A DNA stretch of 29,018 nucleotides, from IMG/VR virus record IMGVR_UViG_3300013120_000161, positions 1 to 29,018 of that record; one strand, written 5' to 3'. A model generated the notes under the pieces. The model ran no database searches. It was not told the DNA's origin and worked only from the letters and a program-made list of their open reading frames with translations. This DNA is from a virus. The translations under genes were made by a program, and so were the position numbers. Below, piece by piece: positions 1-29,018 of the stretch. Position 1 is the stretch's first letter, and each line of letters begins with the position of its first letter.

Positions 1-117
1 TGGAGGCTCATCTGCATCAATATTCAGCCAGGGGTATTTCTTTCTCCAACCCCGCAGAGAACTCCGGCGCTCGTTCTGTTCTTCCAGAATAGTTGAAATG
101 AAATCTCTCGATGCCAT
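1..117 (-). CDS. Partial unknown protein, N-terminal 39 residues
   Basis: An ATG at 117 preceded by a good ribosome site (AGGAG) opens a frame that is still open at the left edge, so only the first 39 residues are visible. They are charged and helical-looking and include a KKYPWL motif also seen, as NYPWL, in the next gene upstream (125-460). It is in the same direction as the portal operon and starts 8 bases after that gene's stop. If the window is circular, the next codon falls at 29018 in exactly the frame of the giant virion protein (25404-28652), and the joined product would be about 1243 residues. Function unknown. That the start is real is fairly sure; the continuation is inference. 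Confidence 0.6.
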   Translation of the reverse strand, partial: MASRDFISTILEEQNERRSSLRGWRKKYPWLNIDADEPP

Positions 118-124
118 AAATCTC

Positions 125-460
125 CTAGAAATTCAAAAATCTTGCGCGGGGTGCGTATCTGTTCTGATAAGAGCCACGTGCCCTCGGAGCTATCCCCATG
201 TATTCCTGAAGCCAGGGGTAATTCCCCAGGAAATCCTGAAACTGTAGTGACGGCAAGCCCCCACTAGACCTAATCTCCTGCCCTAACTGCCCCAGGTATT
301 GACCGTAGAGGTCGTCATAGCGATACCCGTAATGCCTACGCATCGGCATACTGAGCTCTGGCAAAAAACTTTGGAAAGTTGCTCTAGGATTACTTCTTAA
401 AAAGTCCTGCCCCACTCCGTGTTGTCCGTATGGTTGACTGTAATAAATTTGTTGAGGCAT
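125..460 (-). CDS. Small Tyr/Arg/Gln-rich phage protein, unknown
   Basis: This 111-residue protein starts at an ATG with a strong ribosome site (AAAGGAGGGGG). It is rich in Tyr, Gln, Arg and Gly, and I do not recognise a family. It has an internal similarity, TFQSFLPEL against QFQDFLGNY, and a basic C-terminal tail with the pentapeptide APRAR twice. The motif PWLQEY resembles TWLQKY at the end of the upstream 405-residue protein, which hints that the products share a binding partner, perhaps capsid or scaffold. It lies in the portal operon, 17 bases after the preceding gene. A minor virion or assembly role is inferred from position only. Confidence 0.7.
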   Translation of the reverse strand: MPQQIYYSQPYGQHGVGQDFLRSNPRATFQSFLPELSMPMRRHYGYRYDDLYGQYLGQLGQEIRSSGGLPSLQFQDFLGNYPWLQEYMGIAPRARGSYQNRYAPRARFLNF

Positions 461-477
461 TTTACCCCCTCCTTTGA

Positions 478-1695
478 TTACCTCGCTAAGTATTTTTGTA
501 ACCAGGTTATAAAGGGAATCATAGGGCTCTCAGCCATCCACTGACTGTAAAGAGTCCCGAAGTTATTGAACATCCAGTTTTTAAGTGGCTCGGCCAAGTT
601 TAATCTATCGACATAAGCAGCAAAGTCGTTTTGCTCGTTGCCTGTAGTAGCCGATTCTTTCACCGCTTTAAGGGGTACACGCTGTGCCATTTGCAGTGAC
701 CGCTCCCTAGTCGCCTCATACTGTGCCTTCGCCTTTTGAACCCAGGCAGAGATAAGGGGACCGCTCTGTAAACCCCCGACCTCTTTATAGAAAGGCAATC
801 CGCTAACATCCCAACCGAGGTTCATCTTATACTTCGCATCGTCCATTATCTCTTGATATTTACCGGGAGTCATAAACCGGCTCATCTGCTGGTCCAAGGT
901 TGCCAGTTTATTATCGGCATCGGTGTTATACATGTTCAAGGAGAAATCATACTGATTCTGGTTTATCGAACCGTTCCCAAGATTCCTGTCTAAAATAGCC
1001 TTTGTCCCGTTGAAATCATCAATCACCTTTTGAGCCTGAGTTCTTATCCCCTGTACCTGCTCATAGTCAACCGTCTGCTGTTGGTTAAGGTAATCCTGAA
1101 GTTGGTAACTATAAATCTCATACGGGTCTGCGTTCTGGAGCGCCGTTTCAAAGGTAAAAGGTTGGCTAGTGGGTCCCCCCCCCTTGTAGGTGTATTCGTG
1201 CGGGCCACGCAACCCTTGATAGTTTTCAGACAGAGGGTAATCTATACCAGGTTGTAATCCGTATCCCTCCGCAGCAAAATACTCTTTTTCAGTACGGAAT
1301 CCGAGTTGCCCCATAAGGCTCTCAGGATGGTATGTCCACCTTGTTGTATCCTGCCCACTCTTCCAATCAATAGACTGTCTCATGGTGGGTAATTGCCCGG
1401 TCCTCTCAATATAGTCAATTATCCAGCGTTCCTCTTCTTCATACTGCGGAGAATAGCCGAGCCAGTAGGTGTAAAAGCCTTCCGGGTCTGGGGCATACCA
1501 ACCCTGTCTCCTAGCCCTCTGTTTAGTGCTTTCTGTCGCAGTTGTTTCCTCATAAAGTTCTGGCGCAAATGAATAGAGGTCGATGTCGAGGAATCTTTTA
1601 CCACTCGGAGAGATAGAATATTCATTGGGCGTGACATCGATTGCTTTCTCCAGGTGGCCTACTCCAACTTTTTTCTTTCCGTCACCGTTACTCAT
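478..1695 (-). CDS. Unknown virion-module protein downstream of portal
   Basis: The 405-residue product overlaps the portal stop by 8 bases, so the two are probably translationally coupled; its own ribosome site is weak (GGCAGG). The N-terminal half is rich in Tyr, Trp and Glu with low-complexity character. The middle, roughly residues 190-310, looks helical and Gln-rich, like a coiled coil. The C terminus ends in WMAESPMIPFITWLQKYLAR, with a WLQxY motif shared with the next gene. No signal peptide or membrane span is seen. I do not recognise the family. Its place between portal and the scaffold/capsid genes suggests a structural or internal virion protein. Confidence 0.7.
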   Translation of the reverse strand: MSNGDGKKKVGVGHLEKAIDVTPNEYSISPSGKRFLDIDLYSFAPELYEETTATESTKQRARRQGWYAPDPEGFYTYWLGYSPQYEEEERWIIDYIERTGQLPTMRQSIDWKSGQDTTRWTYHPESLMGQLGFRTEKEYFAAEGYGLQPGIDYPLSENYQGLRGPHEYTYKGGGPTSQPFTFETALQNADPYEIYSYQLQDYLNQQQTVDYEQVQGIRTQAQKVIDDFNGTKAILDRNLGNGSINQNQYDFSLNMYNTDADNKLATLDQQMSRFMTPGKYQEIMDDAKYKMNLGWDVSGLPFYKEVGGLQSGPLISAWVQKAKAQYEATRERSLQMAQRVPLKAVKESATTGNEQNDFAAYVDRLNLAEPLKNWMFNNFGTLYSQWMAESPMIPFITWLQKYLAR

Positions 1696-3448
1696 TACCT
1701 GCCACCAACCCGATACTGTGTAATCTGGCTGCGTTGCTTATCTCAGGGGGCACCTGTATAGCCCTGTTAGTAGCTCCTGGTTGCACCGGCCTGTTTATTC
1801 CCCTTACTGGAGCGCCACCACCCGGCGGCGATCCCCCTGGCCCTTGCGGACCGCTCGGCTGTGCCATAGACATAATTGTATTAAGTACTATCTGGGCTTC
1901 GAGCATATTCCCGTCTTTAACGAGCCCGACTAACATCTTCCATAATTTAACCTGTGCTATCTGCTCGGCATCTTCGCGGTCTATCTTCTCCTGCTCCAGG
2001 TCGGTATCTTCAACCAGGTTGAACTGGTCACGTGCTGTCTGTTTGGACATTAGTTTACTCATTACCGCCTGAGCTGCCATACCGATATTCATGTTCTTAT
2101 CTCTAAGCAGGTCGGGTATCAGGTCGCACTCGAACCGCCAGTTGCTATCTATGTTCTTGGGTGATATCTTGGCCTTGAACTTATTACTACTCTTGTCGTA
2201 GCCCTCCAGTTCCATTGTGCCGAAGTCCCCATTGGCATACTGCCTGACTAGCTCTTCGGCAATCCATATCATATCCCGCTCTACCCCACGTTTGTAGGGC
2301 TTTACCACGTCCATAGTGGCGTGAGTGAGCATATCTATCCCCTGGGCCGGCAATGCCTGGTTAATCTGCCCGTAAGCTACCGGTGACAACCCGCCTATAC
2401 TCTCCAACCCTACTGTGATGGCTAGAGCACTCTCAATCTCACTACCTTTGGGCGGTACAAGATTCTCTGCCAACTTCTGCCCTTTAGAGGTATCAAGATA
2501 AAGCGTCCGTCCTTTGATATATGGGTCTTTGGTGAATGAAGCTGGCGGTTTCCCCTCGGACAACTCACCATTAAATTCAACTACTCTAGGCGATTTCGCC
2601 AGTTGTCCCGCCCTGGTCAAATGATATGACAGCAACCGGCTCTCAATTTTTAACATATTACGATTATTAGCTAGGTAAGATTCCCCCACCATCTTGATAT
2701 TGTCTGTATTCTTCTCATCATGTACCAGTGGGGTAGACCTGCCCGCCTTAATCCTGACAGGAACGTAGTCAAGCCCGTGGTCGGTAGGTGGTTTGACATA
2801 CTCATTGCCTATAATTACGCCTTCCTGAGTAGGGGAGAGGACGTTATAGATAGTGATCACGCCGTTATCTCCTACAGTACCGTTCCAGCCGGGGTATTCG
2901 TCTTCAACCTGGTCTTTGGTAGCATACCGCCGATAGCAAGCCCATACCAGTCTATTTCTACCTGTCATCCAGAAGGTGTTACGCGGGTCCCAGACGGCTA
3001 TATCAGGGATTACCTTATCCCCATCCTTGTAAATCATTACCCTTTGAGCCGACCATCCCCTGATAACCCGGTAGAAGACTAACGATGATTGAATGTCCAC
3101 CCCTTCAGGTATGTCCTCGATAAGGGAATCAGCCAGGTCGATACACCCGATGGCCAGTTGCTCAGTGGCGGTGAGGGATTTGCGGTTCTTTGCAGTTTCA
3201 TCGGCTAATGGAATCCACAGTTTACACCGGGCAAAGGAGAGGACATCTATTATCTTGTTACCTTCCGAGGCTGCTCGGTTAGTAATAAAGGTATCCCATT
3301 CCCCTTCCGCTTCGGGTATCTTGTACTGGTCACTGTCAAGGCGGAACTTAGCAAAGTCTTCATCCCACCGGTCCCGCAGGTCAGTTGTTGCTGATTCTAA
3401 CTCGGTGGCTTTCTTTACTTCATCTTCCGGTTTACTGCTCAGTGTCAT
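1688..3448 (-). CDS. Phage portal protein
   Basis: Portal proteins form the dodecameric ring at the capsid vertex through which DNA is packaged and ejected. This 586-residue product has the expected length and place, directly after TerL and the small FmdB-like gene. The N-terminal third has the long helices and the VWDPRNTFWM segment common in portals of this size class. A central region around SYLANNRNMLKIESRLLSYH is helical and could form the stem and wing. The C-terminal 60 residues are Pro/Gly-rich and probably disordered. The ATG has a good ribosome site (AGGAG, 7 bases). The assignment rests on overall pattern and synteny rather than a catalytic motif. Confidence 0.8.
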   Translation of the reverse strand: MTLSSKPEDEVKKATELESATTDLRDRWDEDFAKFRLDSDQYKIPEAEGEWDTFITNRAASEGNKIIDVLSFARCKLWIPLADETAKNRKSLTATEQLAIGCIDLADSLIEDIPEGVDIQSSLVFYRVIRGWSAQRVMIYKDGDKVIPDIAVWDPRNTFWMTGRNRLVWACYRRYATKDQVEDEYPGWNGTVGDNGVITIYNVLSPTQEGVIIGNEYVKPPTDHGLDYVPVRIKAGRSTPLVHDEKNTDNIKMVGESYLANNRNMLKIESRLLSYHLTRAGQLAKSPRVVEFNGELSEGKPPASFTKDPYIKGRTLYLDTSKGQKLAENLVPPKGSEIESALAITVGLESIGGLSPVAYGQINQALPAQGIDMLTHATMDVVKPYKRGVERDMIWIAEELVRQYANGDFGTMELEGYDKSSNKFKAKISPKNIDSNWRFECDLIPDLLRDKNMNIGMAAQAVMSKLMSKQTARDQFNLVEDTDLEQEKIDREDAEQIAQVKLWKMLVGLVKDGNMLEAQIVLNTIMSMAQPSGPQGPGGSPPGGGAPVRGINRPVQPGATNRAIQVPPEISNAARLHSIGLVAGNE

Positions 3449-3457
3449 AAGGCACTC

Positions 3458-3658
3458 CTAAAAGTTATGTACTACTTCGTCTCCCCACCCCTCGTTGCTG
3501 AAGTCCCAACAGCTCTTCCCCCAGTACCATCCAAAGGGAGTATATCTGCGTCTCAAGGTCTGTCCACAGGTGCATCGTTCTTCACGGCTGGCTTCTGCCA
3601 TCGGTTTGTCTATCTCTGTGTCTACGTGACAGTTGTCACAGCGGTAAACGTATTTCAC
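3458..3658 (-). CDS. FmdB-like zinc-ribbon protein
   Basis: The 66-residue protein begins KYVYRCDNC and carries CxxC (Cys7, Cys10) and CxC (Cys29, Cys31) pairs followed by RRRYTPFGW, the pattern of the FmdB putative regulatory zinc-ribbon family, often found as a small gene among phage packaging genes. The start is GTG at 3658 with AAGGAG 6 bases upstream. It overlaps the stop of the preceding small frame in the arrangement GTGA, implying coupling. The C terminus is Trp-rich and unlike the family. Zinc binding is likely; the role in the phage is unknown. Confidence 0.75.
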   Translation of the reverse strand: MKYVYRCDNCHVDTEIDKPMAEASREERCTCGQTLRRRYTPFGWYWGKSCWDFSNEGWGDEVVHNF

Positions 3659-3804
3659 TTCTTCTCCTTGACGTGCTTTACCTCACCACGGACAGGCTTA
3701 CCCCCACCCTTCGGGTAGCAGACGTGTAAATAAGTCTCCTTGTTAGGCTTTTCGGTAAGAACCCTACCGCCATCAGCTACTCACCTGGTGAACTCTATCG
3801 GCAT
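3655..3804 (-). pseudogene. Small gene with in-frame TGA at codon 8
   Basis: An ATG at 3804 (weak site AAGG) opens seven codons (MPIEFTR), then TGA at 3783-3781, then 40 open codons in the same frame (VADGGRVLTEKPNKETYLHV...) ending at a TGA that overlaps the GTG of the FmdB-like gene. The coupled end and protein-like composition suggest a real 48- or 49-residue gene whose original codon, perhaps Trp TGG, became TGA. No good internal start follows the stop in this frame. Nonsense mutation, sequencing error and stop readthrough are all possible; TGA is used as an ordinary stop elsewhere here. Confidence 0.5.
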
Positions 3805-3834
3805 TGGATTACCTTCTTAATTGTGTCATTATTG

Positions 3835-5160
3835 CTAAGTAACATGTAGCTTATTCTCCTGCTTCTCCCTCTCTACGTTAACCGGCTTGAAGTCACACAG
3901 GATATATCTCTCCGCTGCCATCAGGTGATACGTAGCCTCATTGTGTATCTTGCGGGTCAGGTTATCATCATCGTCCACTTCCCAACTGAAGCTCATCTTC
4001 TCATCGAGGTAATCGTGCAGGTCATTAAATATATATAACCGATTCTGCTTGTGCAAGGCATACACCCTGTCAATTTGTGCCTCAACGCCTCTTATCCCCG
4101 GCTCCGCTATGTGCCAACCTGCTATCGAATACCCGTCCCTTATCTCCTGTTCTTGGTGACTACCCCCGGCCTTCCTTCTGATTACCTCACCTTTACTCAA
4201 CTCTTTGAACTCAGCCGCATGTTCCGATAAGCTACCACCGCCCTTGTAAGTCCTGTACAGGTAAATAAATCCCGTTGCCGGCTCTACCGCATACCAAACC
4301 GCAGCCGTATTGTTTAATCCGAAATCATGTCCAGTGTACCGGGGCCACTCACCGGGGATGGCAAACCTGGGGATAACACACGTATCAGCGTCTAAGCAAT
4401 CGTAAACCAAGCCTTCTAAACTGTCTAGAATCTCCCCTGCTAACTCCTGTCTGCCTAACTTAGTCCCTTCATACTTGCTCATGATATAAGACAGGAACTC
4501 CGGTGCCAGGTTCGCTTTGTTGTCCAGGGTATGCCCTCTTGTGGTAAGTGTCCTTCTGTCCTGTACCAGGTCTTTGATAATCTTTATCGGCCTGGGCGTG
4601 GTAGTCACTACTGCCTGCGGATTCTCACCGATCCTTAACCCCATCATCAGGTTGTCCCAGGTCTGTTGAGGGTACTTGAACTTGGCTAACTCATCTATCC
4701 AAGACTTTTTGTGCTGCGGTCCCCTCAACTGGTCCGGTTCGTCCCCGGAATAGATAATAGCCTGCGCTCCGTTCGGGAATGTCAATCTTCTCTTGGATGG
4801 CTCATACTCGGGCTTAAACCATGGCGGGCATACTTTGATAATCGAACTGTCTCCTACTTCAACCATTGTGTCTCTTACATCAGCCTTTGTTTGTCCAATC
4901 AACGCAATCGGTGATTCACCTTCTCCTGCCCACTTCCTGACCATTTCCGAGCCTACTCTTGTCTTCCCAAAGCCACGGCCAGATAATAGCAACCAGACAT
5001 ACCATCTACTCCTGGGCGGCAACTGGTTAGGTCGGGCCCAGAATTCCCAGTCATACAACAAACTCTCTGCTTCTTGGTCGCTAAGGTTCTGTATCGCTTC
5101 CGCTCTCAGATTCTCGGGAAGCGAGGCTATTGAGCATGCTAATGAGTTTTCCTTTGGCAT
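3835..5160 (-). CDS. terL: Terminase large subunit
   Basis: TerL is the ATPase and nuclease that drives DNA into the procapsid and cuts the concatemer. The 441 residues show a Walker A variant GRGFGKT (61-67), a Walker B strand ending SWIDEL with Asp156-Glu157, the coupling motif VVTTTPRP (184-191) and a nuclease-type aspartate in YTGHDFG (Asp279), with a C-terminal HNEATYHLMAAERY helix. The LLYDWEFWARPNQLPP lead-in matches the COG5323/Terminase_6 type. The ATG at 5160 lies 80 bases inside terS and has no clear ribosome site, so expression may depend on coupling to terS; the N-terminal residues match the family, which supports this start. Confidence 0.93.
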   Translation of the reverse strand: MPKENSLACSIASLPENLRAEAIQNLSDQEAESLLYDWEFWARPNQLPPRSRWYVWLLLSGRGFGKTRVGSEMVRKWAGEGESPIALIGQTKADVRDTMVEVGDSSIIKVCPPWFKPEYEPSKRRLTFPNGAQAIIYSGDEPDQLRGPQHKKSWIDELAKFKYPQQTWDNLMMGLRIGENPQAVVTTTPRPIKIIKDLVQDRRTLTTRGHTLDNKANLAPEFLSYIMSKYEGTKLGRQELAGEILDSLEGLVYDCLDADTCVIPRFAIPGEWPRYTGHDFGLNNTAAVWYAVEPATGFIYLYRTYKGGGSLSEHAAEFKELSKGEVIRRKAGGSHQEQEIRDGYSIAGWHIAEPGIRGVEAQIDRVYALHKQNRLYIFNDLHDYLDEKMSFSWEVDDDDNLTRKIHNEATYHLMAAERYILCDFKPVNVEREKQENKLHVT

Positions 5161-5545
5161 CGACTTGTAACTCTACCGGCCCGCCATTGGCACCTGTAAC
5201 CTGTACCTGAGCCGGCGAGTGTGCTCCCTCCATCTTGTTTAATTCGTTAATGGCTTTAATTGCTATCTGGTCTGCCGAGGCCGGCCCTTCCTTATCCGCA
5301 ATCGAGGATAACCGCTCTTTTCTCCTGTTAACGTCCATTACTATTCTGTCAACCGTCTTCTTCTCGACCTTGCCTCGTAACTGCTCTATCCGGGCTTTTA
5401 TCTCTGGTCTCTTCATCATAATGCAGGACTGGGTTGAGGCAGACGATTCCTTGTAACCGGCCACAATAGCCGATTGAGTCTGATCCCCAGTCTTCAAGTA
5501 CTCTATGCAAAACCTTTCCTGCCTCTGATTTAATGCTTCCTGCAT
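5081..5545 (-). CDS. terS: Terminase small subunit
   Basis: TerS recognises the packaging site on phage DNA and hands it to TerL. The 154-residue protein begins LNQRQERFCIEYLKTGDQTQ followed by SAIVAGYK, the hallmark N-terminal helix-turn-helix of the Terminase_2 family. A helical middle region would form the oligomer core, and the tail is disordered. The ATG at 5545 has GAGGAG about 10 bases upstream. The 3' end overlaps terL by 80 bases. A candidate binding site with phased repeats lies about 500 bases upstream (5966-6268). Confidence 0.9.
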   Translation of the reverse strand: MQEALNQRQERFCIEYLKTGDQTQSAIVAGYKESSASTQSCIMMKRPEIKARIEQLRGKVEKKTVDRIVMDVNRRKERLSSIADKEGPASADQIAIKAINELNKMEGAHSPAQVQVTGANGGPVELQVDAKGKLISMLNSLASRESESGSDTEP

Positions 5546-5571
5546 CTATTTTGACTCCTCGGTATGACAAA

Positions 5572-5751
5572 CTACCTTGTCGCACTACCCTTCACTCTCC
5601 CTATAGCAAGCGGCTTATCTCGATAAATCAAGTGGCCGCAGTTAATACAAACGTAATCTCCGTTAGCCTCGCGGAACATTCTCCCCGAGCACCGGTTACA
5701 ATAAATTGACTTAATTCTGTTTTTAACCTGAGTTACTAACAAACCTCTCAT
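5572..5751 (-). CDS. Small zinc-ribbon protein
   Basis: A 59-residue frame from ATG 5751 to TAG 5572 encodes a basic N-terminal helix, then CNRC (Cys18, Cys21) and CINC (Cys35, Cys38) separated by 13 residues, which is a textbook four-cysteine zinc ribbon, and a short basic tail. It overlaps the end of the upstream 80-residue zinc protein by 29 bases, so coupling is likely; GGGGAG lies immediately before the ATG. It sits between candidate packaging site and terS. A nucleic-acid-binding role is plausible from the fold and charge; nothing more specific can be said. Confidence 0.7.
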   Translation of the reverse strand: MRGLLVTQVKNRIKSIYCNRCSGRMFREANGDYVCINCGHLIYRDKPLAIGRVKGSATR

Positions 5752-5965
5752 ACTCCCCGGTGGCCTTCATGCACGGCTTGGCCCCGCAGCAGAACACCGT
5801 ACCCGGCTTCTCGCCAATCTGTAGAGCTGCCTTAACGAATCTGGTCATGCAGTTATCGCAGATGAAGAATTTATAGCCAGGATGAAGAAGAATCCTTTGG
5901 TCCTCGTTGATTTGCTGATGAGGGAACAAAACTTTTTGAGGTAGAGGAAATCTTTCAGGGATCAT
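5723..5965 (-). CDS. Putative zinc-binding protein, unknown
   Basis: This 80-residue product has a CDNC pair (Cys36, Cys39) and a second cluster FCCGAKPC (Cys59, Cys60, Cys65), consistent with one zinc site. The N-terminal third is hydrophobic and Pro-rich (ERFPLPQKVLFPHQQ). The ribosome site is weak (GGAA). It is the first gene after the non-coding block 5966-6268 and precedes a zinc-ribbon gene and terS. I do not recognise the family. Confidence 0.6.
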   Translation of the reverse strand: MIPERFPLPQKVLFPHQQINEDQRILLHPGYKFFICDNCMTRFVKAALQIGEKPGTVFCCGAKPCMKATGEYERFVSNSG

Positions 5966-6268
5966 AAAATCATTTCCGTTTGTTCTCTTATATATTCTCT
6001 TAATAATCTAGTTTAGTTTAGTATTATTTGTGTACTTAATGTTGCAGTTTTGTCACAGAAACCCCGCTGGGAGTCAGTTGAGTGGGGTTATTGTAGGGCA
6101 GAAACTCTAAACATTATGCCTAAGTATTTTATTTCTGTTAACAGAAACTCCAACCGAACTTTGTTATTTTTTCATTTTTCCATTTCAGAAATGAACAGCT
6201 AATTTTACGAGTGATATGACAGTATATAAGAGGTATCTTTAGAATTCGTGAGGTAAAACGACAATGGG
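5966..6268. other. AT-rich non-coding block, candidate packaging (cos/pac) site
   Basis: Some 300 bases hold no convincing gene on either strand. They contain phased CAGAAAC repeats (6056-6191), a hairpin with arms AACCCCGCT (6060-6068) and AGTGGGGTT (6081-6089) and a 12-base loop, and a perfect 16-bp palindrome TTTCTGTTAACAGAAA (6132-6147). The block separates an HNH nuclease gene from the genes leading to terS. In cos phages of HK97 type, HNH, cos and terS are neighbours, and the TerS site usually lies close to terS. Packaging or regulatory function is inferred from position and repeats. Confidence 0.4.
6056..6191 (+). repeat. Direct repeats CAGAAACYC at 43-bp period
   Basis: CAGAAACCCC (6056), CAGAAACTCT (6099) and CAGAAACTCC (6142) start exactly 43 bp apart, close to four helical turns, so they face the same side of the DNA. 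A weaker CAGAAATGAA follows at 6186 (44 bp). The third copy forms the right arm of the 16-bp palindrome at 6132-6147. Such phased iterons are typical of sites wrapped by an oligomeric DNA-binding protein; TerS is the nearest candidate. Confidence 0.55.
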
Positions 6269-6478
6269 TTAGTTATTATGTGGCTTACCCGAATTACATC
6301 TACGGCATAAAGTCTGTAAATTAGAATCCTCGCTTGAACCGCCGTTGTAAACAGAAATTATATGGTCGACGGTTAGATCATCATCAATGCCACATTGGAG
6401 GCACTGGTAATTATCCCTAGAGAATATTCTTTGCCGAACTTCTGGCTTCTTAATGCAATAATCTGCTTGTTGGGTCAT
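6269..6478 (-). CDS. HNH endonuclease
   Basis: The 69-residue protein has all parts of a compact HNH nuclease: CLQC (Cys26, Cys29), the DHI core (Asp38-His39), GGSSEDSNLQTLC with Asn53, and a closing CRRCN (Cys58, Cys61, Asn62), so one structural zinc and one metal-dependent cutting site are expected. In several cos phages a small HNH protein next to the terminase genes is needed for specific DNA cutting by TerL, and that is the likely role here. The ATG has a weak site (AGGG). A 22-codon frame with a better site (AGAAGGA, ATG at 6518, stop 6450) overlaps its start and might couple translation. Confidence 0.85.
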   Translation of the reverse strand: MTQQADYCIKKPEVRQRIFSRDNYQCLQCGIDDDLTVDHIISVYNGGSSEDSNLQTLCRRCNSGKPHNN

Positions 6479-6642
6479 ACCCTATTCGCTGCTTTTCCAG
6501 AGATTCTATACTATCCATCTTAATCCTTCTGCTACGGCTGGTAATCATCATGGCCGGGTCCGGGATGTTCGCCCGGACCCGTAAGCCAAAGGAGAGAGAA
6601 TGATGGCCGGACCACCGCCAGGGTCAAGCGGTGTCCTCCAAT
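6479..6642 (-). promoter_or_regulatory. Structured leader ahead of the HNH-terminase operon
   Basis: Between the terminator at 6643 and the HNH start the transcript can fold strongly: a perfect 9-bp hairpin GGGTCCGGG/CCCGGACCC at 6556-6580, and a second hairpin with arms of the ACCGC/GCGGT type at about 6606-6633. CATCAT and ATGATG on either side could close a larger stem around the first. On the plus strand a ribosome-site-like AAAGGAGAG precedes a 14-codon frame at 6601; I do not count it as a gene. The density of hairpins suggests RNA-level control, for example antitermination, but the function is inferred. Confidence 0.4.
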
Positions 6643-6665
6643 AAAAAAGGGAGCTTGTAGCTCCC
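6643..6665 (-). terminator. Rho-independent terminator
   Basis: Reading on the minus strand, GGGAGCT, loop ACA, AGCTCCC (6665-6649) is followed by six T (6648-6643). This is a strong intrinsic terminator. It would end both the early operon arriving from 13 kb and any short transcript begun at the promoter 6707-6735. Confidence 0.8.
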
Positions 6666-6698
6666 CGTCATTGGGTGGGAGACACACGTTCCCCCACT
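6643..6698 (-). ncRNA. Predicted short two-hairpin RNA (about 55 nt)
   Basis: The minus-strand promoter at 6707-6735 should start transcription near 6700-6698, and the terminator ends it at about 6643. The RNA would fold into a first hairpin (6675-6697, arms GTGGGGGA and TCTCCCAC, one G-U pair, 7-base loop) and the terminator hairpin. It has no open frame. The layout is like the short RNA made between lambda pR' and tR', whose terminator is bypassed when the late antiterminator acts; no Q-like protein is recognised here. Confidence 0.45.
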
Positions 6699-6706
6699 AA
6701 TTAAAG

Positions 6707-6735
6707 ACTTTATCATAAAGTTTCAGGCTTGTCAA
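6707..6735 (-). promoter_or_regulatory. Sigma70-type promoter, candidate late promoter
   Basis: On the minus strand TTGACA (6735-6730) is followed after 17 bases by TAAAGT (6712-6707), which is a perfect -35 and a 4/6 -10. It lies in the gap between the end of the early operon (6826) and the HNH-terminase operon, pointing at the latter. Confidence 0.65.
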
Positions 6736-6825
6736 GGGGTTTGAAATATTTTTTTGACCCCCTGATAGGGGTACATTTTACAATTCTATAGCCATTTTAT
6801 TTTGACTGTGATAAGCCCATCAATT

Positions 6826-7242
6826 TTACTGCCTCACCCTCTGCCTGGTCTTCTTCTTCCAGGCAATGTAATCGGTACTCTTCCTTTTCCACCCGGTAAT
6901 ATACCTTAGTGCCGAGTCGATACACTCCACCGTGTACCAGTAATCAAGCTGGTTAAACTCGGCTATGTCCACTATGTCTTCCTTCAGGTAGTAGTGGTCG
7001 TAGACCATCTTGCCGTCACGCCGGCACTTTATTAACCTGACCACTACCTCAGCACCTATCTGTATCGCCTTCTCAAAGTAGGCACCGGCCGGCCGATGCT
7101 TTGACATCCCCACGTAACCGGTTTCCTTATGCTCCGGTGGCCAGAAGCCTATCCTTATATCCCCGAGGTTGTCCAGGATAAACAATATTTCATCTTTCTG
7201 GAAGGTAATCTCGCCCGGGGAGTACCAGGACTTTTTAATCAT
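6826..7242 (-). CDS. Unknown early-operon protein, basic C terminus
   Basis: The 138-residue product overlaps the upstream gene by 8 bases (coupled start inside CAGCATGATTAA). It looks like a soluble alpha/beta protein with a strand-rich middle (GAEVVVRLIKCRRDGKM) and a strongly basic tail (WKRKSTDYIAWKKKTRQRVR), which suggests contact with nucleic acid. Last gene of the early operon, before the terminator at 6643. Family not recognised; a late-gene regulator would fit the position but there is no motif for it. Confidence 0.65.
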   Translation of the reverse strand: MIKKSWYSPGEITFQKDEILFILDNLGDIRIGFWPPEHKETGYVGMSKHRPAGAYFEKAIQIGAEVVVRLIKCRRDGKMVYDHYYLKEDIVDIAEFNQLDYWYTVECIDSALRYITGWKRKSTDYIAWKKKTRQRVRQ

Positions 7243-7429
7243 GCTGTGTCCTGGGGCGTTCTTTCATAATGCGCTCTAATTCCAAATCGTCCTCGATTTC
7301 AGTTATGTCCTGGTGTAATAGGTCTATCTTCTGACCGTATGTATCCCACTGATACCGGACTAATTTGATTAGTGATTCCGGGTCAATACAGGAATAGAGG
7401 GGCCAGGACGTTTTCTGATTAGTTACCAC
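7235..7429 (-). CDS. Unknown small acidic/helical protein
   Basis: A 64-residue frame starts at GTG 7429 (AAGG about 9 bases upstream). Residues 20-55 look like a single long helix with charged heptads (DLLHQDITEIEDDLELERIM). It is coupled to the next gene by overlap and follows the short Ser-rich gene at 7519-7650. No family recognised. Confidence 0.55.
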   Translation of the reverse strand: MVTNQKTSWPLYSCIDPESLIKLVRYQWDTYGQKIDLLHQDITEIEDDLELERIMKERPRTQHD

Positions 7430-7518
7430 CAGACCACCCTTATGAGTATCAGTCCAATTAAACAGTTGAGCCCGATGACTGCAATGCTACTAATTGTAGC
7501 AGTTGATGTTAAAAAAAC

Positions 7519-7650
7519 CTACTTCCCTTTCTGGCTTGGTGGTGTTCTGTTAGGAGAGTCTGAACTACTACCACCTCTACCGCCATCCTTGCTATCACTA
7601 CTGCGGTTACTATCCACATTTGACCTGTTTGTATTTGAACCTGCTGGCAT
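7519..7650 (-). CDS. Small Ser/Asn/Gly-rich hydrophilic protein
   Basis: An ATG at 7650 with a near-perfect ribosome site (AAAGGAGGAG, 5 bases away) opens a 43-residue frame ending in TAG at 7519. The product is mostly Ser, Asn, Gly, Asp and Arg and must be disordered. The same frame continues open after the TAG for 31 codons that encode a stretch like a membrane helix (IAVIGLNCLIGLILI) and stop at the next gene. A longer plus-strand frame over this stretch has no comparable start signal and is a shadow. Function unknown. Confidence 0.6.
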   Translation of the reverse strand: MPAGSNTNRSNVDSNRSSDSKDGGRGGSSSDSPNRTPPSQKGK

Positions 7651-7709
7651 TTGTCTCCTCCTTTCAGCATATATTATCTGATACGTTTTCATAACTCTAA
7701 CTCTCTACT

Positions 7710-7834
7710 TCATTGCCTAGATGTCCACCACTGATACATTTCCTCACCAGTCTCAAACCTGTGCTTATAAGGATTCCCTCTTTTGTCTATATTTCCGCCT
7801 CATAAACCGTAGTATGTTTATCTTGGTAATACAT
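7710..7834 (-). pseudogene. Small gene apparently frameshifted by one base
   Basis: ATG at 7834, in TAATG overlap with the VRR-NUC stop and with AAGG upstream, starts MYYQDKHTTVYEAE and stops at once. One frame over, from the same point, the text continues as NIDKRGNPYKHRFETGEEMY and QWWTSRQ up to a TGA at 7710. The total of 125 bases is one short of 42 codons, so one missing base near 7795-7799 (GGCGGAAAT) would join the halves into 41 residues. Either a real frameshift or a sequencing error. Confidence 0.45.
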
Positions 7835-8160
7835 TAACAGACCTTGTCATCATAATCATGGAAATATTCACATTGTTCTCTCCATGCGTTGACTAATTCT
7901 ATTGCCTCATCAAGTGACCTGATAACGTGATAATCTATCCCGTCTGCCTCACACTGTGCTTTGAAGGCTAGTTGGTGCTCAGACAGCTTACCTTTAACTT
8001 TCTTGAACTCTATATAGTGAACCTTGCCGTTGACGTGAACTATCCTGTCAGGAATACCTTTGTAAGCACCTATCCCTTGAAGTATGGGGAAGTTGAATAT
8101 CCCATATACTGCCAGTAAGTCCTTGAACCCTTGCTTTAATCCTGTTTCAGTTGTTTTCAT
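7834..8160 (-). CDS. VRR-NUC domain nuclease
   Basis: This 108-residue protein matches the small stand-alone phage form of the VRR-NUC family of PD-(D/E)xK nucleases. The core is GIPDRI (Asp38) and IEFKK (Glu51, Lys53) followed by GKLSEHQLAF, the expected metal-binding and catalytic residues. Family members cut branched DNA, and in phages they sit with replication and recombination genes, as here. Its ATG overlaps the stop of the DnaC-like gene (ATGA), so the two are coupled. Confidence 0.85.
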   Translation of the reverse strand: MKTTETGLKQGFKDLLAVYGIFNFPILQGIGAYKGIPDRIVHVNGKVHYIEFKKVKGKLSEHQLAFKAQCEADGIDYHVIRSLDEAIELVNAWREQCEYFHDYDDKVC

Positions 8161-8825
8161 TTCCCTCTCCTCGGTCTGTAATCCGGAGCCTGGTTAAGAA
8201 CTATCCGGCTCTTTACCGCATCCCTGAGCCTAGATACTGCCCTGTCTGATAGTTGATTGATATTAAGGTTAGTAGTAACCACCGTCACTAATCCGTACTT
8301 ATAACGATGGTTGATGAGGGCATCAAACTCTTTCCAAGTGTATTCCGTGTTAGTACTCCCCATGCCCACATCATCCAGAATCAGGTAAGGTGTTTCGCAT
8401 AACCTGTCAAATGTAGTATCGTAAGCATCCTTGATGTCACCAAACATGAGCTTTTTAAGGTATCGGATAAGAGAGTCCCATGTGAGGACATTGCCTATTA
8501 TCCCCTGCCTGTACCATTCTATTGACAGAGCTTCGCAAAGATGAGTCTTCCCGCAACCAGTGGTCCCATATACTAAAAGCATGTGCCATGTTGCCTTACC
8601 GGAGGCCAACTGCTTGAAGAGATAAAGGGCCTTCTCTGCGCCTCTAACCGGCTTAAAGTTGACAAAGGTGTTGTCCCAGGTAGATATACCCAGTACCCGG
8701 CGCATTACCTCTCGTGAGTCCTCTTCTGGCTCGTCAGACTCATAAGGTATCAGGGTCTGTGTATCGGTCTGGGGTGAGTACCTTTTTAGAATCTGTCCTA
8801 CGCTTTCCGGCTCGCTTCCCCTCAC
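8157..8825 (-). CDS. DnaC-like helicase loader ATPase
   Basis: The product, 222 residues, is an AAA+ ATPase of the DnaC/IstB type that would load the host replicative helicase at the phage origin. Visible motifs: Walker A GTTGCGKT (87-94), Walker B LILDD (148-152), a sensor I VVTTN and an arginine-finger region RLRDAVKSR. The start is GTG at 8825 with a strong site (AAAGGAGG, 9 bases), placing it 86 bases inside the preceding replication gene. Gene order DnaD-like then DnaC-like is common in phage replication modules. Confidence 0.88.
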   Translation of the reverse strand: MRGSEPESVGQILKRYSPQTDTQTLIPYESDEPEEDSREVMRRVLGISTWDNTFVNFKPVRGAEKALYLFKQLASGKATWHMLLVYGTTGCGKTHLCEALSIEWYRQGIIGNVLTWDSLIRYLKKLMFGDIKDAYDTTFDRLCETPYLILDDVGMGSTNTEYTWKEFDALINHRYKYGLVTVVTTNLNINQLSDRAVSRLRDAVKSRIVLNQAPDYRPRRGK

Positions 8826-9456
8826 TATCTAGTCCTCCTTTTGTCTCCCAGTCCTCTAATATCTTCTCCATATACCTGAGTGGTGACTTGGCCTTGAACG
8901 CCACCGCCTCTTTAATAGCTCTTTCAATCGAGTCTTCGGGGTAAGTGATATAGAAGTCCTTAAACTTCTCATGCTCAATCGGGGTAGTTAAGTCCCTCCC
9001 AGTTTCTTCCTGATATAGTTTGACTAACCTGCCTATCCCCTCATTGTCATTGATGGTAAACTCAGGCGCTCCGGGCGTAGCTCCCGGCTTAGTGGGTAAG
9101 CCTGTTTCCCTTCTCGAATACACGTCCTTGAAGTTGTTGACCAGGTTCTCTATCCATATAATTTTCTGCTGGTAGAGCTCAACGTCTATGGCTTCCAGAC
9201 CGACCAGTGTTTCCATTATGCCCTTCGCGGTATCATCATCTGTCGCCCGGGTACGGGCTTTCAGGAACTCCCAACTTGGGATTGATGAGAAGTCGTAATA
9301 GTGCCCTTCGGTGTAGCAAAGCAACTCCAGGAGCTTAAACCAGAAGCAGTAACCGACAAGACCAAATTTCTGTTCAAGTATATAGACTGTCTTCTTATTG
9401 CTGGCATTGGCATCATGGGGGAAGTAGTCTATCGTTGCTTTTGGCGGTCTAGCCAT
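8740..9456 (-). CDS. DUF4373 / DnaD-like replication protein
   Basis: The first 100 residues, beginning ARPPKATIDYFPHDANASNK with YCFWFKLLELL, match the DUF4373 (Lin1244/Lin1753-like) winged-helix domain of phage replication initiators. Residues about 145-210 (IGRLVKLYQEETGRDLT..., IERAIKEAVAFKAKSPLRYM) are of the DnaD C-terminal helical type that binds DNA and the loader. It probably recognises the phage origin and recruits the DnaC-like ATPase encoded by the overlapping next gene. ATG 9456 has AGGAG 8 bases upstream. No origin iterons were noticed within it. Confidence 0.8.
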   Translation of the reverse strand: MARPPKATIDYFPHDANASNKKTVYILEQKFGLVGYCFWFKLLELLCYTEGHYYDFSSIPSWEFLKARTRATDDDTAKGIMETLVGLEAIDVELYQQKIIWIENLVNNFKDVYSRRETGLPTKPGATPGAPEFTINDNEGIGRLVKLYQEETGRDLTTPIEHEKFKDFYITYPEDSIERAIKEAVAFKAKSPLRYMEKILEDWETKGGLDSEGKRAGKRRTDSKKVLTPDRYTDPDTL

Positions 9457-9510
9457 CTGGTAACTCCTGCCTTATATAAAGGAATTGATGATTCCTAATT
9501 CCACAGGCTT

Positions 9511-10533
9511 TTAATATTCTTCTAGTCCAATCTTCAGGCACTCCAAGATAATGATGTCATACTGCCACTTCTTCAGGTCTTCGGCTGGTACTGATATTCC
9601 CCACGCCTTTTCCTCGTTCATAAACTTGCCCAGGTCAACAGCCGTCTTGCCTGATACTTTTAACAGTTCCCTGATATTGGCTATCTGCTCCGGTGTGACA
9701 GGGGTCAGGTCGGGGCTATCGGTGTTAGGTGGGTTAATGTCCAGTCCTGAATCAGTAGGGGATACTTCCTTTACCTCTCCCTCGATTATCTCGCCGGTGC
9801 CCTTATCAACCGTAATATCAGCCTCAACAGCCTCTTCCCACGTAATTGACGGCATAGGGATACTGAATGCCTTACGCATCGCCATCATTTCCGCCCTCTT
9901 CTCAGCCATCCGGTCAGACTCTTTGACTATGGGGAGATGGGGACTGCCCTTCCGTTCCTCGGCTCTTACCCTGCCCCAACCCACGAAAGGATGAGAAGCA
10001 CCCCTGCGCCATACCTCACAGCGATACAGTAAATCCCCTTCTACGGCATTGCGTTCTTTACGCTCCTGCTCATTAGCTGGTCTACTATCCATGCCGTCAA
10101 ACAATCCAGTCTCTTGAGACTTGCGATACCAGGCGTTGACGGTAGGATACGGTCTGCCCTGGTAGATGGTAAGCTCGTTCATAATGGGGTCGAGCCCATA
10201 ACTCAGGGCAACGGTGGCTAACATAGCCTTCTCTTCAGGCTTCAAAGCCTGGGGGAATCGAGCCATTTCAATACGCTGCATCATCCCCGGTTCACCAAGT
10301 TTAGTCAGTGCTACAGAATCCATACTTATTTCCCTCCTTGTTTGCTTAAGATTTTCTGGTCTTTTTTTTCTCAGTCCTTCATGGGACTCATTCTCGCTAC
10401 ATACTAGGTAGTCCTTGTGGGCGTCCATGTCGTATCGGAGAGCCAGTTTACCCCCGCACTCAGCACACCTTGAGTGCAACCTAAGTACCTTGCAGGAGTC
10501 CTCTAACTCTTTATCGATAGGATAGTAAGCCAT
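9511..10533 (-). CDS. RecT/Bet-like single-strand annealing protein with zinc-knuckle extension
   Basis: Residues from about 71 on resemble RecT/Redbeta (Bet) annealing proteins: LSYGLDPIMNELTIYQGRPY, a GLFDGMD segment, YRCEVWRRG..HPFVGWGRV and KRAEMMAMRKAFSI. Such proteins anneal single strands in phage recombination. The first 70 residues hold CAEC (23, 26), Cys45 and His51, a likely zinc knuckle, and read into the annealing domain through an eight-adenine run. Two starts are plausible: ATG 10533, overlapping the previous stop (TGATG) with AAAGGA; and ATG 10323 with the much better AAGGAGGG, giving the annealing domain alone. The C-terminal 60 residues form a separate helical domain. Confidence 0.75.
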   Translation of the reverse strand: MAYYPIDKELEDSCKVLRLHSRCAECGGKLALRYDMDAHKDYLVCSENESHEGLRKKRPENLKQTRREISMDSVALTKLGEPGMMQRIEMARFPQALKPEEKAMLATVALSYGLDPIMNELTIYQGRPYPTVNAWYRKSQETGLFDGMDSRPANEQERKERNAVEGDLLYRCEVWRRGASHPFVGWGRVRAEERKGSPHLPIVKESDRMAEKRAEMMAMRKAFSIPMPSITWEEAVEADITVDKGTGEIIEGEVKEVSPTDSGLDINPPNTDSPDLTPVTPEQIANIRELLKVSGKTAVDLGKFMNEEKAWGISVPAEDLKKWQYDIIILECLKIGLEEY

Positions 10534-11183
10534 CAGTCCTTTACAGCCTCCACTACTAATGTTTTCTCTTCCCAAATCTTGATACCGGGGATACTCACAA
10601 TACCAGCCTTGACCAACTTTGTGACATAACCTGAGTTGATAACCTTGCACTCATCGGGTACTTTAGAAAAGTCCTCGACTTCCCACTTCCTCACCTTCCG
10701 GGTATTGCTCTCCCCTAAATCGGTTACTTCCCGTTGGTCGGCTATTGCCGGCATCGGCTCGGGAACATACTTAGATGCTTCTCCATTGAGTCTAGCCCTT
10801 CGTTCAGCTATCTCCTTCTCCTGTCTTGCCAAGTCCTCAGCCTCTCTACGAATCCTCTCCTGCTCTTGATTGAAGACCAATACCTTCTGCCTCATAATGC
10901 CGTCAGCCTTAGATAGAGGGTCAGTGAGTTCCTTGAAGGCGTTATTGATGGTATCGGTGTATTCCTTTAAGGGAGTAAGGTACTCTATTCTCAGGTCGGC
11001 AATAGACTTCTTGAGTTTGGCTAACATACTGAGGTCATTGGTGGCGAACTCCCGGTCTTCTACTGTGGCTATTTCTGCCTTCTCAGCAGATGAAACAAAT
11101 GATTCGACCTCAGCTTTGAGTGCCACATAAGCGGAGTTCTCAACTGGGTCTACCCTTACTATAGCCGTTCTCTCTTCAGCCAT
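10533..11183 (-). CDS. Coiled-coil protein of the recombination module
   Basis: The 216 residues consist of a long helical region (about 15-140) with a Glu/Arg/Ala coiled coil (QEQERIRREAEDLARQEKEI) and a C-terminal globular part with KWEVEDFSKVPDECK and VSIPGIKIWEEKTL. That architecture is frequent in phage proteins encoded just before Redbeta/RecT genes; their function is not established, but they are thought to aid recombination or replication. ATG 11183 has AGGAGGGAGAGG upstream, and the stop overlaps the next ATG. Confidence 0.7.
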   Translation of the reverse strand: MAEERTAIVRVDPVENSAYVALKAEVESFVSSAEKAEIATVEDREFATNDLSMLAKLKKSIADLRIEYLTPLKEYTDTINNAFKELTDPLSKADGIMRQKVLVFNQEQERIRREAEDLARQEKEIAERRARLNGEASKYVPEPMPAIADQREVTDLGESNTRKVRKWEVEDFSKVPDECKVINSGYVTKLVKAGIVSIPGIKIWEEKTLVVEAVKD

Positions 11184-11197
11184 CCTCTCCCTCCTGG

Positions 11198-11518
11198 TTA
11201 TTTACTTGTTACCGGTTCTGGTTTTCTTAGTTCCTGAGGCGGGGGATCAAAGAGGTCAATCCTGTCGATAGGGAAGTGGTCTTTGCGCCAGAAGCGGGTC
11301 TTGTTCAAGCACACCGGACACTCGATGAAGTAGTAGTAACCTTTTATCTCAGTGTCCTCGTTTATCTGACCGAAAGTGATCATGTATTTTTGGCCAGCAC
11401 CGTATTCCGGGTCTGACTGAATCTTCCAGTTCTCGACAGCCTTGACGTCACCCTTGCCGTCAGGTATAAAAGTAAACCTGTCTGACTCTATCCCGCAGAA
11501 AAAGCAGTTAAATACCAT
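11198..11518 (-). CDS. Putative zinc-binding protein, unknown
   Basis: The product has 106 residues with CFFC (Cys5, Cys8) at the N terminus and CPVC (Cys67, Cys70) in the middle, which together could make one zinc site across an inserted beta-rich segment (YMITFGQ, GYYYFIE). The C-terminal tail is Pro-rich. Early operon, 14 bases before the coiled-coil gene. The ribosome site is modest. No family recognised. Confidence 0.6.
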   Translation of the reverse strand: MVFNCFFCGIESDRFTFIPDGKGDVKAVENWKIQSDPEYGAGQKYMITFGQINEDTEIKGYYYFIECPVCLNKTRFWRKDHFPIDRIDLFDPPPQELRKPEPVTSK

Positions 11519-11524
11519 CTTCTC

Positions 11525-11716
11525 TTACCTCCCTGTTACTTGGTCGTTTATGGCTATGTAGAGTTTTAGCATTTGCTGTTTATCTAGTTCGATGTGCTTC
11601 TCTAAAGGCTCTCTACCTTCAATGGGTACAACCTTGTTTATCAGGTGTACTCCGTTGGCCCCTACCATAGCCACCATTTCCTCAAACGGTGTAGCTTTAA
11701 GAATCAGTTTTGGCAT
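11525..11716 (-). CDS. Unknown small early protein
   Basis: I choose ATG 11716 because AAGGAGGG stands 5 bases before it; the longer frame upstream lies over the previous gene. The 63-residue product (PKLILKATPFEEMVAMVGAN...) looks like a compact alpha/beta domain with a charged C-terminal helix. It overlaps the preceding zinc-protein gene by 20 bases. No family recognised. Confidence 0.6.
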   Translation of the reverse strand: MPKLILKATPFEEMVAMVGANGVHLINKVVPIEGREPLEKHIELDKQQMLKLYIAINDQVTGR

Positions 11717-11915
11717 TTCTCCCTCCTTCCTTGTTGCTCTCCACTCTGGAGATACAGGCCCCGGCGTCATCGCAGATAGGGAACTCAACATCACCTTTAC
11801 CACCTATGTAGTAGTGCCCAACGTGATTGACATCAGTCCCCTTGTAACCGCAGTAGCCACACTGACGAATGGTGGTTGATGTTTGCCTAGTTTCTGTCTT
11901 AGTCTGTGTAACCAT
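11697..11915 (-). CDS. Putative zinc-finger protein with odd Thr-rich N terminus
   Basis: Of 72 residues, the part from 17 on has CGYC (19, 22), His31, His34, Cys48 and Cys54, enough for a zinc-binding domain. The first 15 residues (MVTQTKTETRQTSTT) are encoded by a 42-bp sequence that recurs in circularly permuted form at 25522-25563 and may have been acquired later. The ribosome site AAGGAG lies 9 bases upstream of the ATG. Family unknown. Confidence 0.6.
   Translation of the reverse strand: MVTQTKTETRQTSTTIRQCGYCGYKGTDVNHVGHYYIGGKGDVEFPICDDAGACISRVESNKEGGRNAKTDS
11872..11913. repeat. 42-bp repeat, copy 1
   Basis: A 32-base block (11872-11903, beginning GTGGTTGATGTTTGC) followed by CTGTGTAACC. 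The same two blocks occur in the opposite order at 25522-25563, both on the same strand. Here the sequence encodes the N terminus of a zinc protein on the minus strand. Confidence 0.85.
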
Positions 11916-12153
11916 TGACTCTTACTCCTTTATAGATGTCCTTTTCCCGCCCTTCACCCTTACAATCAATACTCCCTCCTTGTATTTGATTGATTTGCAA
12001 CTTACACAGCTTCATCAGTGCCTCGTTGCCGCGCGGTTTTTCCTTTCTATTAATTTTTATGTTTTCGCTCAAAGCTGCTTGCTGCCTCATTAGTTCAGAT
12101 AGTGGCATTGCCCTCGGTCTGCCGCGCCCTCTTTTCTCATTACTGTTATTCAT
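11899..12153 (-). CDS. AT-hook-like basic protein
   Basis: The 84-residue protein starts with KRGRGRPRAMPLSELMRQ; RGRPR is the AT-hook core that binds the minor groove of AT-rich DNA, although a single short hook is weak evidence. The rest is basic and Gln/Lys-rich with no clear fold. It overlaps the next gene by 17 bases. A DNA-binding accessory role is plausible; alternatively the motif is chance. Confidence 0.5.
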   Translation of the reverse strand: MNNSNEKRGRGRPRAMPLSELMRQQAALSENIKINRKEKPRGNEALMKLCKLQINQIQGGSIDCKGEGREKDIYKGVRVNGYTD

Positions 12154-12164
12154 AATTCCCCGGC

Positions 12165-12503
12165 TTACCTTAATAGCATCACCATCTGGTGAGGGTTTAG
12201 TATTCCCTTTGATGCTAATTTGAAATCCCTGCGCCTGTAAGCATCATTGACCAGACGGGACCGTAATCCATCCATATATTCCTGGGCTTCCTCTATGCTG
12301 TCGGCAATGTAGTAGCCGTAGGGAGGGTTCACAGAAGATGCTACCGGTATCCCCTTGGCAATAAGCTCTCTTATTACCTGCCTGATGAGTCGGTCATCTC
12401 GAAAACCCAGACGCTTGGCTAACTCTCTGCCGGTGATGGCGTTTACCTTACCGTGCTTGAGTAGGCAGCGCACTTCTAATTTAAGATGGCCGTTTGAGTT
12501 CAT
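12165..12503 (-). CDS. Winged-helix DNA-binding protein
   Basis: The 112 residues show a winged helix-turn-helix: a first helix (LEVRCLLKHGK), ITGRELAKRLGFRDDRLIRQ as the recognition unit, then ELIAKGIPVASSV and PPYGYYI as the wing, and a C-terminal helix (EYMDGLRSRLVNDAYRRRDF). This type is frequent in early phage operons near the repressor genes. It may act as regulator or replication accessory. It follows directly on the stop of the 72-residue gene (TAGATG). Confidence 0.7.
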   Translation of the reverse strand: MNSNGHLKLEVRCLLKHGKVNAITGRELAKRLGFRDDRLIRQVIRELIAKGIPVASSVNPPYGYYIADSIEEAQEYMDGLRSRLVNDAYRRRDFKLASKGILNPHQMVMLLR

Positions 12504-12722
12504 CTATTGCCACCTCGTTAATTCCATCTGGCAATCATTGATAATGCCATCCAGTTGTGCTTGGGTTCTGATTTTCTTGGGGTTGATACGAACCTCTGTC
12601 AACTTGTCTGTCTCACGGATGAATAGCCTAGCCCCTTTGTGTGGGCGAACTTTACAAGGGATAGAACCAGCAGCCTCAACTAATTCAGCCTCTATCCTCT
12701 TGCAGTCAACTTCTGGTTTCAT
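12504..12722 (-). CDS. Unknown small early protein
   Basis: The product has 72 residues, with a good ribosome site (GGGGGAGAG). The N-terminal half is helical, then a beta-rich piece (KVRPHKGARLFIRETDKLTEV), then a helix. The gene overlaps the end of the Cro-like gene by 17 bases. No family recognised. Confidence 0.55.
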   Translation of the reverse strand: MKPEVDCKRIEAELVEAAGSIPCKVRPHKGARLFIRETDKLTEVRINPKKIRTQAQLDGIINDCQMELTRWQ

Positions 12723-13053
12723 TTCTCTCCCCCTTTTTTGACCCTGACTTATTGACCCTTAGCAAACCCCTTACTTTCGCCACCAAACCCCTTTCTCTGC
12801 CATTCTGTGGCTTCTCAGGGCGGTCTGTGTTGATACCACTGGTGGCGCTTATGTTACTTTCTGTATCATCTTTGGGCAAAAAAATATCCAACTCGGGGAA
12901 GGCTCTGTGAGCACGTACCAGAAACTTGTCACTGACCTGTAATTTGCCATGCTTTATCTTTTGCCAACTCACCCGGTGGATACCTAATTCTTCCGCAAAT
13001 GCCTTGTCGGTCTTGTCACCCTGTAACTCAACTAGCTTTGTAACTATGCACAT
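12706..13053 (-). CDS. Cro-like HTH regulator, probably leaderless
   Basis: Starting at ATG 13053 the protein has 115 residues; residues 1-50 form a helix-turn-helix (KAFAEELGIHRVSWQKIKHG) followed by a long hydrophilic basic tail (about 50 residues). It is divergent from the CI-like gene and first in the early operon, the usual place of Cro. I choose 13053 over an upstream ATG at 13071 because the latter lies within the promoter spacer. The -10 TACTTT ends 7 bases before this ATG, so the mRNA should begin at the start codon itself. Confidence 0.75.
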   Translation of the reverse strand: MCIVTKLVELQGDKTDKAFAEELGIHRVSWQKIKHGKLQVSDKFLVRAHRAFPELDIFLPKDDTESNISATSGINTDRPEKPQNGRERGLVAKVRGLLRVNKSGSKKGERNETRS

Positions 13054-13059
13054 GCTAAC

Positions 13060-13088
13060 AAAGTAGCACATAAGTTACACTTTGTCAA
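13060..13088 (-). promoter_or_regulatory. Early leftward promoter
   Basis: On the minus strand TTGACA (13088-13083), a 17-base spacer and TACTTT (13065-13060, a 3/6 match). The predicted transcription start falls on the A of the ATG at 13053. An operator-like inverted repeat occupies the spacer. Confidence 0.65.
13062..13079. promoter_or_regulatory. Operator O2 overlapping the early promoter
   Basis: AGTAGCACATAAGTTACA is an imperfect version of the perfect operator O1 (13146-13163): same 18-bp length, same 7-4-7 spacing, with three mismatches to the consensus TGTAGCA-N4-TGCTACA. It covers the spacer and part of the -10, so bound repressor would block the early operon. Confidence 0.65.
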
Positions 13089-13137
13089 TACCTTTTGAAA
13101 AATATTTTTAGGAAGCATAAATAAGGCGTTTTCCTTA

Positions 13138-13165
13138 TTGACATTTGTAGCATAAGTGCTACACT
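13138..13165 (+). promoter_or_regulatory. Repressor promoter
   Basis: TTGACA (13138-13143), 16-base spacer, TACACT (13160-13165). It points at the CI-like gene 35 bases further on. Operator O1 covers the spacer and most of the -10, which suggests that the repressor, or the Cro-like protein, can shut this promoter. Confidence 0.65.
13146..13163. promoter_or_regulatory. Operator O1, perfect inverted repeat
   Basis: TGTAGCA-TAAG-TGCTACA, 18 bp with perfect 7-bp arms, centred in the repressor promoter. Together with O2, 84 bp away, it forms the switch region between the CI-like and Cro-like genes. Confidence 0.75.
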
Positions 13166-13199
13166 TAGAAGGAAGGGTTTCTTTTTCTAATGGGAGAGG

Positions 13200-13829
13200 A
13201 TGATGAATTGGGGTATTCATGTAAAGAAGTTAAGGAAAGACCAGCGATTGACTCAATGTGAGTTAGCCAGCAAGTCAGGTCTTACCCGGTCTCATATATG
13301 TGCAATCGAAATGGGGAGGGTTAAGAGTGTCAAAAGGGAAACACTGGCCAAACTTGCCAGGGGTCTAGGAATAAGTCTGGATTATTTAACCAAAGAGGTT
13401 TATGGTCTTCCATCTGAGAGCTTATCAACAGAAACCCCAGAGCAAGTTCTGGAGCACCTAAAGATGGTTCAGGCGGTTAGCATACCAGTTTACAAAGATT
13501 TCCCATTCCATGCTGGTGAACCAGTGGACCCGGACTACTATATCTATCTGCCAAGACAGGAAGTCTCAGGTAAGAATATAGAGGCTTATGTCGTAGAAGG
13601 AAAGTGTCTGGAGCCGGCTTTACAAGACCGTGATATTATTGTTCTGGACCGGGACGCGGAAGTTAAGGTAGGAGATATAGTAGCCTGTGCAACTGAAGAT
13701 GGTTTTATAGTGGGCAAACTCCGTAAGATTGAAGATGTGTTGTGGGTTGCCAACGGTCATACAAGCATTAAATATCAGGATTGCACTCATGCGGCTCCGG
13801 TCATCTGGGTAAACAGGCGGTTGAAATGA
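13200..13829 (+). CDS. CI-like repressor with degenerate S24 domain
   Basis: The 209-residue product has an N-terminal helix-turn-helix (residues 7-63, LTQCELASKSGLTRSHICAI) and a C-terminal LexA/S24-like domain from about 90. In S24 proteins a Ser in a GDSMEP-type motif and a downstream Lys do self-cleavage. Here the motif reads EGKCLEP, so Ser is Cys136, and the usual Lys position in FIVGKLRKI appears to be Gly172 (Lys173 is next to it). The Ala105-Gly106 pair typical of the cleavage site is kept. It should repress both promoters to hold lysogeny. GGGAGAGG precedes two tandem ATGs; the second (13203) has the better spacing. Confidence 0.85.
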   Translation: MMNWGIHVKKLRKDQRLTQCELASKSGLTRSHICAIEMGRVKSVKRETLAKLARGLGISLDYLTKEVYGLPSESLSTETPEQVLEHLKMVQAVSIPVYKDFPFHAGEPVDPDYYIYLPRQEVSGKNIEAYVVEGKCLEPALQDRDIIVLDRDAEVKVGDIVACATEDGFIVGKLRKIEDVLWVANGHTSIKYQDCTHAAPVIWVNRRLK

Positions 13830-13987
13830 AGGCAATACCTGATGGCATTATAGAGTGGATATTTCTCGGGTTAGCCTACCTCTTAACTTATCTGCTCTAC
13901 AAAAAGAGACATCAGGAATTTGAATTACCAGAGAAGATATACTTGGGGATAGCCTGCATTATCATATTTATACTTTGTATCTTTTAG
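13826..13987 (+). CDS. Small two-helix membrane protein of the lysogeny operon
   Basis: ATG 13826 overlaps the repressor stop (ATGA), so translation is coupled. The 53 residues contain two hydrophobic helices (IIEWIFLGLAYLLTYLLY and IYLGIACIIIFILCIF) joined by a short charged loop (KKRHQEFELPEK). Being co-expressed with the repressor, it should be made in the lysogen; superinfection exclusion is a reasonable guess for such genes, but there is no specific motif. Confidence 0.65.
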   Translation: MKAIPDGIIEWIFLGLAYLLTYLLYKKRHQEFELPEKIYLGIACIIIFILCIF

Positions 13988-13998
13988 AGAAGGAAAAG

Positions 13999-14124
13999 TT
14001 GAAGAACGGTTACTTGGCGTTGATCCTTAAACTTTACCGCCTGGAATGGTGGAAAGTTAAACCCCTCGGCACGGGCTATGACAAGCCGAAGTACCACAAG
14101 AAGAACGAGAAAACAAAACGGTAG
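13999..14124 (+). CDS. Small basic protein, unknown
   Basis: A TTG at 13999 with AAGGAAAAG directly upstream opens a 41-residue frame ending in TAG at 14124. The product is very basic with an aromatic core (LALILKLYRLEWWKVK) and a Lys-rich tail (PKYHKKNEKTKR). It lies between the membrane protein and attP. The position invites comparison with small accessory proteins for excision, but there is no HTH and the call is only that of a probable gene. Confidence 0.45.
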   Translation: MKNGYLALILKLYRLEWWKVKPLGTGYDKPKYHKKNEKTKR

Positions 14125-14179
14125 AGCCACGGTAGGTAGCCGTATTACTACGAAGAGTAGCATTTTTAAGGCTTTTAGC

Positions 14180-14220
14180 TGGCAGTCAAAAGGTAGAGGG
14201 TTCGAATCCCTCCAGCTCCA
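14180..14220 (+). other. attP core: 3' end of a tRNA gene
   Basis: The bases GAGGGTTCGAATCCCTC (14196-14212) form a perfect tRNA T-arm, followed by CAGCTCC and A, which fit the 3' acceptor strand and discriminator base; no CCA is encoded. The matching 5' acceptor GGAGCTG and the rest of a cloverleaf are missing upstream, so this is not a working tRNA. Such tRNA 3'-end copies next to an integrase gene are the standard attachment core, which restores the host tRNA on integration. Phage genes on both sides indicate attP rather than attL or attR. Confidence 0.75.
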
Positions 14221-14260
14221 GTTTAGCCTCGAAAATGCCGCGCGGTAAGGTAAAAGTAGG

Positions 14261-15223
14261 GTGCTAAACCATTTGACTGACAGGGATACTCAGACTCAGG
14301 GCGTGCCTGACCTCTACCATTTGACTGACAAAAATAATATGGCCGGTGAGCTTAATATCTTCCTTTTATCTTGCAAGGTGGAAGGGCTGTCACCGGCCAC
14401 GCTAAAAAACTATCGCTACCTGATAGGTTCTTTTGTTCAGTTCTGCCAGCAGAACGATGTCCTGACCTCAAAAGATGTCTCCCCTCAGCATATACGCCTT
14501 TTTATGCTCCAGTTGCAGGAAACTAACAATGCAACCTCGGTCATGGATTACTTTAAGAGTATCAAGCGATTCTTTAACTGGCTTATCCAGGAGAGGTATC
14601 TTGATGAAAGCCCGGTAAGGAATATCAAGCCACCGCGCCAAGACGACAAGGTAGTTAGACCGTTCTCTAAACAGGACATAGACAGGTTGCTTGATTGGTG
14701 CAATCCTCATACATATATTGGGGTCCGGAATAGAGCCTTGATACTGGTCTTTCTGGATACAGGACTCAGGGTGTCAGAAATGGCCAAGATTCAATTAGTG
14801 GATGTTGACATCTCCGAAGGTATTATTAAAATCATAGGGAAGGGCAGGAAGGAAAGGTGGGTAAGGATAGGGCAGATAGCACGGAGGGTATTGTTCAAGT
14901 ATATTTCGATGTGCAGGGATGACCTTGATTGCCTATGGGTAACTGAAGAAGGGAAACCTTTGACGAAGGATGGGATTCAGACGATAATCAAGGTGTTGTG
15001 CAAAAGGACAGGGCTCACGGGCGTAAAAAAAGGGCCGCATACCTTTCGGCATACGGCAGCAATTAACTGTCTCAGAAATGGTATGGGGGAATTCGCTTTG
15101 CAGGTCATGTTAGGTCACTCGACCTTGAGAATGACAAGGAAATATGTCAGTAGCTTGAACCAGGAGGACGTTATCAAGATGCACAAGATAGCCAGTCCAG
15201 TGGATAACATGAAGTTGAAGTAA
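14261..15223 (+). CDS. int: Tyrosine recombinase (integrase)
   Basis: The frame of 320 residues holds a core-binding SAM-like domain (about 28-115, LSPATLKNYRYLIGSFVQFC) and a catalytic domain with the full active site: Arg170 (DTGLRVSE), Lys194/197 (GKGRKER), His260 and Arg263 (HTFRHT), His286 (LGH) and Tyr295. It should integrate the phage into a tRNA gene through the attP 40 bases upstream. The start is unsure: GTG 14261 or ATG 14339 (294 residues), neither with a good ribosome site; the second fits domain limits better. The gene ends one base before the convergent XhlA-like gene. Confidence 0.92.
   Translation: MLNHLTDRDTQTQGVPDLYHLTDKNNMAGELNIFLLSCKVEGLSPATLKNYRYLIGSFVQFCQQNDVLTSKDVSPQHIRLFMLQLQETNNATSVMDYFKSIKRFFNWLIQERYLDESPVRNIKPPRQDDKVVRPFSKQDIDRLLDWCNPHTYIGVRNRALILVFLDTGLRVSEMAKIQLVDVDISEGIIKIIGKGRKERWVRIGQIARRVLFKYISMCRDDLDCLWVTEEGKPLTKDGIQTIIKVLCKRTGLTGVKKGPHTFRHTAAINCLRNGMGEFALQVMLGHSTLRMTRKYVSSLNQEDVIKMHKIASPVDNMKLK
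14268..14330 (+). repeat. Two 15-bp direct repeats, candidate integrase arm sites
   Basis: ACCATTTGACTGACA occurs at 14268-14282 and 14316-14330, 48 bp apart, just beside the attP core. Direct repeats of this length next to the core are typical arm-type sites bound by tyrosine integrases. If translation starts at 14261 they also encode a repeated HLTD peptide; if it starts at 14339 they are purely non-coding. Confidence 0.6.
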
Positions 15224-15224
15224 G

Positions 15225-15488
15225 TTACCCAGCGTTGGTAATAAGTAAGTAGATAATAGTCAGAAGTAAGGCGATTGTACCGCCACGCTCTACGTTTGGT
15301 CTGGAGATAATCTTTCTCTTGGTTGGTGCTGGAGTAGGAACTTCTAAACAAGATATACGTCCCTCGTGGTCAAGGATTGAACCGTTGAGGTTGGCAAGGT
15401 GCTTATTATTTTGCTCCACCAGTTTATAGGTGTTTATAGTCCTCTCGTCAAGCCTGCCTAGCAACTCGTCTCGTTCAGATGGTTTCAT
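15225..15488 (-). CDS. XhlA-like lysis-associated membrane protein
   Basis: The product has 87 residues. An N-terminal helical, coiled-coil part (DELLGRLDERTINTYKLVEQ...NLNGSILDHEGRISCLE) is followed by a Pro/Lys linker and one C-terminal membrane helix (GGTIALLLTIIYLLI). This is the architecture of haemolysin XhlA-type proteins, which act with holins in phage lysis. GAGGAAAC precedes the ATG. It is the last gene of the structural operon, tail-to-tail with integrase. Confidence 0.65.
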   Translation of the reverse strand: MKPSERDELLGRLDERTINTYKLVEQNNKHLANLNGSILDHEGRISCLEVPTPAPTKRKIISRPNVERGGTIALLLTIIYLLITNAG

Positions 15489-15568
15489 GGGCGTTTCCTC
15501 GTGTCTTTTATTAGATGTTCTATCCCTAAAATTCCAATAAGCACCGCTCCGATTATCTCAATCCACAA
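15485..15568 (-). CDS. Tiny single-helix membrane peptide
   Basis: From TTG 15568 a 27-residue frame (WIEIIGAVLIGILGIEHLIK plus a basic tail) ends in a TGA overlapping the ATG of the XhlA-like gene (ATGA). One hydrophobic helix with a positive tail resembles the very small membrane proteins found in phage lysis clusters. The start codon and ribosome site are weak, so this is a tentative gene; it overlaps the end of the frameshifted gene upstream. Confidence 0.4.
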   Translation of the reverse strand: MWIEIIGAVLIGILGIEHLIKDTRKRP

Positions 15569-15793
15569 TATTCAGCCCACTCATCATCATCGAACTTTAA
15601 GAACACTCCATCCTTCACACCGCTACCAGGTAAGACATGGTACTCCAGTATGATGTTTAGTACATCGTTCGTTGCCCCATTCCCAAATATCCTTTAACTG
15701 TGCTTTGGCTATACTTAAACCCTTCTCCTCAAGAGTAGAACCAATAGCTTCAACCCATAATTCCCTGATTCGTGGCTCTTCTAGTAGTATCAT
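15553..15793 (-). pseudogene. Small gene with an apparent one-base insertion in GGGG
   Basis: ATG 15793 overlaps the previous stop (ATGA). The first frame runs through LEEPRIRELWVEAIGSTLEE, GLSIAKAQLKDIWEW and then drifts to a stop at 56 codons. From the GGGG run at 15675-15678 another frame continues as ATNDVLNIILEYHVLPGSG, VKDGVFLKFDDDEWAEYCGLR to TAA at 15553. Removing one G joins them into 79 residues, and the total of 241 bases is one more than 80 codons. Soluble, helical then acidic; no family recognised. Confidence 0.55.
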
Positions 15794-16032
15794 TCACCCT
15801 TTTGCCCTTTTTGATACTTGGTGCCCCACTGGAAATGACCTTGAATGTACCCATAGGTATAAGCAATCAGGAAAACTAGAACCCCATCCCAGCCTATTAC
15901 CATGACAACGGCTACCCCTGTCCAGAACCACAGCATTTGAATAACCCACGCTGCCTGATGGTAGATGTCGCGCCAAATGTAGGTCCAGGGTCGGCCACCA
16001 ATCTTTGACCACAATGCCTTATAGAGATTCAT
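15790..16032 (-). CDS. Holin-like small membrane protein
   Basis: I choose ATG 16032, preceded by GAGGGGATT, giving 80 residues. After a short amphipathic start there are two closely spaced hydrophobic segments (AAWVIQMLWFWTGVAVVMVI and GVLVFLIAYTYGYI) and a charged tail ending KYQKGQKGE. Size, two helices and place next to an XhlA-like gene suit a holin. Aromatic content is high. No endolysin gene adjoins it. Confidence 0.55.
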   Translation of the reverse strand: MNLYKALWSKIGGRPWTYIWRDIYHQAAWVIQMLWFWTGVAVVMVIGWDGVLVFLIAYTYGYIQGHFQWGTKYQKGQKGE

Positions 16033-16074
16033 AATCCCCTCGTTTTGTAGCAATTCGGGGTAAAAAAACCCGCA

Positions 16075-16416
16075 TTACAGCAACCTACCAAACCCAGAAT
16101 GGTCTACACCCCTCAGTGCTTCCTGAACATAATAGAGGGCGTTTCTTAGAGCCATTTCCTCAGTAATATATATCGTGGTTATCCCCTGACTGGCCAACAT
16201 CGTTCTCTGAAGTGAGTCCTGCACCCTGCGGTCAGGGTCACTGTGCCAGTAAGTACCGATAACCGAGATTACGAGTCTTAAAGAAGGGATATAGAAGTCA
16301 ACTACGGCACCGCCTTTAACCTGGGTTCCGCCCATCTTTGTACTCTGGAACTCAAAGGATATACCGAGTTTCGTTAAGGCTTGATGCACTTTGACTTCCG
16401 GGAGTGTGGCTTCCAT
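16075..16416 (-). CDS. Vsr/DUF559-like nuclease fold, active site apparently lost
   Basis: The 113-residue sequence follows the small PD-(D/E)xK pattern of Vsr and DUF559 proteins: VVDFYIPSLRLVISVIGTYWH, then a helix and GITTIYITEE. In active relatives the second strand reads like IEVDGxYWH; here it is ISVIGTYWH, so the acidic residues are replaced by Ser and Ile although the first Asp (in VDF) and the YWH remain. It starts just after the tail-hub stop (TAGATG) with GGAG upstream. It may be a structural remnant or act with other residues; enzyme activity is doubtful. Confidence 0.55.
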   Translation of the reverse strand: MEATLPEVKVHQALTKLGISFEFQSTKMGGTQVKGGAVVDFYIPSLRLVISVIGTYWHSDPDRRVQDSLQRTMLASQGITTIYITEEMALRNALYYVQEALRGVDHSGFGRLL

Positions 16417-18672
16417 CTAAATCTCCATTAAGGTGACAGTGAACTCACCCTCCCATGTATCGCCTGTCTGGAGTGGAGCGGTATAGTCGAAAACATGGAC
16501 GTAGTGAGTTTCATTGGTGTCATCACGCCTGAAAATGAAGGGTAAGAAAGTATCCGAGTCAAAGGCTGTCTTGAGATTAGCCTGAATCTGCTTTGGTTTA
16601 TTCCCGCTATATTCCTCACATATTACCGTAAATGTCCACATGCGCTTCCGGTCCAGGTTCTTTAGAAAAGACAGGACAAGAGCCTGGACATCAGGACTAT
16701 TGGTATTGGTTGAACCCCGAGCAAAGTCCATTCTGAATTGTATGGTGTTGAACTTTACCCCTGCACTTGAGCCAAAGACCTCAGTGTTTACCCCTGCTTC
16801 CCCAGTGGTGTTAAGGGTATCGAGTGTAGTCCAGCCGGTATCAAGGTCTGTATTAGCATGGTCGGTACGATACTTTAAGGCTACTGTCTCATCAGTATCT
16901 ATACTCTTGGCAAAGTCCATAAGCTCATTAGCCGTCTTGTCATATACTGCTGTACCGGCATTGAACCAAGGGCTAAGCCATATCCCCGAACTAGCATAAG
17001 CCTGGATCCCTGCTAACTGCTTGGGGTTAAAGATACCCCTGTGCAGGGTAATATAATAGACAGTACCGCCACAATCCCAGTACAGGCGGTAAGCGTAGTC
17101 ATTGCTGATAATGGCAGCGTTCATTGCCCCATTATTGGACGTATCTGCCCACCAGCAATGCCATCCTCTACCATCGTAGGCATAAACGCCTGATTTACTA
17201 TTTCCTGATGTCTGAGAGGCATCTACAAGGGCAAATAGCTCATCCGAGGCACTTTCCCCCAGGAGTGTGGTTATCTCCCCGTTATACTCAACTGGAAGCC
17301 CCCCATCACGGTTAAGACCCACTTCTGAGATAGTGGCCGTTGAGCCGGTGACATATTTCTTTAATCCAAGCCCGTATGAAAGATAATGCCCATCATGCCA
17401 GTAGCAAGCTCCTTTACCACCGTTCGGATGATTAGGTAGTTTCAGAGCACTATCTAGCCAGAGAGTGTTAGAAAAGTCGAGGACTTTCAAAACCGTGTTA
17501 GTGGCACAGTAAGGGACATCAGCACCGTCAGCATCTTTGCCGATGAAAAACCGTTCTATCTCTGAGGGTATATCGGTTATATTGGCATCAGCAGTCCATG
17601 TGGGACTGCCACCGTCAGGATCGGTTGAGTAAGCCATGGTTCCCGAGGTATTTATCTTGAATAACTTACCGTCCCACTGAAAGCCCCAGTTAGCATTAGC
17701 CGAATCACTTTGTGTAAAAGCCCCGGCAGTAGTCATGTGATAGTAGTTATCTGAATCCCCTATAAAGATGTAGAGTTTAGAATTAAGGGATGATATTAGC
17801 GCGGTAATATTCGCCTCAAAGGTGTACCTGGCATCGTAGCCTGTACCCGCTGCGTTCTCCCGAGCCAGAACTTGACCGAAGGCTGCATAATGAGCACCGT
17901 TAAAATTAACCATGTGGGAAGGATTACCTAAGGCAACGTAGGTTAAGGTGACATCATCAATCCGGGGTTTGTATGGGGATTCCGGTGTAAGGGTGATTTG
18001 GATTTCTAATGAAGTCGTCCCTAATGGCACTGAATACGCAGCAGGAGTAAGATTCTCCCACGCACCTGTAGTTGTCCCCGTATCTGATGTTACCTCGACT
18101 GAATTGCGGTATATGGCTAATTTAGCTATAGTATCACCACTACCACGATAACTCCACCCTGCTATCGTCATCCTGAACCCTATCCACTCTGTAGGGTCGG
18201 AGATTGCTTGGATTAAGGTCGCTGATGAATCGCCTTTTGCGGAAGAAGTACCTCCGTGCTTTCTGTTTGTATCTTCAACGCATTGACCTGACCCTAGTGT
18301 CCAATCATCAGGATATTGCGCTTGTGACCAGGTTTCCATATCCCCGTTTGACAAAGTAAAGGTAGGGTTTGATGGAACAGTCATTGACGTTGCCAATCTG
18401 GGCAGGAACATGTGTCCTTTGTAATTGAGTATTAAGTTTGACCACCAGCACCGGTCGAAGTCAACACTCTCGTCCATTTCCTCAACGCCGATACCGCCCC
18501 TCTGGTCATTGATAACCCAGTTGGAAAGTATCTGCTCGTAAGTATATTCAGAGTCGCCTATACGAATAGGGTTAGGGAATCGGGAATAAGACCTCTCATA
18601 TACCGGAGGTCTTATCTTGTACTTCTTACTATTCAGGGCAACTTCGTCTTGCTCAATTACATTTATTGCCAT
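16417..18672 (-). CDS. Large tail hub / tail structural protein with carbohydrate-binding-type insert
   Basis: The 751 residues begin with a conserved-looking phage N-terminal region (KIRPPVYERSYSRFPNPIRI), then about residues 102-245 a jelly-roll of carbohydrate-binding-module type (NGDMETW, DDWTLGSGQC, GAWENLTP, IDDVTLTY). Residues about 250-560 hold repeated Tyr/Trp-rich strands (YCATNTVLKVLDFSNTLWLD, GVYAYDGRGWHCWW) suggestive of a beta-propeller, and the C-terminal part is a beta-rich domain. A propeller hub is known for P22-type tails; I infer a host-side tail hub or receptor-binding role. AGGTGG precedes the ATG. Confidence 0.6.
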   Translation of the reverse strand: MAINVIEQDEVALNSKKYKIRPPVYERSYSRFPNPIRIGDSEYTYEQILSNWVINDQRGGIGVEEMDESVDFDRCWWSNLILNYKGHMFLPRLATSMTVPSNPTFTLSNGDMETWSQAQYPDDWTLGSGQCVEDTNRKHGGTSSAKGDSSATLIQAISDPTEWIGFRMTIAGWSYRGSGDTIAKLAIYRNSVEVTSDTGTTTGAWENLTPAAYSVPLGTTSLEIQITLTPESPYKPRIDDVTLTYVALGNPSHMVNFNGAHYAAFGQVLARENAAGTGYDARYTFEANITALISSLNSKLYIFIGDSDNYYHMTTAGAFTQSDSANANWGFQWDGKLFKINTSGTMAYSTDPDGGSPTWTADANITDIPSEIERFFIGKDADGADVPYCATNTVLKVLDFSNTLWLDSALKLPNHPNGGKGACYWHDGHYLSYGLGLKKYVTGSTATISEVGLNRDGGLPVEYNGEITTLLGESASDELFALVDASQTSGNSKSGVYAYDGRGWHCWWADTSNNGAMNAAIISNDYAYRLYWDCGGTVYYITLHRGIFNPKQLAGIQAYASSGIWLSPWFNAGTAVYDKTANELMDFAKSIDTDETVALKYRTDHANTDLDTGWTTLDTLNTTGEAGVNTEVFGSSAGVKFNTIQFRMDFARGSTNTNSPDVQALVLSFLKNLDRKRMWTFTVICEEYSGNKPKQIQANLKTAFDSDTFLPFIFRRDDTNETHYVHVFDYTAPLQTGDTWEGEFTVTLMEI

Positions 18673-18673
18673 A

Positions 18674-19960
18674 TTAAATCCACCTGGTATCAGGTAATAT
18701 GTCCGTTGTTAACCCAATCTTCATCTTCTCCGCTTTGGCAAGCCAGAACTGAGATAGTTTCTGCCTGTCGTTAATATCCAGTGACCGGCTCTTGGCATGG
18801 GAGATTAGAAGGTTGCCGGTTACCGCAGCAATCAGGTAAGCGGGGTCTATCTCGCTATCGGTAGTGTCATCACTAAGAAGGGCTGCTAACTGATAGCCAG
18901 TGAGCCTTATCTGGGTAGGGCTACTCACTACACTAAATCCATTCTCGGTGAATCTCAGATAATTGGTACTGCCTTTCACGATTGACCAGTATTCAGGGTT
19001 AAGTTCCCTGTAGACCCGTGATGTGGCTTTTACTGCCTTGATGTCATCGGCATAGAGAGTGAAAGCCCCTTTATCAGTGACCATCTTTAAGCCTACTGAG
19101 ATAATAGCCGTGTCAAGGTGAGGATTAGCCAGACTGATAACATGCCGTGTCCAGGTAGCCGCAGTAGTAGCAGGTATATTCAGGGATTCCACAGCAGAGG
19201 CACACTGGGCGGTGTCATCAAGTAATACCTGGAGGTCGCCAGCACTTAGAGCTACGGACGAGTAAATCCACATCTCCAACTCATCACACTCAGATAGGTC
19301 TTTTGAGGATATGTCTTCAGTAGCTAGTATGTCACCAGCACCGCAACCGGCAGCTACAACCAACTTGAGACAGCCTGTACCTTCTTTCTCTAAGGCGGTA
19401 TCGAGTGAAGCGGTCACATCACCATCCACAAGCTCATCCCAGACGGCATTGCACCGGTGGATAATCACTTCTTCACCTACGCTGGAGACATATTCTACCG
19501 AGTGCAGAGCCTTAAAACTGGTCAACCAGGCATACTCATACGTCTTTTTGGCGGTATGATTATTATGGGTTTCCTTCATCTGAAGACACCTAGCCGTCAC
19601 TTCCATAATCGCCTGATTGATGGCATCGTTGATGTCCTCGACTAAAAAGGTCTTCCACATTTCGTAGGTATCATTGGCTGCTACTGCTCCTGAAAGAACA
19701 GGGGCTAGAGTGGCATCAGAGCCGGTATCAGCAAAGTCAGATACGAAGGTCTTTTCAGGTGGGCTACCGGCAGCCAGTGTATTGAACTGTACCTGTCTGC
19801 CGTTGTATTCATCGTCACCGCCCTTTGCCAGGCCGTAGGTATCCAGAAGGCTAGCCGTATCACCGCCACCCGTAGCCGTGCCCACGATAATATCAGCCAA
19901 GTTGTAGCCGATTGCCTGTCTTATTTCCAGGCGGTTTCTAGCTTGCATAGGTTTAGCCAT
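18674..19960 (-). CDS. Probable neck/adaptor protein with jelly-roll insert
   Basis: The product has 428 residues. The ends are helical (ARNRLEIRQAIGYNLADIIV; DPAYLIAAVTGNLLISHAKS and LSQFWLAKAEKMKIG), while about residues 170-310 form a beta-sandwich like a carbohydrate-binding module (CLKLVVAAGCGAG, LEMWIYSSVALSAGDLQVLL, ATWTRHVISL). A helical head-to-tail adaptor carrying a surface domain would fit, as would another neck protein. It is two bases before the tail-hub gene, with CAGGAG upstream. The family is not firmly recognised. Confidence 0.5.
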   Translation of the reverse strand: MAKPMQARNRLEIRQAIGYNLADIIVGTATGGGDTASLLDTYGLAKGGDDEYNGRQVQFNTLAAGSPPEKTFVSDFADTGSDATLAPVLSGAVAANDTYEMWKTFLVEDINDAINQAIMEVTARCLQMKETHNNHTAKKTYEYAWLTSFKALHSVEYVSSVGEEVIIHRCNAVWDELVDGDVTASLDTALEKEGTGCLKLVVAAGCGAGDILATEDISSKDLSECDELEMWIYSSVALSAGDLQVLLDDTAQCASAVESLNIPATTAATWTRHVISLANPHLDTAIISVGLKMVTDKGAFTLYADDIKAVKATSRVYRELNPEYWSIVKGSTNYLRFTENGFSVVSSPTQIRLTGYQLAALLSDDTTDSEIDPAYLIAAVTGNLLISHAKSRSLDINDRQKLSQFWLAKAEKMKIGLTTDILPDTRWI

Positions 19961-19963
19961 AGT

Positions 19964-20167
19964 TCACTCCTGTTTTTGTGGGATATTGTCGAGGTCTTTT
20001 ACTTCGCCATTCTGGGAGACGGTAAAGTTATTGTAGGTTATCCCTATCTCCTTTTTAACGGCTTCTAATTGCTGCCTAGCTATTGTCAGGTTATCTATAC
20101 AGACCTGTAATGCAAGCCTCTGTGTCAGTGTTAAAATAATATTCTTATTCTCTGCCAAGCTACACAT
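19964..20167 (-). CDS. Small helical protein, unknown
   Basis: A 67-residue frame overlapping the upstream gene by 8 bases. The ATG at 20167 lies right on GAGG; a TTG at 20158 (AENKNIILTLTQRLALQVCI) is better spaced from that site and may be the true start, giving 64 residues. Mostly one or two helices (RLALQVCIDNLTIARQQLEAV) and a polar tail. Between fibre and neck genes; minor structural or assembly role inferred. Confidence 0.5.
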   Translation of the reverse strand: MCSLAENKNIILTLTQRLALQVCIDNLTIARQQLEAVKKEIGITYNNFTVSQNGEVKDLDNIPQKQE

Positions 20168-20369
20168 CCTCAGATTGTTTTATTTCTCGCAGGATACTGT
20201 CACCAAAGTTTCTGATTACTTGTTCCTGAGAGGGGTTTAACTGAATTCGCATAGAGCGAGATTCAGAGACATCTTCAGCACCCACTACATAGTCAGCCCT
20301 GCAATCTATGTCTCCGCCTCTAGTTAATGTTAGAATGATTGATAACCTGTCTTCTTTAACCTGTTTCAT
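20160..20369 (-). CDS. Small unknown protein of the virion module
   Basis: The product has 69 residues with an excellent ribosome site (AAGGAGG). A beta-rich first half (LSIILTLTRGGDIDC) and a helical second half (SQEQVIRNFGDSILREIKQ). Its segment IILTLT is repeated in the next small gene, perhaps by chance. Family not recognised. Confidence 0.55.
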   Translation of the reverse strand: MKQVKEDRLSIILTLTRGGDIDCRADYVVGAEDVSESRSMRIQLNPSQEQVIRNFGDSILREIKQSEDV

Positions 20370-20379
20370 CTTGTCCTCC

Positions 20380-21567
20380 TTATGCTTTAGTCGGGTAAAC
20401 CGTGAAATGGTATGGTGTTCCAGCGATGTCTATCTCTACATCTAGCTGTGTGCCACTTAAAGCGGTGGCGGCGGCATTTTTGGGGTTAGTTAATACAAAG
20501 CCATTTGCCCCAGTAGTTGTTGCCCCAATTACAGCGTTGTTACCTGCTGTCCTAATGTCCCCACTAGCCACATAGATAGCTGCATTAGTAGCTCCCTCAT
20601 CAGGAGCAGCCACAATGTAGAGGGTGGCGGCAACCGTCACTGTGTCATTCCCTTTCGTGATATACGGCTCATTTACTCTAAGTTGTGCTATGTAACCTAT
20701 TGTCTCACTGTTATTTTGGGTAACAATGGCATTTGCCATACTTGTCCCAACTGTGTAATTGGTATCACCATTAATAGCCGTGAGTACCCCATCAAAAGCA
20801 TTACCAAAAAGTGCTGCAGCTCCTCCGCCAGAAGTGAAGTTGCCCCCAAAGTGGTTTCTTGCGTAAGGCAAGACTACATAACCCCCAGTAACCACCTGAC
20901 CATCAAGATAGGTAACTCCGTTCACCTCCAAGTCTCCTGTTACCATCAGGTCATCTTCGGAGTTTAAGGAGTACCCCGTTGTACCAGCATCACCTATTCG
21001 GATGTAATCGCCCGCAACACCAAGTAGTGTGGTCTTCGTGCCATCATTAGTTATATTCAGCCCTCCAAACACTTCCTTTGCAAGGGAAGGGATGAAGTAC
21101 ATAATATCAGCAGAGTAAGCCCAACCTACTACTTGCACTATGTCGTCTGTCCCTGTTGGAGCAGTTTGCGTCAAGCCACCTGCTGTAGTTGAAGCGTATA
21201 TGGCACCACCTACTGTCCAGTTCCACGTATCATCCCGAACATAGGAACCCGGCAAGATAAATACACCTTCCGCATCGGCAACTATAGCCGCTGAAGCCAG
21301 AGCCATTACAGGCATAGTTGAACTGGCATCCGCATCTGCTTTCCAGAATTTCCCGTCTGACTTCTGGTAGACAGCCTGAAAGATGGTTAGGGTTTCACCA
21401 GCAGTTGCTTCACAAGACGGACCGGAAAAATTATGGTCATTCTCTATATCAGCTTCAGCCAATACAATTATGATTGGTCTACCGTTGGAATCGAATAAGT
21501 CACCAACACAGTCACGCCCACCCATTACCTTTATGGGTCTACCGTAATCGTCAAATAAGTCTGCCAT
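20380..21567 (-). CDS. Fibre-like virion protein
   Basis: The 395 residues start with two copies of a short motif (DLFDDYGRPIKVMGG, DLFDSNGRPIIIV). Residues about 50-170 match a domain widespread in phage capsid and tail fibres (GETLTIFQAVYQKSDG, GVFILPGSYVRDDTW, VGGAIYASTTAGGLTQTAPT, MYFIPS). The rest is Gly/Thr/Asn-rich beta structure as in trimeric fibres. Position after the decoration and C2H2 genes suggests a head or tail fibre. GGGAGG precedes the ATG. Confidence 0.65.
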   Translation of the reverse strand: MADLFDDYGRPIKVMGGRDCVGDLFDSNGRPIIIVLAEADIENDHNFSGPSCEATAGETLTIFQAVYQKSDGKFWKADADASSTMPVMALASAAIVADAEGVFILPGSYVRDDTWNWTVGGAIYASTTAGGLTQTAPTGTDDIVQVVGWAYSADIMYFIPSLAKEVFGGLNITNDGTKTTLLGVAGDYIRIGDAGTTGYSLNSEDDLMVTGDLEVNGVTYLDGQVVTGGYVVLPYARNHFGGNFTSGGGAAALFGNAFDGVLTAINGDTNYTVGTSMANAIVTQNNSETIGYIAQLRVNEPYITKGNDTVTVAATLYIVAAPDEGATNAAIYVASGDIRTAGNNAVIGATTTGANGFVLTNPKNAAATALSGTQLDVEIDIAGTPYHFTVYPTKA

Positions 21568-21581
21568 ATCGCTTTACCTCC

Positions 21582-21992
21582 CTAGTTTGCCTTGTGACTT
21601 CTTGTATGCCCTATCAGGGCTATCCTTGAACCAAACGATTTATCGCACCCTGGGAAAGAGCAGTAAAATCTTTCGCCATCAATTTCGCTAACCTCTTCTT
21701 CCCCCTCAGCCTCCGTTACTTCTTCCTCCACAGCAGCCTCCGTTACTTCTTCCTCCACAGCTTCCTCTTCAGGCTCGGGTTCTGGCTCAGGCTCTTCCTG
21801 GGGTATTACCGAGTTACTTAGTTGCCCCAGATATTCGACCTGTACCTTCACGTAGTCGGTCTGGGGGGCTACCCAGGTGCCTATATAATCCCCGTTCTTG
21901 GTGACAACCTCACAACAAGCCATCTTGCGTAACTCATCGGTTGCCTTTAACTTAAATGATTCCACCACTATTTCAGGTATCAAATCTGACAT
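21582..21992 (-). CDS. Acidic-repeat protein with C-terminal C2H2 zinc finger
   Basis: Residues 1-60 form a small beta-rich domain (YIGTWVAPQTDYVKVQVEYL). Residues 65-103 are Glu/Pro/Val repeats, including two identical nine-residue units from a 27-bp tandem repeat. Residues 109-135 are a classical TFIIIA-type finger: FYCSFPGCDKSFGSRIALIG followed by HTRSH, that is C-X4-C-X12-H-X3-H (Cys111, Cys116, His129, His133). Such fingers are rare in phage. It lies among virion genes with GGAGGG upstream. Perhaps a head protein that contacts DNA or host factors; function unknown. Confidence 0.7.
   Translation of the reverse strand: MSDLIPEIVVESFKLKATDELRKMACCEVVTKNGDYIGTWVAPQTDYVKVQVEYLGQLSNSVIPQEEPEPEPEPEEEAVEEEVTEAAVEEEVTEAEGEEEVSEIDGERFYCSFPGCDKSFGSRIALIGHTRSHKAN
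21707..21760 (-). repeat. Perfect 27-bp tandem repeat, two copies
   Basis: Two identical 27-bp units (21707-21733 and 21734-21760) code for the acidic repeat of nine residues (EEEVTEA core) in the C2H2 protein. Copy number may vary by slippage without changing the frame. Confidence 0.85.
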
Positions 21993-21996
21993 AGAT

Positions 21997-22584
21997 TTAT
22001 CCCTCCCTCAGTTCTTCTATACTTGGGGCTTTGATTTTTATTAAACCACCCCCAGATTCAACCAGGTTCTTCAGACCTCTTTGTTTAGATTCCGCAACAC
22101 CCTTCTTTATCTCTTCGACATGAGTTTGAAAGAGTACAGTCATCGGAGGGTGCTCGGTTTTTATTCCACGCCCATCAGCCTGCCCTATCCAGTACATAAC
22201 GTAAGGTTTACCTGCTAAGTACTTCCACTGTGGCCCCTGGTCAATACCGAAGAATTTTAACTTCTCATATCCTTCGTATATGGCAAGGGCAATCATAAAA
22301 GATATGGTATTCAGGAAGTATTTTTTCCTCAGTTTGGCTACAATCTCATCAATGGGATATTTACAGTCAGCGTAATCCCTCATGCTCCAGATAGGGATTC
22401 CCCTGCGCCTTGCGATGTCTAGTGTGTCGCTTATCCTGTCCTCACGGTCAAAAGCGAATACCCTCGTGATTTTCTCGTAAGGCACACTTTTGTAGAGCAA
22501 TACCGTAGAAGTAGCCCAGACTTCGCAGTCGTAAGGGCATTGTTTCATACTGGGTCCCCGGCCTAAGATGATTAACTCTTTCAT
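21997..22584 (-). CDS. Rossmann-like protein with GRGPS motif
   Basis: The protein (195 residues) opens LIILGRGPSMKQCPYDCEVW, a strand-glycine loop typical of a nucleotide- or sugar-nucleotide-binding Rossmann fold, and continues with VFAFDRE and NTISFMIALAIYEGYEKLKF-FGID. The pattern resembles DUF115-like and related glycosyltransferase-like proteins found in phage virion operons, but I cannot fix the enzyme. There is no clear ribosome site; a hairpin (22594-22623) lies 10 bases upstream of the ATG. Confidence 0.5.
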   Translation of the reverse strand: MKELIILGRGPSMKQCPYDCEVWATSTVLLYKSVPYEKITRVFAFDREDRISDTLDIARRRGIPIWSMRDYADCKYPIDEIVAKLRKKYFLNTISFMIALAIYEGYEKLKFFGIDQGPQWKYLAGKPYVMYWIGQADGRGIKTEHPPMTVLFQTHVEEIKKGVAESKQRGLKNLVESGGGLIKIKAPSIEELREG

Positions 22585-22593
22585 CCTAAAAGT

Positions 22594-22623
22594 AGTGGGG
22601 GAGGCACTAAGCCATCCCCCACT
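22594..22623 (-). terminator. Long GC-rich hairpin between decoration and next gene
   Basis: AGTGGGGGA pairs perfectly with TCCCCCACT, and inner GGC/GCC extends the stem. On the minus strand it is followed by ACTACTTTTAGG, a poor T-run, so it may be a partial terminator, a 3' stabiliser for capsid mRNA, or a translational block for the next gene. Confidence 0.45.
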
Positions 22624-22644
22624 CCCTTTCTCCTGGATTTTGGG

Positions 22645-23484
22645 CTAGACTTTCCAGCCTCTCAGGTACAGACCAATAACGGTAGCATCGTTGGTGATGG
22701 CATCCGGGTCTAGCAGGACACAGAAGTTCCTGCCGGGCTTGTAAAAGCCTGAGTCGAACAAAGCACTGACATCCTGATAGAGCAGTAAGTTATCAGTATC
22801 CGCGTTCCAATCACCCGCAGTAATGGCGGTGCCGGTATCCTGGTTGTTAGTTCCACCGTCATAAGCACCTACAATAGAGGCATCCATGTCAAGGGCACTA
22901 CCATTGATGGAGTTGTAGACTACCCTCGCTACAGTGATGCTTCCAACCAGACCTGAAGGCAGTCTACCTTTGAAGTAAACTGTCTCACCAGCAGCATCAA
23001 TCTGTGGGCCAGCCCATCCGGTATCGACGGCACCAAGACCGGGTTCACCGGTGGTATCTAAGGTGTCAGGGGTGACAAACATTTCCCATTCTTTGGGAGG
23101 TTCAATCTCTATCCGGGCATTGTAGGTGTCTATGGAACGGCCTACTACCTGAATTAAGTCACCATTGGTAGCCGGCCTGGTTTCCGTTGTAGCCCCAGCG
23201 GTGCCGGATAAATATTGAGCCGTATCGACAGTATATGGTGCGTCTGAGTCATAGAATGTGCATCGGCGACAGGCATTTATCAGGTTCTTGGTGCTATCGT
23301 TACCGTCTCCGTCATCCAATGCTACGTACTGGGCTAGTTCATTGGTAGCAGCATCAGCATCAGCCAGAGTAGCATAACCGCTAGAATCAAGGCCGATAAG
23401 ATTGCCTCGTTTGACTACTACACTGGATGCCACTGTTATGCCTGATAGCACACCTTCAATATCTCTGATTACTACTTCAGCCAT
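22645..23484 (-). CDS. Capsid decoration-type protein
   Basis: The gene follows the major capsid gene and has a strong ribosome site (AGGAGG). Residues 1-125 look like a small beta-rich decoration domain (VASSVVVKRGNLIGLDSSGY, ATNGDLIQVVGRS), as in head-stabilising proteins. Residues about 130-279 form a beta-sandwich (WEMFVTPDTLD, VYFKGRLPSGLVGSITVARV, NFCVLLDPDA, VIGLYLRGWKV) that could be exposed on the head. 279 residues is long for a simple cement protein, which suggests a two-domain head surface protein. Confidence 0.6.
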   Translation of the reverse strand: MAEVVIRDIEGVLSGITVASSVVVKRGNLIGLDSSGYATLADADAATNELAQYVALDDGDGNDSTKNLINACRRCTFYDSDAPYTVDTAQYLSGTAGATTETRPATNGDLIQVVGRSIDTYNARIEIEPPKEWEMFVTPDTLDTTGEPGLGAVDTGWAGPQIDAAGETVYFKGRLPSGLVGSITVARVVYNSINGSALDMDASIVGAYDGGTNNQDTGTAITAGDWNADTDNLLLYQDVSALFDSGFYKPGRNFCVLLDPDAITNDATVIGLYLRGWKV

Positions 23485-23529
23485 AATGTTAAAATCCTCC
23501 TTGAAATAAACTGATAGTTACTAGATGGT

Positions 23530-24513
23530 CTAGGTTTCGGGGTTCACACCGGTCAGGACGGATAGGCTAAACTTGTCGTAACAAGCAAAGCCCGTGTACC
23601 ACTTAAAGCGGTGGCGGATGGCATCTTTGTTCTGGACAGTGCCTATGTTTTCGTGTTTGAATCCGCCGGCCTGTATGATACAAAGCCCATCCTCAGCCAA
23701 GCGCATGGCGAATATCGGGCTATTGTCCGTAGTATTTGCCCTGGTAACATGCTTGACCGCTGTGGATATGGTTGTAATGCTTGAGGAACTGTCGGGGAAG
23801 TTGTCCTCGATGTAGTCGTTGATGAGTAATGTCTGCTCACCAAAGCGGGTTACGAAGTAGCCCAACTGGTCTTTGTCGTGCTCCAAGTTGTTACCCGCAG
23901 CCCGAGCAAGCGCATTGAGTTTCCTTCGCGACCACCGACTCATCATCAGGTTGGTAGCACCACTCTTACAGGCGTCAACCAGTTCCTCTATCTTGGCAAT
24001 GGTGAGAGCGGCGGAGGTAGCATGGTTGGCTACAACCTGGGAGTTGTTAGGAGCATCAAGGTCAGTGGTGGATTCGCTCTCTATCTCAGCGCAGAGTAGA
24101 AGTAAGCCCTTCGGCTGGTTTGTGCTAGATGAGGTTGTGGTCTGGCCGTAAATCAACTGGTCATACCACTCGTTCATCATGCCCCGGGTCTTCCTCTTAA
24201 TCTCGATGAGTTCTGGGTTCTGGGTTGCATTGGTGGCAATAGAGAACTTGTCTACATCGGCATCCCCGATAAGTTCGTAGATGGCAGCCGAGCGCTGCGT
24301 GTAAGTCCCAGTGTCTTCTGGGATAACATCACCGGGTCGAGTCCAGGCCCCGCCGGGATATGCTGTCTCTACGTTGTACTTGACACCGTTGCCTTTGACT
24401 TCCCTGACCGGCATCGTCTGTAACAGACCATTGGTCTGTTTGAAAAGCCAGTCATAGACCCCCTTCATAATGAGGTCTGTATCGAGTTTTTGATAATCTG
24501 TTAATGTCTGCAT
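23530..24513 (-). CDS. Major capsid protein, HK97 fold
   Basis: The 327-residue product lies directly after the scaffold gene, as expected. The N-terminal arm (DYQKLDTDLIMKGVYDWLFK), spine-like helices, ATSAALTIAKIEELVDACKS, and the C-terminal DAIRHRFKWYTGFACYDKFS are of the type seen in HK97-fold capsid proteins. It self-assembles into the icosahedral shell around the scaffold. AGGAGG lies about 11 bases before the ATG. The assignment is by pattern and synteny; no protease gene is seen and no long delta domain is present, so a separate scaffold is used. Confidence 0.8.
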   Translation of the reverse strand: MQTLTDYQKLDTDLIMKGVYDWLFKQTNGLLQTMPVREVKGNGVKYNVETAYPGGAWTRPGDVIPEDTGTYTQRSAAIYELIGDADVDKFSIATNATQNPELIEIKRKTRGMMNEWYDQLIYGQTTTSSSTNQPKGLLLLCAEIESESTTDLDAPNNSQVVANHATSAALTIAKIEELVDACKSGATNLMMSRWSRRKLNALARAAGNNLEHDKDQLGYFVTRFGEQTLLINDYIEDNFPDSSSSITTISTAVKHVTRANTTDNSPIFAMRLAEDGLCIIQAGGFKHENIGTVQNKDAIRHRFKWYTGFACYDKFSLSVLTGVNPET

Positions 24514-24534
24514 ATCTTAACTAAGCCTCCTGGT

Positions 24535-25311
24535 TTACGTTTTTCGTTTCTCTTTTGCTAGACCTGCATTTATAGCAGCATCCCCTTTGAGTCCGGATAC
24601 ACTACCGGGTGCATCGGAACGGCTGGAATCAGGGACGTTCTTTTTCTTGGAGGCTTTGCCCTCATACTCACTTGTTATCATCTTCAAGAGAAGGTCAAAC
24701 TCCCTGGGCGATTCAGCTTCGTCAAGCCGATTAACGATGCTTTCAATCTCTGAAGTAATCCCTTTGTCTTTCGGTAATACAAGGTTAAGAGCTGCTTTAG
24801 TAGCGTTTTGCCTCTTCTCGATGCCACCGAGTTTGTCAGCCAGCCCCTCGATTTCCTTTTCCCGTGTTTCTACCGTTTCGGATTTCTCCTGGTATTCACG
24901 GTAGCGGGCAGCAAACTTACGGCGCGCTTCGTCCCTTTTTTTAGCGGTAGTTTCCCCTTCCTCATCCACTTCACCTTCAAAGATGACTTTCAAGTCTTTA
25001 TCATCTTCCCGTTGCTCCAGTTGGCGCTTAAAGTCGGCGTTGGACTTTTTTAAGTCCTCAAGCTCAGTCCTTATAGGTTTGAGTTCCTTGTCCTTCATGG
25101 ACTGTGCTTTTACCTCGACTGCCTCGTTATAGTCCTTCTCTGAATACTTGGGTTTTGACTCGTCCTTGTCGCCCTCTTTGTCGGTCTCTTCGGTTTTTTC
25201 CTCTTCCGAAGTTTCGCTTCCTGTCTCCTCCGAAACATCGCTAGACTCTTGCTCCTGTTCCGAAACTTGAGTCTCGTCCTGCTCCAAAGTAGTTTCTGTT
25301 GGCTCCGGCAT
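24535..25311 (-). CDS. Scaffolding protein
   Basis: The product (258 residues) is very acidic and disordered at first (Glu/Ser/Thr/Asp-rich to about residue 50), then forms a coiled coil (KSNADFKRQLEQREDDKDLK; EKSETVETREKEIEGLADKL) and ends in a basic helix (INAGLAKEKRKT) of the sort that binds the capsid protein. Scaffolds guide procapsid assembly and leave before DNA fills the head. Place immediately before the capsid gene and a strong site (AAGGAGG) support the call. Confidence 0.85.
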   Translation of the reverse strand: MPEPTETTLEQDETQVSEQEQESSDVSEETGSETSEEEKTEETDKEGDKDESKPKYSEKDYNEAVEVKAQSMKDKELKPIRTELEDLKKSNADFKRQLEQREDDKDLKVIFEGEVDEEGETTAKKRDEARRKFAARYREYQEKSETVETREKEIEGLADKLGGIEKRQNATKAALNLVLPKDKGITSEIESIVNRLDEAESPREFDLLLKMITSEYEGKASKKKNVPDSSRSDAPGSVSGLKGDAAINAGLAKEKRKT

Positions 25312-25339
25312 TGTAAAAACCTCCTTAATTTTTGGTAAT

Positions 25340-25367
25340 AAAAAAGGAGTGCCTTTTAAGCACCCCT
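25340..25367 (-). terminator. Intrinsic terminator inside the structural operon
   Basis: On the minus strand AGGGGTGC and GCACTCCT pair (one G-U) around a 7-base loop and are followed by six T. It lies between the giant virion gene and the scaffold gene. The 5' arm can instead pair in a short CCCC-GAA-GGGG hairpin just upstream, so the terminator might be conditional. Confidence 0.7.
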
Positions 25368-25380
25368 TCGGGGATGACTG

Positions 25381-25396
25381 ATAACATATATGTTAT
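25381..25396. repeat. Perfect 16-bp palindrome
   Basis: ATAACATATATGTTAT, self-complementary over 16 bp, in the gap between the giant gene's stop (25404) and the terminator. It could be a protein-binding operator; as RNA it would make only a weak hairpin. Confidence 0.6.
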
Positions 25397-25403
25397 ATTT
25401 CGC

Positions 25404-28400
25404 TTACTTCACGCCTATTGCCCTTAAGCTTTCGGGAATGGTAATTCCTCTGCTACGATAGCTGGGAGAACCACCATAATCCCCCGATTTTACACCGATT
25501 GCCCTTAAGTTCTCTGGAATTCTGTGTAACCGTGGTTGATGTTTGCCTAGTTTCTGTCTTAGTTCGATTATGTTATCAGTCATCCCCCTTGTCCTGGTGG
25601 GCTTTTCTTCTTCTACTGCTGTTGCTAATGCCGGTATAGCACTCTCCGGTATCCTGTAGTTCTGGACAAACCGCCTTACGATGGCTTCACACTCAGGGGT
25701 ACTCATCTTTTTATATCCGTTCCAGATAACCAAAGCTGCTTCAGTTTCGGGGTTTTCCTCTCGATACTCCCACCTGTCATCTGCCATCAGGTCAAAGTAA
25801 TCTTCAATAAGTGGCTGTGCGTCAAGGTAATCCTGGACTATAGGTGGATAGCCCTCCTCTTCGGTAATCAAGTCAAGGTCGATACCCTTGAGGGCAAAGT
25901 ATATATCACTTCTCAGGTCGGACATGGTGTAAGTCCAGTCTCTAGCCTGAATCTTCTTTTTATCATTAAAGGTCTCAGCACCTTCTAGAGCCTTCTCTCT
26001 GGCTTCATTATCTATCATGCCAAGTTTCGGGATACCCTCTTCAATCGTGGCGATAGAATTTTCTACGTCTGTTGGCTGAGTTTCTTCACCACCGAATAGC
26101 GCATGTTGAACCTTGCCTATCCAACCGCGCTCCTGTGCATAAAACTCATCATTAGGCATATAGTCTTTGTCGAACATCGCCCTGATTTTGCGTAGTGCCT
26201 GGCGGTCAACGTATTTGGTGTCTGTAGCCGATTCCAATATATTTATTAGAGAGGCGTAGAGAGGTATCATGGCATCGCCTAGCCGAGTCATTTTTTCAGG
26301 TAACTCAGCCATAGCATATTCATTACCCCGCGCTGCCTCAACGATGGTAAACAGAGCATCCCCCGCATCGATAGCCAGTCCTAGAGGTAGCCCCCCAGGT
26401 TGCCAACTAAGCACATTCAGGGGGTCGTATGGGTTTCGCTTCTTGCCTGTAGTCCTGCGGTATAGTTCACCAGAAAGATAACCCATGACCAGAATCCCCA
26501 TAATGACCTTCCATGCCCTGACTTTCTGCGCTCTGGAGGCTGTAGAGTTCGGTCTAGCTACATTTATCTGGTTATAAAGCCTCTGTCCGTAACTACGGCT
26601 AAAGACAAGCAGACTGGTTAATATCCTAGCTGCACTCCCCATTTCCATAGGAGCACGTTCAGCACGGTCATAAAGGAAGTGGGTATTATTGGTTATCTGG
26701 CGTGCAATGTTACGTTTAGCAGCCTGCTCTCCACTAATAACCTCACCACCGTAAAAAACTTCATCCAGTGCCATGTACTCTAAAGTCTGTTTCTGTTGCT
26801 CAAAGGTAAGGTCATTTAGCCCCGAACCTTTGATAAATTTATCTACATCGCCGTCTTTGTGGTACTGCCTTAAAGCCCTCTCAGCTTTATTTACTGATGC
26901 CCAGAAGGAAGCGATACGGTTTACCTCGTCAGAGTAGCCGTAATATGTTATCCCTTTTACCCCCCTGGCCAACTTACTAGAACCCAAGTCCTGCTGTAGT
27001 AAGATGTCCCGGGCAAAGGATTTGAACTGGCTCACATAATGCTTTACAAACTCTCTTTCCTCTTCGCTCAATTTGCGGTTACTCGGATTAAGAAAAGCCT
27101 CTCTATCAGGGTGAAGGGCAAGATTTTGGTGTAAATTCCTGTAGGATAGATGAGGGGAAAGGAATATCGCACTATAACCGATACTGGCGAACTTTGACAG
27201 GAGTTCTATCATGGGAGTTCTATCGGTCATGTACCCCTTCATTTCCTGCATAGATAAAGACAAATCACGCTGTACCTTGCTGGAGTCCTTGAACATATCA
27301 GCGGTTTCACTAAATATCCTGTCGAGTTCCTTTAGATAAGGCTCAAGGCTGAGGTTAGACATCTGGTTCACATACTGCTGAGTGCGTTGGATTATGTTGT
27401 CCTTCTGGGTAAGAGGCTGAAAGCCCTCCCTTGAATTAAGGTGTCCTTTGCCTACCACGTAATCTTTTATCTTTGGCCGATGCAGCCTGTGGTTGACTGC
27501 TATATGTGGCTCATAACCTGTGCCAATAATGCCCCACTCCTGAGTATCAAGGTATTGCCTGAGTGCATCAGCGCCTTTAGATTCATATATCTTGATAGCT
27601 TCCCTGATACTCTCCTTCGAGGCGTCGGGTATATCATTTATTATCTGGATTACGTTATCGCCATGTTGCTGGTAAGACCTCCAGAATCTCCAGTAACGGA
27701 CATCAGGCTGAAAACCAAAAAGAACCTTCTCAATGGCATTGGCTACTTTTATCTCATCCTCAGTAATATTCTCCGGGGATTTCGGTCCCATTTTATGCTT
27801 TGAGGCTATATAGTCGCTTACCCTCAGTAAAGCCTCTTCATCACCGGCTATCTTTTTATAGGCGTGGGTAGACGATTCTATCTGCTTCTGGAGTTCAGCA
27901 GCTTTGACTTTGTTCTCCAGTCTCTTCTCGTTAGCCCTGAACCAGACATCGTAGAACCTTCCTTTACCTCCGGTCCTGTTCTGGAGTTTCATCGTGTAGT
28001 AGCGCATATCCCACCAGGAGGACACTCCCACTGGCTTGCCGTTAATATACGGGTCATTGGATTTGGCTATCCTGTTGTTTAAGTCGCCTATGGCACTGGC
28101 TATTTTATCCTTGCCTGTTAGAGACTCAGCAACTTTGGTGTCATGTTCAACAAGACCTAACTCAGCAACGTAGTTCATGTGTTTTAATAGAGCCTTCCCC
28201 TCACTCTCGGTAAGGAAAAGATTACTACTCACATAGCGGTCAACTGACACTTTGAGGTATCGCTTGATGTCTTGATATGCTTCTTCAGATAACTTGCCAC
28301 TGTTTATCAGTTCAGCCTTCAGTGATTTAATGGCGTTCTCAGTACCGAGTGTGACAACTCTCCTACCCTTGATAGTCTTCGGTCTGGCCTTACTGATAGC

Positions 28401-28652
28401 CTTTAATACCTCTTCTAACTGAGTAGGTGTCATAGAGGTAAGGCGACTGATACCCGTAGTCTTCTTAAATATGTCCCTGCGCTGAGTCTCAGGTAAGCCC
28501 TTAAAAGCAGAGATAGCCATGATTTTCTGTCTCATAGCCTTGACATCAGTGCCAGCCTGGTTGACGTTATCTAGTAACTTATTTATGTTGGCCAGTTCCT
28601 TCTCAAGTAGCTTGAGGCTCTGTCGAGCTGCCCGAGCCTCATCACCTTTCAA
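25404..28652 (-). CDS. Giant virion protein, candidate internal/ejection protein
   Basis: At least 1082 residues, counted from a TTG at 28652 (AGGA 9 bases upstream); no ATG occurs further up, and the frame remains open to the right edge, so the protein may be longer. It is mainly helical, with coiled-coil starts (SLKLLEKELANINKLL), a middle with many Arg/Tyr, a hydrophobic span near residues 710-730 (VIMGILVMGYLSG), and a C-terminal tail with IPE(N/S)LRAIGVK twice. Very large helical proteins between portal and capsid genes often enter the virion and the host cell with DNA; that role is inferred. The stop is followed by a palindrome and a terminator. Confidence 0.7.
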   Translation of the reverse strand: MKGDEARAARQSLKLLEKELANINKLLDNVNQAGTDVKAMRQKIMAISAFKGLPETQRRDIFKKTTGISRLTSMTPTQLEEVLKAISKARPKTIKGRRVVTLGTENAIKSLKAELINSGKLSEEAYQDIKRYLKVSVDRYVSSNLFLTESEGKALLKHMNYVAELGLVEHDTKVAESLTGKDKIASAIGDLNNRIAKSNDPYINGKPVGVSSWWDMRYYTMKLQNRTGGKGRFYDVWFRANEKRLENKVKAAELQKQIESSTHAYKKIAGDEEALLRVSDYIASKHKMGPKSPENITEDEIKVANAIEKVLFGFQPDVRYWRFWRSYQQHGDNVIQIINDIPDASKESIREAIKIYESKGADALRQYLDTQEWGIIGTGYEPHIAVNHRLHRPKIKDYVVGKGHLNSREGFQPLTQKDNIIQRTQQYVNQMSNLSLEPYLKELDRIFSETADMFKDSSKVQRDLSLSMQEMKGYMTDRTPMIELLSKFASIGYSAIFLSPHLSYRNLHQNLALHPDREAFLNPSNRKLSEEEREFVKHYVSQFKSFARDILLQQDLGSSKLARGVKGITYYGYSDEVNRIASFWASVNKAERALRQYHKDGDVDKFIKGSGLNDLTFEQQKQTLEYMALDEVFYGGEVISGEQAAKRNIARQITNNTHFLYDRAERAPMEMGSAARILTSLLVFSRSYGQRLYNQINVARPNSTASRAQKVRAWKVIMGILVMGYLSGELYRRTTGKKRNPYDPLNVLSWQPGGLPLGLAIDAGDALFTIVEAARGNEYAMAELPEKMTRLGDAMIPLYASLINILESATDTKYVDRQALRKIRAMFDKDYMPNDEFYAQERGWIGKVQHALFGGEETQPTDVENSIATIEEGIPKLGMIDNEAREKALEGAETFNDKKKIQARDWTYTMSDLRSDIYFALKGIDLDLITEEEGYPPIVQDYLDAQPLIEDYFDLMADDRWEYREENPETEAALVIWNGYKKMSTPECEAIVRRFVQNYRIPESAIPALATAVEEEKPTRTRGMTDNIIELRQKLGKHQPRLHRIPENLRAIGVKSGDYGGSPSYRSRGITIPESLRAIGVK
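25522..25563. repeat. 42-bp repeat, copy 2 (permuted)
   Basis: CTGTGTAACC (25522-25531) followed by the 32-base block (25532-25563); copy 1 at 11872-11913 has these in reverse order on the same strand. Here it encodes part of the giant protein's tail (LRQKLGKHQPR) in a different reading frame from copy 1. Confidence 0.85.
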
Positions 28653-28791
28653 TCCCTTCAGTCCTGCTTTGGTAGCCTGAATATTACTCTCAATGTCGGA
28701 GTAGATTTCTTTTATCTGTGAGGTCAGGGTTTTAGGGGTTACTTGACCGGCTGATACCTCTTGTGATATAGTAGTTTTAGGAGGAGTAGTA

Positions 28792-28995
28792 ATGCCAAGT
28801 CCAGACTTCGCAAGGCTTGAGGATGGTCGAGTTATCGATATTTCGCCTTTGGCTAAAGGTGACTGGATAAAGGTGCTTGATTCTGACGGTAACTGGGTTG
28901 ACTTCGAGGGTAAACTAGGTGCTACTTTTGACGCAAGATACCTAAGTGAAGAAGAAATTCGGACCTTAAACTCAGTTCCTACACCGAGCCAGTAA
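28792..28995 (+). CDS. Small acidic protein, plus strand, unknown
   Basis: ATG 28792 has a strong ribosome site (TAGGAGGAG, 7 bases) and opens a 67-residue frame with natural codon and residue pattern (GDWIKVLDSDGNWVDFEGKL, RYLSEEEIRTL). The product is acidic and beta-rich at first. It points against the surrounding structural genes, and a minus-strand frame is also open over the whole stretch. If the giant gene extends through here, one of the two is a shadow; ribosome site and composition favour this one locally. Family unknown. Confidence 0.5.
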   Translation: MPSPDFARLEDGRVIDISPLAKGDWIKVLDSDGNWVDFEGKLGATFDARYLSEEEIRTLNSVPTPSQ

Positions 28996-29018
28996 TTATT
29001 CCATAAGTCGTAACTCGT

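What the first reader, a model, noticed from the sequence alone, without database searches (positions are those of the whole stretch)
6479..6735. pR'-tR'-like late control: promoter, 55-nt two-hairpin RNA, terminator, structured leader
A TTGACA-17-TAAAGT promoter fires into a terminator with U6 only about 55 nt later, between the early and packaging operons. The RNA's first hairpin is strong, and the leader beyond the terminator is also highly folded. This matches the logic of lambda late control or put-type RNA antitermination, but no known antiterminator gene is present, so the mechanism may be new. The unknown basic 138-residue protein (6826-7242), last of the early operon, is a candidate factor.
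Basis: partly seen in the sequence, partly recalled or inferred. Interest (0 to 1): 0.7.

Follow-up and report, generated by a model that had tools for sequence, protein, structure and literature searches.

The report
Q-like late switch in uncultured phage
Between its early and late genes this phage has a strong promoter that runs straight into a stop signal about 50 bases later, the same layout coliphage 21 uses to keep late genes off until an antiterminator protein arrives, and the gene just upstream encodes an unrecognised protein that may be that antiterminator.

Summary
On the minus strand a TTGACA-17-TAAAGT promoter (6735-6707) fires into an intrinsic terminator (6648-6666 plus U6) about 52 nt from the predicted start, between the last early gene and the packaging genes. 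The same unit, without DNA similarity, lies upstream of terminase in 9 loci of the phage group, against 0 on the opposite strand, 0 downstream on the same strand and 0.15 in shuffles. The layout closely matches phage 21 pR'-tR'. The minus strand has only one other strong promoter, the early one, and the late operon holds an internal terminator before the major head gene, as expected if antitermination is processive. The best candidate factor is the 138-aa protein: all four known family members have such a unit downstream, and its models resemble sigma region 4 and, weakly (Z 4.5-4.9, no sequence support), Q21. A put-type or attenuator RNA is not supported: the second hairpin is the terminator, the 5' hairpin is not conserved, and alternative pairing is at chance. 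The leader's folding is ordinary. Verdict: new variant of a known kind, Q-type late control with an unrecognised putative antiterminator.

The parts
6707..6735 (-). late promoter (pR'-like): TTGACA, 17-nt spacer, extended -10 TGaTAAAGT; predicted start about 6700
6707..6721 (-). 15-bp palindrome ACTTTATGATAAAGT overlapping spacer and -10; possible factor-binding site (speculative, P about 0.09 by chance)
6641..6700 (-). predicted short terminated RNA, about 55-60 nt
   Evidence: z -3.4
6675..6697 (-). 5' hairpin (8 bp), not conserved across relatives
6643..6666 (-). intrinsic terminator (tR'-like): GGGGAGCU-ACA-AGCUCCC + U6; would also end the early operon
6479..6640 (-). late leader, with a 10-bp hairpin at 6555-6581; overall folding ordinary
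6826..7242 (-). 138-aa last early gene; candidate antiterminator with sigma-region-4-like HTH, Q21-like outline
13060..13088 (-). early promoter TTGACA-17-TACTTT opposite the CI-like repressor; the only other strong minus-strand promoter
6269..6478 (-). small HNH endonuclease, first gene after the leader
5081..5545 (-). terminase small subunit
3835..5160 (-). terminase large subunit
25343..25369 (-). internal intrinsic terminator in the late operon, upstream of the major head gene
23530..24513 (-). major head protein, downstream of the internal terminator
   Evidence: PHROG 212 E 3.6e-45

Best explanation
This is a Q-type late-gene switch. A strong sigma70 promoter at the early/late junction is expected to make only a short RNA of about 55 nt, because an intrinsic terminator sits about 50 nt from the start; the same terminator would also end the early operon. 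When the early operon is expressed, its last gene product (138 aa, sigma-region-4-like HTH) accumulates, loads on RNA polymerase at this promoter and makes it resistant to terminators. Polymerase then passes the proximal terminator and a second one before the major head gene, and transcribes the whole late operon of about 19 kb. Shown here: the promoter-terminator unit, its conserved position in related phages, the operon layout, and the presence of the internal terminator. Inferred: promoter activity, termination, antitermination, and the identity of the factor.
For: (1) The pair is found upstream of terminase in 9 loci (window, L006, L007, L011, L018, L115, L134, L143, L154) in 234 kb, against 0 on the opposite strand, 0 in 530 kb downstream on the same strand and a shuffled mean of 0.15; in most, the terminator stem ends 31-55 nt from the predicted start. 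(2) Phage 21's annotated region has the same order and spacing: Q stop, -35 six nt later, Q-binding element between -35 and -10, terminator ending at +50. AlpA-controlled terminators begin at +54 and +26 (PMC7969949). (3) -10-like elements, as used for the sigma-dependent pause in Q loading, occur in the initial transcribed region of 6 of 11 loci against 1.1 expected (P about 1.5e-4; 4 loci against 0.8, P 0.005, if hexamers overlapping the -10 are left out). (4) Only two strong minus-strand promoters exist in 29 kb, and the late operon contains a further terminator before the major head gene with no strong promoter after it. (5) All four known 138-aa family members (window, L006, L009, L011) have a promoter-terminator unit downstream; in three it is the very next feature. 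(6) Models of two family members match sigma region 4 (Z up to 6.4 and 7.0). Q21 is the match of longest coverage in the second: 6p18_Q, Z 4.9, rmsd 4.3, 91 residues, model 9-142 against Q21 9-150. (7) No other early gene matches a known antiterminator.
Against: No expression data exist. The window itself lacks a clear -10-like pause element and no factor-binding element is established; the palindrome over the -10 could be chance. Several loci with the unit (L007, L134, L138, L143, L154, L018, L115) show no 138-aa homologue, some because the contig is short, but L018, L115 and L154 have long upstream sequence. In L009 three other genes separate the homologue from the promoter, and its promoter passes only relaxed criteria. 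The Q21 match is weak: Z below 5, sigma region 4 scores higher, and profile comparison is not significant (hhalign E 0.029 for one comparison, probability 1.7%). L006 and L011 homologues lack part of the HTH segment.
Confidence: 0.66

Rival explanations
1. Same pR'-tR' switch, but the antiterminator is another early protein (for example the 64-aa ORF 7235-7429 or a protein such as 12165-12503) or a host factor, and the 138-aa protein does something else.
For: The unit also occurs in loci without a 138-aa homologue. L009 has three genes between its homologue and the promoter. Q families are known to be unrelated to each other (PMC7171158).
Against: The 138-aa gene is directly upstream in three of four phages that have it, as Q is in phage 21, and its predicted fold suits a promoter/RNAP-binding factor.
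Confidence: 0.17
2. The 138-aa protein is a classical activator or repressor of the late promoter, and the hairpin merely terminates the early operon; late transcription then depends on leaky read-through.
For: Sigma-region-4-like HTH; palindrome overlapping the -10; the terminator would also stop early transcription.
Against: The promoter has a perfect -35 and an extended -10, so it should need no activator. In nine loci the terminator lies just downstream, not upstream, of the promoter.
Confidence: 0.1
3. RNA-only control: a put-like nascent RNA or an attenuator/riboswitch in the first 55 nt decides read-through.
For: Two strong hairpins in 60 nt with z -3.4; CUCCC of hairpin 1 could pair with GGGAG of the terminator.
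Against: The 5' hairpin is missing or weak in about half of the relatives and alternative pairing is at chance in all. No Rfam match. put has two stem-loops and lets polymerase pass later terminators without a protein (PMC9378689); here the second stem is itself the terminator.
Confidence: 0.04
4. The short RNA is the product: a small regulatory RNA of the lysogen, with the late genes served by other promoters.
For: A discrete terminated RNA of about 55 nt is predicted.
Against: The RNA sequence is not conserved while its position ahead of the late operon is. No other strong minus-strand promoter lies ahead of the late genes.
Confidence: 0.03

Closest known systems
Phage 21 Q21 / pR'-tR' late control (PF06530)
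   Same: Gene order (candidate/Q gene, promoter, terminator, late genes); strong sigma70 -35 with 17-nt spacer; terminator ending near +50; mainly helical protein with sigma-region-4-like HTH and collinear weak structural match
   Different: No PF06530 or profile match; no identified Q-binding element; no clear pause element in the window; late operon begins with HNH and packaging genes, not tRNA and lysis genes; 90-nt gap between gene and promoter
Lambda Q and Q82 late control (PF03589, PF06323)
   Same: Constitutive-looking late promoter followed by a terminator after the last early gene (own knowledge)
   Different: No sequence match; lambda tR' is much farther from the start (about 194 nt, own knowledge)
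AlpA of Pseudomonas aeruginosa
   Same: Antitermination at terminators beginning +26 and +54 from the start; -10-like pause element as in some relatives here
   Different: Host programmed-death regulator with a predicted winged helix; no sequence match to the 138-aa family in the libraries searched
GafZ of the Caulobacter gene transfer agent
   Same: Phage-derived late cluster under promoter-loaded antitermination
   Different: Terminator lies after the first gene; needs GafY and IHF
HK022 put RNA
   Same: Two stem-loops just downstream of a phage promoter
   Different: put works without a protein and neither stem is a terminator; here the second hairpin is the terminator and the first is not conserved

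Membership tests
Q-type late control (pR'-tR' architecture) | Strong promoter after the last early gene and before the late operon | tested here: met
Q-type late control (pR'-tR' architecture) | Intrinsic terminator between that promoter and the first late gene | tested here: met
Q-type late control (pR'-tR' architecture) | Sigma-dependent pause element (-10-like) in the initial transcribed region | tested here: not met
   Absent by the criterion used in the window, present in 6 of 11 loci above chance
Q-type late control (pR'-tR' architecture) | Factor-binding element between -35 and -10 | tested here: inconclusive
   Palindrome 6707-6721 is unique in the window but P about 0.09 by chance
Q-type late control (pR'-tR' architecture) | Phage protein that makes RNAP terminator-resistant from this promoter | not testable with these tools
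   Needs a reporter or in vitro assay
Q21 protein family (PF06530) | Sequence match to the family model | tested here: not met
   hhalign not significant
Q21 protein family (PF06530) | Q21 fold | tested here: inconclusive
   Z 4.5-4.9 over 84-91 residues; sigma region 4 rows score higher
Q21 protein family (PF06530) | Gene position immediately upstream of the late promoter | tested here: met
   Window, L006, L011; not adjacent in L009
HK022 put RNA | Two conserved stem-loops acting without a terminator of their own | tested here: not met
   Second stem is a U6 terminator; first not conserved
Attenuator or riboswitch leader | Mutually exclusive terminator/antiterminator pairing | tested here: not met
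   Pairing energy at shuffle level in all loci; no Rfam match

The most novel reading that the evidence does not exclude
The 138-aa proteins are a new family of processive late antiterminators in phages of uncultured bacteria, either extremely divergent Q21 relatives or an independent invention built on a sigma-region-4-like fold, and phages in this terminase lineage combine the same promoter-terminator unit with different antiterminator families.
Probability: 0.5. Interest if true: 0.62.

Novelty: new variant of a known kind. Interest (0 to 1): 0.52.

Why it matters
The best-studied phage late antiterminators come mostly from proteobacteria. This gives a directly testable candidate family and a simple search rule (strong promoter plus terminator within about 55 nt, upstream of terminase) that can find others. 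If true, Q-type control is a recurring solution carried by unrelated or extremely diverged proteins in phages far from the lambdoid group.

Tried and rejected
put-like RNA, attenuator and Rfam RNA families: rejected. The leader as a special structured element: folding ordinary. Homologues of the 138-aa protein in sequenced phages: none. PDB sequence search: none. More homologues in viral contigs from single members or the alignment: only the same loci. Pfam SH3_1 hit to the 138-aa protein (E 0.004, below cut-off): judged spurious because the model is all-helical. Shared promoter element TTGACAAACATT(n)TTGAGT in L006 and L138: other hits in viral contigs lie in unrelated sequence, so too few for a motif. 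Palindrome at the -10: not significant. L133, close in terminase, has opposite-strand genes upstream and no early/late junction. A tRNA-like stretch in the L011 leader was not called by ARAGORN. DNA covariation: impossible, as relatives do not align; the only near-identical contig, L002, diverges inside the HNH gene and starts downstream of the promoter.

Full report
WHAT IS THERE. On the minus strand, directly after the early operon, lie a stop codon at 6826, a 90-nt AT-rich gap, a promoter TTGACA-17-TAAAGT with TG before the -10 (6735-6707), a predicted start at about 6700, a hairpin at 6675-6697, a terminator hairpin at 6648-6666 followed by U6, and a 162-nt leader to a small HNH gene. Terminase small and large subunits and further late genes follow. 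The 60-nt RNA folds better than every one of 200 shuffles (z -3.4). The leader beyond the terminator does not stand out (z -1.4). In the whole 29 kb the minus strand has only two strong promoters by my matrix: the early promoter at 13088, opposite the CI-like repressor, and this one.

IS IT MORE THAN CHANCE? I collected terminase relatives from IMG/VR and GTDB and scanned for a sigma70 promoter (matrix score 10 or more) followed within 115 nt by a terminator. In the 2.5 kb upstream of the large terminase gene, on its strand, 9 of 113 loci with more than 300 bases of upstream sequence have such a pair; many of the others are too short upstream to reach an early/late junction. The opposite strand has none, 530 kb downstream has none on the same strand and one on the other, and dinucleotide shuffles give 0.15 loci on average. 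The matrix and cut-offs were set by me after seeing the first few relatives, so the controls, not the absolute score, carry the argument. The pairs sit between the last early gene and the terminase cluster. In most of them the terminator stem ends 31-55 nt from the predicted start. The DNA itself is not conserved, so the architecture, not the sequence, is what selection seems to keep. Two further loci, L009 and L138, show the unit under relaxed criteria.

COMPARISON WITH PHAGE 21. The annotated phage 21 genome shows the Q gene stop, a -35 six nt later, the Q-binding element between -35 and -10, the start, a sigma-dependent pause element, and a terminator ending at +50, then the late region. 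Spacing here is almost the same. Proximal terminators are also the rule for AlpA targets (+54 and +26; PMC7969949). Six of 11 loci carry a -10-like hexamer just after the -10, as needed for the pause that loads Q or AlpA (PMC9371919), against 1.1 expected. The window itself does not meet this criterion.

PROCESSIVITY. The record appears circularly permuted: one reading frame of 1248 codons runs across its ends. The late operon would then run from 6700 through position 1 and 29018 down to about 16075. A strong intrinsic terminator (25369-25343) lies inside it, ahead of the major head gene (PHROG 212), with no strong promoter after it. A polymerase made terminator-resistant at the late promoter would solve this; relief of a single leader terminator would not. 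The terminator could also be only partly efficient.

THE CANDIDATE FACTOR. The 138-aa protein has three distinct relatives (L006, L009, L011; 27-33% identity), none in Pfam, PHROGs, NCBIfam, PDB sequences or sequenced phages. All four have a promoter-terminator unit downstream; in three it is the next feature, and in L006 the -35 overlaps the stop codon. AlphaFold models of two members (mean pLDDT 74 and 63.5) are helical with a sigma-region-4-like HTH (best Z 6.4 and 7.0). Q21 is listed for both: Z 4.5 over 88 residues (6p1b_A), and Z 4.9 over 91 residues, collinear 9-142 against 9-150 (6p18_Q). These Z values are in the range the tool warns about, the HTH alone could explain them, and a profile comparison with a Q21-family alignment is not significant. 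Q proteins are in any case mutually dissimilar, sharing mainly the HTH (PMC7171158). I therefore say that it may work like Q21, and do not file it as a member of PF06530. Counter-points: L018 and L115 have the unit and long upstream sequence but no such protein, and two family members lack part of the HTH segment. Different phages may pair the same unit with different factors.

ALTERNATIVES. A put-like RNA is unlikely: the second hairpin is a terminator and the first is weak or absent in about half of the relatives. Attenuation is unlikely: pairing between the 5' segment and the terminator arm is no better than in shuffled sequence in any locus. Simple activation is less likely because the promoter is near consensus and in every case points into a terminator.

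VERDICT. The finding is confirmed and the lambda-like reading is well supported in architecture. The mechanism is most likely the known Q type, with an unrecognised protein.

Noticed in passing
L115:9065-9552 (alphaproteobacterial MAG contig JANSWW010000006): A 141-aa protein of PHROG 6836 (unknown function) ends just upstream of an equivalent promoter-terminator pair before terminase; it may be another unrecognised late antiterminator.
   Followed up: partly
window 1 and 29018: A 1248-codon open frame runs across the two record ends, so the 29-kb record is probably a circularly permuted, near-complete genome, although it has no end repeats.
   Followed up: partly
window 14160-14225: The 3' half of a tRNA-like sequence (GGTAGAGGGTTCGAATCCCTCCAGCTCCA) lies just before the integrase gene, a likely attachment site.
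   Followed up: no
L002:1-205 against window 6269-6480: A 99.7% identical contig diverges abruptly inside the HNH gene and carries unrelated coding sequence upstream, which suggests recombination or a chimeric assembly at the late leader.
   Followed up: partly
L106-L112, L114, L118, L127-L129: The nearest terminase relatives in isolate genomes and MAGs are in methanogenic archaea (mostly Methanolobus), although this phage group uses bacterial sigma70-type promoters.
   Followed up: no
L006:4217-4245 and L138:168-198: The two late promoters share the element TTGACAAACATT(n)TTGAGT between -35 and -10; its TTGAG resembles the phage 21 Q-binding element ATTGAGCA, possibly by chance.
   Followed up: partly
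L138:190-340: The late leader holds three strong hairpins before the terminase cluster, the last a U6 terminator, a longer array than in the window.
   Followed up: no
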